A stretch of 64,000 bases of DNA from Phycisphaerae bacterium (GTDB taxonomy: Bacteria; Planctomycetota; Phycisphaerae; SM23-33), in assembly GCA_011050235.1 (NCBI GenBank), contig DRGC01000034.1, positions 1 through 64,000 of the forward strand, written 5' to 3'. Positions 1-64,000 of the stretch are shown here, piece after piece. A program made the translations under genes and the position numbers. Positions within the stretch are counted from its first letter, which is position 1. Each line of letters starts with the position of its first letter. The notes beneath the pieces are model-generated. The model saw only the letters and a program-made list of their open reading frames with translations. It did not search any database and was not told where the DNA came from.

Positions 1-2
1 CC

Positions 3-734
3 GCAGAGCGCCCGGCCCCGTACGACTGGACGGCCAAAACCACCAGCGGCCCGGCGGCGTTCACGGCCGATACGACGTGGCAGTGGGACCTGCCGATGAA
101 GGCGACGGGCGCCGACAGCCCCTATGTGCGGTTCTGGTCCCAGTTGGTCCGTTGGCTGGCCGGCGCCGAGAACCGCCACGAAGGATCGGCGGCAGTCGCG
201 CGGCTGAGGCGGACCTATATGCCGGCCGGCGAGGCGATCGCGGTGACCGCGGCGGTCGCCGCCGGCGAGGGGGCCGACCCGGCGGACGTGCGGGTGGTTT
301 GCGAGTTGATGGCGGCTGAGAGAGATGAAATCATCACGAGCCAGCCGATGCGGACCAATGACGACGGGGTGTTCTCGGCTGATCTGGCCGCCCCGTCGCC
401 CGGGCGATATCGATTGGGCGTTCGGGCGGCCGACGGAACGGGGCGGCCGCTGGGCGAGGACATGCTGGCGGTGGTGGTGGCTTCGCCGCCAACCGAACTG
501 GACCGCCTGGCGCGCAACGAGCGTTTGCTTGGCGAGGTGGCCGGCCGAACCGGCGGGCGATATGCCGACCTGACGGCCCTGCCGGAGATCGTGGACGCCC
601 TGTGGCTGGCGCCGGCGGGCGCTGAGATGGCCGCGACAACAATCAAGCTCTACCATTTGCCGTGGCTGTTCGTGTTGTTCGTCGCCGCCATCACCTGCGA
701 ATGGGTGCTGCGGCGTCGCTGGGAGTTGACATGA
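3..734 (+). CDS. C-terminal part of a vWA/GATase-like membrane protein (5' truncated)
   Basis: The reading frame is open from base 3, so the gene starts before the window; 243 residues remain. A motif near the visible N-terminus (TTWQWDLP, then FWSQLVRWLA) matches the corresponding part of the large protein at 25428-28031 (STWRWRF, FWANLVRYLA). Both end in one membrane helix followed by a basic tail (EWVLRRRWELT here, EWILRKKHNLA there). It is therefore a paralogue of that protein. Between the motif and the helix lies a beta-rich, Ig-like region. In the paralogue the missing N-terminal part holds membrane helices, a von Willebrand A domain and a glutamine-amidotransferase-like fold. The stop overlaps the next gene's start (ATGA). 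Function is inferred only by analogy to MoxR-linked membrane proteins. Confidence 0.8.
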   Translation, partial: AERPAPYDWTAKTTSGPAAFTADTTWQWDLPMKATGADSPYVRFWSQLVRWLAGAENRHEGSAAVARLRRTYMPAGEAIAVTAAVAAGEGADPADVRVVCELMAAERDEIITSQPMRTNDDGVFSADLAAPSPGRYRLGVRAADGTGRPLGEDMLAVVVASPPTELDRLARNERLLGEVAGRTGGRYADLTALPEIVDALWLAPAGAEMAATTIKLYHLPWLFVLFVAAITCEWVLRRRWELT

Positions 735-1222
735 CCGAACCCAAGTCGCTCGATGATGAGATCGATCGATCAGCCGACCGACCGCGGCCCGCGCGGCGGG
801 CGCGTCTGATCGGGCTGGCTGTGGCTGGGCCGTGCTGGGCGATGCTGGCGGCGGCGTGGTGGCTGTCGCCGCGGGAGGAACTGGCCTACGGGACGGCCGA
901 GCAGATGGGCCTGCCGGCGTGCTCGATCCTGGTGCGGACGGGCTACCCCTGCCCGACGTGCGGGATGACCACGTCGGTCTCGGCGATGGCCCATGGGAAG
1001 GTGGCTTTGGCAGCCCGGGCGCATCCATTTGGTATAGCATTATTTGCGTTAGCAATTGTGTTCGGGGTGGCGGGGGTCGTGCAGCTGGCGACGGGCCGGG
1101 ATGTGCTCGGGAGGATGCGGGCACGGTGGTGGTGGCTACTGGTTGTGCTGGCGGGGGTTTTCGCCGGCTGGGGATGGGTGCTCTATGCTGGAGTCCTCAG
1201 CGGCAAATGGCCGATAAAGTAG
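731..1222 (+). CDS. DUF2752 family small membrane protein
   Basis: A 163-aa protein. The start at 731 overlaps the previous stop by four bases, which suggests translational coupling; an upstream ATG at 662 would intrude deeply into the preceding gene. It has a charged N-terminal stretch, then membrane helices at about residues 25-45, 95-120 and 135-155. Between the first and second lies the DUF2752 signature: a cysteine (LPACSIL) and a CPTCGMTTS motif followed by an MAHGK segment. The family is widespread in planctomycetes and Bacteroidetes and has no established role. Coupling to a vWA-type membrane protein suggests an envelope function, but this is inference. Confidence 0.8.
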   Translation: MTEPKSLDDEIDRSADRPRPARRARLIGLAVAGPCWAMLAAAWWLSPREELAYGTAEQMGLPACSILVRTGYPCPTCGMTTSVSAMAHGKVALAARAHPFGIALFALAIVFGVAGVVQLATGRDVLGRMRARWWWLLVVLAGVFAGWGWVLYAGVLSGKWPIK

Positions 1223-1338
1223 GCACCAGCGCCACAGACGGCCGCCGGCGAATCCTTCCCGACGGATCGGGAGGCCGGCAGTCGGGCAGAGCCCGTTCGT
1301 CGTCCGGGGCGAGGGTCTAACGGAGCAGGAGACAGACG

Positions 1339-1980
1339 ATGATTGGGCGAGTGAGCTTGTCTCTGCTGCTAGCGGCTGTGGCCGCGAGCGGCTGTGGCCA
1401 AATGGGCGGGATAGCGTACATGGCTTTAGGGGATGAGCAGACCGAGAAGGCCGAGGCCGAGTTCAGCGCCATGGCCCACAGTACGGTCGCGGTGATCGTC
1501 TATGCCGATGCGGGCGTTCAGTACGAATATCCACAGGCCACGCTGAGTCTGTCGTCGGTGGTGGCCGCGGTGCTGCGCAAGAACATCGAAGGCGCACAGA
1601 CCATCGATCCGATCCGCATTCGCAGGTATCAGCACGAGAACTTCGACTGGAACTCGATGGACAAAGCCTCGTTGGGCGAGTTGTTCGGGGCCGACTACGT
1701 TTTGTTTATCGCCTTGCGCCAGTACACCACCAAGGAGCCCGGCAGCCTGAACATCTACCGCGGGCGCATCAATGCCGAAGCGTCGATCTTCAACGTCCAT
1801 CGCCCCGATGGCACGCCGGCGGAATGGACCGAGACCTATCTGGAAGTCACCTTCCCACCAGATGCAGCCACAGGCGTCGTCGCGGCCAACGATGAACCGA
1901 TTCGCTACTATACAGAGAAAGCGTTCGCCAACCTGTTGATCCGGCGATTCTACGAGCATGAGGTATCCAAGTACCAATGA
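1339..1980 (+). CDS. Predicted lipoprotein, paralogue of the next gene
   Basis: A 213-aa protein with a lipoprotein signal peptide (hydrophobic leader ending AASGC, lipidated Cys near residue 19). The mature part is alpha/beta and contains GADYVLFIALRQY and a C-terminal LLIRRFYEHEV segment. The next gene has equivalents at the same places (GANQVLLVKLTAF and HIAKLFYDHEI), so the two are paralogues. A GGAG-type ribosome-binding site lies just upstream, and the stop overlaps the next ATG by four bases. I do not assign a named family with confidence. The shape resembles small outer-membrane-associated lipoproteins of the GNA1162/LpoB sort, but no diagnostic motif was seen. Confidence 0.78.
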   Translation: MIGRVSLSLLLAAVAASGCGQMGGIAYMALGDEQTEKAEAEFSAMAHSTVAVIVYADAGVQYEYPQATLSLSSVVAAVLRKNIEGAQTIDPIRIRRYQHENFDWNSMDKASLGELFGADYVLFIALRQYTTKEPGSLNIYRGRINAEASIFNVHRPDGTPAEWTETYLEVTFPPDAATGVVAANDEPIRYYTEKAFANLLIRRFYEHEVSKYQ

Positions 1981-2675
1981 TCCATCTTCGACAATGGGCG
2001 ACATGCGTTCTGCTGGCGACGGCAATGGGTGTGGGAGGCTGTCAGGCCCTTCCATGGGTAATTATGGCGATAGCCCCGCCGGAGAAGATCGAAGCCAAGT
2101 ACGACCTGCCGGAGAACACGACCCTGTTGGTGCTGGTGCGTGACACAGCCCTACAGGATGACGGCGAAACGGTAGCGATTCGTCAGCAATTGGCCGCACG
2201 GCTCAGCAACCAACTCCGCCAGCACGATGTCGTCCAACACATTGTCTCCTACGACGAGTTACTGACCTTGATGATCTCCGATCCGAACTTTGACACCTAC
2301 TCCGCTGACGAGGTGGGCCGTAAGCTCGGCGCCAATCAGGTGCTTCTGGTCAAGCTGACCGCGTTCGGCCTCAAGGACAGTGAGCTCGATCCATTCTGGC
2401 ATGGTCGGCTCAAGACGAATGTCCAGGTCCTCGATACGTCGGGGCAGGTCCTTTGGCCGGACGATCGGCTGTTCGGCTATCCGACCGAACCGGCCGAGCA
2501 CAAGACGACCAGCGAGGTTTCCCCTGCCTACGGCGCGAAGGTGACCGAGTATTTGGCCGTGATGATGGCTGACCACATCGCCAAGCTGTTCTACGATCAC
2601 GAGATCGATGCAGCCCTGTCGGCCCAGAAGAAACGCGAGGCCAAGTTGGCTGCCAGCGGCCTGTCGATGGAATAG
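1977..2675 (+). CDS. Predicted lipoprotein, second of a paralogous pair
   Basis: A 232-aa protein with a lipobox (MGVGGC, Cys near residue 22), so probably membrane-anchored and facing the periplasm. It shares two conserved blocks with the preceding lipoprotein: a GAxxVLxxxL strand and a C-terminal xxxFYxHE helix. The C-terminus adds a lysine-rich tail (QKKREAKLAAS). The four-base overlap with the upstream gene implies one transcript and probably coordinated amounts, compatible with a heteromeric complex. That last point is inference. No enzymatic motif was seen. Confidence 0.78.
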   Translation: MIHLRQWATCVLLATAMGVGGCQALPWVIMAIAPPEKIEAKYDLPENTTLLVLVRDTALQDDGETVAIRQQLAARLSNQLRQHDVVQHIVSYDELLTLMISDPNFDTYSADEVGRKLGANQVLLVKLTAFGLKDSELDPFWHGRLKTNVQVLDTSGQVLWPDDRLFGYPTEPAEHKTTSEVSPAYGAKVTEYLAVMMADHIAKLFYDHEIDAALSAQKKREAKLAASGLSME

Positions 2676-2695
2676 CGCCCGCCCGGCGCCGGTGA

Positions 2696-2724
2696 CTTGT
2701 TCGCTGCGCCCTTTCCGCTATAAT
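2696..2724 (+). promoter_or_regulatory. Predicted promoter of the Nfu-type gene
   Basis: A perfect TATAAT at 2719-2724 with a weak -35 (CTTGTT/TTGTTC, about 2696-2702) 16-17 bases upstream. Transcription would start near 2731, giving a leader of about 40 bases that contains an AGGAG ribosome-binding site before the ATG at 2770. Confidence 0.6.
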
Positions 2725-2769
2725 GTCATGCCGCAAGCGCAAGCTACCCAATACACAGGAGTCTGAATA

Positions 2770-3030
2770 ATGTCATCGGCGAGTGAGAACACCACCAGCA
2801 CCTTCAGTTCGGCCGTATCGGAAGTGATCCAGCAGTTGCGCCCCCTGCTTCAGGCGGATGGCGGCGATATCGAACTGGTCGATGCCGACGAGACCACCGG
2901 CAAAGTGTCCGTCCGGCTTCAAGGAGCATGCAAAGGCTGCCCGTCGGCAGCGCAGACGTTGAAGCTGGGCGTGGAACGGCACCTGAAAGAGAAAGTGCCC
3001 CAGGTCAGCGAGGTGATGGCCGTCGAGTAA
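2770..3030 (+). CDS. NifU C-terminal-domain (Nfu-type) iron-sulfur scaffold
   Basis: An 86-aa protein made almost entirely of the NifU C-terminal domain. It shows [15 protein letters not shown] at about residues 20-34 and the ligand motif CKGCPSA near residues 56-62; the two cysteines bridge a transient [4Fe-4S] cluster in known Nfu proteins. The domain is about 70 residues, so this is a stand-alone Nfu rather than a full NifU or NfuA. The likely role is cytoplasmic delivery of Fe-S clusters. Candidate clients in this window include the QueG-family proteins. It has its own promoter and an AGGAG site nine bases before the ATG. Confidence 0.92.
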
Positions 3031-3054
3031 TCCCCGGGCCCCTGGCCGTCCAGT

Positions 3055-4161
3055 CTAGTCGTCGGCCTCATCTTCGGCCGTCTCGTCGGTCGAGACCTTT
3101 TCCGGATCGTCGGGCTCATCCTTGTCCGTCTCATCCGGCGTGTCGGTCTCGCCGTCGCGAACAGGGGGCTTGAGGGCGAACTCCGCCTTGGCCTCGCGAA
3201 ACGCCTTTCGTTTGTCGCGCTTGACCACATCGATGTTGCGCTTGGCGGCGCGCCATTCCTTGACACGCTTCTTGCCTTGGGCTCGAAGCTGTTTCTTTTC
3301 GCGCAATAGTTCACCCATGTGTTCCTGTTCGGCCTGCAGTTCCTTGGCTTCCGCCGAGGCGATCGAAGAGATGCCGACGCCGCCGCCGCCGCGGGGGACG
3401 CGAGGGGCGCCGGTGCGAAGATAGCGCGACCGAATGATGCGGATTTCCGCCTCGAGATCCTTGATCCGCTCACGGCTGAGGACTATTTCCTTCTTATTCT
3501 CACGCAGGCTGTCCTCGAGATCCTTGATTTGCTCCTTCTTTTCCTCGACGGCGGCCTCCGCCTCGGTGATCAGTTCACGATGATGTTCATACCCGCCCTG
3601 GATTCGGTCATAGCCCTGTTTGAAACTTTTTCGAGCAGCCCACGCCTCCCGGGATTTCTCAAAGTCAGCCAGCGTCTTGGCGTCCAGGCCCTTGACGTCC
3701 GGCTCGTTGTCGCGCCAGGCCGCCATCTGCCCGATGTTGTTCATCACGTTGGCATCGCTGCCCAGCAGGTTGGCCGCCATGACCGCCCCCTTAAAGGCCA
3801 GGGCGAGCTTCTTTCTCTTGGCGTTGGCGCAACTCGTCAGGGCCCATGCCAGTCCGTTGGTTGGATCCAGCTTGGTCAGCGCCCGGGCCGGCGTGGCCGC
3901 CGCCTCGGAAGCGCCCAACGCAACCAGCTTTCGCATGTAAACATCGCGCAGTTCGACGTGCTTGGGGGCCAGCCGCGCCACCGAAGCATAAGCCTCGCCC
4001 GCCTGGCGAGCGTTCTGGGAGCCCTCAATCTCTCGGATTACGCGACGCATCTGCTCGTCGGAGACCGAGTCGTCCGCCCGTGCCGGCCGATCGACAACCA
4101 GCACCGACCACGCCACAAGAACCATCATCATAACTGTCATACCATGTCGTCGTTTCATCAT
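3055..4161 (-). CDS. Secreted helical-repeat/coiled-coil protein, first of a pair
   Basis: About 368 aa from the ATG at 4161; a TTG three codons upstream is the longer alternative. An N-terminal signal peptide (MTVMMMVLVAWSVLVV, ending near ARADD) is followed by a TPR-like helical region (AGEAYASVARLAPKH, then GLAWALTSCANAKRKK). A long charged coiled coil covers about residues 190-330 and an acidic Asp/Glu/Thr-rich tail ends the protein. A short glycine run (PRGGGGVG) interrupts the coil. It is a paralogue of the next gene at 4276-5700, sharing the YMRK, GLAW and AAWxxN landmarks in order. No catalytic motif was seen; it is probably a periplasmic structural or scaffold protein. Confidence 0.75.
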   Translation of the reverse strand: MMKRRHGMTVMMMVLVAWSVLVVDRPARADDSVSDEQMRRVIREIEGSQNARQAGEAYASVARLAPKHVELRDVYMRKLVALGASEAAATPARALTKLDPTNGLAWALTSCANAKRKKLALAFKGAVMAANLLGSDANVMNNIGQMAAWRDNEPDVKGLDAKTLADFEKSREAWAARKSFKQGYDRIQGGYEHHRELITEAEAAVEEKKEQIKDLEDSLRENKKEIVLSRERIKDLEAEIRIIRSRYLRTGAPRVPRGGGGVGISSIASAEAKELQAEQEHMGELLREKKQLRAQGKKRVKEWRAAKRNIDVVKRDKRKAFREAKAEFALKPPVRDGETDTPDETDKDEPDDPEKVSTDETAEDEADD

Positions 4162-4228
4162 GTACCCCAATCCCTGTTGAAGGGGTTAGTAACCAGACCT
4201 GCTGCGCCCGCAGAACGCTAGTGATTGG

Positions 4229-4257
4229 ATTATAGGTAACTCAATGGTGACCGTAAA
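4229..4257 (-). promoter_or_regulatory. Predicted promoter of the 3055-4161 gene
   Basis: On the minus strand, TTTACG (4257-4252), a 17-base spacer and a perfect TATAAT (4234-4229). Transcription would start near 4222, about 60 bases before the ATG. The two paralogous genes are therefore probably not strictly cotranscribed, although read-through from the upstream copy is possible. Confidence 0.6.
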
Positions 4258-4275
4258 GCGCAAAATATGCTCGGT

Positions 4276-5700
4276 TTAATCGTCGCCGTCTGCCACAGAT
4301 GCCTCCGCCGTCATCTCATCGAGCATCGCCTGCGCCTCGATCGCCGCGTCAGAGCCCGGGGCCATCTGCACCACTTCCTGGAGCAACTCGATGGCCCGAT
4401 CGGTCAGCCCGGCCTGGATGTAGTGCCCGGCCAACTGCAGCACCTTGGCTGGATCCTTCTCGATCGTCACCGGGTGAGAGGAACGCTCCTCTCGCACAGC
4501 GGCGCGAGCGGCCTCAAGATCAATTCGCTGCCCCTCCACAAGCGGCAACTGCCACTCCACGTGACGATGCAGACCTCGCAAGAACTTCGCCTCTTGGGCG
4601 ACAACCAGCCTGACATCCGCCGAAGCTTTTCGTTTGCTCGTTTTCAGTTTCCCGAACTGGCCCTGCAGTTTGCGAAGCTGGGTCCAAACGTTCCTCCGTT
4701 CGCGCTTGGCTGCGCGAATCTCGTCTCTAAGCTCATTGATCCTCTCTCGCAGGTCCCATTCGATACTGGCATCCCCCGCCCGGTCAGCGCGGCTGATCAG
4801 AGCCGCCAGCCCCGCTCTCAGCCGAGCCAGGCTTTGCTTATCCTGCGGCGTCAACGGGTTCTTCCTCGCCAGCGAGCGAATCTGTTGCTTCTTCCGGGCG
4901 ATCCTTCTATTGATCACATGCCTGGCGGCTTCGTGAGCGGCCAGTTCGGCCGTCACGTTATATAACTCAGACTGCAGGGATGCCAGTTCTTCATCGATGG
5001 CGTCGATCTGATCCTGCACGTTCTCGCCATCCTCCTTAACACGATCCATTTCTTCGGCGATCTCGTCGACGGCGTCCTGGGCCTCCTCGATTCGCTCGTC
5101 ATGGTCAGTCAAATCGTCAAGAAGGTCCTGATAGGCCTCGGCAAAGGCCGAATTCTCCAGCCATTTGTCGATGGATCGGGAGATCGTCTTGCGCAGCCTT
5201 GTCGGGATGTTCGCAGCCGGACCCGAAGCTTCGGACCAGGCCGCCAACACGCCGGCATTATGCATGACGCCCGGATCGTCCCCCAGCAGCGCCGCCGCCT
5301 GGACGATCTCCGCCAGCGCCTTGGCCAGACTCCCCCGGCCGGCGTCGACATAGGCGATAACGCCCCAGGCCAGGCCGTGGTCCTTGTCGGAGTGGACAAG
5401 CCAACGGGCCCCGATGACGGCCTTGGTCACCTCGCCGAACGTCAGCATCTTTCGCATGTAGGCTTCGTTGGCCTGGACATCTCCCCGAAGAAGCTTGTTC
5501 GCCTCGACGTAGGCGGCGACCGCTTCTGGGGGGGTCTTGGCCTGACGGATCGCCTCGGCCAGGAGGTGAAGCTGCTCGGCGATCTCTTCCGGTGACGGCG
5601 CCGTAGCCGGTTGAGAGGTGGGCTGGGAGGCGGGCTGATCTGCCAACAGGGACGAAGCGAAGAAAGCAACGGTCAGCACGACCCCAACAAATCGCAACAT
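4276..5700 (-). CDS. Secreted coiled-coil/helical-repeat protein, second of a pair
   Basis: A 474-aa protein with a signal peptide (VVLTVAFFASSLLADQ) followed by a Pro/Thr/Ser-rich linker (PASQPTSQPATAP). Helical repeats carry the same landmarks as its neighbour (AYMRKML, HGLAWGVIA, HNAGVLAAW). A coiled coil of about 170 residues follows (about 195-365), rich in Glu, Lys and Arg. The C-terminus adds a second helical-repeat unit (AGHYIQAGLTDRAIELLQEV) that the shorter paralogue lacks. The ATG has a strong AAAGGAG site upstream. It is likely exported to the periplasm or cell surface. The pair probably arose by tandem duplication; function unknown. Confidence 0.78.
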   Translation of the reverse strand: MLRFVGVVLTVAFFASSLLADQPASQPTSQPATAPSPEEIAEQLHLLAEAIRQAKTPPEAVAAYVEANKLLRGDVQANEAYMRKMLTFGEVTKAVIGARWLVHSDKDHGLAWGVIAYVDAGRGSLAKALAEIVQAAALLGDDPGVMHNAGVLAAWSEASGPAANIPTRLRKTISRSIDKWLENSAFAEAYQDLLDDLTDHDERIEEAQDAVDEIAEEMDRVKEDGENVQDQIDAIDEELASLQSELYNVTAELAAHEAARHVINRRIARKKQQIRSLARKNPLTPQDKQSLARLRAGLAALISRADRAGDASIEWDLRERINELRDEIRAAKRERRNVWTQLRKLQGQFGKLKTSKRKASADVRLVVAQEAKFLRGLHRHVEWQLPLVEGQRIDLEAARAAVREERSSHPVTIEKDPAKVLQLAGHYIQAGLTDRAIELLQEVVQMAPGSDAAIEAQAMLDEMTAEASVADGDD

Positions 5701-5799
5701 TGCAGACTCCTTTCGAGCCTAGAGGCAACATTGACCTGCATCTTATTAGAACGCACGGCCAGCCCGAAGGTTTCACTTTTCTGAAAATTGCCGCCCGGG

Positions 5800-5829
5800 T
5801 TGACCGCCCGGACAATCAGGCGGTAGGAT
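5800..5829 (+). promoter_or_regulatory. Predicted trpG promoter giving a leaderless mRNA
   Basis: TTGACC (5800-5805), an 18-base spacer and TAGGAT (5824-5829). The GTG start codon at 5836 lies only six bases after the -10, so transcription would begin at or next to the start codon. No Shine-Dalgarno sequence precedes the GTG, which fits a leaderless transcript. Confidence 0.55.
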
Positions 5830-5835
5830 GCTCGT

Positions 5836-6411
5836 GTGATCCTTGTCGTCGACAATTACGATAGCTTTACCTACAACCTTGTCCAGCGGATCGGCGAGCT
5901 GGGGCGGGGCGACCAGATTCGCGTCGTGCGCAACGATGCCGTCACCCCCGCCCAGGCCGAAAGCGACATCAAGCCCACGCACCTGATCATCTCCCCCGGG
6001 CCGTGCACGCCGAACGAGGCCGGCGGAAGCTGCAACTTCGTCAGCCATTTTCACGGAACCATCCCGATCCTGGGTGTCTGCCTAGGCCATCAATGCATCG
6101 GGCAGGTCTTCGGAGGCAAGGTCGTCCGGGCCGGGCGACTGATGCACGGCAAGACCAGCAAGATCGAACACGACGGGCAGGGGGTGTTTGTCGGCCTGGC
6201 GAACCCCTTCACCGCCACGCGATATCACAGCCTGATCGTCCAGACCGACGAACTGGACAAGGACTTTATCGAGACAGCCTGGTCGGTCGACCAGCACGAG
6301 TTGATGGGCATTCGCTCAAAGACGCAGCCGACCGAGGGGGTGCAGTTTCACCCCGAGAGCTTCCTGACGGACGTGGGGCACGACCTTCTGAAGAATTTCC
6401 TGTCGCTCTAA
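5836..6411 (+). CDS. trpG: Glutamine amidotransferase, anthranilate/aminodeoxychorismate synthase component II
   Basis: A 191-aa protein of normal family length. It opens with the characteristic VVDNYDSFTYNL block and carries the nucleophile motif GVCLGHQCIGQ (Cys about residue 79) and the C-terminal catalytic GVQFHPES (His about residue 171). It releases ammonia from glutamine for the chorismate-using TrpE or PabB subunit, so it could serve tryptophan synthesis, folate synthesis or both. No trpE/pabB is adjacent, and trpBA are about 8 kb away. The GTG start is chosen because it begins the conserved first strand and sits directly after a promoter. Sequence alone does not separate TrpG from PabA. 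Confidence 0.93.
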   Translation: MILVVDNYDSFTYNLVQRIGELGRGDQIRVVRNDAVTPAQAESDIKPTHLIISPGPCTPNEAGGSCNFVSHFHGTIPILGVCLGHQCIGQVFGGKVVRAGRLMHGKTSKIEHDGQGVFVGLANPFTATRYHSLIVQTDELDKDFIETAWSVDQHELMGIRSKTQPTEGVQFHPESFLTDVGHDLLKNFLSL

Positions 6412-6498
6412 CGAGCCCTCGCGCACCTCTGCGCGGGCGACGCGCCCCCCACCAACGCTCGCCACGGTCTCGTCGTTCGATGATCCGTTGCCGTAAGG

Positions 6499-8448
6499 CT
6501 AGTCGGCCTGATCGAACATGCCCTGAGCGGCGGCGGCCACATCCTCCGGCGACAGGTGCACCATCTTGAGGATCTCTTCGGGCGTCTTGGCGCTCTTGGG
6601 AACGCGGTGGACAACCTTCGTCTCGACGCACACGCCCAAATCGCTCTTGGCCGCGGCAGCGGTGATCTCATCGGCCACGCCGCCGAGATAGTTGTCCTCG
6701 ATCACCAGGATCTGCCCGCGGCAATCGTCGCCGATCTTCAGAATCTCATCCACCTTCAGGGGCAGGCAGTACGCGTCGACCAGCGACGCCGACAGGCCGT
6801 ATTGGTCTTCGAGAATCTGACGCGCTTCGATCGCGATGTGCACCATGTATCCGCTGGCGACGATGAGCACGTCTTCGCCGTCGACCAGGTGCTTGAAGCC
6901 GCCCAACTCGAAGGTCTCGTCGTCGTCATACAGGAACGCCACGTCCGGCCGATGCGTTCGCATGTAGCACATGCCGTCGGTATTCGCCATCAGCTCGGTC
7001 AGCTTAAAGGCGCTGACCGCATCGGACGGCAGGAACAGCCGGATGCTCGGGGCCCCGTCGACGCGCGTCGAATGGGCGAACGCCCGCATAAACGCCAGGT
7101 CGGGCAGGGCCATCTGGCTGGGCCCGTCGGCCGCCAGAGATACGCCCGCGTGCGATCCGACCAGCTTGACATTGGCGTTGGTGATCGCGGCCATTTCGAT
7201 CTGATCGCAGGCCCGAAGCAGAAACTTGCTGAACGTGGAGGCAAAGGCGATTCGTCCGCCCGCCGACAGCCCCGTCGCCGCCGAAACCATGTTCTGCTCG
7301 GCGATTCGGGCCTCGAAAAAGCGCTCGGGATATTTCTTGGCGAAGAAATCGGCAAAGGTGGAGTTCTTGACGTCGCCATCGAGCGCGACGATGCGCGGGT
7401 CGCTGCCCAGCCCAGCCAACGCCGCCCCGTAGGCCCGCCGCGTCGCGAGCTTTCGCTGCTCGTAGGCCTCCGCCAGTCCCACCGCCGCAAGCGCCTCGGC
7501 CAGCGAACCGGCTGACAACTCGCCCGATCCGGCGGGCTCGACCGCGGCGACCTGCTGCAGGTCGGCCACATCGCGATCGGCCAACTCAGCCACGCCCAAC
7601 TCGTCGGCCTTGGCGTTCAGATCGGCGAACGCGGCGTCCAGTTGCTCGGTCTTGAGCGGCTTGCCGTGATAGCCCTGGCCCTGAAGTTCATTGACGCCCC
7701 AGCCCTTGATCGTCTTGGCGACCACGGCGATGGGCTTGTCGCCGGCCTCGGCCGTCAGGGCTTCGAAGATCTCGTCCCAGTTGTGCCCGTCGATCACCTT
7801 GACGTCCATGCCGAACGCCGTCAGCTTCTCCGTCAGGCGCTCGGGCGACTGCTGCGGCGAGACGGCGTCGCTCTGCCCCTGGCCGTTGCAGCTGAAGATC
7901 GTCCGAACCGCCAGCAGGTTGTAATCGACGATGAAGTCCACGGCCTCCCAGACCTGCCCCTCGCGACTTTCCCCGTCGCCGAGGATGCAGAAAATCTTTC
8001 GATCGCTTTCGTCCAGCCGGGCCGCACACGCCAGACCGGCCGCCACCGACAATCCCTGGCCCAGCGATCCTGTGGCGGCATCGAAGAACGGAAAGCCCAC
8101 CGCCGGGTTCGGATGCCCGTCCAGAACGCTGTCGGCCTCCCGGAGGGTCAAGGCATCTTCAAACCGCAACTGCGACGGCTGGTCAGCCGAACCCACCACG
8201 CCACCGAGGTCGCAGTACGCCGCGTAGACGGCGGGCACGGCATGGCCTTCGGACAGCACCAGCCGGTCGCTGCCGGTGTTCCAGGGGTTCTTCGGATCGT
8301 ATCGCATCACGCGGTACATCAGCGCCGCGGTCAGATGCAGAATGGACAGCGAACTGGACGGATGGCCGCTGCCGGCTTCCGTGCACATGCGCACGATCTG
8401 CTTGCCAAGCTCGATGACCTTGCGGTCCAGGTCCTTGTATTCAGCCAT
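6499..8448 (-). CDS. tkt: Transketolase
   Basis: A 649-aa protein, close to the usual transketolase length. It has the N-terminal thiamine-diphosphate domain (GSGHPSSSLS; LGDGESREGQVWEA with the GDG start of the ThDP-binding motif), a middle pyrimidine-binding domain (RIAEQNMVSAATGLSAGG, containing the catalytic Glu) and a C-terminal domain. It interconverts pentose-phosphate sugars and supplies erythrose 4-phosphate for the shikimate pathway. A GGGGAG ribosome-binding site precedes the ATG. It converges on trpG with no obvious U-tract terminator between them. The subunit is fused rather than split into two genes. Confidence 0.95.
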   Translation of the reverse strand: MAEYKDLDRKVIELGKQIVRMCTEAGSGHPSSSLSILHLTAALMYRVMRYDPKNPWNTGSDRLVLSEGHAVPAVYAAYCDLGGVVGSADQPSQLRFEDALTLREADSVLDGHPNPAVGFPFFDAATGSLGQGLSVAAGLACAARLDESDRKIFCILGDGESREGQVWEAVDFIVDYNLLAVRTIFSCNGQGQSDAVSPQQSPERLTEKLTAFGMDVKVIDGHNWDEIFEALTAEAGDKPIAVVAKTIKGWGVNELQGQGYHGKPLKTEQLDAAFADLNAKADELGVAELADRDVADLQQVAAVEPAGSGELSAGSLAEALAAVGLAEAYEQRKLATRRAYGAALAGLGSDPRIVALDGDVKNSTFADFFAKKYPERFFEARIAEQNMVSAATGLSAGGRIAFASTFSKFLLRACDQIEMAAITNANVKLVGSHAGVSLAADGPSQMALPDLAFMRAFAHSTRVDGAPSIRLFLPSDAVSAFKLTELMANTDGMCYMRTHRPDVAFLYDDDETFELGGFKHLVDGEDVLIVASGYMVHIAIEARQILEDQYGLSASLVDAYCLPLKVDEILKIGDDCRGQILVIEDNYLGGVADEITAAAAKSDLGVCVETKVVHRVPKSAKTPEEILKMVHLSPEDVAAAAQGMFDQAD

Positions 8449-8803
8449 GCTTAACTCCCCATAGACTGGGCGTTAGGTTTAGTGAAGACCCGGTAAGCTA
8501 ACGAAACGCCGCGTGCAAAGCAAGCATCAAAGGCTCTCAACCGGCCCGCACCAGTCAACCGTCCCCGTGCAATGACATCCCACGAATTGCCGGCATACCC
8601 CCAGGCGAGCCCGTCATGAAAGAATCATCTCACTCGCCAATCTCGCGGAAGTCACCGTTTCGCCCTTCGCGGGGGAGCTCTTGGCCTCCTCTTGAGCGCT
8701 TTTCGACCCGCTTGAACCGGCACGAGTATCGCCAGCATAAGCGACGCTCGTGCAATGACTTAAGGATATTTGCACCTATTTGTCCAGGGTCTCAGAATCT
8801 CCA
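8449..8803. other. Intergenic region, no gene recognised
   Basis: About 355 bases between the transketolase start and the small-RNA promoter. Short open frames are present but none has a ribosome-binding site or recognisable content. An 11-base sequence (CGTGCAATGAC) occurs twice, at 8566-8576 and 8749-8759. A weak minus-strand promoter for tkt (TTGCTT, 17 bases, TAGCTT) can be drawn but is not convincing. Confidence 0.4.
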
Positions 8804-8832
8804 TTGACAGCGCCGAGGCCGGGTGCTATACT
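8804..8832 (+). promoter_or_regulatory. Consensus sigma-70 promoter of the small RNA
   Basis: TTGACA (8804-8809, perfect), exactly 17 bases, then TATACT (8827-8832, five of six). This is the best promoter in the window. The predicted start is near 8839. Confidence 0.85.
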
Positions 8833-8838
8833 CCTGGG

Positions 8839-8938
8839 TTCCCGACGAACAATGCCGCAGGGGCATAGGCGATATTCGGCTGTTTGCTTCAGCCGTGGCG
8901 ACCTTCGATTCACCGCCGTGTGGATCGAAGGTTTTTTT
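8839..8938 (+). ncRNA. Candidate small RNA of about 100 nt (or attenuated leader)
   Basis: The region between the consensus promoter and an intrinsic terminator folds into three consecutive hairpins: ATGCC/GGCAT (8852-8856 with 8862-8866, 5-nt loop), CGGCTG/CAGCCG (8877-8882 with 8890-8895, 7-nt loop) and the terminator stem (8901-8909 with 8924-8932). It has none of the SRP RNA hallmark tetraloop/asymmetric-loop sequence and no tRNA- or tmRNA-like ends. The HAD gene begins 110 bases beyond the terminator. The transcript may be an independent small RNA or a leader in which termination controls that gene. An open frame runs through the terminator from 8852 but does not look like a real protein. 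Confidence 0.7.
8901..8938 (+). terminator. Intrinsic terminator of the small RNA
   Basis: A perfect 9-bp stem (ACCTTCGAT 8901-8909 with ATCGAAGGT 8924-8932), a 14-base loop, and a run of seven T residues (8932-8938). This is a textbook Rho-independent terminator and the clearest in the window. Confidence 0.85.
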
Positions 8939-9048
8939 GTCTGCGGCGTGCGCCGAGAAGCATCGCTCTTCCCTGGCGACCAACAGCAACGTTGCAAAGA
9001 ACGCCGACGGTCAGTATCCTTTCACGGCCTCTTTCCGTGCGAGATCCC

Positions 9049-9789
9049 ATGAGTCAGTCGGTGCGCGGCATTCTGTTCGATCTGGGCGATACGCTCCTGG
9101 ACTTTGGCGACGTGGACGTCAACAGGGAGTTCGAGGAAGGCACGCGCCTGGCCTACGACTACCTTCGTAAGCTCGGTCATCCTCTTCCCCCGTTCGGACG
9201 CTACCATCGCACTCAGCTCTGGGCCGTGCGGTGGTATTACTTCCTCAGCCATCTGCGCGGGCGGGATTTCAATTCGCTGGACCTGATCGGCGGGCTCAGC
9301 AACCGCATGGGCCACGATCTCACGCACGAGCAGCTCATCGATCTTGCCTCGTTGTGGTACGAACCCGTCCGCCGGCGGGCAACCATGGAACCAGGCACGC
9401 TCGATATGCTCGAACAGTTCACCCAGCAAGGTGTGAAACTCGGCCTCCTGTCCAACACCTTCATTCCATCGGAAGTGTTGGACCGTCACCTCCAGCAGGT
9501 GGGCCTGCTGGAGTTCCTGCCGGTCCGGATCTACTCGTGCCTGTCCGAGTACCGCAAGCCGCATCCGAGCATCTTCGCCGAGGCGGCAACCGCCATTGAT
9601 CTGCCTGCCGAGTCGCTTTTGTTTGTCGGCGATTCGCTCAAGGCCGACGTCGCCGGCGCCAATCGGGCCGGCATGATCTCGGTGCTCAAGGACCCCACCG
9701 GGCGACGCAAACACTGGCGGATCACCCCCCGTCACCGGATTTGTCGGCTGACCGATCTGCCCAGCGTCCTGGGCCAGTACATGTCCTAG
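9049..9789 (+). CDS. HAD-superfamily hydrolase
   Basis: A 246-aa protein from the ATG at 9049; the frame extends upstream without a better start. All four HAD motifs are visible: motif I FDLGDTLLD (nucleophile Asp near residue 11), motif II LLSNTF, motif III Lys in YRKPHPSIF, and motif IV FVGDSLKADVAGA. A helical cap lies between motifs I and II, as in subfamily IA. Enzymes of this group are usually small-molecule phosphatases, such as phosphoglycolate-phosphatase-like or nucleotidase-like. The substrate cannot be read from sequence. It lies directly downstream of the candidate small RNA, which may regulate it. Confidence 0.88.
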   Translation: MSQSVRGILFDLGDTLLDFGDVDVNREFEEGTRLAYDYLRKLGHPLPPFGRYHRTQLWAVRWYYFLSHLRGRDFNSLDLIGGLSNRMGHDLTHEQLIDLASLWYEPVRRRATMEPGTLDMLEQFTQQGVKLGLLSNTFIPSEVLDRHLQQVGLLEFLPVRIYSCLSEYRKPHPSIFAEAATAIDLPAESLLFVGDSLKADVAGANRAGMISVLKDPTGRRKHWRITPRHRICRLTDLPSVLGQYMS

Positions 9790-9900
9790 CGCAAACGTCG
9801 CGCAGGCCACATCCGCAAAGAGAGAGTTGATCTCGATCGCCCGGGCGGGCCTTCGTCGCCGCCGGAGGTGAAGAGCGCTCAGGCGCCGATGGTGGCGTTA

Positions 9901-9953
9901 GATGAGGATGCTGGCATTAGATGAGGATGCTGGCATTAGATGAGGATGCTGGC
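9901..9953. repeat. 19-bp tandem repeat, about 2.8 copies
   Basis: The unit GATGAGGATGCTGGCATTA occurs at 9901-9919 and 9920-9938, followed by a partial third copy from 9939. Read on the minus strand it covers the last codons and stop of the 33-aa gene and then repeats that ending, so slippage there would re-create the same C-terminus and stop. Confidence 0.85.
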
Positions 9954-10037
9954 TGCCAGAATCAACACGGCAGCCCCCGCCGCGAAAACAACCAGTTCTG
10001 CAAAGCCAGCCAAGATGCCGTAGGTCCTCTGACTCAT
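9936..10037 (-). CDS. Small single-span membrane protein (33 aa)
   Basis: The ATG at 10037 follows an AAGGAG site seven bases upstream. The product has a short polar start (MSQRTYG) and one long hydrophobic helix rich in Ala, Val, Leu and Ile, ending SILI. The frame is open upstream to 10154, but the extension is polar and lacks a ribosome-binding site. The stop falls inside the 19-bp tandem repeat. No homologue is recognised; a small membrane peptide is the simplest reading. It stands alone between a HAD gene and pyrF. Confidence 0.55.
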   Translation of the reverse strand: MSQRTYGILAGFAELVVFAAGAAVLILAASILI

Positions 10038-10195
10038 CGTAACACTCCTTGCCAATTTCAACTGGAGTTGTCCTACTATTACATCGGACAGAACGGTGAG
10101 ATTTCTTGAGGTCATTCCAGGCCAAGGTTGAACTCTTATCCCTGTAACTATCAATGGTTACGAGAATCTTGAGAGCGGGCCCGCGGAGGGGGGTT

Positions 10196-11074
10196 CTAGA
10201 GGCCCACGGCTGCGGCCAGATCGGCGGCAAACTCTCTGGCAGCCTCGCCGACCGCATCGCGCCAGGGCCGATCGGCGTAGCGCTGGTCCCTGAAGGCGTA
10301 GATCACAGACCGGCTGGCGTTGACGATCGCCCCGGCGCCCTCGGAGCTAAAAGAGGCCGCGCAATCCGCCGCCGTCGCCCCCTGAGCGCCGTAACCGGGC
10401 ACGAGAAAGATCTGTCGGTCCATGATTTTGCGCAGTGCTCGGGCCTCATCCGGCCAGGTCGCCCCCACAACAGCTCCGACGCAACTGTACCCGCGCTGGC
10501 CCACCGTCACATCTGCGCCGAGGGCGGCCACCATGTCGGCTACGTGCTCGAAGAGTTTCTTGCCCGACGTGTCGGTGACGTCCTGGAGCGCCGCAGCCGA
10601 CGGATTGGACGTTCGCACCAGAATGAATACCCCCCTGCCGTTGGCGCAGGCCGCATCGACAAAGGGCTGCACTCCGTCAGAGCCAAAGTACCCATTGACG
10701 GTCACGGCATCAGGAGCGTCCTCACCGGCCAGATGCCCAGCCGCATACGCCTCGGCCGTCGAACCGATATCGCCCCGCTTGACGTCCCCGATGACGATCA
10801 GGCCCAGCTCGCGAGCTTCCCGCACGAGCCTGAAGTACAGATCCACCCCTCCGGCGCCGTGCAACTCGAAGTACGCCGACTGGATCTTCACCGCCGCCAC
10901 ACTCGGGGCAACGACTTGAAGGACCTCCCGGCAGAACGTTTCGATCCCCGCCAGCGGCGCTGCACGGCGCAGCTCGTCCGGCAGGCGATCGACCACGGGA
11001 TCCAGCCCGACGCAGACGGGCGAGCGTTTGCGTTCGATCGCAGCCAGCAGTCTGTCGGCAAAATGATCGGCCAT
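10196..11074 (-). CDS. pyrF: Orotidine 5'-phosphate decarboxylase
   Basis: 292 aa from the ATG at 11074, which has an AAGGA site seven bases upstream and begins the conserved MADHFADRL block. It belongs to the longer type-2 OMP decarboxylase group: VGLDP near residue 20, KIQSAYFE, and the catalytic loop GDVKRGDIGSTA with the Asp-Lys-Asp array. LVRTSNPSA and YGAQGATAAD complete the barrel and phosphate site. It carries out the last step of de novo UMP synthesis. The gene is monocistronic with its own promoter, which overlaps a possible opposite-strand -10 for the DUF167 gene. Confidence 0.95.
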   Translation of the reverse strand: MADHFADRLLAAIERKRSPVCVGLDPVVDRLPDELRRAAPLAGIETFCREVLQVVAPSVAAVKIQSAYFELHGAGGVDLYFRLVREARELGLIVIGDVKRGDIGSTAEAYAAGHLAGEDAPDAVTVNGYFGSDGVQPFVDAACANGRGVFILVRTSNPSAAALQDVTDTSGKKLFEHVADMVAALGADVTVGQRGYSCVGAVVGATWPDEARALRKIMDRQIFLVPGYGAQGATAADCAASFSSEGAGAIVNASRSVIYAFRDQRYADRPWRDAVGEAAREFAADLAAAVGL

Positions 11075-11098
11075 CGCTAGTCCTTCAGGGCTGTCGTG

Positions 11099-11127
11099 TT
11101 TATACTCGCCCAGCATAATGCGAGCAA
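11099..11127 (-). promoter_or_regulatory. Predicted pyrF promoter
   Basis: On the minus strand TTGCTC (11127-11122), a 17-base spacer and TATAAA (11104-11099). A plus-strand TATACT (11101-11106) overlaps the same bases, so the intergenic region may fire in both directions, towards pyrF and the DUF167 gene. Confidence 0.6.
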
Positions 11128-11167
11128 GCGGCCGCCCGGACGTTCGGGCCGCTCGGCAGGCATCGCA

Positions 11168-11473
11168 ATGGATGGGATAGACAACATTCAGCTTCGCCCC
11201 ACAGACAGCGGCGTGATCGTCGCGGTCAAGGTCGTTCCCAACTCATCGCGCGACAAGATCGCCAGAGTACTGGGCGAGTGCCTGAAGATCACCACCGCAG
11301 CGGCCGCCGAAAAAGGCAAAGCCAACTCCGCCGTCGCCAGGACACTCGCCAAGGCCCTTGGTGTCTCCGCGCGAGACGTCACACTCACAGCCGGCCGGAC
11401 CAGCCCGCGAAAGGAGTTCCTCATCGCCGGCCTGACCGCAGCTCAGTGCCGGCGCCGTCTTGAGGCGACCTGA
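11168..11473 (+). CDS. DUF167 (YggU/UPF0235) family protein
   Basis: A 101-aa protein starting at the ATG 11168; an upstream in-frame start at 11096 adds a low-complexity, Arg-rich extension without a ribosome-binding site. It has the family features: VKVVPNSSRDKI, then EKGKANSAVARTLAKALG and a GRTSPRKEF strand. The fold is small alpha/beta and the biochemical function of the family is unknown. It is divergent from pyrF. Confidence 0.88.
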   Translation: MDGIDNIQLRPTDSGVIVAVKVVPNSSRDKIARVLGECLKITTAAAAEKGKANSAVARTLAKALGVSARDVTLTAGRTSPRKEFLIAGLTAAQCRRRLEAT

Positions 11474-11522
11474 TGGCCGCAACTGAAGCGATCGGGATCT
11501 TAACTGCCCCCCCCCAGTGAGC

Positions 11523-11550
11523 AAGCCCCAAGCCTCAAGCCCCAAGCCTC
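11523..11550. repeat. 14-bp tandem duplication between convergent genes
   Basis: AAGCCCCAAGCCTC occurs twice head to tail (11523-11536, 11537-11550), just after a run of nine C residues. It lies between the convergent DUF167 and tyrA stops. No terminator stem is evident there. Confidence 0.8.
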
Positions 11551-11561
11551 TTTCAGACCTG

Positions 11562-12452
11562 TCACTCCGCCGCGACGCGGCGGTCGGTGAGACGCTGGCC
11601 GATCGTGTCGTCGCGGCGGCGTTTGGCGTCGGTGAAGAACTTTTCGATCGCCACATCATCGCCCTTGTCCAGCAGGCGAATGAACCGCTCCAGATCCTTG
11701 CCCAGCGCCTTGGCGACCGACACGATCACCTGCCGGTTGGTCATGAGGATGTCTCGCCACATGGCTGGGTCGCCGCCCGCCATACGAGTGGCGTCACGAA
11801 AGCCCGTAGCGGCCACGTCCAGATCAGCGTCATCCGGCAACATCGCCAGCAGCCCCGCCATGACGTGCGGCAGATGGCTGACGCGGGCAACCGCCTTGTC
11901 GTGGTCGGCCGGCGTCATCTGCAACGTCCGCAGCCCGAGCGTCTTCCAGAACGCCTCCGTGCGGCGAGTAACCGCCGGCGGCGTGTGCGCGGTGGGCGTG
12001 AGAATACACGTCGCGCCGACAAACAGGTCCGCCCGCGCGAAGGCGGGGCCGCGGTTCTCGCTGCCCGCCATCGGATGGCTGCCGATGAAGGGCCCGCCCC
12101 GCCCGAACACGCGCTCGCCGATACGAACGACCTCGCGTTTGGTCGAGCCGACATCGGTCACGATCACCCCGTCGGCCAGCGCCGGTTTGATGAGCTTCAG
12201 GAGCTTCTCGAACGCCCCAACCGGTGTCGCCAGAATCACCAGGTCCGCCCCCGCGACGCCTTGGTCGGCTTCGAGCGTGGCCGAATCGATCGCGCCGACC
12301 TCCAGCGCCTCGTCGAGGCTGGACTGACGTCGTCCGACGCCGACGAGTTCGCCGTCGAAATCGTCCGCCCGCAGCGCCAGCCCGATCGAGCCGCCCAGCA
12401 GCCCCACGCCGACGATCGTGACCTTCCGGATGTTCTTTGGCAAGCCCTGCAT
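11562..12452 (-). CDS. tyrA: Prephenate dehydrogenase
   Basis: A 296-aa protein. The N-terminal Rossmann fold has the dinucleotide motif VGVGLLGGSIGLAL (residues about 13-26). TDVGSTKREVV and the substrate/catalytic region FIGSHPMAGSENRG follow, with the catalytic-type His in SHPMAG. The C-terminal helical domain includes HLPHVMAGLLA and GFRDATRMAGGDP, as in TyrA/arogenate dehydrogenases. It oxidises and decarboxylates prephenate towards tyrosine, using NAD(P)+. No chorismate mutase or ACT domain is fused. It is monocistronic with a promoter immediately upstream. Prephenate and arogenate specificity cannot be separated here. Confidence 0.93.
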   Translation of the reverse strand: MQGLPKNIRKVTIVGVGLLGGSIGLALRADDFDGELVGVGRRQSSLDEALEVGAIDSATLEADQGVAGADLVILATPVGAFEKLLKLIKPALADGVIVTDVGSTKREVVRIGERVFGRGGPFIGSHPMAGSENRGPAFARADLFVGATCILTPTAHTPPAVTRRTEAFWKTLGLRTLQMTPADHDKAVARVSHLPHVMAGLLAMLPDDADLDVAATGFRDATRMAGGDPAMWRDILMTNRQVIVSVAKALGKDLERFIRLLDKGDDVAIEKFFTDAKRRRDDTIGQRLTDRRVAAE

Positions 12453-12461
12453 TCTGGCGAC

Positions 12462-12490
12462 AGGCTACCATCCCTTTGCAGGGCGGTCAA
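12462..12490 (-). promoter_or_regulatory. Predicted tyrA promoter, near-leaderless
   Basis: On the minus strand TTGACC (12490-12485), a 17-base spacer and TAGCCT (12467-12462). The tyrA ATG begins nine bases after the -10, so any 5' leader would be no more than about two or three bases. Confidence 0.5.
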
Positions 12491-12507
12491 TCTCGGCGCG
12501 ATTTGAC

Positions 12508-12535
12508 TTGAAACCCCTCGCCGAGGTGCTAAACT
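12508..12535 (+). promoter_or_regulatory. Predicted accA promoter
   Basis: TTGAAA (12508-12513), a 16-base spacer and TAAACT (12530-12535), divergent from the tyrA promoter. The predicted transcript start near 12542 leaves a leader of about 60 bases containing a strong hairpin. Confidence 0.5.
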
Positions 12536-12560
12536 CCCCCCAATCCAGACGCCACCCCAT

Positions 12561-12583
12561 GAAGGACGCTTCAAGCGTCCTTC
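12561..12583 (+). promoter_or_regulatory. Hairpin in the accA 5' leader
   Basis: A perfect 10-bp inverted repeat (GAAGGACGCT at 12561-12570 with AGCGTCCTTC at 12574-12583) around a 3-base loop. It ends 20 bases before the accA ATG, so it could affect initiation. No U-tract follows, so it is not an intrinsic terminator. It may instead be a dispersed REP-like palindrome. Confidence 0.6.
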
Positions 12584-12603
12584 CTTGATATGCACAGCCA
12601 CGC

Positions 12604-13596
12604 ATGGCCACCGACAACGCCAATCTCCCACTACTCCCGTTCGAGAAGAAGCTGATCCACGTTCAGCGCCAGATCGCCGAACTGGAGGCCGACCAGGAGA
12701 CCAGCGACCGCGACTTCTCCGCCACCATTCAGAAACTGCGCGAGGAGGAGGTCGCCATCCTGACCGAGACCTACGACAACCTGACGGCCTGGGAAACCGT
12801 CCAGGTGGCCCGTCACCCCGCCCGACCGCTGGGCATGGACTATGTCGATCGGATCGTGAAGAACTTTTTCGAACTGCACGGCGACCGCCGGTTCGCCGAC
12901 GACCTGGCGATGCGTTGCGGGCTCGGCCAGGTCGGCACGGAGAAGGTCGTGCTGATCGTCCAGCATAAGGGCCACGACACCAAAGACAAGATCGCCTGCA
13001 ATTTCGGCTGTGCGCATCCGGAAGGCTATCGCAAGGCGCTGCGGGCGATGAAGCTGGCTGAGAAGTTCTCCCTGCCGGTCGTGGCGCTGATCGACACGCA
13101 GGGCGCCTACCCGGGCATTGGCTCGGAAGAGCGCGGCGTCGCCGAGGCCATCGCGCGGAACCTGCTGGAGATGAGCCGCCTCAAGACGCCCATCGTCTGC
13201 ATCGTCATCGGCGAAGGCGGCAGCGGCGGCGCGCTGGGCATCGGCGTGGGCGACTGCGTGGCGATGCTGCAGTTCGCCTACTACTCCGTCATCTCGCCCG
13301 AAGGCTGCGCCAGCATCCTGTGGAAAACCGGCGAGAAGGCCCCCGAGGCCGCCGAGGCCCTCAAGCTCACCAGCGGGCATCTCAAAGAGTTCGGCGTGAT
13401 CGACGACATCATCACCGAGCCGCTGGGCGGCGCCCACCGCAGGCCCGCCGACGCCGCCACGCAGGTCGAGCGATACATCACGCGGACCGTTCGGCAACTG
13501 AAGCGCCAGCCGATCGACAAGCTTCTGGCCGACCGTTATCAGCGATGGCGAAAGCTGGGAAAGGTGCTTCACCTCGACGCATCGCCCGACCAGTAA
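12604..13596 (+). CDS. accA: Acetyl-CoA carboxylase carboxyltransferase subunit alpha
   Basis: A 330-aa protein, typical for AccA. An N-terminal coiled helix (LPFEKKLIHVQRQIAELEAD) is followed by the carboxyltransferase domain. Key blocks are HPARPLGMDYV, FELHGDRRFADD, ALIDTQGAYPGIGSEERG and EGGSGGALGIGVGD, the last forming an oxyanion/CoA-binding loop. The C-terminus contains SPEGCASILWK. It transfers the carboxyl group from biotin to acetyl-CoA in fatty-acid synthesis, with AccD. AccD is not adjacent; a biotin-protein ligase gene is found at 42.8 kb. The upstream region contains a promoter and hairpin. Confidence 0.95.
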   Translation: MATDNANLPLLPFEKKLIHVQRQIAELEADQETSDRDFSATIQKLREEEVAILTETYDNLTAWETVQVARHPARPLGMDYVDRIVKNFFELHGDRRFADDLAMRCGLGQVGTEKVVLIVQHKGHDTKDKIACNFGCAHPEGYRKALRAMKLAEKFSLPVVALIDTQGAYPGIGSEERGVAEAIARNLLEMSRLKTPIVCIVIGEGGSGGALGIGVGDCVAMLQFAYYSVISPEGCASILWKTGEKAPEAAEALKLTSGHLKEFGVIDDIITEPLGGAHRRPADAATQVERYITRTVRQLKRQPIDKLLADRYQRWRKLGKVLHLDASPDQ

Positions 13597-13632
13597 CCGG
13601 CCCGCCGATCACCGCAGACTACCCCGGCCGAG

Positions 13633-14448
13633 CTACTCCACAGGACGAAGCATCTCGCTCACGAACGCGCCGACCTTTTCGACCAGGTCATCTGCTGAAC
13701 CGTCTTTAGCGTCGGTGATCCGGTGGATGATGGCCGAGCCGACAATCGCGCCATCGGCGACGCGGCAGACCTCCTCGACCATTGTCGGCTTGGAGATGCC
13801 GAAGCCCACGCAGATCGGCGTGTCGGTCTGTGTGCGGAGTTCCGCGACCGCGTCGATGGTGGCCGGTGGGAGCGCATCGCGCTCGCCCGTGATGCCGGCA
13901 ACGGAGATGTAGTAGATAAAGCCCTGGCTCTGACGGGCGATTTCGATTCGGCGATCCGGCGGCGTCGTTGGCGCGATCAGCAGGATATTGGCCAGCCCCG
14001 CCTCCGAGGCCATCGCTTCCATGTTGGCGGCCTCCTCCATCGGCAAATCGGGGACGATCAGGCCATCGAAGCCCGCCTGCTTCGCCTCGGCCAGGTAGGC
14101 GTCGGCGCCGTGGCGAAAGACGATCGAGTAGCTCACCATCGCCGCCAGGGCCATCTGCCCCCCGCCGTCGCGGTAGCGCCGGACCATCTCGAAGATCTCG
14201 CTGCAGGTCACGCCGGCGTTCAGCGCGGCCGTGTAGGAGGCCTGGATCGTCGGGCCGTCGGCGATCGGATCGGAAAACGGTATGCCCAGTTCGCAGATGC
14301 GGACCCCCCGTCGCTCGAAATCCTTCAGCAGCGCCTCGGTCGTATCCAGGTCCGGGTAGCCGGCCGTCAGGAACGGCACGAGCGTCTGTCGGCCCGCTTG
14401 GCGAAACTCGGCGAACGTTCGGAGGATACGGTTATCGCTGAGGCTCAT
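13633..14448 (-). CDS. trpA: Tryptophan synthase alpha chain
   Basis: A 271-aa TIM barrel with the conserved [11 protein letters not shown], the catalytic Glu in [15 protein letters not shown] (general acid/base Glu and Asp), the loop [10 protein letters not shown], and the phosphate-binding VGFGISKP and GSAIIH near the C-terminus. It cleaves indole-3-glycerol phosphate to indole. The ATG overlaps the stop of trpB by four bases, so the two subunits are translationally coupled in the order trpB-trpA. Confidence 0.96.
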
Positions 14449-15671
14449 GGCGCGCCCGTCTGGAATCCCTTGCCGCGACGTTCGAGAATCTCGCCGATCT
14501 CGTTGCAGTCCTTGTCGCCCCGGCCGGAAAGGTTGATCAGCAGAATCTCGTCGGCGCCCATCGTCGGGGCGATCTTCATCGCCTCGGCCACCGCGTGGGC
14601 CGATTCCAGCGCGGCGATAATGCCTTCCGCCCGCGCCAGGGCCACCAGCGCGTCGAGGGCTTCGTCATCGCTGGCCGTCGTGTAGCGGACGCGGCCGGTG
14701 TCTCGCCAGTAGCTGTGCTGCGGCCCGACGCCGGGGTAATCGAGCCCGGCCGAGATGCTGTGCACCGGGGCGGTCTGCCCGTCGGCGTCCTGCAGGACGT
14801 AGCTCAGCGACCCGTGCAGCACGCCCGGCTCGCCCGCACACAGCGGCGCGGCATGGCCGCCGACAGACATGTTGCGCCCGCCGGCTTCGACGCCCACCAT
14901 CTTCACATCGTCGTCGATCATCGGCGCGAAGATGCCGGCTGCGTTCGACCCGCCGCCCACGCAGGCGACGATGCAATTCGGCAGCCGCCCCTCGACGTCA
15001 AGCATCTGCTGGCGCGCCTCGCGGCCGATGCAGCACTGGAACTCGCGGACCATCGTCGGGTACGGATGCGGTCCGGTGACCGAGCCGAGGATGTAGTGGG
15101 TGTGCTCGACGCTGGCCATCCAGTCGCGCATGGCCTCGTTGCAGGCGTCCTTGAGCGTCTTCTGGCCGGAGGTGACCGGCACGACCCGGCTGCCCAGAAG
15201 CTCCATGCGGAAGACGTTCAACGCCTGTCGCCGCATGTCCTCCGTGCCCATGTAAACGTCGCACTCCAGGCCGAACACCGCCGCCGCCGTCGCCGTCGCC
15301 ACGCCGTGCTGGCCGGCCCCGGTCTCGGCGATCACGCGATGCTTGCCCATCCGCAGCGCCAGCAGCGCCTGGCCGAGCGTGTTGTTGATCTTGTGCGCGC
15401 CGGTATGGTTCATATCCTCACGCTTGAGATACACCTTCCCCCCGCCCAACTGCTCGGTCAGCCGCTTGCAGAAGTACAACTCGCTGGGCCGCCCCCCGAT
15501 CTCGCGCAAACAGCGGTCCAGCTCAGCCTTGAAATCCTCATCAGCCATCGCCGACTCGAACTCCGCCGCCAGCTCGCGCAAAGCCGTCATCAACGTCTCC
15601 GGCACGAACTGCCCGCCAAAGTCGCCGAAGTACCCGGTCCGGGATGTGTCCTTATTGCGTTTTGTCGCCAT
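14445..15671 (-). CDS. trpB: Tryptophan synthase beta chain
   Basis: A 408-aa PLP enzyme of TrpB1 type. It shows [10 protein letters not shown] at the N-terminus, the PLP lysine in [21 protein letters not shown], the phosphate-binding GGGSNAAG, and the C-terminal NLSGRGDKD. It condenses indole with serine to give tryptophan. It is the first gene of a trpBA pair; no trpC/D/E/F is nearby. A promoter lies 30-58 bases upstream of the ATG. Confidence 0.97.
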
Positions 15672-15700
15672 ACGTCCGATTCCTGACCATTGAACGCGCT

Positions 15701-15729
15701 ATCCTAAACCCACCGCCGCGCAGCAACAA
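15701..15729 (-). promoter_or_regulatory. Predicted trpBA promoter
   Basis: On the minus strand TTGTTG (15729-15724), 17 bases, TAGGAT (15706-15701). The -10 is the same variant as at trpG. No attenuator-like leader peptide or terminator was seen in the short leader. Confidence 0.5.
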
Positions 15730-15754
15730 GCGTCAACTGCGCCGACGGATTACC

Positions 15755-15768
15755 AGGGACCTGTCCCT
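15755..15768. repeat. Short palindrome AGGGAC-CT-GTCCCT
   Basis: A perfect 6-bp inverted repeat with a 2-base centre, preceded by ACC. The same ACCAGGGAC string appears twice at about 56874-56896 in a repeat-rich gap. It could be a dispersed REP-like element, or a bidirectional hairpin between trpB and the next gene. Confidence 0.5.
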
Positions 15769-15865
15769 TGGGGAGCCCACGCCCGAAGATGGCACGGACA
15801 ATACTGGCGTTGTGAGACGGCATCGGTAGAATGCAATCTAATCCATCAGAACATTCGGTACTGAC

Positions 15866-16744
15866 ATGGCTTTCATAGACGGTGACTTATTCGCTGGATT
15901 GTCGGGGGTCCAACTCCCCCTCGATAGATACGACCTTGGGGAAGGAGTTTCCTTGACACCTACCTTTGCCCATCTCATGGCTTCATTCCTCATGGCGTTC
16001 GCTCCCGCCGAGCCCGGCAAGCCACACCCGGCGCCCTGGCGAGCCGCAAGCGGGGGATTCGGATTTGACATCACTGTGGAAGTATGCATCCCAGAAGATT
16101 TCGACACGAAGGAATCCTTCGACAGAATCAACATTGCTTGGTGGTTTGTCGCGCTACTTCGCTTGAGGGCCGCGCACACTGTCATCTGCCCAGTTCTGTC
16201 CGATACACCGTTCGCGTCCGCTGCTCATTGCGACCACGAACCGAAGTTCATGCCGATGGAAATAGATCCGAACAGGCTGCAACTGGCCATCAAGCCTTCT
16301 ATTCTCCTCGAAGGCGATCTCAACTGGATTAGGGAACATTGGCGGCCCGCTGGTTCCTTGATGCGCAGCAGCAAAGCATTCTCAACCCTCTTTCAGGCGT
16401 GTGACCAAAGTCTCTTCACAAGGAACCCTTCGTTAGCTCTGCTCCTTCTCTGGGGAGGACTCGAGACGATTTTCTCGCCAGCAAGAAGCGAGCTTCGTTT
16501 CCGCATCTCCGCCAACATGGCCGCATATCTTGAGCCGCCAAGTGATCGACGCGTAAGTCTCCAGAGACAAATCGCCAAGTTGTACGACGCCAGATCCGCA
16601 GCTGCCCATACCACCACTTCTGACGAGCCAGAGGCATTGCAGCGAACGTATGCCCTTGTGAAAAGCATCTTGTGCAGGATCATCGAGGATGACCACGTCC
16701 CGACCCGAGACGATCTCAACAATCGCCTTCTTGGCGGGGAGTAG
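15866..16744 (+). CDS. Hypothetical protein with a C-terminal HEPN-like domain
   Basis: A 292-aa protein with no strong family assignment. The C-terminal third is all-helical: LALLLLWGGLETIFSPAR followed by LYDARSAAAHTT. The latter contains an R-x4-H motif typical of HEPN (Apea-like) domains, which are often RNases or RNA-binding parts of defence or toxin systems. The N-terminal half is beta-rich with a central WWFVALLRLRAAH segment. Codon usage and base composition look more A/T-rich than its neighbours, which suggests transfer. No antitoxin-like partner is adjacent. The HEPN call rests on one motif and helix pattern, so it is tentative. Confidence 0.5.
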   Translation: MAFIDGDLFAGLSGVQLPLDRYDLGEGVSLTPTFAHLMASFLMAFAPAEPGKPHPAPWRAASGGFGFDITVEVCIPEDFDTKESFDRINIAWWFVALLRLRAAHTVICPVLSDTPFASAAHCDHEPKFMPMEIDPNRLQLAIKPSILLEGDLNWIREHWRPAGSLMRSSKAFSTLFQACDQSLFTRNPSLALLLLWGGLETIFSPARSELRFRISANMAAYLEPPSDRRVSLQRQIAKLYDARSAAAHTTTSDEPEALQRTYALVKSILCRIIEDDHVPTRDDLNNRLLGGE

Positions 16745-16824
16745 TCAGTGCGCCGGGGAGTCCGTTGTCCATGGGATAACGACAGCGGCCGAGGGAGAGG
16801 GGAACCCGCCACGCGCGCAAATCG

Positions 16825-17421
16825 TCACACCCCACTGAGTCCCTTGCCGCCGGTGAGGAGGTTGATGGCCTCGTTGCGGGTAGCGGGGTTGCTTTTGAAT
16901 AGTCCCCGCATCGCCGAGGTGACCATGACCGCGCCGGGCTTGCGGATGCCGCGGATCGTCATGCAGGTGTGCTCGGCCTCGATGATGACGCCCACGCCGC
17001 GCGCGTCGAGGCGGTCCATCAGCATCTCGGCGATCTGGTTGGTCAGCCGCTCCTGCACCTGCGGGCGGCGGGCGAAATCTTCCACCACGCGGGCGAGTTT
17101 GCTGAGGCCGACCACCTTTCCCCGCGGCAGGTACGCCAGGTGGGCCCGACCCATAAAAGGCAGCAGATGGTGCTCGCACATCGAGTAGAACGAGATATCG
17201 CGCAGGATGACCATCTCGTCATACTGCTCGGTGAAGTGCACGTCGAGATGCCGGCCCGGATCGCTGGGCAGGCCGCTGAACAGCTCCGCGTACATTCGCG
17301 CCACGCGCTGGGGGGTGAACTCCAGGCCCTCGCGGGTGGGGTCCTCCCCGACGGCCACAAGAATCTGCCGGACCGCATTTTCAATCGTCTGAAGATCCAC
17401 GTGTTGTTTTTCGTCGCTCAT
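16825..17421 (-). CDS. folE: GTP cyclohydrolase I (type IA)
   Basis: A 198-aa protein with the family's sequence order: [15 protein letters not shown], the zinc and catalytic motif [29 protein letters not shown], and the third zinc Cys in EHTCMTIRG. The zinc ligands (Cys in CEHH, its second His, and the later Cys) are all present, so it is the classical zinc-dependent type. It converts GTP to dihydroneopterin triphosphate, the entry to both folate and queuosine/preQ0 synthesis. It lies next to queG, which fits a queuosine link. It has its own strong promoter. Confidence 0.95.
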
Positions 17422-17445
17422 GGCCTCTCCTCGCCCGAAGGCGCT

Positions 17446-17474
17446 CTTATACGCCCCCGGCCGGTAGGCGTCAA
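17446..17474 (-). promoter_or_regulatory. Predicted folE promoter
   Basis: On the minus strand TTGACG (17474-17469), 17 bases, TATAAG (17451-17446). It lies in the 60-base gap just past the end of queG, so folE can be expressed separately. A GAGGAG-rich ribosome-binding site follows before the ATG at 17421. Confidence 0.65.
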
Positions 17475-17481
17475 ACGTGTA

Positions 17482-18408
17482 TCAGCCCGATGCCCGGGCC
17501 GCCAGGGCGGCATTGCGGAGGAACATCTCGTGCGTCGCCCGCCGCATGGCCGAGCCGCGCGTGGCAGCATCCCAGTCATCGCCGGACCAATCGAGAACAT
17601 CGCCGATCGTCAGCCTTTCTATGGCCTCGCGCGGCCGGGCCAGGTCGTCATCGCCGGGCGGCAGATCACGATTGTGCGGGCAGACGGTCTGACAGTCATC
17701 ACAGCCGAACACGCACGCATCCATCAGCGGCCAAAGCTCGCGGTCGATCTCGCCGCGATGCTCGATGGTCAGATAACTGCGACAACGGCGGGCGTCCAGC
17801 ATGCCGTCGCCGACAAGCGCGCCGGTCGGGCAGGCCCCGATGCAGGCGTCGCAGTCGCCGCACTGGGCGGCCACCGGCTCGTCGGGCGCAAGCGGCAGGT
17901 TGGAGACGATCTCACACAACACAACATAGCTGCCCAGGCCGGGCGCGATCAGACAGCCGTTCTTCCCGATCCAGCCGATCCCGGCGGCTGCCGCCAACGC
18001 GCGTTCGGCCACGGGGGCGGCGTCCACGAACGCCCTGCCGTCGAAGCTCGGCTCAAGCGCGCCGATGCGGTCCATCAGGCGGTGGCAGCGTTTCTTGAGG
18101 AGCTTGTGGTAATCGCGCCCGCGGGCGTAGCGAGCGATGAAGGCGTCCCCCAGCGTCTCAGCCGCCGGCGCATAGCTGACGGCCAGACAGATGACCGAGC
18201 GGGCGCCGGCGACCAGCTTTGCCGGGCGATGGCGTTTCCGGACATTGCGGGCCATGTAGGCCATCTCGGCCCCCATCCCCTCCGCCAGCCATCGGTCGAA
18301 CCGCTGGGAGTTTAGATCGGCATCGATCGGCGCGATGCCAACGCGGGCGAAGCCCTCCCGCCCGGCCAGGGCCTTTACCGCCTTCGTCAATGCTCGATCG
18401 ACAGACAT
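17482..18408 (-). CDS. queG: Epoxyqueuosine reductase
   Basis: 308 aa from the ATG at 18408; the longer frame has an unlikely extension. The N-terminal domain contains VICLAVSYAP. The ferredoxin-like region carries two [4Fe-4S] motifs: CGDCDACIGACPTGAL, and later CVFGCDDCQTVCPHN. The Asp in the FVDAAPVAERALA block matches the family's catalytic region. It reduces epoxyqueuosine to queuosine in tRNA using a cobalamin cofactor in characterised members. It is shorter than some family members, which carry extra C-terminal HEAT repeats. It sits upstream of folE on the same strand. Confidence 0.93.
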   Translation of the reverse strand: MSVDRALTKAVKALAGREGFARVGIAPIDADLNSQRFDRWLAEGMGAEMAYMARNVRKRHRPAKLVAGARSVICLAVSYAPAAETLGDAFIARYARGRDYHKLLKKRCHRLMDRIGALEPSFDGRAFVDAAPVAERALAAAAGIGWIGKNGCLIAPGLGSYVVLCEIVSNLPLAPDEPVAAQCGDCDACIGACPTGALVGDGMLDARRCRSYLTIEHRGEIDRELWPLMDACVFGCDDCQTVCPHNRDLPPGDDDLARPREAIERLTIGDVLDWSGDDWDAATRGSAMRRATHEMFLRNAALAARASG

Positions 18409-18449
18409 GCCGCCAGTGTAACCGAAGTGATGGGAGTTTCGCGGGACGA

Positions 18450-19679
18450 CTACTTGATCAGCCGCGCGTCGGCCAGATCCACGCAATCGGCCACGTCCAG
18501 TCCGTCGGGGCCGTAGTCCACGCGAACGATCAGGCGCTTGACGTTCGCCACGTCCAGCCGGAGAAAGCGGGCCTCGTCCCGCCCGGTCAGGCGAACGGGC
18601 TCGGCGAGTGTTTTGCCGTCAGCGATGATCGTCAGCACGGCGTCGCCGTGGGGACCGGCGACATCGTCGATGCCGGCCGTCATCACCAGCAGCGAAAACG
18701 CCCCGTCCAGATCGTAGGTCAACTCGCAGAAGCTGTGCATGCCGATGCCGCGCGGGTAGGTCCGCCCATCAAGCTGGATCGCCCCGCCGGTGACGTTGCG
18801 GTCGCGCCGGTACGCAAACGTCCAGGCCATCAAACCGTGCTCGCGGACATCGACGGGCTCCAGATCGCCCAGCGGCACGACGCGGTCGGAATGGAACCGA
18901 ATCTCCGCCACGGCATCCCGTCGGATCGTACACACGCCCAACTCCGGCGAGTTGACGAGCACCTTCTCGTCCGTCAGCTCGATGTCCGAGAACCTCAGCG
19001 CCGACCCGTCGGTCATGGCGACGACGCCGACGGCCTGAGGAATCTCCCGAGGCGGCGACGCCAGAACGATCGCCCGCGCCCGTTCGGCGGCGACCGCGCG
19101 GTCCCGCCCCTGCCAAGTGAAGGTGATCTCCGCGGCGGGGGGTCGAGCGCCCGCCAGGCCAATCGCCCGAAGCACGCCGGAGACCGGCAGGAGCTTGCCG
19201 TTTGTGTCCACCATCAGCATCTGGTCGGTCACCTCGCCGGTGAGTTTCATCTGGTCGCACAGCTCCCGCACATCCGCGGCGCTCTGGCCGATGGTGGGGA
19301 AATAGATCGTCTTGATCCGGTCGATGGGAACCGACAGGTTGCCCAACAAGCCGCCCGTCATCGTCAGCTTGCCGTCGGCGAATGTCACCCCCCCCGGGGC
19401 CACGTGATCGCCGCCGATGGTCTCGACGACCATCTTTCCCGGTTGCCGCATCAGCTCGGTCGGGCGGCGCGGGGAGGACGATTCCAGGGCCACCGCGGCC
19501 ACATCGGTGCGTGCGACGGTCTGCTCGCCGTCGGCCGTTGCGATCCGAACGGCCTGGGCGTCCACAGTCACCACGCGCCCCACAAGCTCCCGCCCGTCGA
19601 TGGTCGCCACCCGATCGCCGTCGGCGGCGCCCGCCAACGTCGTCAGCGTCAGGACAATCAGACTCGCGGCCACTCGCAT
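18450..19679 (-). CDS. Secreted protein with a C-terminal NPCBM-like domain
   Basis: A 409-aa protein with an N-terminal signal peptide (ASLIVLTLTTLAGAADG). The first part is beta-rich and contains two SMALL-barrel-like repeats of the form DGRELVGRVV and DGSALRFSDIELTD. The C-terminal ~130 residues match the NPCBM carbohydrate-binding-like module: YPRGIGMHSFCELTYDL, then MTAGIDD and LVVRVDYG-like strands ending in DADARLIK-type residues. It is the last gene of the 20-kb minus-strand operon, five bases after the preceding stop. A likely role is binding a sugar polymer in the envelope; this is inferred from the module. Confidence 0.72.
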   Translation of the reverse strand: MRVAASLIVLTLTTLAGAADGDRVATIDGRELVGRVVTVDAQAVRIATADGEQTVARTDVAAVALESSSPRRPTELMRQPGKMVVETIGGDHVAPGGVTFADGKLTMTGGLLGNLSVPIDRIKTIYFPTIGQSAADVRELCDQMKLTGEVTDQMLMVDTNGKLLPVSGVLRAIGLAGARPPAAEITFTWQGRDRAVAAERARAIVLASPPREIPQAVGVVAMTDGSALRFSDIELTDEKVLVNSPELGVCTIRRDAVAEIRFHSDRVVPLGDLEPVDVREHGLMAWTFAYRRDRNVTGGAIQLDGRTYPRGIGMHSFCELTYDLDGAFSLLVMTAGIDDVAGPHGDAVLTIIADGKTLAEPVRLTGRDEARFLRLDVANVKRLIVRVDYGPDGLDVADCVDLADARLIK

Positions 19680-19683
19680 GCGG

Positions 19684-20892
19684 TCACTCCTCCTGCTCGG
19701 CCAGGCGGCGGTGGTAATCGGACACCAGCCGGCGGTACCTGGACGACATCGCCCGTCGCATGATCTGCTGGATTTCCTCGCGCCGTCGCGGCGGCAGCGT
19801 GGACCAGTCGCCCGATTCGTCCGTATCGTGCACGGTGGCCCGCTTGGTCGGTTCCGGCAGGCGCCCGGCGATCAGCCGAGACACCTCCAGCGGCGACGTC
19901 GGCCGAGACGGTCGTTGGCCCGGGGATGGGCGCTGCTGGTCCTGCCGGCCGCGCGATTGTTCGTTCTGCCGCTTCTGTCGCTGTCGCTGCTGCGATTGGC
20001 TGTCGCTTTGCCGCTGGTTCTCTTCGATCGTCCGGATCAGGTCTTCCAGCACGAGGATGATTTCCTGCTGCTTGGCCTGGGTCGCCCGACCGCTGTCGGC
20101 GGCCTCGAGCTTGTCGGTCACTTGGCCCATCATCTCGCCTACCGTCTCCAACGGATTGGCGTAGATCTCCTCCAGTTGCTCGACCCGAGCCATCAGCAGA
20201 CGGACCTCATCCTCCGTCATCGCCAGGCCGTAGTTCTTCAGGCAGAACGCATAGGCCTGCTTGGCGTAGAGGCCTCGGCCGGCCTGGTCGTACGTCTGGC
20301 CCGCCCGCACGGCGGCGGTCGCGGCAAAACTGATCCGCTCGGGCATGGCCTTGAGCATCTGGTGATAGGCCTCAGCCGCCTCGATGGCCTGGCCGTCGGC
20401 GCGGAGTCCGTCGGCGTAAAGCAAATGCTTGGCCGCCGCCAGCAGTGTGGTCTGCTGGGCGTCGAGCAACTTCTTCGCCGTGGCGACCGCCTGGTCGTTC
20501 TTGCCGGCGGCCAGAAGCTCGCGAGCCCGGGCGAAACGCGGATCGACCAGCGCCAACGCCTTCGCGATCCGCCGGATGCCCTGCAGCCGCGTCGTCGCCT
20601 GCTCCTCGCGCAGCAGTTTGACCGCCTCGGCGATCTGCTGCGGGTCGTACAGCAGGCCCTGGCGAATCTCGGCGATGACCTGTTCGCGCTCCACCTCCAG
20701 CCGTCGGACGTTGGCCTGGGCGATCAACTCCAGCAACTCATCCTCCGACAGCGGGGACAGCACGTCCTCCAGCGCGCCCGGTTCGGCCGGCGGCTCAATC
20801 GCCTGGGCGAATGCCGTCGCCGTAACGGCCGCCCCGATCAGGCACGCCGCCGCCCACACCATCGCCGTGCCGCCAAACCTGCGGTCGATCAT
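19684..20892 (-). CDS. Exported helical-repeat protein of the MoxR-linked operon
   Basis: 402 aa from the ATG at 20892, which overlaps the upstream stop by four bases. A signal peptide (MVWAAACLIGAAVTATAFAQ) is followed by TPR-like helices (AAKHLLYADGLRADGQ, AEAYHQMLKAMPERI), a Gln/Arg-rich low-complexity region (about residues 285-330) and a C-terminal block WSTLPPRRREEIQQIM...RYRRLVSDYHRRL. That block resembles the end of planctomycete proteins next to vWA genes. Probably a periplasmic scaffold; no enzymatic motif seen. Confidence 0.75.
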   Translation of the reverse strand: MIDRRFGGTAMVWAAACLIGAAVTATAFAQAIEPPAEPGALEDVLSPLSEDELLELIAQANVRRLEVEREQVIAEIRQGLLYDPQQIAEAVKLLREEQATTRLQGIRRIAKALALVDPRFARARELLAAGKNDQAVATAKKLLDAQQTTLLAAAKHLLYADGLRADGQAIEAAEAYHQMLKAMPERISFAATAAVRAGQTYDQAGRGLYAKQAYAFCLKNYGLAMTEDEVRLLMARVEQLEEIYANPLETVGEMMGQVTDKLEAADSGRATQAKQQEIILVLEDLIRTIEENQRQSDSQSQQRQRQKRQNEQSRGRQDQQRPSPGQRPSRPTSPLEVSRLIAGRLPEPTKRATVHDTDESGDWSTLPPRRREEIQQIMRRAMSSRYRRLVSDYHRRLAEQEE

Positions 20893-23144
20893 GGCTGGGG
20901 CTCCTCGTCGCCGGCGCTGGGCGGGCGAAGCTTGGCGTCCAGCGACAGGGTCATGGTCTGCAATCGCTCCTGCCGCTCGGCCAGGTGCTGACACCGCGCG
21001 GCAAGCTGCTCGGGCGTCATCTCGCCCGCGCCGGCGTCCAGTTCGGCCGTGCGGGTGGCGATTTGCTTCTGCAGCCGCCAGAGCATCTTCAGTTCAGCCA
21101 CCGGCGGAACGAGCGGGCCGTCGCTGCCGCCCCCGCCGCCGCCCCCGCCCTTTTTCTTTCGCCGCTTGGCCAACTCCTCGCGGATCGACGCGATCATCTC
21201 CGCCAAGGCCAGTTCCACGTCCTCCTGAATGCCCTGGGTCACCAAATCGGCCTGCCGATCGGCCAGGCGCGTCTGCAGGAGCGTCAACTGTTTGGCCACC
21301 TCGGCCAGCACGGCTGGGAAGACGGCCGTCTTGCCCTCTTCCTTGAGAATCTCGCCGACCTTGCCCACATCGTCGGCCAAACGCCCTTCGCCCCGCGACA
21401 GCTCGGTCAGACGCAACTGCTGCAGCCGCTCGTACCCGTCGGGCCCTCGCTGGCCCCGGACGTCCTTCGTCGCGGCGCTGATGTTCTTTTGACCTTCCAG
21501 GATCGTCTTGAGCATCTGGTCGATGGCGGCCAACTGCTGGGCCTCGAGCATATCCTCTTCACGTGCGATGGCCTCGGCCAATGCCTCGCGGGCCTTCTCG
21601 AGCTTCTCGACGGCCTGGCGCTGATCGGCGTTGGCGTCGGCTGCGCGCTGCGATCCGCTCTGGCCGCCGCTCTGGTCACTGAGCTTGTCGGAGGCCTTCT
21701 GCATGTCCCCGCCGGCCTGCTCGACGTCGGTCTGGCCCGGCGTGGGCTGGGTGGTTTCGTCGCCGGCCATATCGGTGGCGGTCTTGTCGGTCCGATCGGC
21801 CAGATCGCCCTGCTCGGAGGCCTGATCCTTCAGCGGGCGGGCCGCCTTGTCCTTGATGCGTTGGCGGAGTTGGGCCAGCTTGTAGGCGTCGTCTTTGAGC
21901 AGTCGCAGCGCCTCGGCCTGATGCTTGGCGGCCTGGGCGGGCTGTTGGCCTTCGAGCTTGTCGCCGGCCGACCGCATCTCGCCGGCGGCGGCCTTGAGCG
22001 ATTGGGTGTCGGCCTGTTGGCCCGTCTGGTCGGCCAGCTCGCCAACCCCCTTGGCCAGGTCAGCGGTCTCATCGGCCAGGTCGCTCTGCTGGGCGCCAAG
22101 CTTTCCCGAAGGCGAATCGGCCCCCGCCTGCTGCAGCGCGTCGGCCAGCGCCTTCTCGGCCGCGCGCAGGTCGGCGGCGGCATCTTCCTGACGTTTGGCG
22201 GCCTCGGCTGCGCTGGGAACGTCCAGGGCGCTGGCGGCCGCCTTCATCGCCTCGGCGGCCTGAGCGACAGCCTGGCGAGCATCCTCCAGGCGCTCGGGGT
22301 CGGCGCCGAGCTTGGCCAGGCCCTTGGCCAGCGGGGACGACTTGGCGGCGGCATCTTTGAGCTTGTCCGCCAAGGCGCCGGTTCGTTCGGCCAGCTCGCC
22401 CTGCGCCCGGCCGACCAACGGAAGCTTGTCCACGCCGACCTGCCCGGTCGATGCGGACAGCTTGTCCTGCTGCCGGATCAATTGACGAACAGCCTCCCGC
22501 AGGCTGCCAAGCTCCCTCAGGGCGTCATTGGATTTGTCCTGGCTCTGCTGCTGCGTCTTGCCCAGCAGCGCCTCCTGACGTGAGATGATCGACTTCAACT
22601 GCTCGGTCAGCTCCGCCAGCCGCCGGTCCAGTTCCTTCGCCTCGGCCGTCAGTCGCGATTGGTTTTCCAGTTTCCGCTGCTTGGCCAGCAGCTTGTCGAG
22701 CTGGTCGAGCCTTTGACGCCAGTCCTTCAGGCGCTCGGCGCGCTCGTCCATGTCCAACGTGCCGCTCTGGAGCAGTTCCAGGAGCCTCTGGAGCTCGACG
22801 ATCACATCCGACTGGCCCGCCGCCGCCGCGCTAACCAGGCCCTGGCGTAACTGTGAGGCGACCTTGTCCATGTCCTCTGCGATAAACGCCCGCCGGGCTT
22901 CCCGCACGGCCTGGCGAAGGACCTGAGCTGTCTCCGGCTCGGTCGCCTCCAGCAAATTGGCGACCTTCAGCATCTGGTCGGTCAACTGCGTGAATTGCTC
23001 GCGGGTGAAGTTGACGCGGGCGACGATCTCGGCGTTGGGGTCATTCGTTTGGGCCGACGCCAACAGCGCCGCCCCAAGCCCAACGACAACGGCCAGCACG
23101 CAACGGCCGAGACGATTGGATCGGATTGTCATGGTCTGTGTCAT
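20889..23144 (-). CDS. Large secreted coiled-coil protein
   Basis: A 751-aa protein with a signal peptide (VLAVVVGLGAALLASAQ), then about 600 residues of nearly uninterrupted heptad-patterned, Ala/Glu/Lys/Gln-rich sequence containing repeated short units such as LADKLKDAA, AADLRAAEKAL and LADETADLAKG. Near residue 635 a basic KRRKKKGGGG stretch and an eight-glycine run precede a further helical tail. Start and stop overlap the neighbours by four bases on each side. It is likely an elongated periplasmic or envelope-spanning structural protein coupled to the vWA/MoxR genes. Homologues would be hard to find because of the low complexity. Confidence 0.78.
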   Translation of the reverse strand: MTQTMTIRSNRLGRCVLAVVVGLGAALLASAQTNDPNAEIVARVNFTREQFTQLTDQMLKVANLLEATEPETAQVLRQAVREARRAFIAEDMDKVASQLRQGLVSAAAAGQSDVIVELQRLLELLQSGTLDMDERAERLKDWRQRLDQLDKLLAKQRKLENQSRLTAEAKELDRRLAELTEQLKSIISRQEALLGKTQQQSQDKSNDALRELGSLREAVRQLIRQQDKLSASTGQVGVDKLPLVGRAQGELAERTGALADKLKDAAAKSSPLAKGLAKLGADPERLEDARQAVAQAAEAMKAAASALDVPSAAEAAKRQEDAAADLRAAEKALADALQQAGADSPSGKLGAQQSDLADETADLAKGVGELADQTGQQADTQSLKAAAGEMRSAGDKLEGQQPAQAAKHQAEALRLLKDDAYKLAQLRQRIKDKAARPLKDQASEQGDLADRTDKTATDMAGDETTQPTPGQTDVEQAGGDMQKASDKLSDQSGGQSGSQRAADANADQRQAVEKLEKAREALAEAIAREEDMLEAQQLAAIDQMLKTILEGQKNISAATKDVRGQRGPDGYERLQQLRLTELSRGEGRLADDVGKVGEILKEEGKTAVFPAVLAEVAKQLTLLQTRLADRQADLVTQGIQEDVELALAEMIASIREELAKRRKKKGGGGGGGGSDGPLVPPVAELKMLWRLQKQIATRTAELDAGAGEMTPEQLAARCQHLAERQERLQTMTLSLDAKLRPPSAGDEEPQP

Positions 23145-25402
23145 GGGCTCCCCTGGCCCGCCGTCGGTCTGTCGCCCGGCTTGCGGCGGCCGGTCGAATC
23201 GAACGCCTTACCGATTTCCTGTTCCTGTCGGCGATGGATGCCCTCCAGAATCTGCTGCGACCACTGGAGGATCACCTGCAGTCGATTGGCCAGTTCCTGG
23301 CGACTTTGCAGCTTGGCCATCCGCTGCAGGATGGTCTGCATCTCGGCGGCGATCTGCTTCTGCCGCCCTGCGATTTCGTCGATCCGTTCGGCCAGCGCCG
23401 GCGGGGCCGTCTCGACGGCCGCCAGCGCCAACTCCGCCAGCGCCGCTTCGATCGCGGTAGCGACCTGCCCGAGCGGCGCGATGATGTCTGTCCGCAGATT
23501 CTGCACGTCGGTCGCCGCGCCTACGCGATTGTATGCCATCTCATCGGCGATAAGCAGGAGTTTCTCGCGCGCCGTGACCACCTCGGTGTGGACGCTTCGC
23601 TGCAGGCCGGCCGAATCGGCCAGACGCGTGCGGACCTCGGCGGCGATGGCCTCATCGGTCAGACCCTCGCCGGCGGCAGCGCTCTTGGCGACGGCGCTGT
23701 TCTGCTGGGAGAGCGCCTGGAGAAACTCCGTGCGAATCGCCTTCTGGCGCATGATCAGATCGGCCAGAAGGTCTTCGGAGCTGATGATCCGCAGGCTGAT
23801 GTTGCCGCTTCGGCCGGTGTTGGGCCCGCCGAATTTGCCGGGCAGGATGTCCACCGCTTCGGCCGATAGGACGATCGTCCCGCCGGGGGCCGGCGCTCGA
23901 CCGGCCAGGTCGAACTCGTAGCGCTGCGTCAGGTCCAGCGGCGCCCTGTCGCCGGCGGTCATCGGGATCGGCTCAACAGCCGACGGCTCGGCCGCACCCG
24001 CCAGCGCCAGCGACACAGTCACGCTCGCCAGCCCCGCGTCGTCTTTCACACGGATCAGAAGCGGCACGATCGCCTGCGGCGTCACGGCAGCGCCGACGCC
24101 GGACTTGCGCAGTTCCACGCTCGGGGCGGTGTCCGGCTGCAGGTGCACGATGTAGGTGGCCCCCCGTCGGTTCTGGTAGCCTTGCACGTCGGTCAGCCGT
24201 AGTCGCAGCGTCATCGTCCGCGCCTCGTTGACCTCGCCGACAGCCAATCGGCCAACGACGCGGCGAGGCCGGGGGTCGGCCTCCGAAATCGCCTTGACGG
24301 CCAGCGGCTGGGCCAGGTCCTGCTGGTCGTCGTGGAGGAAGGCTTCGGCGGCGGCTAGGTCCTTGGTCGCCATCGCCTCGATGCGCAACCCGCCGCCGAC
24401 GGGTATGACCAGCATGCCGCCGGTCCCCTCGACCGGCTGGTCGGGCCGGCGCATGTAGGCCGGGCTCTCCACGACAAAATGCAGGTCCACCAGGGCCGGC
24501 GCGTCGACCAGGCGCACGCGGTGCGGGCGCCGCTTGTCGCGCTCGTCGTCGCCGCCGGTGACGTAAAAGTCGAACGGCTCGGTCACCGTGCGAAAGATGA
24601 TGTCGTATTGCGGGCCGTTGTCGCCGGCCAGAGGGACGGGCTCTTCCGTTCGTCCGATCGACGGATACCGGGCGTGAACCGTCACGGTCGCCGGGGCCGT
24701 CGAGCCGGCCTCCACCACGACCGCCACATGCAGATCGTCGCCGCGGACAAGCGTGAAATCGGGGCCTCCCTGCACCGTCAGGTAGGTTCGCTGCGGCCAG
24801 GCCACGTCGGCGAAGGCGATGTTCCGCATCGCCCACAGCCGCACCAGATCCGTCTGCCAAATCGCCAGTCCCGCCAGCAGCCCCAGCGCCGACAGCGTCA
24901 CGCGGAGCATTCGCCGCAACTGGCGACGCTCGACGACATCCTTAAACGGCAGCGGCCGGGCCAGGTCGTTCGCCTCCGCGACGACTTGATCGGCCATCGC
25001 GCGGCTGGTCCCGGGCGGAAGCGACTCGCCGTCGAACTGAACCGCACTGACCAGGCGAGCCTGCAGGCGGGGAAAACGCCGCTCCAGCAGCAGCGACAGA
25101 TCCAGCAGCCGAATCGGCGCCGCCAACGGACGAACGGTCCGCGACCAGATCACCCATCCCAACCCCGCCATCGCCACCGTCATCACCAGCGCCCGGTGCG
25201 ATCGCTCCAGGCGAAGCCCGTAGTCCAGCGTCAACGTCGCCAGCACCACGGCCACCGCCGCCACCAAGGCCCAGCAGAGCCCCTCGGCCGCCAGGCGCAG
25301 ACGAATCGCGCGGCGCAGCGCGCCGAACTTGGCGCCGACGGCGTCGGCCAGCCGACCGTCGGCCTTGCCGCCGGAGGCGTGTCGGTTGGGCGTTGGGCTC
25401 AT
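23141..25402 (-). CDS. Large membrane protein, DUF4175-like
   Basis: 753 aa from the ATG at 25402; a TTG at 25435 that would overlap the upstream stop is an alternative. Two membrane helices lie near the N-terminus (LVAAVAVVLATLTLDYGL, then ALVMTVAMAGLGWVIW) and a third near residue 175. A long periplasmic beta-rich region with Ig-like repeats follows, and the last ~200 residues are helical and coiled-coil (from EDLLADLIMRQKAIRTEFL). This plan resembles DUF4175 proteins, which often neighbour BatA/vWA genes. Role unknown; likely a partner of the downstream coiled-coil protein. Confidence 0.72.
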   Translation of the reverse strand: MSPTPNRHASGGKADGRLADAVGAKFGALRRAIRLRLAAEGLCWALVAAVAVVLATLTLDYGLRLERSHRALVMTVAMAGLGWVIWSRTVRPLAAPIRLLDLSLLLERRFPRLQARLVSAVQFDGESLPPGTSRAMADQVVAEANDLARPLPFKDVVERRQLRRMLRVTLSALGLLAGLAIWQTDLVRLWAMRNIAFADVAWPQRTYLTVQGGPDFTLVRGDDLHVAVVVEAGSTAPATVTVHARYPSIGRTEEPVPLAGDNGPQYDIIFRTVTEPFDFYVTGGDDERDKRRPHRVRLVDAPALVDLHFVVESPAYMRRPDQPVEGTGGMLVIPVGGGLRIEAMATKDLAAAEAFLHDDQQDLAQPLAVKAISEADPRPRRVVGRLAVGEVNEARTMTLRLRLTDVQGYQNRRGATYIVHLQPDTAPSVELRKSGVGAAVTPQAIVPLLIRVKDDAGLASVTVSLALAGAAEPSAVEPIPMTAGDRAPLDLTQRYEFDLAGRAPAPGGTIVLSAEAVDILPGKFGGPNTGRSGNISLRIISSEDLLADLIMRQKAIRTEFLQALSQQNSAVAKSAAAGEGLTDEAIAAEVRTRLADSAGLQRSVHTEVVTAREKLLLIADEMAYNRVGAATDVQNLRTDIIAPLGQVATAIEAALAELALAAVETAPPALAERIDEIAGRQKQIAAEMQTILQRMAKLQSRQELANRLQVILQWSQQILEGIHRRQEQEIGKAFDSTGRRKPGDRPTAGQGSP

Positions 25403-25427
25403 GGTTGCATTCTCGTTGTCCTGTCTG

Positions 25428-28031
25428 TCAGGCAAGGTTGTGCTTCTTGCGCAGGATCCATTCCGCCGTCAGCAGCGCCACGATCAGCAGCAGCGCCAGC
25501 CGCGTATCCCACAGCTCGCGGGGCAGTTCCAGGATGCTGCGCTTTCGCCCGGGCGGGATCCACTCGGCCAGCTTGTCGATCTGGCGCAGGGGCAGGAAGG
25601 CCTCGTTGCTGCCGGCGGCGATGCTGCGCGATCCGATCAGCCGCATGGTCGCCTCGCCGGCTTCCTTGTTGAGGCTTTCGGCCTGGGGCAGTTCGATGAC
25701 GATCTCCTTGGCCGCGACGATCTGGTCGGCGTTGGGATCGTCCACCATCGCCGTCAATCGGTATCGACCTTGATGGGCGGTCACGGTCTCGTCGATGTCG
25801 CCCTTGAAATAGCCCGGCTGCTTTTCGGGATCGACGGCCGCCAGCGTGATGGTATGACGTTGGCCGGTTTCGGTGTCGATCATCTCGACATCGAACGTCC
25901 GGGCCCGCACGGGCGCGAAGGCCTCGTCGTAGGCCTCGACCTCGATGGTGATCGGTCGCCCGGCGACGAATCGCTCCCCGCCGGTGGTGATTGTGATGCG
26001 CTTACCCGTGCCCGAGCGCGCCAGGTAGCGGACCAGATTGGCCCAGAACCGCCGATGGTAGTAGCCGTCTTGCACGAACCGCCACCGCCACGTGCTGTCG
26101 AACCCGACATAGGCCACCCGCCCGGCGCCCGGCGACTGGACGACCACGAGCGGCTCGGGTGTGTTCCGGCCTGCGCGGCGCAGCGGGTTGGAGTGCTCGG
26201 CCAATACGCGGGCGCCCAGCTTGAGCCGCCGCACCGGATGCGACCAGAAGATCCCGGGCAGCAAGTCCCAGACGGCTTGGGTCCGCTCGGCCGATGAGCC
26301 CATGCGCATGATCTGATGGTCGCGGCCGTAGCTGGTCAGGCGAATCGTCCAGGGCTGGGGGCGGCGCTGGCCGAGGCGCTCGGCGAGGTCGACGGTGTTA
26401 TCGCTCAGGATGACCGGCAGCAGACCGGCCAGCGTCTTGAAGCCGCCCCCGGCCAGGATCGAGTCGGTGTACTTGTTGCCGGCGACGTAGCACAGCCCCC
26501 CGCCGTGCTGGCTGACGTAGTCGCCCAGCATCTCGACGAAGGCCGCATCGAAGCCCTCCGCCGTCGGCTGCGGGTCGATCAGAATCACGACCTGGTAGCC
26601 GGGCTTATCCTTCTGGCCGGGCACGCCGATCAGTTGGGCCAGATGGCGCGGCAACTGCGTAAGCTTCATGCCGGTGGAGGCGGCCTGGTTGACCTCCTTG
26701 TCGGCGTTCTGCTGCCAGATGCTGACGCGGTAGACGTCCTCGGCGCGGACCAGGAAGTTCTTGAGGTACTGGAACTCCCACCCGGCGTCGCCGCTGACCA
26801 GCAGGACGTTGATCTTCTCGTCGGCGACATAAATTCGAAGCGGGCGCGACGCGTTGTCGTCCAGGTCCTGTTCCCCCGGCAGCGGAGCGACCTCGGCGCG
26901 ATACTCGAACTCGCCCAGGTCCTTCGGCTCCAGGTGCAGCGGCACGCGGATGATCCGCCCGCGCGTCCGATCCTCCGGGGCCGGCGCGCCCTCGCCATCC
27001 TCGGGGTCGGACAGGTCCACCGTCGCCTTGACATCGGTTTCTTGCCACTCCTGCTCGCCCGCAGCGCGGCGCATCAAGACGACATCGATCTCGTGGCCGT
27101 CCAGGTTCCGCGCCGCCAGCAGGACGGTCAGCTCGCCGGAGGCCCTGCGGCGCAGGCGGTCGGGCCCGTCCAGGCCGATCACGGTGAGGTTCTTTCGCGG
27201 CGTCGGGTCGCCGACCATCACGGCGTAGACGGGCACGCCGCTGTCGCCGGCGAGGTCCACCGCCGCGGCGAGGCGCGTGTCGCCGCCGGGGGCGGTAATC
27301 TGGCCGTCGCTGACGACCACGATGGCCCCCAGCCGCCGGCCCCGCATCCGTTCCAGGGCGTCGCGGATCGCGCGGGCCAGGTCCGTGCTGTAACCGGTCG
27401 CAGCCAACGCCTGCAGCGTTGGGGCGATCTCGTCATCGGCGGCGGCGTCATCGGCCTGCTCGGGCGGCTGCAGGTCGGCCACGATGCGGCTGAACGAATC
27501 CTTGGCTGTTCGGTCCGACGAAAAACCCACCACCAGCAAGGGGTGGTCGGCCCGCAGCTTCGTCAACACGCCGCGATCCCGGCCGAGCGCCGCGCGGGCG
27601 ATCTCGAGGCGGGCCATGCTCGTCAGGGCATCCGGCTCGACCGCCACAGACGCCGCCAGGGCCTGGCGATGCTCGTCGGTGACGTATCGATCCTCAAAGC
27701 CCATCGACAGACTTTCATCGACCAGCACGACAACGGTGCTGCTGCGGAGCTCCTTTTCGTATCGCAGGACGATGGCGGGACGCAGGAGCACCGCCAGCAG
27801 CGCGGCGATGACGGCAATTCGCAGACCGGCCATCAGCGCCTTGGCGCGGCGCGGCGTGTCGCCCTCGCGGCGATAGCTGCGAACGGTCAAGACCACCATC
27901 CCCACCAGCACCACCAGCAGCAACAGGCGCACGCCGCTGGTGAACTCGGCCAGGAACCGAAAGCTCCAACTATCGGCGCCGGCGAACATGCCGGTCTCGA
28001 TACCCAATAGCCATTTCAGCAATGCCGTCAC
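25428..28031 (-). CDS. Membrane protein with vWA and glutamine-amidotransferase-like domains
   Basis: 867 aa starting at GTG 28031, which overlaps the upstream stop; an apparently longer frame only runs through the preceding gene. Two N-terminal helices (LLLLVVLVGMVVLTV, AVIAALLAVLLRPAIVL) precede a von Willebrand A domain with an intact MIDAS-type start (VVLVDESLSMGF, the D-x-S-x-S pattern) and VVVSDGQIT. The middle holds a GATase1-like fold (VLLVSGDAGWEFQYLKNFL), then a beta-sandwich and a C-terminal anchor helix. It parallels BatA/BatB-like proteins served by MoxR ATPases. A paralogue's C-terminus begins this window. Confidence 0.85.
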   Translation of the reverse strand: MTALLKWLLGIETGMFAGADSWSFRFLAEFTSGVRLLLLVVLVGMVVLTVRSYRREGDTPRRAKALMAGLRIAVIAALLAVLLRPAIVLRYEKELRSSTVVVLVDESLSMGFEDRYVTDEHRQALAASVAVEPDALTSMARLEIARAALGRDRGVLTKLRADHPLLVVGFSSDRTAKDSFSRIVADLQPPEQADDAAADDEIAPTLQALAATGYSTDLARAIRDALERMRGRRLGAIVVVSDGQITAPGGDTRLAAAVDLAGDSGVPVYAVMVGDPTPRKNLTVIGLDGPDRLRRRASGELTVLLAARNLDGHEIDVVLMRRAAGEQEWQETDVKATVDLSDPEDGEGAPAPEDRTRGRIIRVPLHLEPKDLGEFEYRAEVAPLPGEQDLDDNASRPLRIYVADEKINVLLVSGDAGWEFQYLKNFLVRAEDVYRVSIWQQNADKEVNQAASTGMKLTQLPRHLAQLIGVPGQKDKPGYQVVILIDPQPTAEGFDAAFVEMLGDYVSQHGGGLCYVAGNKYTDSILAGGGFKTLAGLLPVILSDNTVDLAERLGQRRPQPWTIRLTSYGRDHQIMRMGSSAERTQAVWDLLPGIFWSHPVRRLKLGARVLAEHSNPLRRAGRNTPEPLVVVQSPGAGRVAYVGFDSTWRWRFVQDGYYHRRFWANLVRYLARSGTGKRITITTGGERFVAGRPITIEVEAYDEAFAPVRARTFDVEMIDTETGQRHTITLAAVDPEKQPGYFKGDIDETVTAHQGRYRLTAMVDDPNADQIVAAKEIVIELPQAESLNKEAGEATMRLIGSRSIAAGSNEAFLPLRQIDKLAEWIPPGRKRSILELPRELWDTRLALLLIVALLTAEWILRKKHNLA

Positions 28032-30379
28032 TGCGGGTGGGCTCCTTGGCCTTGGTCGGTCGCCTCGGCCGCGCTGTGGTGGCCGAACCGCTGGGCCAGG
28101 AACGTCTCGGCGACCACCAGGACCGCCAGCGCCGCCATCAGCCACAGCCAATGTTCTTCGCGCTTGGACGTTTGGACCACGCCGACCGACGTGCCGGCGG
28201 TGCGCTGGATGTACTGGAAGGCATTGCTGTCCAGCGCGACGGTCAGTCCGTCGCGGCCGGCGGGGGCCAACTCGCCCTCGGCCGGGTCGATGTTGCGAGC
28301 CAGCAGCGCCACATGGCGCCGTCCGTCGGGCAGGTCGAGCGTCAGGATGTAGATGCCCGCTTCGTGCGTGCCAGCGTAGGACAGCCGCGCCGCATCGCCC
28401 CCGTCGCCGTTGGCCGAGCCGAGCATGACCAGGTCGCTGGCGGGAAACGACGGCAACTTGAGGATCGCGGGCGCGTCGGCGAACGCCTTCGGCGGGGTGT
28501 AGGTCATCGGGGCGGCGATCGCCGGGCTCGTCTGGCGCCCCTGCCCGCGGGCCAGGGCCCGGATGAGGTCCTGAATGGGCGTCACGTAGATGCCGTTGGG
28601 CTGATCGTCGGCCCAATCGTTCCAGCGCGGGCTGATGGTCGAGTAGATCATGACGACCTGCCCTCGGCCGAACGACCGCGCCGCAATCGCCGGCGAGGCG
28701 TCCTGGTCGGTGAAACGGGCCAGGACGCGCGGCGGCGAAACGCCGGCGGCGTTGGCGGTGTCGGCGCCGGCCGCCGGGTCGGACGGCAGGGCGAACTCTT
28801 CAGCGGGGGTGAAGGCGAAGAAGCGGATGAAGCCCGTCAGCACCTGCCGCTCGCCCTGGAAAAACCGCAGGAACGGATGGACCGGATCGATGCGTTTGGC
28901 ATCCAGGCGAACGAACGACTGGCGGGCGACGGGGTCGCCTTTGGGCGGCCCGATGCGATACGGGCTCAGGCCGTTGCCGCCGGCGAACATCGGCCCGTTG
29001 TAGAAGCTCAGATTGACGCGCTGGCCGGTGGTGATGACCAGCCCCCCGCCGTTGCGGACGTATTGCACCAGCGCGTCGAGTTGGGGGTAGCCGGTCGGCC
29101 CCTCGGCGTCGGATCGCGCGGGCAGTTCGGCCACGTCCAGCAGGGCCACCACGTCGTAATCCTCGAAAACGGCCGCGGACACGTCGTCGACGGCGATCAC
29201 ATCGACCCGCGCGCCGGAGCGGGCGACGCCGCTGGGATCGATAGCCGCGGCGAAGGTGAAGGCTTCGCTGTCGGTCGGGACGGCTGGGTTGGGACGTCCA
29301 TCCACCAGCAACACCCGAATCGCCTCCCGCACCTGAATGTCGAGATGGGCCGTGTTGTCGCCCGCCAGCTCGTCGGCCGACAGCGAGGCGGTCAGGGCCG
29401 CCGACCCGGCCCGAGCGAAGGTGACGTCGAACTCGATCCGTCTGGACCCGCCCGGCTCGATGGAGGCAATCGTCTGCACCGGCAACTGCAGATCGATCGT
29501 CGCCTGCTCGTCGCCGTCGGCGGGCAGGCGCAGGGTGATTCGAACGGGCGCGTCCCGGGCCGTCTCGGCGCCGTTGTTCCGGACGGTCACAGCCACGCGC
29601 GCCTCCGACGAGGCGATGACGAACCGGTCGACGAGCTTCAGCGAGGTGATCGTCAGGTTGGCCTGGGCGAGGCGACCATAGTCCATGACGATCACGTCGA
29701 CCTCGGCATCGGTCAGGGATGCGACGGCCTGTCGCACGGCGCCGACGCGGTCGGACTGCAGGTCCACCTGGCGGAAATCGCCCAGCAGGACCAGACGTTT
29801 GGCCCCGGACTGATCGCTCAGGAGTTGCTGCGCCCAACCCAGCGCCGCCGCCAGGTCGGCCCGGCCGTCAGAGGGCTGGAGCGTCTGCAGCTTGGTCACC
29901 AGCGACGTGCGGTCGGTGACGAAGTTCATCGCAAACAGCGGCGAGTCATCGCGATCGCTGGTGCGCCGAATGGCGACGGTCTCGCCGTCGGGCAACAGGT
30001 CGAGCTGTTCGGCCAGATCGGCGGTGGCCAAGTCGAACGCCGTGGTGGGCCCGAGCTTTTGGCCCATCGAGACGCTGTCGTCGAGGACGAAGATGGTCGT
30101 TCGCCCCACCTCCGCCGACGGGAGCAGCGCCAGGGACCCGCACCCCGTGAACCGCGCCAATGCCGCCGCCAGCAGCGCGATGATCAGACATCGCAAGGCC
30201 AGCAGGATGAGTTGCTCGATCTGCAGCCTCCGGCGATGGCGCCGCAGCGCCTGGCGGATGAACTGCATCGCCGCCCAGTCGCGCAGGCGGAACCGGCGAC
30301 GGTTGAGCAGGTGGATCAGGATCGGCACGGCCACCGCCGCCAGGCCCGTCCAGAAGATTGCCGGGTGAATGAACGGCAT
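28028..30379 (-). CDS. BatA-like vWA membrane protein
   Basis: 783 aa from the ATG at 30379, preceded by an AGAGGT site two bases after the DUF58 stop. The N-terminus has the BatA-type pattern: PAIFWTGLAAVAVPILIHLL followed by NRRRFRLRDWAAMQFI. A second helix (LILLALRCLIIALLAAAL) precedes a vWA-like domain beginning TIFVLDDSVSMG, which keeps the D-x-S-x-S ligands. A long extracytoplasmic beta-rich part and a GATase-like region follow. One C-terminal helix (HWLWLMAALAVLVVAETFLA) anchors the end. It is probably a substrate or partner of the adjacent MoxR ATPase in envelope integrity; this role is inferred. Confidence 0.85.
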   Translation of the reverse strand: MPFIHPAIFWTGLAAVAVPILIHLLNRRRFRLRDWAAMQFIRQALRRHRRRLQIEQLILLALRCLIIALLAAALARFTGCGSLALLPSAEVGRTTIFVLDDSVSMGQKLGPTTAFDLATADLAEQLDLLPDGETVAIRRTSDRDDSPLFAMNFVTDRTSLVTKLQTLQPSDGRADLAAALGWAQQLLSDQSGAKRLVLLGDFRQVDLQSDRVGAVRQAVASLTDAEVDVIVMDYGRLAQANLTITSLKLVDRFVIASSEARVAVTVRNNGAETARDAPVRITLRLPADGDEQATIDLQLPVQTIASIEPGGSRRIEFDVTFARAGSAALTASLSADELAGDNTAHLDIQVREAIRVLLVDGRPNPAVPTDSEAFTFAAAIDPSGVARSGARVDVIAVDDVSAAVFEDYDVVALLDVAELPARSDAEGPTGYPQLDALVQYVRNGGGLVITTGQRVNLSFYNGPMFAGGNGLSPYRIGPPKGDPVARQSFVRLDAKRIDPVHPFLRFFQGERQVLTGFIRFFAFTPAEEFALPSDPAAGADTANAAGVSPPRVLARFTDQDASPAIAARSFGRGQVVMIYSTISPRWNDWADDQPNGIYVTPIQDLIRALARGQGRQTSPAIAAPMTYTPPKAFADAPAILKLPSFPASDLVMLGSANGDGGDAARLSYAGTHEAGIYILTLDLPDGRRHVALLARNIDPAEGELAPAGRDGLTVALDSNAFQYIQRTAGTSVGVVQTSKREEHWLWLMAALAVLVVAETFLAQRFGHHSAAEATDQGQGAHPQ

Positions 30380-30381
30380 GG

Positions 30382-31326
30382 TTACCTCTTCGCTCCGGCT
30401 TTGCGGACGGCGGCGGCGCGGGCGGCCAGGAACGTCAACAGGGCGGCGTCCAGATGGTCGGCGGTGGAGATCAGCTTGTAGTCCATACGATGCGAAATGC
30501 ACGTGCGCTTGACCGCGTGGCAGAACGCGTCGACGGCCTCCAGGTAGCCCTGCCGAAGCGAGCGCGGCTCGATCAGCAGACGGCCGGTCTCTTCCAGGCC
30601 GCGAAACATCGTGTTCCGCTGGAACGGGAACGTCAGTTCGTCGGCGTCCATCACGTGCAGCACGACGACCTCGTGATCGTAATGGCGAAAGTGCTGCAGG
30701 CCTCGCAGCACGCCGTCCAGATCGGCGAACAGGTCGCTGACCAGGCACACCAGCCCGCGACGGGGAATCTTCTCGGCCAGGATGTGGCAGATGCTCTCCA
30801 GCGAGGTCTTGCGGCGCGGCTCGACGACGTCCATCTCATGGATCATGCGCCGCAGTTGGTTGGCCTTGGCGCCGGGGGGAATGTAGGCCCGCAGGTCGTC
30901 GTCGAAGACGGCCAGCCCGACGGCGTCCTGCTGCTGCTGAAGCAGGAACGCCAACGACGCGGTCACACTGGCGGCGTACTGATACTTGCTCATTCCGCCG
31001 TCGCGGGCGTAGTGCATCGACTCGCTGGCATCGAGCACGAAGGTAGCCTTGAGGTTGGTCTCCTCTTCGTACTGCTTGATATAATAGCGGTCGGTCTTGG
31101 CCTGAACCTTCCAGTCGATGTGGCGCGTGTCGTCGCCGGGGGCGTACTCGCGATGGCTGGCGAACTCCACGGAAAAGCCGTGGAACGGGCTCTTGTGCAG
31201 CCCGGCCATGAAGCCCTCCACCACCAGCCGAGCCTGCAGGTCCAAGCGAGAAATCTTGGCCAGCACCTTCGGGTCGAGGTACTTGCGAAGGTCATCGGAG
31301 TTTTGTTGGTCAGTCAGTTGGCTCAC
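30382..31326 (-). CDS. DUF58 family protein
   Basis: A 314-aa protein with a GTG start. It contains the DUF58 core: EFASHREYAPGDDTRHIDW (about residues 50-70) and then a vWA-like strand FVLDASESMHYA. DUF58 proteins are almost always encoded beside MoxR ATPases, as here. It has no signal peptide or clear membrane helix, so it is probably cytoplasmic or membrane-associated through its partners. It sits between moxR and the BatA-like gene, 57 bases after the former and two before the latter. Confidence 0.92.
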   Translation of the reverse strand: MSQLTDQQNSDDLRKYLDPKVLAKISRLDLQARLVVEGFMAGLHKSPFHGFSVEFASHREYAPGDDTRHIDWKVQAKTDRYYIKQYEEETNLKATFVLDASESMHYARDGGMSKYQYAASVTASLAFLLQQQQDAVGLAVFDDDLRAYIPPGAKANQLRRMIHEMDVVEPRRKTSLESICHILAEKIPRRGLVCLVSDLFADLDGVLRGLQHFRHYDHEVVVLHVMDADELTFPFQRNTMFRGLEETGRLLIEPRSLRQGYLEAVDAFCHAVKRTCISHRMDYKLISTADHLDAALLTFLAARAAAVRKAGAKR

Positions 31327-31383
31327 GTCACAGCTCTTCCCGCAGGATTGCTCGCATCGCCGGCGGCCTTCGGCAAAGCGCGG

Positions 31384-32478
<1,095 letters not shown>

Positions 32479-32543
32479 GGTGATCTCCTTGTGCGGTCAC
32501 CCCGTGCGTGGGCGATTTCCATTGAAGGCAAGTTCATTGGCCG

Positions 32544-33722
32544 TCATCGCTGATAAATGGGCAGGTAGCCGTAGGGCAACTGCAGGATGATACAGGCGAT
32601 GGCCGTGCGGTAGCTGGTCCCGACGCCGCCGGACCAACTGCCGTCGATATTCTGTTTCTGGCGCAGGGCGCGGTCGATGGCTCGGTAGTAGCGGGGCCAC
32701 TGCGGCCCGCCGCGCTGGTAGAGGGCCTGGGCGTAGTAGAAATGCAGGTAAAACCAGTGTCCCCACACGTCATGTTGGTCGCCCGTGCCCGGGTCGCCGT
32801 AGGGCCGCATGTATTGCCACAGCCGCTCGACCATCTTCGCCTCGGCCCCGGCGCCGCCGGCCTGGCGGTCGTAGACGCCGGCCGCATAGAAACACGCCAG
32901 GGCCGCCGCCGAGATCGCCGGGCGACCTTGCCCGCGGCTGTTGGCGGCGTAGCAGATGCCGCCGTCGCTGACCTGACAGTGTCGCAGATACGCGACCGCC
33001 CGGTCGATCGTGCTGGTGGGCACGGTGATACCGACGTTCCGACACGCCCGCAGCGCCTGCAGTTGTGTGATGGTCACCGAGCCTTCATCGAGTCTGACAT
33101 CGGGACTGTAGTACCATCCGCCGGCGTGGCGGAGTCGCTCGCCCAGGTCCGACTGAGAGCGGACCGTCAACTGAACGGCCTTGGTCAGCACGTCGTGGAT
33201 GCGGCGCTCGTACTGCGGGTTGACGTCGACCCCGTAGCACTGGGCCAGGAACAGCATCGAAAACCCATGCCCGTACATCGGCCGCCCGCTGCCGGCCGAG
33301 GAAATCAGCCCGTCGGCCGGACGCGAGTGTTTCAGAACGTAGTTCATCGCCCGCGTCACCTGGCGGGCGTAGGGGCCTTCTTCGGGAGTCGAGCCGTTGG
33401 CCATTAGCGCCATCCCCGCCAGGGACGTCATCACCGTGGAGTAGCCCCTGTAGAACGAGCCCACGTTCCAACTGCCGTCGTTGCGCTGCGTGCGGACGAG
33501 GTACTCCAGGCCCTTCTCGATGGCGGCCTGCGTTTCGCGCGTGACGATCTCGGGCAGTTGCGGCCCGGGTGTGGCCGCGCGGGCCGTCGACGTCAGACCA
33601 TCTTGAAAGGCGCCGGCCGTCAGCACCGTGATGGCCGTCAGCGCTGCCAACGCGCTCAGTCCAGTCAGCGCCGGCCAACTCGCCGCCGACCATCGCCGGT
33701 GTCGCCTAGTTTGTCTTGCCAT
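32544..33722 (-). CDS. Secreted squalene-cyclase-fold (prenyltransferase repeat) protein
   Basis: 392 aa from the ATG at 33722, overlapping the upstream stop by 17 bases. A Tat-like Arg-rich start (RQTRRHRRW) leads into a hydrophobic segment (LSALAALTAITVLTAG). The body has alpha/alpha-barrel repeats with QW-like motifs: YLVRTQRNDGSWNVGSFY, then QVSDGGICYAA and RQKQNIDGSWSGGVGTSY. The terpene-cyclase catalytic DxDD motif is not apparent, so it is probably a non-cyclising, binding or structural member. It lies between moxR and the PQQ gene on the same transcript. Confidence 0.8.
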   Translation of the reverse strand: MARQTRRHRRWSAASWPALTGLSALAALTAITVLTAGAFQDGLTSTARAATPGPQLPEIVTRETQAAIEKGLEYLVRTQRNDGSWNVGSFYRGYSTVMTSLAGMALMANGSTPEEGPYARQVTRAMNYVLKHSRPADGLISSAGSGRPMYGHGFSMLFLAQCYGVDVNPQYERRIHDVLTKAVQLTVRSQSDLGERLRHAGGWYYSPDVRLDEGSVTITQLQALRACRNVGITVPTSTIDRAVAYLRHCQVSDGGICYAANSRGQGRPAISAAALACFYAAGVYDRQAGGAGAEAKMVERLWQYMRPYGDPGTGDQHDVWGHWFYLHFYYAQALYQRGGPQWPRYYRAIDRALRQKQNIDGSWSGGVGTSYRTAIACIILQLPYGYLPIYQR

Positions 33723-36700
33723 AAATGCACAATCCTTCCGCCGTCCCAACAATCAGTCGGTCTTCAACGATCGTCGGCGGCATCCGCACATTTTCGATGG
33801 CCCTGACGGGACCTGTCGACGAGCCGGCGACCTGGCCGTCGGCCAGCGACAGCACATACGCCCGACCGCCTCCCTCGCCCCCGCAGGCGACGACCACACA
33901 ATTGCCGGCAAATGCCCAGCCCAACCCCCAAGGCCTCACCGGCCACGCGCGGAGGAACGGTTCGTTCCACACCAATCGCCCAACCGTCAGGTCGATCTTC
34001 TGTAGGTGGACGCTCGGAAGAAAGCCTGATCGTTCTGTAGGCTCGGCCGGTAGGGTCCAACAGACCAAGTACAGGTCACCCGCCCACAGACGGATGTTCG
34101 AAACCGCCGCCGGTAGCCCCTCAATAGGCGCCGCTTCGATGCGGGCGGACGTTCGGCCATCCGCAAGCGACACCAACTCGACCCGACCCCCGCTGTCGCC
34201 ATTGACACCGACGGCAACCCGATCGGTCCCGACGGCTTCCAGCGACGTCGGCAAGATCGCGCCGGACAGCTTGCGGCTCCATAGGGGTTGCGACATCCCT
34301 TCGACGTCGTAGGCCGTCAATTCCGCGTCGCTGGCGACCACGACGAACCCGCCGCCCGTCACCAGCGCGCTGAGATGCTGATTCGCCCGAAACTCATCCG
34401 CCAATCGCTTGCCTGAGGCCACATCGATACACCAGGCGGTGTTCGTTTGGCCGTTCGTCACCAACACGACTCCGGCCTTCATCGCCAGCCGAGGCCTCGC
34501 GATCTCTTGCCCCAGCGTCGACCGCCAGCGCACCGCGCCTGTCGGAATATCCAGACAGGCCACCGTCCCGTCTGCACCGATGACGACCCATGCGTCGGCC
34601 CCGCCGATCATGGCGGCCGGGGCGCTATAGATACCGGTCTGTTCGCCGACAACAGGCTTGGTCCACCGCGTCTGGCCGGTCTGGACGTCCAAGCCGGTGA
34701 CGGTCTCGGCATCGGCGACCAACAGGGTCTCGCCGTCGGTACTCAATCCGCCCAGAGGAGGATGGCCTTGGGCCGCCCATAGAAAGAACGGATGCTCCGC
34801 CATCTTCACGGAAATGTCCTGCTGCCAGACGATCGCCTGGTCGATGTTATCGGCCGCCGTGTCGATGCGGAGCAACTGGCTATCGGTAAAGACGAACACG
34901 TCCCGATCGATCCGGATCACCTTGCCGAGACTCTCGCGCAACAGGCGCGCCGAGGCGGGCTGAATGACGAATAGTTTCTTCAATGGCAGGGGCAGATCGG
35001 GCGGTGGCGGTTGTTCGGGCTCTGTGGGCCGGGCTGAGGCGCCTTCGAGGATCTGCACCAGCACATCACCCAACGGCCCGGCCAGATCGGCGAATCGGAC
35101 CGGCATCTGATCGGCCCGATCGCCCGCCTCGCGCCGCGCCAGTCGACGCGCGTCGGCGGCGGCCATCCCCGCAACCGAATTATGCCCACGCCGCACGAGC
35201 AGCGCCGCCCGCCCGACGTGGGCGGAAACGGCCAAGGGGCTGTCCGGGCGGCGCACGATCATCGCCAGCGCCCCGCGCGCCCGTTCCAGCCGGGCGTCGG
35301 CCTGGTCGCCCGAAAGGTCGTCGGCCTGGCGGTAGAATCGTTCGGCCGCAGCGAACAGCGCCTCGTCGGCCCGGGCGCTGTTGGGCCAGCGCCGACCGAC
35401 CGTCTCCAGAGCATCGGGACTGTCCAATTGGCGCGCCTCGGCGAGTTCGGCCTCGGCCCGGACGTCATAGGGGGCGTAGATGTCCTGCCCGTGTTCGGCG
35501 ATCAGGTCCGCAATGAATCCTTCGTGGATCAGCGTCCAGCCCGAAATCGGCACGTGCAGCGGGCCGAACCGCGTCATGCCGGCCGCCGGGCCGATCTCCA
35601 CATCCACCAGATCTTCCTCGCCGAACCGGTCGGCCAGGTCGTGGGCGACCGCCAGCGCCGCGGCGATGTCGCCACCGGCTGCGTGGGCCTTGGCGCGGCG
35701 GAGCAGGTTGTGGCCTCGCTCCTGCGGGCTTTGGGCGTAGCGGTCGGCCTCGGCGAACATCGCCAGCATCCGGTCGTTGCTGTCGGCGCGGTTCCCGACG
35801 GCCACGTACGTGCGATACAACATCCCGTCCAGTTCCGCCGGGGCCGCAACGGCCAACTCGTCGGCCGTGCGCTCGCAGCGACGCAGGTCCGCCAGCGCCG
35901 CTGCGTATCGGCGCGAGTTCACCGCCGCCATCGCTCGGCGATACAGCAACTCCAGGCGTCGAGCGGGCGGCGCCGAGGCCAGCTTCGCATCGATCTGGCG
36001 ACAGACTGTCTCGTAACTGACGTAGGCCGCCACGCCGGCGGCGTTGGCGGCGATGATGCGCCCGTCAGCGGTGATCAGATTGCCCAGAATGATCCCCGGG
36101 CCCGGAAGCGTGAACGACGACAGGTCCTCCGGCGTCAGCCGGTCACCGGTCAGGTCCAGCCGGATCAGTTCGCCCCGCCCGCTCAACAGCGCCGCCGTGG
36201 GCATCACGACCGGGCGGCCGTAAACGCCGGTGCGGCCCGGATCATCGCCAGAGACGCCGCTGGCATCGACGGCGAGCAGCGTCTTGCCGCCCTCGTCGAC
36301 CGACAGCACCCTCAGGCCCTCGCGACTGAGCAGCACGCGGCGGTCGTCCAGGGCGGTCAGGTAGTGTTGGTTCTTGCGTCCGGCCCGCCATCGCAGGCGG
36401 CCGTCCTCACCGGAAAGACACAGCGCCTCCGAGCCGTCGGCGGGCAGACAGATCACGCTGTCACCCAGCACGAGCACGGGGTTGATCGGCATCGCCCCCC
36501 CTCCCGCCTGTGCCTGTGGGCCCAACGCCCTGTCATACTGATACGCCCACAGGGCTCGTCCGCTGTCGACCTCGTAGGCGGCCACGACGCCTGCATTGGT
36601 CGCCACGAACACACGGCCATCGGCAACGGCGGGCGGGCTGGCCTGAGCCACGAGTTCCATCACTATCGATATGGGGAACCTGTGCTCGATCCCCCCTGTT

Positions 36701-38274
36701 TCCGGCATCTGCGAGATGAGCGATTTCCAGAGCAGCCGCCCGTCGTCGGCGTCCAGGCACAGCAGGTGAAAGCTCTGGGCGTAGGACGCCACCAGCAGCA
36801 CCTTGCCCTCGTGGTAGACCGGCGGGGAGACGAACTCGTAGACGCCCAGTTCGCTATCGCTCCGGCGGCTGTCCGGTACGGACCAGATCACCCGGCCCTG
36901 CTGGTGAATCGAGATCGCCATCAGCTCGGACCGCAACGGTGACGGCGATACGCCGCGGCCGCCGGGGGGGGCGGCCCACATCACATCGGCGCCGACCGAC
37001 CTGAAACGACCCGTAACAAACACCTTGCCGTCACCGACCGCCAGCCAGTACCGCCCGATGTCCCGCGTAAAGCTAAACGGCCCCATCCTTCCGCGCATGC
37101 CCATCCGAGCCCGAAGCATCCTCAACTCACGACCGTCCCTATACACAGGGAACGCTTGGCGCCACAGCGGCTGGCCGGTCCGCAGGTCGCAACTGATGAC
37201 GGCCTTTTCGGTCCGAAGGATCAGTTGCCCGTCGACGACCACCGGGTAGATCAGGGCGGGCATGATCTGACGCAGCGAGCCGTTGGGCTGGTTGGTCTGG
37301 GCGACGATCAGCCCGTCCCGCAGCTTGATCGACGTCGCCGGCTTGCCTGAGGAAGCGCCCAGGGACTGCTCCGTCGCCAGCAACGCAAGGTCCGGGCCCA
37401 GTTGTTGGCCCTGGTGGGTGAAGATCCATTCGGTTTCGCTGGGCATCTCCGCCTTGGACATAACCACAGCCCCGGATAGAGCCGCTTGTTTGGGCCAGGC
37501 CGGCCTCTGCCGCATCTGCCTTACGAACGCCAGCACGTTCTGTGTGCGCCCGCCCAGGGGCGCTTCCAGGTCCGCATGCTGAGCTTCCAGGTCCCCCTGC
37601 GCCTGATCCGCCGCGGCGGATTGGCCGGCCAGATGGTGAGCCACGGCGACCTGGGCCAGCAATACCCCGGCATGCGTGTGATCGTCGGTCAGGCCGATGG
37701 CCCGTCGCCAGTGGCGAGCGGCCGTCAAGAACTGCGCGCGGTTGAACGCCTCGTGCCCGAGCGCCTCCAGGGCCTTGAGCCCAGCCTGCGTGTGCACGTA
37801 ATCCCGGACCACCTTCCGCAGCAATTGCCGATCGCCATCGGCGACGGCCTGCTGATACAGCCGCTCAGCCGGAGGCTCATAGAGCATCCGATAGCGCCGC
37901 AGGCCTTGGCGGTCCAATTGGCCGATCACCTCGTTGACCTGATCGCGCAAGGCAACGTAGCGTCGCCCGTCGCCGGCAGGCACGAACAGGGCCTCCTGCT
38001 GGCCCAGCAGCACCTGAAGGTTACGGAGGGCGTGATCGATCTGGCCGGCCTCGATCAGGCTGCGCGTCTCGGCGAGGTATCGGTTGACTTCATCGTCGTA
38101 GGGCACGAGCGTCGCCGGCCCGGAGGCGGATGGTCCGGTATCTTTCGAAGATTCAACGACAACGACGCGCCGAACAACACCCCCCTTGACGGCAACTTGC
38201 GCACCGGCCCCCTCGGCCAGGAAACCGAGGGCCAGCGCAAGGACCCAATACGCACTTCGGTTGCCGGTGATCAT
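33706..38274 (-). CDS. Secreted PQQ/BamB-type beta-propeller and helical-repeat fusion
   Basis: 1522 aa from the ATG at 38274, with a signal peptide (AYWVLALALGFLAEGAGAQ). The N-terminal ~280 residues are helical repeats. A first propeller has repeated PQQ-type blades: ISCDLRTGQPLWRQAFP, LCLDADDGRLLWKS and AAYEVDSGRALWAYQ. Residues about 790-1120 form a second helical-repeat region. A second propeller ends the protein, with VTGLDVQTGQTRWTKP and VACLDIPTGAVRWRS. No enzymatic quinone ligands can be assigned, so a scaffold or sensor role is likelier than dehydrogenase activity. It is the first gene of the operon, preceded by a promoter. Confidence 0.85.
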   Translation of the reverse strand: MITGNRSAYWVLALALGFLAEGAGAQVAVKGGVVRRVVVVESSKDTGPSASGPATLVPYDDEVNRYLAETRSLIEAGQIDHALRNLQVLLGQQEALFVPAGDGRRYVALRDQVNEVIGQLDRQGLRRYRMLYEPPAERLYQQAVADGDRQLLRKVVRDYVHTQAGLKALEALGHEAFNRAQFLTAARHWRRAIGLTDDHTHAGVLLAQVAVAHHLAGQSAAADQAQGDLEAQHADLEAPLGGRTQNVLAFVRQMRQRPAWPKQAALSGAVVMSKAEMPSETEWIFTHQGQQLGPDLALLATEQSLGASSGKPATSIKLRDGLIVAQTNQPNGSLRQIMPALIYPVVVDGQLILRTEKAVISCDLRTGQPLWRQAFPVYRDGRELRMLRARMGMRGRMGPFSFTRDIGRYWLAVGDGKVFVTGRFRSVGADVMWAAPPGGRGVSPSPLRSELMAISIHQQGRVIWSVPDSRRSDSELGVYEFVSPPVYHEGKVLLVASYAQSFHLLCLDADDGRLLWKSLISQMPETGGIEHRFPISIVMELVAQASPPAVADGRVFVATNAGVVAAYEVDSGRALWAYQYDRALGPQAQAGGGAMPINPVLVLGDSVICLPADGSEALCLSGEDGRLRWRAGRKNQHYLTALDDRRVLLSREGLRVLSVDEGGKTLLAVDASGVSGDDPGRTGVYGRPVVMPTAALLSGRGELIRLDLTGDRLTPEDLSSFTLPGPGIILGNLITADGRIIAANAAGVAAYVSYETVCRQIDAKLASAPPARRLELLYRRAMAAVNSRRYAAALADLRRCERTADELAVAAPAELDGMLYRTYVAVGNRADSNDRMLAMFAEADRYAQSPQERGHNLLRRAKAHAAGGDIAAALAVAHDLADRFGEEDLVDVEIGPAAGMTRFGPLHVPISGWTLIHEGFIADLIAEHGQDIYAPYDVRAEAELAEARQLDSPDALETVGRRWPNSARADEALFAAAERFYRQADDLSGDQADARLERARGALAMIVRRPDSPLAVSAHVGRAALLVRRGHNSVAGMAAADARRLARREAGDRADQMPVRFADLAGPLGDVLVQILEGASARPTEPEQPPPPDLPLPLKKLFVIQPASARLLRESLGKVIRIDRDVFVFTDSQLLRIDTAADNIDQAIVWQQDISVKMAEHPFFLWAAQGHPPLGGLSTDGETLLVADAETVTGLDVQTGQTRWTKPVVGEQTGIYSAPAAMIGGADAWVVIGADGTVACLDIPTGAVRWRSTLGQEIARPRLAMKAGVVLVTNGQTNTAWCIDVASGKRLADEFRANQHLSALVTGGGFVVVASDAELTAYDVEGMSQPLWSRKLSGAILPTSLEAVGTDRVAVGVNGDSGGRVELVSLADGRTSARIEAAPIEGLPAAVSNIRLWAGDLYLVCWTLPAEPTERSGFLPSVHLQKIDLTVGRLVWNEPFLRAWPVRPWGLGWAFAGNCVVVACGGEGGGRAYVLSLADGQVAGSSTGPVRAIENVRMPPTIVEDRLIVGTAEGLCIYGKTN

Positions 38275-38390
38275 GTCTGAGAGCCTTCCCGAGCCGCTGC
38301 ACACAGCGCCAGCCGCCCAATCCGACCGGCTAAACGCCCCGCCCGCCCCTCGCCTCCACCATCAGGCGGCAAGAGCGCTGCAAAGCACCG

Positions 38391-38419
38391 ATTATAATGA
38401 TCGCCAAGCCGGCCCACAA
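38391..38419 (-). promoter_or_regulatory. Predicted promoter of the 20-kb MoxR/vWA operon
   Basis: On the minus strand TTGTGG (38419-38414), 17 bases, TATAAT (38396-38391, perfect). The predicted start near 38384 gives a 110-base leader before the ATG at 38274. No other good promoter was found upstream of the first operon gene. Confidence 0.6.
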
Positions 38420-38522
38420 GGCCCATCCACCGCAGGCTCAATTCCTTAGTCGCCCCGGCATCCCAAGAGTTCCTGATGTTGTCTACGTCCCCCAGCCGCC
38501 CACCGTTCGCGCCAAGGCAACC

Positions 38523-38550
38523 TGGACGGTCGCCCCCGAACGGCTACAAT
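38523..38550 (+). promoter_or_regulatory. Possible archaemetzincin promoter
   Basis: TACAAT (38545-38550) with TGGACG (38523-38528) 16 bases upstream. The leader would be about 60 bases. The -35 match is four of six, so this is tentative. Confidence 0.4.
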
Positions 38551-38617
38551 AGCTGATGTAAGGGCTGGCCCGCAGCCCGCGGCGCCGATATCGGGATGTG
38601 AAACGAAAAAAAGCCGG

Positions 38618-39568
38618 ATGAGGACACAAAAAACGTTCCTGCGAAAGGCGATGCTTCTGCTGGGGTTGGCTGTCTTGTCCGGGGTGATCGGGTGTTGGAC
38701 TCAGGATCCCTCCGGCGTTGAGCGGGCGACCCAATTGCGGGCGGCTATGGCGAAACTTCAGCCGCTGCACGCGCCCCTGCCCCCACCTGCGCCTGGCGAT
38801 TGGCTCGCAGAGCATCGCGAGCCCGGTCAGACGTTCGATCAGTATCTGCAATCCGACCCCGTCCGGCCCGATGATCAGCGGCGCGTGATCTACATCCAGT
38901 TGCTGGGCGAGTTCAATGACACGCAACGGCGGATCGTCGACCTGACGGCGGACTATATGGCGCGATTCTTCAACGCGCCGGTTACGACGCAGCCGGACCT
39001 GTCGTTGTCGATTATCCCCCCTCACGCCCGCCGCACGCACCCGAGCTGGGGCATGGAGCAGATCCTGACGGACCACGTGTTGCACGACGTCCTGCGCCCG
39101 CGATTGCCCGACGATGCGACGGTCTACCTGGCCCTTACCACGTCGGATCTTTGGGCCGGGAAAGGGTGGAACTTCGTCTATGGCGAGGCGTCGCTGCGCC
39201 AGCGTGTGGGCGTGTGGTCCATTTACCGAAATGGGGACCCCGACGCCGGCGAGGAGGCCTATCTCCTGTGCCTTCGCCGCACACTTGGAGCCGCCGTCCA
39301 CGAAACCGGCCACATGTTCGGCTTGCGCCACTGCACAACCCACATGTGCGTCATGGCCGGCACCAATCACATGGCGGAGTCCGACAGCCACCCCCTGTGG
39401 CTATGCCCGAAATGCCTGGCCAAAGTCTGCTGGGCCATGCGGGTTGATCCTGTTGACCGATACCGCAAGCTGGCGGAGTTCTGCCAAGAGAACAATCTGC
39501 AAGCCGAGCGGGCATTCTTCGAGAAATCCATCGCGGTGCTGAACGGCTCGGCCCAGGCTGGGCGGTGA
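38618..39568 (+). CDS. Exported archaemetzincin-type zinc metalloprotease lipoprotein
   Basis: A 316-aa protein with a lipoprotein signal (leader ending LSGVIGC, Cys near residue 28). The signature of peptidase family M54 is complete: HETGHMFGLRHC, CVM four residues on, and a CPKC pair after a 17-residue spacer. This gives the three zinc ligands, the catalytic Glu, the Met-turn and the four Cys of the second zinc site. Archaemetzincins usually are short cytoplasmic proteins of about 180 aa; this one adds an export signal and about 100 N-terminal residues. It is monocistronic. Substrates are unknown; a cell-surface or periplasmic location is predicted. Confidence 0.9.
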   Translation: MRTQKTFLRKAMLLLGLAVLSGVIGCWTQDPSGVERATQLRAAMAKLQPLHAPLPPPAPGDWLAEHREPGQTFDQYLQSDPVRPDDQRRVIYIQLLGEFNDTQRRIVDLTADYMARFFNAPVTTQPDLSLSIIPPHARRTHPSWGMEQILTDHVLHDVLRPRLPDDATVYLALTTSDLWAGKGWNFVYGEASLRQRVGVWSIYRNGDPDAGEEAYLLCLRRTLGAAVHETGHMFGLRHCTTHMCVMAGTNHMAESDSHPLWLCPKCLAKVCWAMRVDPVDRYRKLAEFCQENNLQAERAFFEKSIAVLNGSAQAGR

Positions 39569-39588
39569 GGGCGCCGGCGGCCTGGCCG

Positions 39589-39616
39589 TTGCCTGGGCTG
39601 GGGGATCGGCTATAGT
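39589..39616 (+). promoter_or_regulatory. Predicted glycosyltransferase promoter giving a leaderless mRNA
   Basis: TTGCCT (39589-39594), 16 bases, TATAGT (39611-39616). The ATG at 39625 begins eight bases after the -10, so transcription would start within about two bases of the start codon, and no ribosome-binding site is present. Confidence 0.5.
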
Positions 39617-39624
39617 GGCCGGCG

Positions 39625-40563
39625 ATGGCTGCGACGACCACCCCGATGTTCAGCGTGATTATGCCTGTCTATAACCACGCCGCCTACGTGGCGGCTGCGG
39701 TGCGGTCGGTCATCGACCAGACCATGACCGACTGGGAGTTAATCCTCGTCGATGACGGCTCGACCGACGGGAGCGGCCGGATCGTCGACGACCTGGCCGC
39801 CGGGGACGGGCGGATCACGGTGATCCATCAGGCCAACGCCGGTCAGGCCGCCGCCCGAAACGTCGCCCTGGCCGTCGCGAAAGGCGGCTGGCTGGCCTAT
39901 ATCGACAGCGACGACCTGTACCTGCCCGACGCCCTGGCTGCCTACGCCGACCACATCGCGGCCCATCCGGACGTGCAGTTCATGTACGGCTATCGTCACC
40001 GCCTCAACGAAGACGAATCGTTGACCCACCTGGCGGGCGAGTTCCAGGACCGCCCCACCGGCCCGGCCGAGCTGTTCGGGCGAATGCACCTGTCGCACCT
40101 GTGCGTGTGCTACCGGCGCGAGCTCATCGACCGCGCAGGCGGCTACTATGACGAGGCCCTGCGGACGTGCGAGGACTATGAGCTGTACCTGCGGCTGAGC
40201 CTGCTGTGCCGGTTCGAGCCGCTGGGTAAGGCCACCGGCCTGCGGCGAAGGCACAGCGGAAATGTCTCGCGCCAGACCGGCGTCACCCGGTTCCGCGAAG
40301 CCCAGGTGCTGCAGCGCTTCGTCGAAAAGCTTGGAGGCCGAGACGTCCTGGACGACGATCTGATCCGCCGGCGATTGGGGCGGCTGTATTACGCTTCGGC
40401 CCGGCAGTATTTCAAGAGCGGCTCTTTCGGCCGCGCCCTGCAGGCTGTTCGGCGCGCTCACGAGTATCGGCGCACCTTCAAGAGCACGGCGATCCGCGTG
40501 TTGGCTGGGGCGTTGAAGCCTTTCGACAGGACCCACCCCGACCCCCTGCCGTTACTGATGTGA
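39625..40563 (+). CDS. Family 2 glycosyltransferase
   Basis: A 312-aa protein with a GT-A fold. It begins FSVIMPVYNHAAYVAAAV and continues with LILVDDGSTDGS, NAGQAAARN and YIDSDDLYLPDAL, the D-x-D-like metal/nucleotide-sugar site. A later CEDYELYLRLS block provides the likely catalytic ED pair. The C-terminus is short and helical and has no membrane segment. It probably adds a sugar to a polysaccharide or lipid; donor and acceptor cannot be predicted. It stands alone, convergent with the unknown membrane gene. Confidence 0.92.
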   Translation: MAATTTPMFSVIMPVYNHAAYVAAAVRSVIDQTMTDWELILVDDGSTDGSGRIVDDLAAGDGRITVIHQANAGQAAARNVALAVAKGGWLAYIDSDDLYLPDALAAYADHIAAHPDVQFMYGYRHRLNEDESLTHLAGEFQDRPTGPAELFGRMHLSHLCVCYRRELIDRAGGYYDEALRTCEDYELYLRLSLLCRFEPLGKATGLRRRHSGNVSRQTGVTRFREAQVLQRFVEKLGGRDVLDDDLIRRRLGRLYYASARQYFKSGSFGRALQAVRRAHEYRRTFKSTAIRVLAGALKPFDRTHPDPLPLLM

Positions 40564-40579
40564 CGGCGCCCAGTAACGG

Positions 40580-42802
40580 CTACGGCTGTTCGTCGGGGAC
40601 AATGACGGCGACTTCGCGCAGATGCTGGTACCAGAGATTCGCGCTTAGCGGCAGGCGTCGGAAAGCGCCCTGCGGCTTCAGCAGGCGCAGCGGACGAACG
40701 GTTGTCTCTTCCGGCCAGAGAAGCTCAGCCGACAGCACCACCGCCCCCGGCCTCGGCGCCGGACAGTCGACGATCACCTGCCCGCGGCGCATCTTGGGCC
40801 CGGCGACCAGCACGTCGACCATCCCGCCCTTCCACTCGACAACAGCCCAACAGTCGCCGACAACCTCGGTAAACGTTTTGACGACGGCGAACAAATCGTG
40901 GAGGTTTTCATCGGCGACCTGTGTGCGGAGCATCATGGCCTCGCCGCGGTCCGCGTTCTTGCCTTCGCTGGCGGCCGATAGCAGGCGTCGACGGCTCCGT
41001 TGGATTGTGCGCAGGTTGTAGCAGCGCCAGGCGTCGGGGTGATCGGCCGCCAGCGGCGCCAACAGGACGCCGTCGAAAGTCCCCTGGCCCATCTGGGCGG
41101 CCTGGTGGTACATGCCGTCGGGCCCCAGCAGCAACAGGCCCGATGCCTGCGAGCGCGGCACGCCCCAGGGATCCGGCATGGAGGCCGCCACGTAGATCCC
41201 CACCGTATTGGGCCAGTCACGCATGCTGCTGGCCACGACCCACCATCGCCCGCGGTGTTTGGCCCGTCCGCTGGGGCCCACGAGGATCTCATGCATTGCA
41301 TCGGTGACTGCGGCGCTGCGCCAGATACGGGCCGTCGGCAGCGACCCTTCGAACGTCGGCAGGGCGTCGCGGCTGGCGCGATGGGTGATCGTCCTGAGCC
41401 ACATCCCGCTGACAAGCGTGCCCCGCGTCCGGCTGAGCTGCGCCGCAGCCGCCCGAACGCCCCCCACCATCGCGGCAAGCACAATCGCCCCACTGGTCAG
41501 CCAGATCACGCGCTGACGTGCTCCGGCCAGGTCCCTCGCGCCGACCAGCGCCGCGCCGCATCCGACGGCCAGGCCCAGCGCCGGCACGAGCCAGTTAAAC
41601 GTCGCCGTCCCGCCAAGCAGGTACAGCAACAACCCCACAGCCGCCCCGGTAGCCGTCGCAGCGACCAACTGTCGGACGCCCGGGTCGATCTCGACAAACA
41701 GCCGCCGTTGCCGGGCGATGGGGCGACCGGCCAGCGCCACCAGCGGCCCTTGCAGCGCCGCCGCCAGCAGCCCGGCGACCACCGCAACCGACAGGTCACT
41801 CAGACACAACAGCGCCAGGGCGATCTGGATGCCGACGATGAAAATCACGCCCAGGATGGCCCCGGCGGATTCCCGCAGGCTGACGGCCCGCCGCAGGCCG
41901 TCGGCGCGCTTCAGCGCCCTGGCCAGCAGCGCCAGCGACGCCGCCGTCCACATGGCCCGCCCCACCATGCCCACGCCCAGCAGATCGCCCAGCAGCCGCA
42001 CCTGCCCGGCCAGAATCAACGTCACCGCCGCAAAGGCCAGCACAACCCTCGCCGTCCGTGAGGCCGGCACGTGCACCTTCGATCTCGGTTCGAAACCGCG
42101 CGACGGCGTGTAAATCCCCCCGACGCTGACACACACCCACGCCACCAGCAGCAGCACGATCGCCATCGCGCCGGCGACCATCAGCACGTCCGCGCCCACC
42201 CACCAGCTCATCGCGAATAGGGTCATTCCTAGCGCGATGCCCGTCAACCAGTCGCGGCCGATGGCGGCTCCGCGGTTGCGGCGCTCGTCACGGCGCAGGA
42301 CGGCGCCCATCGAGAACAGCGCCACCACCCCCCCCGCCATCGGCAGCAGCATCAGCCACTGGACCGCGAGCTTAAAGACGGTCCACGACAGCGGCGTCCA
42401 GCCGAACCGCAGCGTCACCAGATCGACCAGCGGCAGGGCCAGGAACACCAGCACCATCGAGCCCAGGGCCCCCGCCAGCGCCGCAGCGGTCGCCGCGCCA
42501 TACAGCTTCAGCAACGTTCGCCCTTCCAGGCGACAGGCGACCGAGCCCCGGCCGGCGACGACGGCAAGGTCGCTGCCGAGCGAACGTCGCATCAGAAACA
42601 GCACCCAGCCGGCGGGATAGCTCAGCGCCCGGCCCCGGTAGGCCACCGCAGCCACCGCCAACAGCATCGCCGAGATCGTCACCAGGATCGACTCGCCCGA
42701 GGAATCCAACGCCCACGCCCACAACATGGCGATGCACGACGCCCAGACCACCATTGCGGCGGCTGAGACCACGATGATCGTTCTGTCGGTCAGATATTTC
42801 AT
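40580..42802 (-). CDS. Unknown polytopic membrane protein with a soluble C-terminal domain
   Basis: 740 aa that I do not recognise. The first ~460 residues contain about a dozen hydrophobic helices, in pairs separated by Arg-rich loops. The last ~280 residues are soluble and mixed alpha/beta, with WWVVASSMRDWPNTVGIYV, then LLLLGPDGMYHQAAQMG and VVEWKGGMVDVLVAGPKM. The layout recalls multi-span proteins fused to a soluble catalytic-like domain, but no SAM, nucleotide or metal motif could be identified. It is the last gene of the uvrB-sulfotransferase-nadC-birA group, 27 bases after birA. Confidence 0.65.
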   Translation of the reverse strand: MKYLTDRTIIVVSAAAMVVWASCIAMLWAWALDSSGESILVTISAMLLAVAAVAYRGRALSYPAGWVLFLMRRSLGSDLAVVAGRGSVACRLEGRTLLKLYGAATAAALAGALGSMVLVFLALPLVDLVTLRFGWTPLSWTVFKLAVQWLMLLPMAGGVVALFSMGAVLRRDERRNRGAAIGRDWLTGIALGMTLFAMSWWVGADVLMVAGAMAIVLLLVAWVCVSVGGIYTPSRGFEPRSKVHVPASRTARVVLAFAAVTLILAGQVRLLGDLLGVGMVGRAMWTAASLALLARALKRADGLRRAVSLRESAGAILGVIFIVGIQIALALLCLSDLSVAVVAGLLAAALQGPLVALAGRPIARQRRLFVEIDPGVRQLVAATATGAAVGLLLYLLGGTATFNWLVPALGLAVGCGAALVGARDLAGARQRVIWLTSGAIVLAAMVGGVRAAAAQLSRTRGTLVSGMWLRTITHRASRDALPTFEGSLPTARIWRSAAVTDAMHEILVGPSGRAKHRGRWWVVASSMRDWPNTVGIYVAASMPDPWGVPRSQASGLLLLGPDGMYHQAAQMGQGTFDGVLLAPLAADHPDAWRCYNLRTIQRSRRRLLSAASEGKNADRGEAMMLRTQVADENLHDLFAVVKTFTEVVGDCWAVVEWKGGMVDVLVAGPKMRRGQVIVDCPAPRPGAVVLSAELLWPEETTVRPLRLLKPQGAFRRLPLSANLWYQHLREVAVIVPDEQP

Positions 42803-42829
42803 CGCTTCATCGTCATCGCGGGGGGGGGC

Positions 42830-43798
42830 TCACTCGACCAGCGAGGCGCCCTCGGCCGGCAGGTGCTCGCGGCGCCCGTCGTCGCAGACCAGGATCAACC
42901 CCTCCAGCGGGCTGACATCGAGCACGCGGCCGACGTGCGGCCGGCCGGCGAACAGCACGGTCACGCGCTGATTGATCATGCCGCACCGGGCGACCCACGC
43001 ATCGTGCAGAACGTCCAGCGCTCCGCCCGCCAACCGCTCGACCCACGCGTCCAGCCGCTGAAGGATAGCGCGGATCACCTCGATCCGATCGACGGGATGG
43101 CCCACATGTTCGCGCAGGCACGTGGCCGGGCGGTCGACGCTGCCCGGCGACGGAGCGGCGTTGACGTTGACGCCCACGCCCAGCACAACGCTGCCTTCGG
43201 TAGCCGTGCGGCGAAGCTCCACCAGCACGCCGGAGGTCTTCTGCTCACCCAGCAGCACGTCGTTGGGCCACCGCAGGGCGCAGGTCAGCCCGCCGCACGC
43301 CTGGTCGATACCCTCGGCCACCGCCAACCCCGTGGCGACCGTCAGGGCGTGGTGGGGCAACTGGTGGGTCTGTTCGACCAACAGCACGCTCATCAGGATG
43401 TTCTCGCCGGGCGGGCTGAGCCACACGCGCCCCAACCGGCCGCGGCCGTGACGCTGATGCTCAGCCAGCACGACCAGTCCGTCGGCGTCCTCCTGGCGGG
43501 CCGAGTCGGCGGCGATATCGTTGGTGGAATCGACCTCGCCGAAGGCAATCGCGTGTCGGCCAATCCGCCGGGTCCCCAGATCGCGCTCGATCAGGCGCGC
43601 GTCCAGCGGCATCGGCTGGACCAGCCGAAGGCCGTGGGCGGGGTGATGCTCCAGTTCGAACCCGCGCCCCGTCAGTTGCTCGATGACCTCGTTGAGCCGC
43701 TCCGCGCTCACCCCGGCCGCCCCGGCCAGTTCGCTGAGCGAATAGAAACCGTCCTTGCGGTCGTAAAGAAGCCCGAGAACGTTGCTGGCGGTGTTCAT
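42830..43798 (-). CDS. birA: Biotin-protein ligase with N-terminal helix-turn-helix
   Basis: 322 aa from the ATG at 43798, seven bases after the nadC stop. Residues 1-60 form a winged-helix-like domain (YSLSELAGAAGVSAERLNEVI). The ligase core has FGEVDSTNDIA, the biotinyl-AMP motif HGRGRLGRVW, and LRWPNDVLL. The C-terminal SH3-like domain ends GLILVCDDGRREHLP. It attaches biotin to the acetyl-CoA carboxylase carrier protein and, given the HTH, may also repress biotin genes. The carboxyltransferase gene accA lies at 12.6 kb. Confidence 0.94.
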   Translation of the reverse strand: MNTASNVLGLLYDRKDGFYSLSELAGAAGVSAERLNEVIEQLTGRGFELEHHPAHGLRLVQPMPLDARLIERDLGTRRIGRHAIAFGEVDSTNDIAADSARQEDADGLVVLAEHQRHGRGRLGRVWLSPPGENILMSVLLVEQTHQLPHHALTVATGLAVAEGIDQACGGLTCALRWPNDVLLGEQKTSGVLVELRRTATEGSVVLGVGVNVNAAPSPGSVDRPATCLREHVGHPVDRIEVIRAILQRLDAWVERLAGGALDVLHDAWVARCGMINQRVTVLFAGRPHVGRVLDVSPLEGLILVCDDGRREHLPAEGASLVE

Positions 43799-43805
43799 TC
43801 GGCTA

Positions 43806-44693
43806 TCAGGGCTGATCGATATCGAAGGCGACATCCGCCGCCGGGGCCGAATGCGTCAGCGCACCGATGGCGATACGGTCCACGCCGGTTGCGGCGATGC
43901 GGCCCACCGAGGCCAGGTCCACACCCCCGGAGGCCTCCAGGGCCAACTCGCCCGCCAGACCGGCCGCATCGCGACGCCGGACGGCCTCGGCCAGGTCATC
44001 GAGCGTGAAGTTGTCCAGCAGGATCACATCCACCGGCAGCTTTAAGGCGACATCGAACTGCTCGAGCGTGTCAACTTCGACCTCCACGAAGCCGCGGCCG
44101 CCGAGCGCGTCGCGGGCCTCGGCGAGCTTGTCGGCCAACGCCGCCAGGGGTTGCAGCAGGGCCAGGTGGTTGTCCTTGACCAGCACCGCATCGTAGAGGC
44201 CCATGCGGTGGTTGTGCCCGCCGCCAGCGCGAACAGCGTATTTTTCCAAGTGTCGCCAGCCGGGCGTGGTCTTTCGCGTGTCGTAGATGTCGGCCGACGT
44301 AGCAGCGACGGCCTCGACGTACTCGCGCGTGAGCGTGGCGATGCCGCACAACCGTTGAAGAAAGTTCAGCGCCACCCGCTCGGCCGACAGAACCGCCCCG
44401 GCCGGACCCGACCATTGGGCCAGCGTCGCCCCGGCCTCGACGCCCTGGCCGTCGGCGACAAGGACGTTCGTCTGGATCGCCCCGTCATACGCCGCGCCGA
44501 TGGCCGCCAGGAAAGCTCCCCCGCAGACGACCAGCTCCTGGCGAGCGACAAACCGCCCCGCCGCCCGAGCGCCCCCAGGCAGCATGGCGCTGGTAACGTC
44601 GCCGCCGCCGAGGTCCTCGGCCTTGGCTAGGACGAGCAACTCGCCGAGACAATTGAACTCGAACCGGGTGGGTTCCATTTCGCCGCCGAACAT
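43806..44693 (-). CDS. nadC: Nicotinate-nucleotide pyrophosphorylase (carboxylating)
   Basis: A 295-aa protein; an internal ATG at 44678 would give 290 aa. Conserved blocks include EDLGGGDVTSAML, ERVALNFLQRLCGIAT, the active-site YDTRKTTPGWR, RAGGGHNHRMGLYDAVLVKDNH, and EVEVDTLEQ. It makes nicotinate mononucleotide from quinolinate and PRPP in de novo NAD synthesis. nadA and nadB are not in the window. It is cotranscribed with uvrB, sulfotransferase and birA judging by spacing. Confidence 0.95.
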   Translation of the reverse strand: MFGGEMEPTRFEFNCLGELLVLAKAEDLGGGDVTSAMLPGGARAAGRFVARQELVVCGGAFLAAIGAAYDGAIQTNVLVADGQGVEAGATLAQWSGPAGAVLSAERVALNFLQRLCGIATLTREYVEAVAATSADIYDTRKTTPGWRHLEKYAVRAGGGHNHRMGLYDAVLVKDNHLALLQPLAALADKLAEARDALGGRGFVEVEVDTLEQFDVALKLPVDVILLDNFTLDDLAEAVRRRDAAGLAGELALEASGGVDLASVGRIAATGVDRIAIGALTHSAPAADVAFDIDQP

Positions 44694-44735
44694 ACCGCAA
44701 GGACGAGGGGTTGCCTAGCGCTTTGTGCCGACCGG

Positions 44736-45701
44736 TCAGGATCGGCGCGCCGCGACCGGGTTGATCGTCCGCAGGCGCTTGGCCCAGCCGACGTCGGGCT
44801 GGTCGTTGGTCATGAAGGCCAGCCAGTCGCGCTTTCGAAGCACAAATCGCATCATCGGATTCAGCGGCCGGTGACGGTCGGCATGACCGGCGGGGTAGGA
44901 CAACTCCGTCAGCAGCGGCCAGGTGATCTCTTCGACCCGCCGAATCGCCGCCGCGCTCATCTGATCGAGGTACTTCCCCTGATTGCCGGCGACGATGTCG
45001 TCGCGGCCTTTGGTGTCGCCGGTGGAAGAGGCCTTGGTCATCCGTAGCATGTGGGGGGCGAACTCGCACGAGAGGAACTCGCACAACTCCCCCAGCGCCG
45101 CGACGGGGTCGTCCAGTAGCGCCTCATAACGGACCTCGGTGTAGGCCAGCCCGTGACGGCTGGCCTCGCGGCGGGCGCGGCGGATGTCGTCGACCCAGCG
45201 TGAGGCCGTCCCGGTGGGGCTCTTGTTCCACCGCTTGGCGTGGGAACTCGCCACGTCGCGCGGGTCGCGGACGATGTGAATGAAACGGGCCTCGGGGAAG
45301 ACTTCGCCCAGAAGGGGCAGGTGCAGCAGGTAGTCGGGCGTCTTGTCGCCGAAGATGCGGCCGTTCCAGAAGCCGTCCGGACAGAATGCCCGCAACAGGA
45401 ACTCGAAGATCGACGCCCACGACCGCTTGTCTTCGATGCGATCCAGATCCTCGAACATCAGCCGGTACCCGTAGCGCTGACCCCGGCGGTAGAAGGGACT
45501 GGCGATAAGGGCCTCGTAGAAACGCTTCATCCGGGCCGGGTCGGTCAGATCGACGTCCCGGCCGAAGCGGCGGACCCAACGCGGAATGAAGCCCGATTCG
45601 ATGTAAGGAAAGGCGATGTCGGGGTGGCTGCCCAGCAGGTCGCGGAGCATCGTGGTCCCGCTGCGCGGCACACCTACGATGAAGACCGGCCCGGCAAACA
45701 C
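44736..45701 (-). CDS. Sulfotransferase
   Basis: A 321-aa cytoplasmic protein. It begins with the PAPS 5'-phosphosulfate loop FIVGVPRSGTTMLRDLLG, and has the 3'-phosphate motif FIHIVRDPRDVASSHAKRW. These match sulfotransferase family 1/3 and the planctomycete expansion of this family. It transfers sulfate from PAPS to an unknown acceptor, possibly an envelope carbohydrate or lipid. The gene starts four bases after uvrB, and nadC follows 42 bases later, so it is embedded in a housekeeping operon. Confidence 0.9.
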   Translation of the reverse strand: MFAGPVFIVGVPRSGTTMLRDLLGSHPDIAFPYIESGFIPRWVRRFGRDVDLTDPARMKRFYEALIASPFYRRGQRYGYRLMFEDLDRIEDKRSWASIFEFLLRAFCPDGFWNGRIFGDKTPDYLLHLPLLGEVFPEARFIHIVRDPRDVASSHAKRWNKSPTGTASRWVDDIRRARREASRHGLAYTEVRYEALLDDPVAALGELCEFLSCEFAPHMLRMTKASSTGDTKGRDDIVAGNQGKYLDQMSAAAIRRVEEITWPLLTELSYPAGHADRHRPLNPMMRFVLRKRDWLAFMTNDQPDVGWAKRLRTINPVAARRS

Positions 45702-45705
45702 GGCC

Positions 45706-47697
45706 CTACCTGCCCTTCTCCGCCGGTTCGGCCGCGTCGTTTTTGAGTTTGGCGATTCGATCGCGGAGGGTGGCGGCGCGTTCGAACTCCAGGGCCTCGG
45801 CGGCTTCCATCATCTCTTCCTCCAGGTGGGCGACCAGTTCGGTGCGGTCGTATTCCTCCTCGCTGGCGGAGATCGCCTCGCGGGCGACGCGGACGGCCGA
45901 CAGTTCGTCGGCCAGGGCGTTGCGGATGGCCTTGCGGATCGTCTCGGGCGTGATGTTGTTCTCGACGTTATAGGCCCGCTGCAACTCGCGGCGGCGAGCG
46001 GTTTCGTCGATGGCCTGCTGCATCGAACGCGTCACCTTGTCGCCATAGAGCAGCACGCGGGCGTTGACGTTTCGGGCGCATCGCCCGATGGTCTGGATCA
46101 GGCTGGTCGCCGAGCGGAGGAAGCCCTCCTTGTCGGCGTCCAGGATCGCCACCAGCGAGACCTCCGGCAAGTCCAGCCCTTCGCGCAGCAGGTTCACGCC
46201 GACCAGCACGTCGAACTTGCCCTCGCGCAGGTCGGTGAGGATCTCCACGCGCTCGAGCGTGTGGATCTCGCTGTGGAGGTACTTGCAGCGGAAGCCTTCC
46301 TGGCGGATGTAGTCGGCGAGGTCCTCGGCCAGGCGCTTGGTGATCGTGGTGATCAGCGTTCGCTCGCCGGCGTCGACGCGTGTGCGGATCTCGACCAACA
46401 GATCGGCCACCTGCCCGCGAGCGGGGCGGACCTCGACGGCCGGGTCGATCAGGCCCGTCGGACGGATGACCTGCTCGACGACCTCCCCGCCGGACAGCTC
46501 GATCTCGTAGTCGTTGGGCGTCGCCGAGACGAACAGCACCTGCTTCCACGCCTGCTGAAACTCCTCGAACCGCAACGGACGGTTGTCCAGCGCGCTGGGC
46601 AGGCGGAAGCCGTGCTCGACCAGCGTGGTCTTGCGGCTGCGGTCGCCGTTGAACATCGCCCGGATCTGCGGGATCGTCACGTGCGACTCGTCAATCAGCA
46701 GCAGGAAGTCGTCGCCGAGATAGTCGATCAGGGTGTAGGGCTTGTCGCCCGGGGACCGGCCGTCGAGGTGGCGGGAGTAGTTCTCGATGCCGGGACAATA
46801 CCCCACCTCGAGCATCATCTCGATATCGTAGCGCGTCCGGGCGCTGAGGCGCTGGGCCTCCAGCAGCTTGCCGGCGTTCTTCAGCTCGATCAGCCTCGCC
46901 TCCAGCTCGGCCTTGATGTTCTCCGCCGCTCTTTCGACGGTGTCTTCAGGCGCGACATAGTGCACGGCCGGAAAGATAAATATATGGTCCGTGCTGGACA
47001 GCGTCTCGCCGGTGGTGGGGTTGATCAGATGGATCGCATCCACGGTGTCGCCGAACAGCTCGACCTGATAGCCGAACTGCTCGTAGGCGGGATAGATGTC
47101 CACCGTGTCGCCGCGGACGCGGAACGTGCCTCGCTTGAAGTTCACGTCGTTGCGGTCGTATTGGATCTCCACCAGCTTGCGGAGCATCTCGTCGCGGTCG
47201 ACGCTGTCGCCCACGCGGAGGGCGATCATCATTTTCTGATAGTCCTCGGGCTTGCCCAGGCCGAAGATGCACGAGACGCTCGCGACGATCAGCACGTCCT
47301 TGCGCCCGGAGAGGCTGGTCGTGGCCGACAGACGCAGGCGGTCGAGGTCGTCGTTGCGCGAGGCGTCCTTCTCGATGTAGATGTCCCGCTGGGGGATGTA
47401 GGCCTCAGGCTGGTAGTAGTCGTAATAGCTGACGAAGTACTCGACGGCGTTTTCGGGGAAGAGGTCCTTGAACTCCTGGTAGAGCTGGGCGGCCAGTGTC
47501 TTGTTGTGGCTGACCACGAGCGTAGGCTTGTTGAGGCGCTCGACCAGATGGGCCATCGTGAACGTCTTGCCGCTGCCGGTGACGCCCAGCAGGACGTTGC
47601 ACGTTTGCCCCTGGCGAAAGTTCGCCTCCAGCCGATCGATCGCGGCCGGCTGATCGCCCTTGGGAACCATCTCAGAGATGACCTTGAAGTCCGGCAT
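45706..47697 (-). CDS. uvrB: Excinuclease ABC subunit B
   Basis: 663 aa from the ATG at 47697; a TTG two codons upstream is the longer alternative. It shows Walker [15 protein letters not shown], the beta-hairpin region [30 protein letters not shown] (Walker B-type), the helicase motif [19 protein letters not shown], and the C-terminal UVR domain [19 protein letters not shown], which binds UvrC. It is the damage-verifying helicase of nucleotide-excision repair. A GATAAT -10 lies upstream on the minus strand, but no LexA-box was recognised. Confidence 0.97.
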
Positions 47698-47847
47698 CGG
47701 CAAGCAGTCCTCGTCGCTGATGATAAACCAGCATTATCCCACCAACGCCCCTCCCCCGCTAGTCACATTGCACGCTGATTGGCATCCGTCATCGTACGCA
47801 GCCATTGGGTGCGCAGATGTCTGCGGACCGGGCCGCCCGGTGACATC

Positions 47848-50800
47848 CTACAGCTGCGGCAAGGCGAACGTATCGATCGATTCGGCCAAGAGGTCGGCAA
47901 CGTCCAGCGGATCGACATCGAATGGGGTCTTCTGCTCGCCATGGGCTGCCGGTAGCAGGATGGGCAGGATGCCCGGTTCTTTCGCCTGGTGGCGACGTGA
48001 GCTCAGCAAAGCGGAGACAACCGGTGGCGCCATCGGCATTGGACGGGACTCGCTGATCGGGGGCGGGATGGGCTTGGAGATCCGGTTTCCTGCGGCGGCG
48101 AAGACCGCCTCATCGATTACCAGCGGCAGCGAAACGGCAGCGCGAGGCGAAGCAACTGGAGCGTCGAAGTCGATCGCCGGCACCGGTGCGGGCCGCAGAG
48201 CGGGGGCGGGTTCCGGCTGTTTGGTCTCGCTACGGCTCTGACCGATCGATGCTACCGGTTCAGCTACGGGCGCGACCTCGTCAACTGCCGGAGCAACGGC
48301 GGGTGTTACGGTCACCGGCTGGACAGGCGCCAATTCGACGGCCGCCGAAACCGCCAGCGGCGCCGCGCCGCCGCCTTCGGCCGGTGCTTCGGTCGGTGCT
48401 TCGGCTGGTGCTTCGGGGCGGACGAATCCAAAGTTCGCCTTCAAGATGGCCAGGTCCGTCCCGTCGGCCAGCCCATCGCCGTTGGCGTTTCCGCTGGCCC
48501 AGCCGCCTGCTTGTGCAAATCCCGCCTTCAAGATCGCCAAGTCCGTTGCGTCGACTTGTCCGTCGAGATTGAAGTCCGCGTATTCGGTGTCGAGGATGTC
48601 GCGGATAAGCACGTCGATGTCATCGGCATCGGCGTCGCCATCGCCATCGATATCGAAGCGGCTCTCGACGCCGCTGCCGTAGCTCTGGAACAGCAGATCG
48701 ATGTCGCCGGCGTCGATGTCACCGTCGAGGTCCACGTCGCCGGGCAGGCCGTCCTGCCAGGCGCCGAAGTCCAGGTCGGTCACCGATTCCCCTATTCCCA
48801 GGGCTACCGCATGTGTCGTCGGGACCAAGCCGCCTGAGGAATACGCGCCCAAGCCGATAATGGCGCTCGTCCCGTTGCCGAGCGTCAGGTCGCCCAGATG
48901 GGCGCCGGTGGCCGGGTCCAGACGTTGGACGAAGGCCCCGAGTAACGAGGTGACGGCCAGCAGTTCGCCGTTGGCGTAGGCCAGACCGCCGTCCAACGAG
49001 CCCAGACCCAGGGCGATGGTGTTCAGGATCGACCCGTCTGCCGGGTCGATCTCCAGGAGGTCGCCGTTACTGTTGGTGTCGAACAGCGTCGCTCGATCGG
49101 CCGCCGCGGCCAGTGAGCCGCTGACGTTGGCCGAGACGGTAAAGGTCCGGACCAGCGCGTCGGTAACGGGGTCCCAGACCGCAATTTCATTCGGCATGTA
49201 TTGGATGAACAGCTCGCCACCCAGCCAGGCCATGCCCTTGATGGCGTGAACCGGCCCGAAACTCAGCGCGTCGCTGTCGATGACCGCGCCGGTGTCCCGG
49301 TCGACCTCCCAAAGCGTCGGCGTCACGAAGTCGTTGGCATCGACGTAGAACAGGCTGTTCGAGCCCACTGCTAGGCCCTGGAACCCGGACGACTGGATGG
49401 GCTGCGGGCCGGCAAAGCTGTTGATGGCGCTGCCGTCGGTGACGTCGAACTCGGTGAAGGTCACATTGGCGCCAACCAATTCCGCCGCGAACGCCCGGGC
49501 CGGGGCCGCCGCGAGCGGCGCGGTCTGGGACCAGCCGCCGGGGGCGATCTGCCGCACCAGGTAGTCGCCCCGGGGCAAGTTGCTGAAGGCGTACAGACCG
49601 CTCTCGGTCTCCGGGTCGATCTGCGTGTCGCCGTTGACGTCCACGCTGACGGTCACCACCGAGGCGACGACCTGTCCGGTTCCCGCGGCGACCAGTTCGA
49701 CCGTCCGCCCGTCCAGACCTTCCTCGCCGGCATCGCGCGTCTCATCGCCGTCGAGGTCGTTGAAGACCTGCCCGGCGATCGAACTGGTGGAGGGGTCCAC
49801 CGTGAAGTGGACAACGAAATCGCCGCCCGCTACGCCGTCCCCGGACCGCAACGGCCATACGGGTTCGCCATCGAGGCTATTGCCGTAGACATCATCGAAG
49901 CCGCTCCAGCTGAGCAGGGCGAACGTATAGGTGTCCGTCGGCAGAGCCGTGTAGGTCACTGTCACCGACTGCGTGGCCGGGTCGTAGGTGACCGATGTCG
50001 GCGACTTCGATCCCGTCACAGCCCCTGCCAGCCAGACGTGATTCGCGGCGATGGTCGAGGCGTCCATCGGCTCGTCGAAGCCGATCGTCACCGTCAGGTC
50101 GCCCGGTGCGACGACGTCGCCTTCTGTGAGCGTGGACGAGATGACTCGCGGCGCCGTGACGTCTACTTCGAACTGCCCGCTGTAGGCGTCACTGGCGACG
50201 GATCGCAAGCTCGTCAGCGCGCCGGCAGCGATCTGGACCGTGTGAAGCCCCGTGGTGATCGTCGGGAGGTCGAAGATGATCGTCCGGGCGTCCACGACCG
50301 TCACACCGGTTGCCGGCAGGCCGTCAATCGTCAGGTCCGAGGCATCCAACGTCGACATCAGGAGCGGCCCCGAGAAGGACACGACCATCTGCGTCGGCGC
50401 CGACGAGCCCATGTGCACCCCGTCGGCGGGATCGGTGCCGGTGACCGTCAGAGCACGGGCAACCCCGCCGGTATAGCCGTCCACGCCAAGCACGTAGTCG
50501 CCTGCGCCGGCGGCGTTGTAGATGTTGATCACATAGTCGCCGCTGGCTGTCGCTAGGTGCGTGAGCAGGGCATTGCGACCATCCGGTGCGCTGTTGTCAT
50601 CGCTGGCGACCAAGTTGCCCAGCGGATCGTAGAGCTCGATGGCTGCGTCCAGATTATTGATGGGCTCGCCGGCGCCGTCGGCGGGAGTGCTTGTTGTTAT
50701 CGTCAGCGTATCGCCGGCCTGGACGGGGATGCTGTACTCATCGCCGCGCACGCCGGGAATCACCAGGTTATCCAGCATGACGCTCTGGTGGATGGTGCTA

Positions 50801-53800
50801 CTGGCCAGCATGTAGGCGATGTCAGCCGTTGGCCGCGAGATTGTGACCGTGCGGACCTGCCCCGCCGGCTGGGCGGGATCGATCACCTCCTCCAGGAGGT
50901 TGTAGCCGGCATCGTATGCGCGAACGATGGCAGGATCATCGTTGTCATTGCCGATGATGTCGATCGAGAACTCCGCTACGGGAGTGTGAAAATCCGCCCT
51001 CAGCCACTCGTAGTAGTGGTTCCAGTAGTCCATGTAATCGTGTCCGAAGACCCTGGCGCCGGTGGACGAGTAGTCGCTGGCTACGCTGGTAACAACCCCT
51101 GCATAACCTTCGATCGTCAGCGTGACACCGTCAAAGGCGTTCGTCAGAACAGTCCCGGCGGGGAAGTCATCGGGCTCGACAGAACTTGCCGTTCCCCGAG
51201 ATGAGCCAAGCACGACGCCCGTTTCGGAGATGTCCTGGGGGTCAACCAAGCTGAGGTCGAACGTCGAATTCCGTAAGACAATCAACCTGGTGGCGCCGTC
51301 GCCCGTGACGCGGAGGTAGTATATCCCCGTGGCCGATGCGACGAAGTCCAGGATGGCTCGGTCGATCTGGTTGGTGGCGTCTTCGCCCGCGGCCAGCAAT
51401 GTTCCGGCCGCGTCGTAGAGCTCAACCTGGCGCGCTTCATCCGCCGGTGATACAAGCGCCATCGATGCGGCGTCACCGGCGGCGAGGGTGAAGCTGTACC
51501 AGTCTTCGTCGCCAGTTTCCAAAAGCCCCTCCACGGCGCCGCGGCTGGCGCCGGCGCCGAGATCGACGAAGCTGGGGTCGATGTCCTGAGCCGTCGCAAG
51601 TGTGTCGTTGGTCGCCCCGTCGTGGGCTTCGTCCTCTACGGCGGCGTTGAGCGCCGTTCGCAGCGAATACGTCCCGGTCGACGGACCGACACCGCTGACG
51701 ACGATGGTGTAGGCGCCGGCTGTGGCTGCCGGGATCGTCTGAACAACGACGTTGTCGCCGGCGGCCGTTGCCGAGACACTGCTCAGCAGGCCGCCCAAGG
51801 GGCCGACCAGCTCGACGGTTCCCTGGAGCCCCGCACTGGGCGAAAGGACCACGGTAATGGTCTGGGCGGGGTCGACCTCCAGCGTGAAGCTATCGGTATC
51901 GCCGCCGGCACTGACGATTCCCGAGATCGTGTTGTCGTAGATCATACTTCCGGCCGGCAGTACAGATTCCAGCGGCGAAGGGAACGGCACGGTGCTGAAG
52001 TCCAGTTCGAGGGACCCGATGTAGGGCAGGTTGGGGTTACCGAATGCGTCGGTCAGTGCGCCACCAGCCAGGCTGACCTGCCAGACGATCTCGGCGTTGA
52101 GGCCTTGGACCGTGTACTCAATGGTGTCGGTGTCGATCACTGCGACGCCCGTCACCTGGCCCATGTTCAGCACCAGGTCGTCCAGGCCCACCGAGGCCGG
52201 GTCGACAGCTTCATTGAGATCAAAGCGGATGGTCGTCAGCGGCAGAGACACGATCGACCCGTCCGTCGGCGTCATGCCCACGACGGCCATGGGCAGGGAG
52301 TCATAGCGGAAGGTGCGGGGCCAGGCGTTCATGGCCAGCCCGTCGCTGAGCCTCTCGACGGCTCCATCGGCAATGAACATGTCCTGCTGGCCTTGGACCG
52401 TGATCGGGCTGACGGCGAAGCTGAAGGTCACGGTGTCGGCGTCATCGAGGGTGACGGTGTCTGCCGTAATGCCGTTGACCAGCAGGTCCGTGGCCTGAAC
52501 GGTCGCTGGGTCGTAGGGGTCCCGGAAATTGATGACGAAATCAGTTACGAATGACGTGACGACTTCACCGTCACCCGGGCTTGAGGAATCGATCACCAAC
52601 CCCATCAACTGAAGCGTGTTGTAGGCGTTGAGACGGCCGCCGGTGACGGTGATGCCGTCCAGTGACGGGATGGGGTCGGCGCCGGCGAAGATGGCGTCGC
52701 GGATCTCCTGGTACGTTGCGGTGGGGTTCATGTCCCAAGCCAGGGCCGCCACGCCCGCCACGTGAGGGGTCGCCATGGACGTGCCGCTCTTGGTGCCAAA
52801 GGTATCTCCAGGCGTCGTGCTCAGAATGTCGACGCCCGGGGCGCCCAGGTCGACGCTGGTGGCCCCCCAGTTGGAGAAGCTCGCCAAGCTGTCGTTGTGA
52901 TCCGTGGCCGCGACGGTGATCTGGTTATCCCCGGTCATGGCGGCCGGGTAGTACCCGAAGAGGGGGTTGTCGATGTCCGTTGAGTCGTTGCCGGCAGCGG
53001 CGATGAACAGCATATCCGCATCGGCAGTTCGTTGGACGGCGTCCGCCAAGGCCTGGGAGAACTCGCCGCCTCCCCAACTGTTGCTCGTCAGGCGGATGTT
53101 GACGCCGCGGTTTCGCATCATGACGGTGTAGTCCAGGGCCTCGATGGCGTCCGATGTGTCGCCCCTCCCGCCGTCGCTGAGGAACTTCAGCGCCATGATC
53201 TGAGTGCCCCAGCCCACGCCAGTCACGCCATATGCGTTATTGCCGACACCGGCGATGGTCCCCGAGACGTGCGTCCCATGGCTGTGCCCGTCCATGGGGT
53301 CACTGTCGTCGTTGATGAAGTCCCACCCGTAATAGTCGTCTATGAAGCCGTTCCCATCATTGTCGATTCCATCACCGGCAATCTCGCCGGGATTGTGCCA
53401 CATGTTGTCGACCAGGTCCGGGTGTGTGTAGTCCACGCCCGTGTCGATGACGCCTACGACAACACTCCCCGTGCCGGTGTGGATATCCCACGCCTCAGGC
53501 GCGTCGATGTCCGCATCGGGCGTGCCGCCGGTTTGTCCGGTGTTGTGCAGGCCGTAGAGAGAGTCGAACATGGTGTCGTCGGGGATGGCGTCGACCCATA
53601 TCGTGAAGTTCGGCTCGATGTATTGGAAGCCGGGCAAAGTGCTCGCTATGGAAAGGATGTCCACGTACTGAACGTCGTCGGATGATTCAAGCAGGAACAG
53701 GCCGGTGTGGCTGAGTTGGCGGACCACCCCTATCTCGGCCATCGTCAGCGGCGAGCCGCCGTTGCTATCGCTGTGACCGCCGTCGGAGGCCAAGAGAGCT

Positions 53801-54060
53801 CGCGCCACGATCACCTGATCGTCTTGTGTGCCGGACATGCCGTCCAGACTCAACAGCCATTGCCCCGGCGTGGCGTAGACCTGCTGGCCGTTCCAGTCCA
53901 TCGCTACGGCTTCGCCGCTTTCCAAGAGCCCATCCAGCACCCCGCCGCCTGCACTCAGCATCAGGCGCGGTTCCAGCGCCTCGAACTGAACGAACGTGTC
54001 ACCAGCGCGCCGCCTGCTGGACGGTGAGTCTTTGGGCGCGAAGTGATCAGATGTCCTCAT
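47848..54060 (-). CDS. Giant secreted subtilisin-like protease with dockerin repeats
   Basis: About 2070 aa from the ATG at 54060; earlier starts to 54138 are possible. The N-terminus has basic residues followed by FEALEPRLMLS, the planctomycete export-associated motif. The S8 domain (about residues 150-480) has the full triad: Asp in VIDTGVDYTHPDL, His in GHSHGTHVSGT, Ser in GTSMATPHVAG. Then come Ig-like repeats, pre-peptidase C-terminal domains, an SdrD-B-like unit (GQVFNDLDGDETRDAGE), and four dockerin-like repeats (e.g. DVDLDGDIDAGDIDLL). The end is a Pro/Ala-rich linker and hydrophobic tail. It is probably cell-surface or extracellular. A SUMF1-dockerin protein is upstream on the same strand. 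Confidence 0.88.
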   Translation of the reverse strand: MRTSDHFAPKDSPSSRRRAGDTFVQFEALEPRLMLSAGGGVLDGLLESGEAVAMDWNGQQVYATPGQWLLSLDGMSGTQDDQVIVARALLASDGGHSDSNGGSPLTMAEIGVVRQLSHTGLFLLESSDDVQYVDILSIASTLPGFQYIEPNFTIWVDAIPDDTMFDSLYGLHNTGQTGGTPDADIDAPEAWDIHTGTGSVVVGVIDTGVDYTHPDLVDNMWHNPGEIAGDGIDNDGNGFIDDYYGWDFINDDSDPMDGHSHGTHVSGTIAGVGNNAYGVTGVGWGTQIMALKFLSDGGRGDTSDAIEALDYTVMMRNRGVNIRLTSNSWGGGEFSQALADAVQRTADADMLFIAAAGNDSTDIDNPLFGYYPAAMTGDNQITVAATDHNDSLASFSNWGATSVDLGAPGVDILSTTPGDTFGTKSGTSMATPHVAGVAALAWDMNPTATYQEIRDAIFAGADPIPSLDGITVTGGRLNAYNTLQLMGLVIDSSSPGDGEVVTSFVTDFVINFRDPYDPATVQATDLLVNGITADTVTLDDADTVTFSFAVSPITVQGQQDMFIADGAVERLSDGLAMNAWPRTFRYDSLPMAVVGMTPTDGSIVSLPLTTIRFDLNEAVDPASVGLDDLVLNMGQVTGVAVIDTDTIEYTVQGLNAEIVWQVSLAGGALTDAFGNPNLPYIGSLELDFSTVPFPSPLESVLPAGSMIYDNTISGIVSAGGDTDSFTLEVDPAQTITVVLSPSAGLQGTVELVGPLGGLLSSVSATAAGDNVVVQTIPAATAGAYTIVVSGVGPSTGTYSLRTALNAAVEDEAHDGATNDTLATAQDIDPSFVDLGAGASRGAVEGLLETGDEDWYSFTLAAGDAASMALVSPADEARQVELYDAAGTLLAAGEDATNQIDRAILDFVASATGIYYLRVTGDGATRLIVLRNSTFDLSLVDPQDISETGVVLGSSRGTASSVEPDDFPAGTVLTNAFDGVTLTIEGYAGVVTSVASDYSSTGARVFGHDYMDYWNHYYEWLRADFHTPVAEFSIDIIGNDNDDPAIVRAYDAGYNLLEEVIDPAQPAGQVRTVTISRPTADIAYMLASSTIHQSVMLDNLVIPGVRGDEYSIPVQAGDTLTITTSTPADGAGEPINNLDAAIELYDPLGNLVASDDNSAPDGRNALLTHLATASGDYVINIYNAAGAGDYVLGVDGYTGGVARALTVTGTDPADGVHMGSSAPTQMVVSFSGPLLMSTLDASDLTIDGLPATGVTVVDARTIIFDLPTITTGLHTVQIAAGALTSLRSVASDAYSGQFEVDVTAPRVISSTLTEGDVVAPGDLTVTIGFDEPMDASTIAANHVWLAGAVTGSKSPTSVTYDPATQSVTVTYTALPTDTYTFALLSWSGFDDVYGNSLDGEPVWPLRSGDGVAGGDFVVHFTVDPSTSSIAGQVFNDLDGDETRDAGEEGLDGRTVELVAAGTGQVVASVVTVSVDVNGDTQIDPETESGLYAFSNLPRGDYLVRQIAPGGWSQTAPLAAAPARAFAAELVGANVTFTEFDVTDGSAINSFAGPQPIQSSGFQGLAVGSNSLFYVDANDFVTPTLWEVDRDTGAVIDSDALSFGPVHAIKGMAWLGGELFIQYMPNEIAVWDPVTDALVRTFTVSANVSGSLAAAADRATLFDTNSNGDLLEIDPADGSILNTIALGLGSLDGGLAYANGELLAVTSLLGAFVQRLDPATGAHLGDLTLGNGTSAIIGLGAYSSGGLVPTTHAVALGIGESVTDLDFGAWQDGLPGDVDLDGDIDAGDIDLLFQSYGSGVESRFDIDGDGDADADDIDVLIRDILDTEYADFNLDGQVDATDLAILKAGFAQAGGWASGNANGDGLADGTDLAILKANFGFVRPEAPAEAPTEAPAEGGGAAPLAVSAAVELAPVQPVTVTPAVAPAVDEVAPVAEPVASIGQSRSETKQPEPAPALRPAPVPAIDFDAPVASPRAAVSLPLVIDEAVFAAAGNRISKPIPPPISESRPMPMAPPVVSALLSSRRHQAKEPGILPILLPAAHGEQKTPFDVDPLDVADLLAESIDTFALPQL

Positions 54061-54134
54061 TGCGCTGCTCTTCCTTGGGCATATCATGCATCCGAGTGGC
54101 AGGCCCGGGGCCGCCCGTTGTCGGGCGTGTGTAT

Positions 54135-55619
54135 TCATCTGTGCGACTGTGAGGCCAGCGCTCGGCCACGGCGGATCGTTGACCTGCGTCTCAGCACGCC
54201 CAAGCCGCCCAGGGCCAGTAGACTGATTGTCACCGGTTCGGGGACGGCCCCGGCTGGGGCGACGTAGCCAAAGGTGGCTTTCAGCAGGGCCAAGTCGGTG
54301 GCATTGATCACAACGTCGTAGTTGGTGTTGCCAGCCGCATAACCGACGCCCGATGAGCCGAAGTTGGCCTTCATGATCGCCAGGTCAGTGGCGTTTACCA
54401 CTCCGTCCAGGTTGAAGTCGCCCCGCTGGGTGCCGATGCGGCCCGAGCCGTCGGTCAACTCGACGAGGTTCTCAACGTGGTAGATCATGTCGTCCTCGTC
54501 CACGTCGCCGTCGCCGTCGACATCGTAGTCGGCACCTGTGGGCGGGACACTTGTGCGGATGTATCCGGCCATGAGGTCGATGTCGTCGGCGTCGACGTCG
54601 CCGTCACCGTCGAAATCGCCCGGGAGGGCCAGGCGAACGAGACGGAGCCCGATGAGGCTGCCGGAGTCTATCGCCGCCAGGTGGTGGCGGTTCGCTGCGT
54701 TCATGCCCCAGTTGAGCATGACCGCCCCGCCGCGCACGCCGCGCTGGCCCAGGATCTCGGCTTCGTTCCACTCCATCACGTTGCCGCCCATGTCGTACGC
54801 GCCGTAGGCGCTCACGGTGTTCTCGTATTCGCCGACCTCCGTCCGCCAATACGGGCTGCCGATGCTGCCCGGATAGGTGTAATTGGCATTGTTGCCCGGA
54901 TCGGGATCGATCACCGCGCTGCTGGGGATGACGTCGGTGCTGGTGGGGAAGATGTAGTAATCGCTGGTGGCGCCATTGTTCTTGTGGTAGGCGGCCTTGT
55001 ACCACTCATCCTCGGACGGGATGACGTAGCGGGCATCGGCCTTGCGCACGCCGGTCAGCGCGCCGTCGAGGAAGTACGAGCCGTCCTCCGTCGTCGTCAG
55101 GTCCTGCACGCCGGTCGGCATGCCGTTGGTCATCCAGTTGGCGAGGCGCGCCGCATCGCCCCAGCTGATGAAGTTCACGGGGCGGTCCTCGCGCTCGGCC
55201 GCCACGGAGTAGACGTAGCTGCCGTCGGCGCCGCTGCGCTGGATCTTGTTGCCGCGACTGTGCTCCCACATGTCCGTGTTGTACAGGCCGTAGGCATCGG
55301 TGATGGCCACGGCGTTGAGGAACTCGGTGTACTGGCCGGCCGTCACCTCGAACTTGCCGATGCTGTAGGCGTAGTCGACGGCCCCGCAGATCTGGTCGGG
55401 ACCGTAGCCCCACGTTTCGGCTGGCCCTGGACTGGGAATGCCGTAGTTCTCGCCCGACCACTCACCGGCATTGCCCATATTGCCCACGGCCATGAAGGGC
55501 ATGTCCATGGTCGTGGCGAAATCCACAACGGCATCGCCGCTCAGGTCCGCCCGAATGCCGGCCTGGGCCAAACCGGCGCAAACCAACAGAATTACCATCG
55601 TGATTGCTATGTGTCTCAT
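54135..55619 (-). CDS. Secreted SUMF1-domain protein with dockerin repeats and PEP-CTERM
   Basis: 494 aa from the ATG at 55619 with signal peptide (ITMVILLVCAGLAQAG). Residues about 45-330 are a formylglycine-generating-enzyme-like (SUMF1) domain: IGKFEVTAGQYTEFLNAV, PSEDEWYKAAYHKNN, YDMGGNVMEWNE and IGLRLVRLA. The catalytic Cys region is not present: after RGGAVML the usual CRSAxR is NAANRHHL. Two dockerin-like repeats follow (DFDGDGDVDADDIDLM, DFNLDGVVNATDLAIM and a third). The end is VPEPVTISLLALGGLGVL with RRR, a PEP-CTERM anchor. It may be a non-catalytic binding module. Confidence 0.88.
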   Translation of the reverse strand: MRHIAITMVILLVCAGLAQAGIRADLSGDAVVDFATTMDMPFMAVGNMGNAGEWSGENYGIPSPGPAETWGYGPDQICGAVDYAYSIGKFEVTAGQYTEFLNAVAITDAYGLYNTDMWEHSRGNKIQRSGADGSYVYSVAAEREDRPVNFISWGDAARLANWMTNGMPTGVQDLTTTEDGSYFLDGALTGVRKADARYVIPSEDEWYKAAYHKNNGATSDYYIFPTSTDVIPSSAVIDPDPGNNANYTYPGSIGSPYWRTEVGEYENTVSAYGAYDMGGNVMEWNEAEILGQRGVRGGAVMLNWGMNAANRHHLAAIDSGSLIGLRLVRLALPGDFDGDGDVDADDIDLMAGYIRTSVPPTGADYDVDGDGDVDEDDMIYHVENLVELTDGSGRIGTQRGDFNLDGVVNATDLAIMKANFGSSGVGYAAGNTNYDVVINATDLALLKATFGYVAPAGAVPEPVTISLLALGGLGVLRRRSTIRRGRALASQSHR

Positions 55620-55770
55620 CGTCCGTGTCCTTCTCGTGTGGGGCGAAATATCCTCACGCATATGATACCACATCCGGGAGGCGATGCACGGCATTGCTGC
55701 TGCCTCCTAGTCACCGGGATTTCCCGGATAGCCCCATCTGGCCGGTCGACGCCGCCTGCAAAAAACAAAC

Positions 55771-55799
55771 GTGACAAGGCCCGCTTTTCGGTGTATAGA
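55771..55799 (+). promoter_or_regulatory. Predicted promoter of the 55892 gene
   Basis: GTGACA (55771-55776, five of six), 17 bases, TATAGA (55794-55799). The leader to the ATG at 55892 is about 85 bases and contains an AAGGAAG ribosome-binding site. Confidence 0.55.
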
Positions 55800-55891
55800 G
55801 TGGCGGCTGTCATCTGGCGACCCCGCTGGGGTCGGCGACAACAAGAGACCACTTATTCACCCAACCTTTTGACGATGAAGGAAGTTCACCG

Positions 55892-56440
55892 ATGGAAGAT
55901 ACGCTATTGAAGAACATCTCCCACGTTCGCATCGGGCTGGTGCTGGCCCTGTTGACCATCGCCTTTGGATTCTTCCTGGGCGGGGCATTCGGCCTGTGGG
56001 AAGACTCGATGAAGGGCCATCTCGAGGCCCAGGCCCAGGCTGCGGACGAAAGTGTCTACGAAGGCGATGCCGCCAAGATGAAGACTATCACCGACAAGTC
56101 CTGGGTCTATCTCAAACGCGCCCACCTGCATGGCGGGGCGGTCGGTGGGGTGGCTCTGGTTATCATCCTGCTGGTGGCAGCGCTGCCCGTCCATCGCTGC
56201 GTCAAGGCGATGGACGCCCTGGCGCTGGGTCTGGGCGGGCTGGGATACTCAGTGTCGTGGCTGCTGGCCGGCCTCAGGGCGCCCGCCCTGGGCAGCACGG
56301 GCCTGGCCAAGGAAAGTCTCGCATGGTTTGCGCGGCTCTCAGCCGCACTGGTCCTGGCGGGAGTGTGTGCGGCCATTCTGCTGGTGGTCTGGTGCGCGTT
56401 CGTCAAGGCCCGCCGGCTGCCCAAGCCGCTCAACGACTAG
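55892..56440 (+). CDS. Small four-helix membrane protein
   Basis: A 182-aa protein of unknown family. It has hydrophobic helices at about 14-34, 80-98, 103-125 and 145-168, with a charged periplasmic or cytoplasmic loop of about 45 residues between the first and second (SMKGHLEAQAQAADESVYE). The second helix is preceded by a His-containing LKRAHLHGG, possibly a metal or haem ligand environment, and it ends in a basic tail (FVKARRLPKPLND). It has its own promoter. No partner gene is adjacent. Confidence 0.65.
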   Translation: MEDTLLKNISHVRIGLVLALLTIAFGFFLGGAFGLWEDSMKGHLEAQAQAADESVYEGDAAKMKTITDKSWVYLKRAHLHGGAVGGVALVIILLVAALPVHRCVKAMDALALGLGGLGYSVSWLLAGLRAPALGSTGLAKESLAWFARLSAALVLAGVCAAILLVVWCAFVKARRLPKPLND

Positions 56441-57067
56441 CCGATGGGCGAAGTCGCGTATCGCGCGGCGGGGCTCCCCGGGCGGCTCCTACCTGAGCTT
56501 GTTGATCGTTGGGCCCCAACGGGGCCCCTTGCTTAGCCCTGGGCGTAGGCCGTCAGGCCAAGCCCTGGGTTATCGTTGGCATTGCGGCAAGCCCCGTAAG
56601 GGGTGTCTTGGCTTTGTCGATCATGTGCTTGAGACTATTGTTGAGGCCGTCGCATCCCAGCAGCCAGCGCGTTCGGTCCCCTCAAGGCGCCCCGTTGGGG
56701 CTTTCCCCATTGGCCGGTTCATTCCCCAGGGCTCGCCGTTCGACTGCTCGCCGCGCTCACGCTCACGGCTTCGCCCCGGGCTAAGCAAGACGGCCCTTCA
56801 GGCCTGAGTCGACGGCTCGATCGATACGGACTTACGTAAAGCCGCTTACCCGTATCTGGAAGCACAATCAGGAAACCAGGGACCACAGACCAGGGACAGT
56901 CCGTTCCTTCAATGCCCCTCCACCATCCGGCCGAGCCGGACGCTTAAACTGCGTTTTTTCTTGCCGCATATCTGTGGAAAGGCGAGCGGGCTATTCTAGA
57001 ATTCAATAGGCAACCGCCGCAACGGGCGGCGGCCTGAAACGCGACGACTTGACGAAAGGGTACGACC
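56441..57067. other. Repeat-rich intergenic region, no gene recognised
   Basis: About 630 bases without a credible gene. The first part is built of GC-rich hairpins with CCCCAACGGGG and CCCCGTAAGGGG cores and inverted ends (see the separate repeat entry). The second part contains two copies of ACCAGGGAC (56874-56882 and 56888-56896). An A/T-rich segment (GCGTTTTTTCTTGCC near 56951) precedes the CBS gene, but no good -35/-10 pair was found. Confidence 0.6.
56511..56808. repeat. Imperfect inverted-repeat element (REP/MITE-like)
   Basis: The left end (CTTGCTTAGCCCTGGGCGTA, 56528-56547) and the right end read on the opposite strand (CTTGCTTAGCCCGGGGCGAA) match closely, near 56770-56789. In between are several hairpin cores: CCCCAACGGGG (56514-56524), CCCCGTAAGGGG (56591-56602) and CCCCGTTGGGG (56690-56700). 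There is no transposase. It resembles a non-autonomous or decayed mobile element, or a REP cluster. Confidence 0.6.
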
Positions 57068-57505
57068 ATGAAAGCTCGTGACCTTATGACAACCCACAGG
57101 ATCTTGAGTATTGTCGAAACGGATAACGCAAGGTCAGCAGCCCGGCTGCTCGCCGAGCACAATGTCGCATCGCTGCCGGTCCTGGACCTTCAGGGCCGAC
57201 TCCGAGGTGTTGTGACGGATCGGGATCTATGCTGTCGGCTGGTCGCGGAAGGCCGAAGCTGCGAGACCCTCATTTCGGAATTGATGTCCGAACCGGCTCA
57301 CAGCGTCCGACCAGATGCGACCCTGGAAGAGATCGAGTCCATCATGCGGCAGTTCAAAGTACGCCACCTGCCCGTCGTGGACGACGAAAACAGACTCCAG
57401 GGATTCATTTCGCTATCCGACCTGGCGAGGCATTGCTTCAGCTCTGACGACGAGCACGAACTCGTCGGCATTCTGGAAGCGGTCAGCCCGGGTACCGGCT
57501 ACTGA
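57068..57505 (+). CDS. CBS-domain pair protein
   Basis: A 145-aa protein made of two CBS motifs only. The first includes LMTTHRILSIVETDNARSA and ASLPVLDLQGRLRGVVTDRD; the second includes LMSEPAHSVRPDATLEE and HLPVVDDENRLQGFISLSD. Such stand-alone pairs bind adenine nucleotides (AMP, ATP, SAM) and act as energy or metabolite sensors for other proteins. No fused effector is present. An AAAGGGT ribosome-binding site precedes the ATG. A large hairpin lies between it and the chorismate-synthase-like gene. Confidence 0.9.
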   Translation: MKARDLMTTHRILSIVETDNARSAARLLAEHNVASLPVLDLQGRLRGVVTDRDLCCRLVAEGRSCETLISELMSEPAHSVRPDATLEEIESIMRQFKVRHLPVVDDENRLQGFISLSDLARHCFSSDDEHELVGILEAVSPGTGY

Positions 57506-57562
57506 GGCCGTAGCTGAGACAACACTGCAGAGCTCGACGGCTAGGTGACTGCGATCTGCGCG

Positions 57563-57614
57563 GATCGGGACGGTTACGGGCCCTTGATGCCCAAGGGCGG
57601 TAACCGCCCCGATC
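57563..57614 (+). promoter_or_regulatory. 52-nt near-perfect hairpin
   Basis: The arms are GATCGGG (57563-57569), CGGTTAC (57571-57577), GCCCTT (57580-57585), a 7-nt loop, AAGGGC (57593-57598), GTAACCG (57600-57606), CCCGATC (57608-57614). That is 20 pairs with one A-C mismatch and a small internal bulge. Short flanking palindromes offer competing pairings: CGATC/GATCG at 57552-57567 and CCCGATCGGG at 57608-57617. No U-tract follows. Confidence 0.7.
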
Positions 57615-57642
57615 GGGCCGATTCCTTTCTGATGCGGGGTAA

Positions 57643-57660
57643 CGATCATCTTGATGATCG
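57643..57660. promoter_or_regulatory. 18-bp perfect palindrome, candidate operator
   Basis: CGATCATC-TT-GATGATCG. It overlaps the -35 region of the predicted promoter for the chorismate-synthase-like gene, where a repressor would block it. The regulator is unknown. Confidence 0.6.
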
Positions 57661-57678
57661 TGCGGCATCTGGTACCAT
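57651..57678 (+). promoter_or_regulatory. Predicted promoter of the chorismate-synthase-like gene
   Basis: TTGATG (57651-57656), 16 bases, TACCAT (57673-57678). It leaves a leader of about 85 bases that ends in AAAGGAG before the ATG at 57772. Confidence 0.45.
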
Positions 57679-57771
57679 GCGTCCGGCAGGAACAGGTCGG
57701 TCCCTGTTTGCCCCGACTCAGGCGGCATGCACGCGCATCCATGGTTTGCCGAACGTAAAGGAGCAAAAACG

Positions 57772-59106
57772 ATGATGGGTTGTCACCTAGGCAGATGTTT
57801 TCAGGTCACCGTTGCCGGCGGATCCTATCAGGACGGCCTGACGGCGGTTGTTCAGGGCGTGCCCGCCGGGATGCTCTTGACCGAGCAGGAAGTCTACGGC
57901 GACCTGTTGCTGCGCAAGCCCGGGGCCGACGAATTGTCGTCGCCGCGCAAAGAGCCCGACCTGCCCGTCATCTACACCGGCCTCAACGCCGCCGACACCA
58001 TCGAAGGCGCGGGCAACAAGAACCACACCAACGGCACGCCGCTGTCGATTCTGATCCCGAACCTGGATCGGCACTTCGTCCATATCAAGCAGTACCAGGA
58101 CACCAACCGCACGCCGCGGCCGGGCCATGCGTCCTACGCATCGTTCCAGAAGTACGGCCCCGACGACGACGCCATTGGGGCCGGCTTTTTCAGCGGCCGC
58201 TACACCTGCACCATCGTGGCGGCGGGCTTTGTCGCCAAGAAGATCCTGAAGATGTGCGGCATCGACGTGTTCTCCTACGTCCGCGAGATCGCCGGCGTCC
58301 GCTGCGACGAGGTGACCCCCGCGGCGGCCCTGGAATCCACCAACGCCTACAAGCGGATGCGGCAGGATTACGATCCGTTCTATCAGCAGATCTACGTCGA
58401 GGGCCGGATCACGCCCGAGATGCGGTTCCTGGAAAAGGTCGCCGTCCTGGCCGAGATCGAACAGCAGATCGACGAGATCCGGGGCAAGGCCGCCCCGATG
58501 GATCGCGGCGCCATCGCCGACAAGTACGGCGTGCATCACATCGTCAACTGTCCCGACCTCGACGCCGCCCAGGCCATGGTCGACGCGTGCGGCAAGATCG
58601 CCGCAACCGGCGATTCGGCCGGCGGGGTGGTGGAGGTCGTCGCCACGGGCCTCCCGGCCGGGCTGGGCGAGCCGGTCTTCGCCAAGCTCGACGCCGAACT
58701 GGGCCGAATGCTCGGCATCGGCGCGGTCAAGGGCGTCGAGATCGGCGCCGGCTTCGCCGTCAAGGATATGACCGGCATCCAGAGCAACGATCCCATTCAC
58801 GCCGAGGATGGGAAGGTGGTCTTCGAGACCAACAATGCCGGCGGCATCACGGGTGGCCTGACCACGGGCCAGCCGATCGTCGTCCGCCTGGCCGTCAAGC
58901 CCACGCCCACCATCGACAAGCCGCAGAAGACCATCGACAAGTACACGCTGGAGAACTGCGATCTGGCCGCCATCACCCGACGCGACCCAACCATCGTCGC
59001 CCGCATCTGGCCCGTCGCAGAAAACTACACCGCCCTGGTCCTACTAGACCACCTAATGGCCCACTACGGCTACCAAGCCGTCATGGCCAAAGTCGCCGGC
59101 GGCTAA
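57772..59106 (+). CDS. Divergent chorismate synthase homologue
   Basis: 444 aa from the ATG at 57772 with an AAAGGAG site. Family blocks are recognisable in order: VQGVPAGMLLTEQEV, RKPGADELSSPRKEPD, GTPLSILIPNLD, PRPGHASYASFQKYG, FFSGRYTCTIVAAGFVAKKI, GLPAGLGEPVFAKLDAEL, KGVEIGAGF, NAGGITGGLTTGQPIVV and RRDPTIVARIWPVAE. It resembles the HFSGRLTAP-type enzymes. However, the N-terminal GESHG, with one of the two invariant histidines, is GGSYQ here, and GGGHFSGR is GAGFFSGR. The second invariant His (RPGHA) and the late Asp remain. The fold is clear; activity is uncertain. If functional it makes chorismate with reduced FMN. It is followed by an Fe-S protein gene. Confidence 0.85.
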   Translation: MMGCHLGRCFQVTVAGGSYQDGLTAVVQGVPAGMLLTEQEVYGDLLLRKPGADELSSPRKEPDLPVIYTGLNAADTIEGAGNKNHTNGTPLSILIPNLDRHFVHIKQYQDTNRTPRPGHASYASFQKYGPDDDAIGAGFFSGRYTCTIVAAGFVAKKILKMCGIDVFSYVREIAGVRCDEVTPAAALESTNAYKRMRQDYDPFYQQIYVEGRITPEMRFLEKVAVLAEIEQQIDEIRGKAAPMDRGAIADKYGVHHIVNCPDLDAAQAMVDACGKIAATGDSAGGVVEVVATGLPAGLGEPVFAKLDAELGRMLGIGAVKGVEIGAGFAVKDMTGIQSNDPIHAEDGKVVFETNNAGGITGGLTTGQPIVVRLAVKPTPTIDKPQKTIDKYTLENCDLAAITRRDPTIVARIWPVAENYTALVLLDHLMAHYGYQAVMAKVAGG

Positions 59107-59218
59107 GGGCTAAGGGGTCTTACAGAAGTTCGCTTCTGTTTGGGTGGCGGGGCTCCTGTCCCGCCACCTGTCGTGCACGGCCGGGACGGGCTTTGGGATG
59201 ACTTCAAGGAGCTAGGCC

Positions 59219-60142
59219 ATGGGATTACTATCGGATTTCTGCGAGCGGGTGAAACAGACGGCTCTGGCCGGTGGGGCGGACATTGTGGGGATCGCGTCGA
59301 TCGAGCGGTTCGACCATGCCCCGCCCGAGCTGCACCCGCGGGGCATTTTCAGCCACACACGGAGCGTGATCGTCCTGGGCTGTCGGATGCTGCGCGGGGC
59401 GCTCAAGACGATCGAGGAGGGCAACTACTGGCAGGCGTACAATTGTGACTCCTACCAGTACATCAACGAAATCCTCGCCCCCCACATGCTGCGGAAGGTC
59501 ATCCTGCTGCTGGAGGACCACGGCCACACGGGCGTGCCGATGCACAACCCGTTCGGTTTCCACGCCGGCCGGCCCGTCCGCCCGGGCGGGACCAAGCCCG
59601 ACGGCGGGCTGAGCCTTCGCGTGATCGGCTGTGCCGCCGGGCTGGGCGAACTGGGCCGCAGCAAGCTGTTCCTCACCCCCCAGTTCGGCCCGCGGCAGCG
59701 GATGTACGCCGTGCTAACCGACGCCGAGCTGCCCGCCGACCCGCTGATTGAACCCGGCGCCATTTGCGACGACTGCGGCACGTGCAGCCGGGCGTGCCCG
59801 GCCGGGGCGATTCCGGCCCAGCGCACCTGCGAGGTCCGCATCGGCGATCGCATCTACACGCATGGGCCGCTGGACTGCGAAAAGTGCTGCGTGGTCCACA
59901 CCGGTTGGGATCCCCGGTACTCGCCGTTTGTGACCGAGGAGTCCACCCCCGACAACCCGCCCGGCTACTATCAGTTTCTCCAGCACCGCTTCCGCCACCA
60001 GTCGATCTGCGGCGCCCGCGGCTGTGTGCGGGCGTGCATGGACCACCTCGAAAAGACCGGCCGGATCAGCAAGCAGTACCACACCCCCATGATCGAAGGC
60101 GAGCAATGGACCATCCCCGATAGCGGCCAGACGGGCAGTTGA
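59219..60142 (+). CDS. QueG-like iron-sulfur protein
   Basis: A 307-aa protein with an AAGGAG site. It resembles the epoxyqueuosine reductase/reductive-dehalogenase-related group: an N-terminal domain with SVIVLGCRML, a central LGELGRSKLFLTPQFGPRQRM, and a ferredoxin motif CDDCGTCSRACPAGAI. Instead of QueG's second classical cluster motif it has a CEKCCVVH pair and a C-terminal CGARGCVRACMDHLEK. A true queG is present at 17.5 kb, so this is likely a different reductase or electron carrier. It directly follows the chorismate synthase homologue, 112 bases later, without a promoter between them that I can recognise. Confidence 0.8.
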   Translation: MGLLSDFCERVKQTALAGGADIVGIASIERFDHAPPELHPRGIFSHTRSVIVLGCRMLRGALKTIEEGNYWQAYNCDSYQYINEILAPHMLRKVILLLEDHGHTGVPMHNPFGFHAGRPVRPGGTKPDGGLSLRVIGCAAGLGELGRSKLFLTPQFGPRQRMYAVLTDAELPADPLIEPGAICDDCGTCSRACPAGAIPAQRTCEVRIGDRIYTHGPLDCEKCCVVHTGWDPRYSPFVTEESTPDNPPGYYQFLQHRFRHQSICGARGCVRACMDHLEKTGRISKQYHTPMIEGEQWTIPDSGQTGS

Positions 60143-60210
60143 GCAAGCCCAACGGGCCCCTGTCGGGGATGCCCATGCTACGAAGACGACCCTTTTCCAA
60201 CAGCCCCAGC

Positions 60211-60280
60211 GTCCCCCGAACCCCCCGAACCTATGCGAACCCGTGTCCCCCGAACCCCGAACCCCTCGAACCCCCGAACC
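60211..60280. repeat. Degenerate CCCCGAA repeat tract
   Basis: Seven or so variants of CCCCGAAC separated by a few bases, on the plus strand only. It lies between the QueG-like gene and the first lipoprotein. No gene is supported here; low-complexity sequence generated by slippage is likely. Confidence 0.7.
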
Positions 60281-60304
60281 GTGTCCCTCCCTCCACAAAG
60301 GATC

Positions 60305-60787
60305 TCACAGCGCAGGGGCGTCGCGTCTCGATGGCAGCACGACCTCCCCGATCAACTCCAAGAATCGGGGCTCTTCTGTCCCCATGTCTTCAATCAGGAC
60401 CGGTCGGTTATTCTCATGACCGAACAAGTAATAATAATGGATTTGCCCGTCTATCAAGATAGGGGACTGTGTTTCGGATTGCCCGGCATGTCGGACCTCG
60501 AGAACGTGACGCCCCGGGCTGGTCCGAATTTCTTGCAGATCAACCTGCGCACCGTCCATGCCTGATGTATTCGGAGGCAACTTCCCATCGAAAACAGGCT
60601 GCCCATCCCAGAATATCTTCACGGCGGGACGGTCAGCCGACGCGGGGCTGAATACTGTCACCCCGCAGCCTCCAGGTTGGCTTCCATCGTCATACACGAG
60701 AGTTTGCCATGGCTCTTGTTCACACCCACGACATCCGGCAAGACCCAAAGCAATTCCCAGACTCAGCACCGTATGAACAATACGCAT
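60305..60787 (-). CDS. Predicted small lipoprotein, tandem copy A
   Basis: 160 aa from the ATG at 60787. The signal peptide ends in a lipobox (LGLAGC, Cys near residue 19). The mature protein is beta-rich, with YDDGSQPGGCGV, then KIFWDGQPVFDGKLPPN and a C-terminal strand HYYYLFGHENNRPVLIED. It may be an Ig-like or carbohydrate-binding-like domain; I do not name a family. The frame is open upstream to 61006 as a hydrophobic extension, which is unlikely to be translated. Copy B is 751 bases upstream in transcription order. No partner gene is adjacent. Confidence 0.7.
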   Translation of the reverse strand: MRIVHTVLSLGIALGLAGCRGCEQEPWQTLVYDDGSQPGGCGVTVFSPASADRPAVKIFWDGQPVFDGKLPPNTSGMDGAQVDLQEIRTSPGRHVLEVRHAGQSETQSPILIDGQIHYYYLFGHENNRPVLIEDMGTEEPRFLELIGEVVLPSRRDAPAL

Positions 60788-61019
60788 ATAGGCGACCCGT
60801 CTTCCTGGATAATAGAGATAATAGAGGACGCTAACGAATGGCATTAGGACAAGGACTCTTGCTGACCATAAGCATACCAAGAACAAGATATTGCAGATGT
60901 GCTGGCAGTGCGATCCCGCGATGTAACACGGCGAAGGCTGGTCGGTTACGACAACGGCAACCGAAGCCACAAGAACACTGTTTCCTCCCGCCAGACCGGC
61001 GATCACGTGTGATTGTGCG
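60788..61019. other. Region between the two lipoprotein copies
   Basis: 232 bases with lower GC than the surroundings. On the minus strand the open frame upstream of copy A's ATG reads as a hydrophobic sequence (LFLVCLWSARVLVLMPFV). A small membrane protein is possible, but there is no ribosome-binding site. Otherwise nothing was recognised. Confidence 0.4.
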
Positions 61020-61538
61020 TTATCCTAATACCATTCTGCTCCGTTCCCTTATTCCCGCCCTGACCCCTCTAGCCGGGAAGGGCACATGCCACGGGTGTGA
61101 TCTGACATCAGAAAATAGGGGCTCCTCTGTCCCCATGTCTTCAATCAGGACCGGTCGGTTATTCTCATGACCGAATAAGTAATAATAATGGATTTGCCCG
61201 TCTATCAAGAGAGGGGACTGTGTTTTGGATTGCCCGGCATGTCGGACCTCGAGAACGTGACTCCCTGGACTGGTCCGAATGTCTAACAGATCAATCTGCA
61301 CGCCATCCATGCCTGATGTATCCGGAGGCAACTTCCCATCGAAAACAAGCTGCCCATCCCAGAATATCTTCACGACGGCGCCTTGAGGTGACGGGGGGCT
61401 GAATATGAACACCCCGCAGCCCCCAGGCTGGGTTCCATCGTCATACACGAGAGTTTGCCATGGGTCTTGTCCACACCCACGACATCCGGCAAGGCTCAAA
61501 GCAATTCCCAGACTCAGCACCGTATGAACAATACGCAT
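61020..61538 (-). CDS. Predicted small lipoprotein, tandem copy B
   Basis: 172 aa from the ATG at 61538, with lipobox LSLAGC. It aligns with copy A over 139 residues without a gap, and the DNA is co-linear at a fixed offset of 751 bases. Roughly 20 residues differ (for example KIFWDGQLVFDGKLPPD). After EEP the C-termini are unrelated: copy B ends with a basic tail (RERSRMVLG), copy A with LPSRRDAPAL. The break marks the edge of the duplication. The annotated stop of copy B may lie in sequence that was not originally coding. Confidence 0.68.
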   Translation of the reverse strand: MRIVHTVLSLGIALSLAGCRGCGQDPWQTLVYDDGTQPGGCGVFIFSPPSPQGAVVKIFWDGQLVFDGKLPPDTSGMDGVQIDLLDIRTSPGSHVLEVRHAGQSKTQSPLLIDGQIHYYYLFGHENNRPVLIEDMGTEEPLFSDVRSHPWHVPFPARGVRAGIRERSRMVLG

Positions 61539-61793
61539 ATAGGCGGCCCTTCTTCCTGGCATGGTATTCGCGGTTGCTCTACTTCTTCACGTCCTTATCA
61601 ATTTCACTGTCCAGAACTCCCTTCTTCTTCAGTGCTGCCACTGTCTTGCACCCGAGTTTACGCGTTCGGAAAACAGAGGGGCGCTAACAGTACTTCCATA
61701 GAACGACGGGAGCACAGAAGGGAAATAGGGCTAGCTTCCCCATATTCCCATGTAATTCGGCCCCGGTCGCTCGCGTGGCGATCTGTTGGGTAT

Positions 61794-61799
61794 TATAGT
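61794..61799 (+). promoter_or_regulatory. -10 element eight bases before the glycosylase GTG
   Basis: TATAGT at 61794-61799 with no convincing -35. The GTG at 61808 begins eight bases later, so transcription could start almost at the start codon. The same bases read TATAAT on the minus strand (61797-61792) and could serve copy B in the other direction. Confidence 0.35.
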
Positions 61800-61807
61800 G
61801 CTCGGCT

Positions 61808-62497
61808 GTGACCCGGACCAGGAATGCTCGAACGTTGATGCGGATGTATGAGGCCATGCGGGGGCGGTTTGGGGTGCAGGGGTGGTGGCCGTCGCAGGCT
61901 GGGGCCGAAACGGCGGAGGGCAAGACGGAGATCTGCGTGGGGGCGATTCTGACGCAGAACACCAACTGGACTAACGTCGAGCGGGCGATTGAGAATCTGC
62001 GGCGGGCCGATAGTCTGAGCGTCGAGGCGCTGGATGCGATGAGGCCGACGAAGCTGGCGGGGCTGATTCGGCCGGCGGGGTATTTCAACGTCAAGGCGCG
62101 GCGGCTGAAGAACTTCATCTCAGCGGTGGTTGAGGCGGGCGGCGATATCGAGGCGTTTCTGGATCGGCCGATCGATGAGCTTCGTGCGGCGCTGCTGGCG
62201 GTCAACGGCGTCGGGCCGGAGACGGCTGACAGCATGATCCTTTATGCAGCCGGTCAGCCGACGTTCGTGATCGACGCCTACACGGTCCGAATCTTTCGCC
62301 GTCACGGCCTGTTGGCTGACGGCGACAATTACGCCACGGCCAAGGCGATGTTCGAGGCCGCCCTGCCGACGGATGCGGGGCTGTTCAACGATTACCACGC
62401 GCAGGTCGTGGCCACGGGCAAATGGTTCTGCCGCCGTCGGGCGCGGTGTGAGGGCTGTCCGTTGGAGCGTTTTGCCCACGATGCGGATGGCCCGTAG
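61808..62497 (+). CDS. MagIII-type DNA glycosylase (endonuclease III family)
   Basis: A 229-aa protein from GTG 61808; an internal ATG at 61838 is the alternative. It has the HhH-GPD fold: VGAILTQNTNWTNVE, the hairpin LLAVNGVGPETADSMIL, and FVIDAYTVRI with the catalytic Asp. In bifunctional endonuclease III the helix-hairpin-helix Lys follows G-x; here the site is Glu (GPETA), so a lyase activity is unlikely. The C-terminal cluster region has only three cysteines (CRRRARCEGC), so a [4Fe-4S] cluster is doubtful. This fits 3-methyladenine-type glycosylases. It repairs alkylated bases in the DNA; substrates cannot be predicted. Confidence 0.88.
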   Translation: MTRTRNARTLMRMYEAMRGRFGVQGWWPSQAGAETAEGKTEICVGAILTQNTNWTNVERAIENLRRADSLSVEALDAMRPTKLAGLIRPAGYFNVKARRLKNFISAVVEAGGDIEAFLDRPIDELRAALLAVNGVGPETADSMILYAAGQPTFVIDAYTVRIFRRHGLLADGDNYATAKAMFEAALPTDAGLFNDYHAQVVATGKWFCRRRARCEGCPLERFAHDADGP

Positions 62498-62513
62498 CGT
62501 CGGCAGGTGGGGC

Positions 62514-63644
62514 TTAGAGTTCGTCGCCGGCCGGCGGCTCGCGCCAGGCGCCAGCGTGATAGCTCGACACCGCTGTGGCCTCCTGGCCGGATGTTACGGA
62601 CCATTGCGCGTAGTTGCGCTGCATGCGGGCGCGAACGTCCGCCTCGAGCCCTTTAACGGACACGACGCGGTCTCGCCCGGCGTCTTTGGCCCGAAGCAGG
62701 GCCTGATCGGCAAAGTAAACCAGCATCCCATGCTCGGTGATCTCGGCATTGTTCGGCCAGGTGGCCAGGCCGATCGAAGCGGTCACGTGGATGCGACGCC
62801 CGAAGACCTGAAACTTTCGCCCGCGGATGTCGTGCCGGATGCGTTCGGCGATGCGGCTGGCCCTCTTGGTGTCGGCCTGGGGCAGGATAACGGCGAACTC
62901 CTCGCCGCCGACGCGGGCGACGACGTCCGACTCGCGGACACACGTGGTGAGGACGACGGCCAGTTCCTTCAGCACATAGTCCCCACTTGGGTGGCCGTAG
63001 CAGTCGTTGACGACCTTGAAATGGTCCACGTCGAGCATCAGCAAGCTGATGGGCTTGTTGTAGCGTTTGGCGGTTTTGAACTCGTGCGTGAGCATCTGGT
63101 GAAAGCTTCGGACACTGGCAACGTGCGTGAGCGGATCGGTGGTCACGAGGCTTTGGAGGTGCTCGTTGTGGCGGCGCAGATCGGCCAGCAGCGATCGCTC
63201 TCGCTGGACGGCGTCGGCCAACTCGGCGCGGGAAGAATCGAGGTCGTCGTGCAACTGCTTGAACCGCAGCAGCGCGCGAACGCGCGAGATAAGCTCTTCC
63301 AGGGAGGTCGACTCGCAGATGACGTCGTCGGCGCCCTTGTCGAGATAGTAGCAGCGACAGGGCCCATCCGGATGGTGCGCCAGGACCATCACCGGCAGCC
63401 CGCCGCCATAGACCTGTCGGAACGAGGCGATCAGCCTTGCATCCGTCGGCGCAGTGGCCGGCACGTGAAGCACGACCAGGTCGATCGACCGCGCGCGGAC
63501 CGCGGCGAGCGCCTCGACTTCATCGCCCAACGCGGTGACCGACCAGCCGGTGCGGGCCATCTGGTCAACATGGGAGGCGAGCGTTTCGAGATGAGGGGAG
63601 ACAATCAGGATGCGTCCAATTTTGTCCGGCCTTCGATCGAACAT
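62514..63644 (-). CDS. Diguanylate cyclase with a degenerate receiver domain
   Basis: 376 aa from the ATG at 63644, which has an AAAGGAT site; a longer start adds seven residues. Residues about 10-130 are a response-regulator-like fold. The phosphoacceptor Asp is replaced (DLVVLHV where LLDV is usual) and the acidic pair is missing (ILIVSPHL instead of ILIVDDD). A coiled linker (QLHDDLDSSRAELADAV) leads to a GGDEF domain with an intact active site RVGGEEFAVIL and no obvious I-site RxxD nearby (RESDVV appears just before). It probably makes cyclic di-GMP, regulated without phosphorylation. It converges on the glycosylase gene. Confidence 0.9.
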   Translation of the reverse strand: MFDRRPDKIGRILIVSPHLETLASHVDQMARTGWSVTALGDEVEALAAVRARSIDLVVLHVPATAPTDARLIASFRQVYGGGLPVMVLAHHPDGPCRCYYLDKGADDVICESTSLEELISRVRALLRFKQLHDDLDSSRAELADAVQRERSLLADLRRHNEHLQSLVTTDPLTHVASVRSFHQMLTHEFKTAKRYNKPISLLMLDVDHFKVVNDCYGHPSGDYVLKELAVVLTTCVRESDVVARVGGEEFAVILPQADTKRASRIAERIRHDIRGRKFQVFGRRIHVTASIGLATWPNNAEITEHGMLVYFADQALLRAKDAGRDRVVSVKGLEADVRARMQRNYAQWSVTSGQEATAVSSYHAGAWREPPAGDEL

Positions 63645-63808
63645 TATCCATCCTTTGAACCGCACTCTGTGGCGGCGGCCATCTGCGGCGATTGGCCCGC
63701 ACTACTCGGGCCGTTTCGTAAGGGATTCGCCTGACAACAGGAAGGTAAGATACGCCCCCGCCCGGGCCAAACCGCCCTGCCGGAATCCGCGCCCGGCCCG
63801 GCCGGCCG

Positions 63809-63836
63809 TTGCCATCGACATCCGGCTGTCTATAAT
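63809..63836 (+). promoter_or_regulatory. Predicted phosphofructokinase promoter
   Basis: TTGCCA (63809-63814), 16 bases, TATAAT (63831-63836, perfect). The leader to the ATG at 63899 is about 55 bases and ends with AAAAGGAG. Confidence 0.65.
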
Positions 63837-63898
63837 TGCAGACCGAGATTGGCCCCGGCCCCAAGCGGCCCAGAGGCCCCAAAAGGAGTTAATGCCCC

Positions 63899-64000
63899 AT
63901 GAAAGGCAAAGCCGTCGTCGCTCAGTCCGGTGGGCCCACAGCCGTCATCAATACCAGCGCCGCCGGTGTGATCCAGACCGCACTGGCCAACCCGGAGACC
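63899..64000 (+). CDS. Phosphofructokinase, N-terminal fragment (3' truncated by the window)
   Basis: The first 34 residues of a gene that runs off the right edge. They include AVVAQSGGPTAVINTSAAG, the ATP/PPi-binding loop of the phosphofructokinase family. The GGPTAVIN variant is common in PPi-dependent or mixed-type enzymes, whereas ATP-dependent PfkA usually has GGDAPGMN. A strong AAAAGGAG site and a promoter precede it. The rest of the gene is needed to decide donor specificity. Confidence 0.8.
   Translation, partial: MKGKAVVAQSGGPTAVINTSAAGVIQTALANPET

Follow-up and report, generated by a model that had tools for sequence, protein, structure and literature searches.

Is the segment at positions 8804–8938, with its strong promoter and intrinsic terminator, a gene for a small RNA in its own right, or does it control the gene behind it? 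The segment lies in the window, by which we mean the whole 64,000-nt stretch of Phycisphaerae DNA analysed here, and the first-pass annotation had left both possibilities open, proposing either an undescribed small RNA of about 100 nt or termination control of the downstream HAD hydrolase gene. We conclude that the segment is probably an independent gene encoding a predicted small RNA of about 100 nt, which belongs to an undescribed Phycisphaerae family and most likely acts in trans. This conclusion rests on computation, namely conservation, covariation, a recurring promoter and terminator, single copy number, restriction to one class, and changing neighbours. The features of the locus and its flanking genes are collected in Table 1.

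Table 1. Features of the small-RNA locus and its neighbours (positions in the window).
Feature	Position	Strand	Remarks
Transketolase gene, divergent upstream neighbour	6499..8448	-	Not part of the RNA gene
-35 element TTGACA	8804..8809	+	Near-consensus promoter also at most homologous loci
-10 element TATACT	8827..8832	+	17-base spacer to TTGACA; TG precedes TATACT
Predicted small RNA, ~100 nt	8839..8938	+	Start site inferred from the promoter
Optional 5' hairpin AUGCC-GCAGG-GGCAU	8852..8866	+	Weak; outside the class-wide core
Class-wide conserved core	8867..8937	+	Covariance models R1, 75.8 bits (R1 training set contains the window sequence itself), and R2, 59.3 bits
Core hairpin CGGCUG-UUUGCUU-CAGCCG, pyrimidine-rich loop	8877..8895	+	Helix 1: 93% of cells paired
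Invariant GUGGC between the two hairpins	8895..8899	+	From alignments; its G closes the first stem
Terminator hairpin, 14 pairs	8900..8933	+	Helix 2: compensatory changes in 12/13 pairs
T7 run of the intrinsic terminator	8932..8938	+	Read from sequence
Possible separate weak HAD-gene promoter TTGCAA-17-TATCCT, 8/12	8992..9020	+	5/100 shuffles as good; suggestive
HAD-superfamily hydrolase gene, downstream neighbour	9049..9789	+	Not part of the RNA gene

The signals described in the first-pass annotation are present in the sequence. The TTGACA, 17-base spacer, and TATACT occupy 8804–8832 and agree with the consensus at 11 of 12 positions, the terminator hairpin runs into seven T, and the HAD start codon at 9049 lies 110 nt past the last of them. 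The promoter had been called the strongest in the window, and it is indeed the top-scoring promoter-like site within the scanned bases 1–60000. The terminator, folded as a hairpin of 34 nt, had an energy of -21.7 kcal/mol (z -5.8), and the whole predicted transcript also folded better than its shuffled versions (z -3.2 and -2.9). All three of the hairpins that had been claimed can be drawn, but only the last two are supported by comparison; counterparts of the first (8852–8866), differing in sequence, occur mainly in the window's own family, f1, and in the minimum-energy fold its GCCGC pairs with the GUGGC linker, rather than AUGCC with GGCAU. Taken singly, a promoter or a terminator of this kind is mildly unusual in 20 kb, where 6 promoter-like sites were found versus 2.8 in shuffled sequence, and 21 terminator-like sites versus 13. 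The signals are nevertheless far above chance, because the full set of promoter, core, and terminator reappears in more than 100 other genomes.

A blastn search of 60 relatives returned five matches at E <0.01, and a sixth match (E 0.013), from another family of Phycisphaerae, proved to be a homologue too. Common to all six homologues were CGGCUG..AGCCGUGGC and the terminator, with a near-consensus promoter upstream. Covariance model R1, built from these six sequences, found further loci across the class; the loci were extracted along with flanks of up to 4 kb in either direction and re-aligned, and 101 aligned matches served to build a second model, R2. R2 detected the RNA at E ≤ 0.001, nearly always in single copy, in at least 193 of 397 Phycisphaerae genomes, a lower bound in that 12 candidates were scored per genome. 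Several families of the class (e.g., f14) gave no match, and the RNA is widespread but not universal in Phycisphaerae; among the genomes without a match, about half of those sampled, some have lost the RNA, and in others it has diverged or was missed by the filters. At the homologous loci, the promoter scored a mean of 10.1/12 versus 6.9 in shuffles, and the predicted RNA was about 108 nt long across the RNA family (quartiles, 95–116).

When 392 genomes drawn across the phylum were searched, all matches above 26 bits fell in Phycisphaerae, and no convincing homologue was found in the other classes. Matches of 20–25 bits outside the class were to tRNA, coding sequence, or bare hairpins, and the core was absent from them on inspection. 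A pattern search of GTDB genomes hit at least 117 records, titled for the most part Phycisphaerae, Phycisphaerales, or Planctomycetota. Among the records that carry the RNA were metagenome-assembled genome contigs titled Alphaproteobacteria, Blastopirellula marina, and Kuenenia (JANQQE010000014.1, DYLR01000059.1, and CAMDDF010000018.1); these titles are probably binning or naming errors, the contigs being identical in length to contigs of genomes G057, G267, and G178, which are placed in Phycisphaerae.

The core common to the RNA family consists of CGGCU, a pyrimidine-rich loop, and AGCCG, followed by an invariant UGGC linker and by CUUCCGG..CCGGAAG-U6-7. Invariant or nearly so are GGC(U)..GCCGUGGC and the CUUCCGG/CCUCCGG within the terminator stem, and the first core loop is pyrimidine-rich. 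The 5' part of the RNA varies even inside families, the first 30–65 nt being free to vary. Among 99 distinct sequences, standard pairs filled 95.4% of cells, and changes on both sides occurred at 15 of the 19 pairs. The first-pass annotation had named compensatory change of the stems in related genomes as the test of its small RNA, and the stems do change in this manner: the covariation score was 0.480, versus 0.166 ± 0.008 for shuffled and 0.06–0.11 for slid alignments, in an alignment fitted to the covariance model, which favours that structure. An independent RNAalifold prediction from the same alignment gave 17 pairs in the same two helices. An extra helix between GUGGC and an upstream CGCCAC was seen in f4 and is possible in the window, but the other families lack it. 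The terminator loops are lineage-specific, with CAGUGGAUGA in f17 and f23, a GGAUnGGAGCC type in f5, f8, f16, and f19, and variable sequence elsewhere. Conserved loops of these two kinds cap an otherwise covarying terminator stem.

Clustering of the ORFs around 121 loci showed that the commonest next gene is pyrK, encoding the dihydroorotate dehydrogenase electron-transfer subunit, often with pyrD behind it. Among 141 loci, about 90 have pyrK as the next gene in the same orientation (84 by automatic count, with five more visible in the tables), and its start lies 30–60 nt past the U-run in most families. A HAD hydrolase follows the RNA only in f1, the window's own family (13 loci within 450 nt), a DegT-type aminotransferase follows it in f13 (8 loci), and other genes do so in f19, f16, f5, and f7. 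Upstream of the RNA there is often a divergent Nudix gene, which is retained where pyrK is gone. In loci L152 and L163, pyrK lies upstream on the opposite strand, and the RNA is retained. The mean promoter score was similar whichever gene comes next (pyrK, 10.3; HAD, 10.9; DegT, 10.5; other, 10.1), and the U-run was likewise the same. Several further genes were observed in these neighbourhoods. In the window, pyrF, encoding orotidine-5'-phosphate decarboxylase (TIGR02127), occupies 10196–11116 on the minus strand, 1.3 kb beyond the RNA, and pyrK does not adjoin there. Throughout f4 (e.g., L104), a gene judged by eye to be ffh-like (signal recognition particle protein) lies divergently on the minus strand, about 400–1900 nt upstream. 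Also in the window, positions 9888–9955 hold a short tandem repeat with a unit of about 19 bases (TTAGATGAGGATGCTGGCA), located at the end of a small minus-strand ORF (9936–10154) without a Pfam match.

The changing neighbours bear directly on the alternative that survives best, in which the RNA is a cis-acting leader: its hairpin would normally stop transcription unless a signal (possibly a pyrimidine nucleotide or a protein) permitted read-through into pyrK-pyrD, or into the HAD gene in f1. The position of a pyrimidine biosynthesis gene so closely behind the U-run in most families favours this explanation, and a variable 5' part suits a leader. Furthermore, the upstream genes are often divergent, and the RNA promoter would therefore be the obvious promoter for pyrK. 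No TTGACA was seen in the gap between the RNA and pyrK in f4, f15, and f17, and pyrK in these families may therefore depend on read-through from the RNA promoter. However, the RNA persists with its promoter and U-run where pyrK does not adjoin, it is present in a single copy per genome, and its placement ahead of functionally related genes is not constant. In 131 loci, neither an excess of pairing between the leader and one or other arm of the terminator (mean z 0.06 in both cases) nor an alternative pairing competing with the terminator was found, and no leader ORF common to the families was found in 119 loci. On balance, we regard a cis-acting leader as unlikely.

The gaps ahead of pyrK point the same way in some families. 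Of the 11 f23 loci, 9 carry TTGACA and an A+T-rich -10-like sequence between the terminator and the pyrK start (0.3 expected), and 4 of the 18 f20 loci carry TTGACA in the gap (0.25 expected); judging from these motifs, pyrK likely has its own promoter in f23 and in some f20 loci. Over all gaps, a second promoter scored 6.85 versus 5.95, with 18 of 91 gaps at p ≤ 0.05, which is modest evidence, and eight of the pyrK or HAD gaps are shorter than 25 nt. In the f23 loci (L102, L136, L159–L161, and others), transcription of pyrK appears to begin from a promoter within the stretch 8–80 nt past the U-run, wedged between the RNA terminator and the ATG. Because the pyrK ATG stands about ten bases past the -10-like sequence there, the f23 pyrK mRNA may be leaderless. 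As a general function of the RNA, cis control of pyrK can be dismissed, but it may operate in some families. The HAD attenuator offered as the alternative in the first-pass annotation fails as a function of the RNA family, in that pyrK follows in most families and other genes in the rest, with HAD following in f1 only and antiterminator pairing not detectable.

A combination of the two roles was also considered, in which an independent small RNA has a terminator that leaks at a fixed rate, providing basal transcription of the next gene, with selection keeping the RNA and pyrK together. The conserved neighbourhood with a strong promoter and a strong terminator is consistent with such an arrangement, as are the gaps that are too short for a separate promoter, but the neighbour has been replaced in f1, f13, f19, f16, and f7, and we give the combination only a slim chance. 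Sequestration of CsrA is more doubtful still. CsrA is encoded in 36 of 40 genomes of the class, and it might be bound by the GGA motifs that f17/f23 and f5, f8, f16, and f19 carry in their terminator loops. Known CsrA sponges carry many GGA sites, whereas there are one or two here, in some families; the loop of the window has none, and such loops are also absent from most of f1, f4, f13, f15, and f20. That the RNA encodes a small peptide conserved at the protein level is scarcely credible: part of f17 has an open frame (..AFFAVAGFRN(I/V)SG*) with a possible start codon, but at 24 of 119 loci no reading frame runs from start to stop across the core, the families share no frame, loop lengths vary by 1–2 nt inside f1, and the stem changes are compensatory. 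The same AVA frame had looked promising for leader-peptide attenuation, which was rejected because the frame is not common to the families.

We then compared the RNA with known RNAs. A scan against Rfam 15 gave no family at or above its gathering threshold, and no tRNA or tmRNA match was found for the window RNA; with its covarying stems, the RNA thus stands as the undescribed small RNA that the first-pass annotation had supposed. The absence of SRP, tmRNA, and 6S hallmarks noted there was also borne out. The SRP RNA (RF00169) lies elsewhere in the same genome (contig C76, 54.4 bits), as does a candidate 6S RNA (RF00013; G000:C48:14610-14766) that scores 38.2 bits, below the Rfam cut-off, which 14 of 40 relatives pass. 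Therefore, the conserved RNA is not a misread housekeeping RNA; it resembles 6S and SRP RNA in being a conserved single-copy small RNA, but has the architecture of neither. The best Rfam match, at chance level, was OmrA-B (RF00079), which likewise has a hairpin followed by a terminator, but it scored 17 bits where the gathering threshold is 40 (E = 0.91), and the two are not homologous on such evidence. Yfr1 of cyanobacteria is a short clade-wide RNA in which two hairpins flank an invariant unpaired segment. The Phycisphaerae RNA is also clade-wide with an invariant segment between two hairpins, but here the segment is about 5 nt long and of another sequence, and Yfr1 gave no match in the Rfam scan. 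With PyrR-binding and other pyrimidine attenuators the RNA shares a terminator ahead of a pyrimidine gene in many loci, but it has no antiterminator pairing and no Rfam match, and it persists without a pyr gene behind it. Like generic intergenic small RNAs, it has its own promoter and intrinsic terminator, a length of about 100 nt, a single copy, and no coding frame; unlike them, it is class-wide in a group without detectable Hfq, conservation falls in its 3' half, terminator included, and it matches no Rfam entry. Hfq was found in none of 40 genomes of the class by a search that detected it in control genomes. In the open-access literature searched, we found no description of such an RNA and no transcript data for Phycisphaerae. 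The RNA is a new family of an already known kind, the bacterial small RNA.

For the stand-alone small RNA, the following mechanism can be proposed. The RNA would be made, presumably in abundance, from its own strong sigma-70-type promoter, and transcription would end at its own intrinsic terminator. The functional part would be the conserved 3' two thirds, comprising the pyrimidine-loop hairpin, the invariant UGGC linker, and the sequence-conserved terminator stem. We infer that the RNA acts in trans because it is independent of its neighbours. A partner would bind the exposed loop and linker together with the stems next to them; it could be a conserved protein, or mRNAs contacted through short base pairing, and this binding would have to work without Hfq. 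Conservation spanning the linker and the adjoining stem bases suggests that sequence and shape may be recognized together; a protein partner would account for this no less well than an antisense seed. Some observations stand against a stand-alone, trans-acting RNA. Many base-pairing small RNAs carry their seed at the 5' end, and the 5' part here is not conserved, unlike a typical 5' seed; in addition, pyrK stands directly behind the RNA in so large a share of the loci, with some gaps below 25 nt, and roughly half of the class genomes sampled yielded no match. Two candidate targets in the same genome were set aside: one is a perfect antisense match of 19 nt within a reading frame of 3.2 kb (L374; BLAST E 0.01), the other a match of 18 nt close to the beginning of a trpC-like ORF (L375; BLAST E 0.56), and both are within chance for a 4-Mb genome.

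A bolder proposal, which we put forward tentatively and consider less probable than not by some way, is that the molecule is a highly expressed global regulatory RNA that defines the Hfq-less Phycisphaerae, its 3' module being a putative site for a planctomycete RNA-binding protein. Small-RNA regulation in planctomycetes is almost unexplored, and a conserved, single-copy, strongly promoted RNA, together with a ready covariance model, offers a first handle on it. The model can be used to annotate Phycisphaerae genomes and to look through existing metatranscriptomes, and the RNA itself can serve as bait for whatever replaces Hfq in these bacteria.
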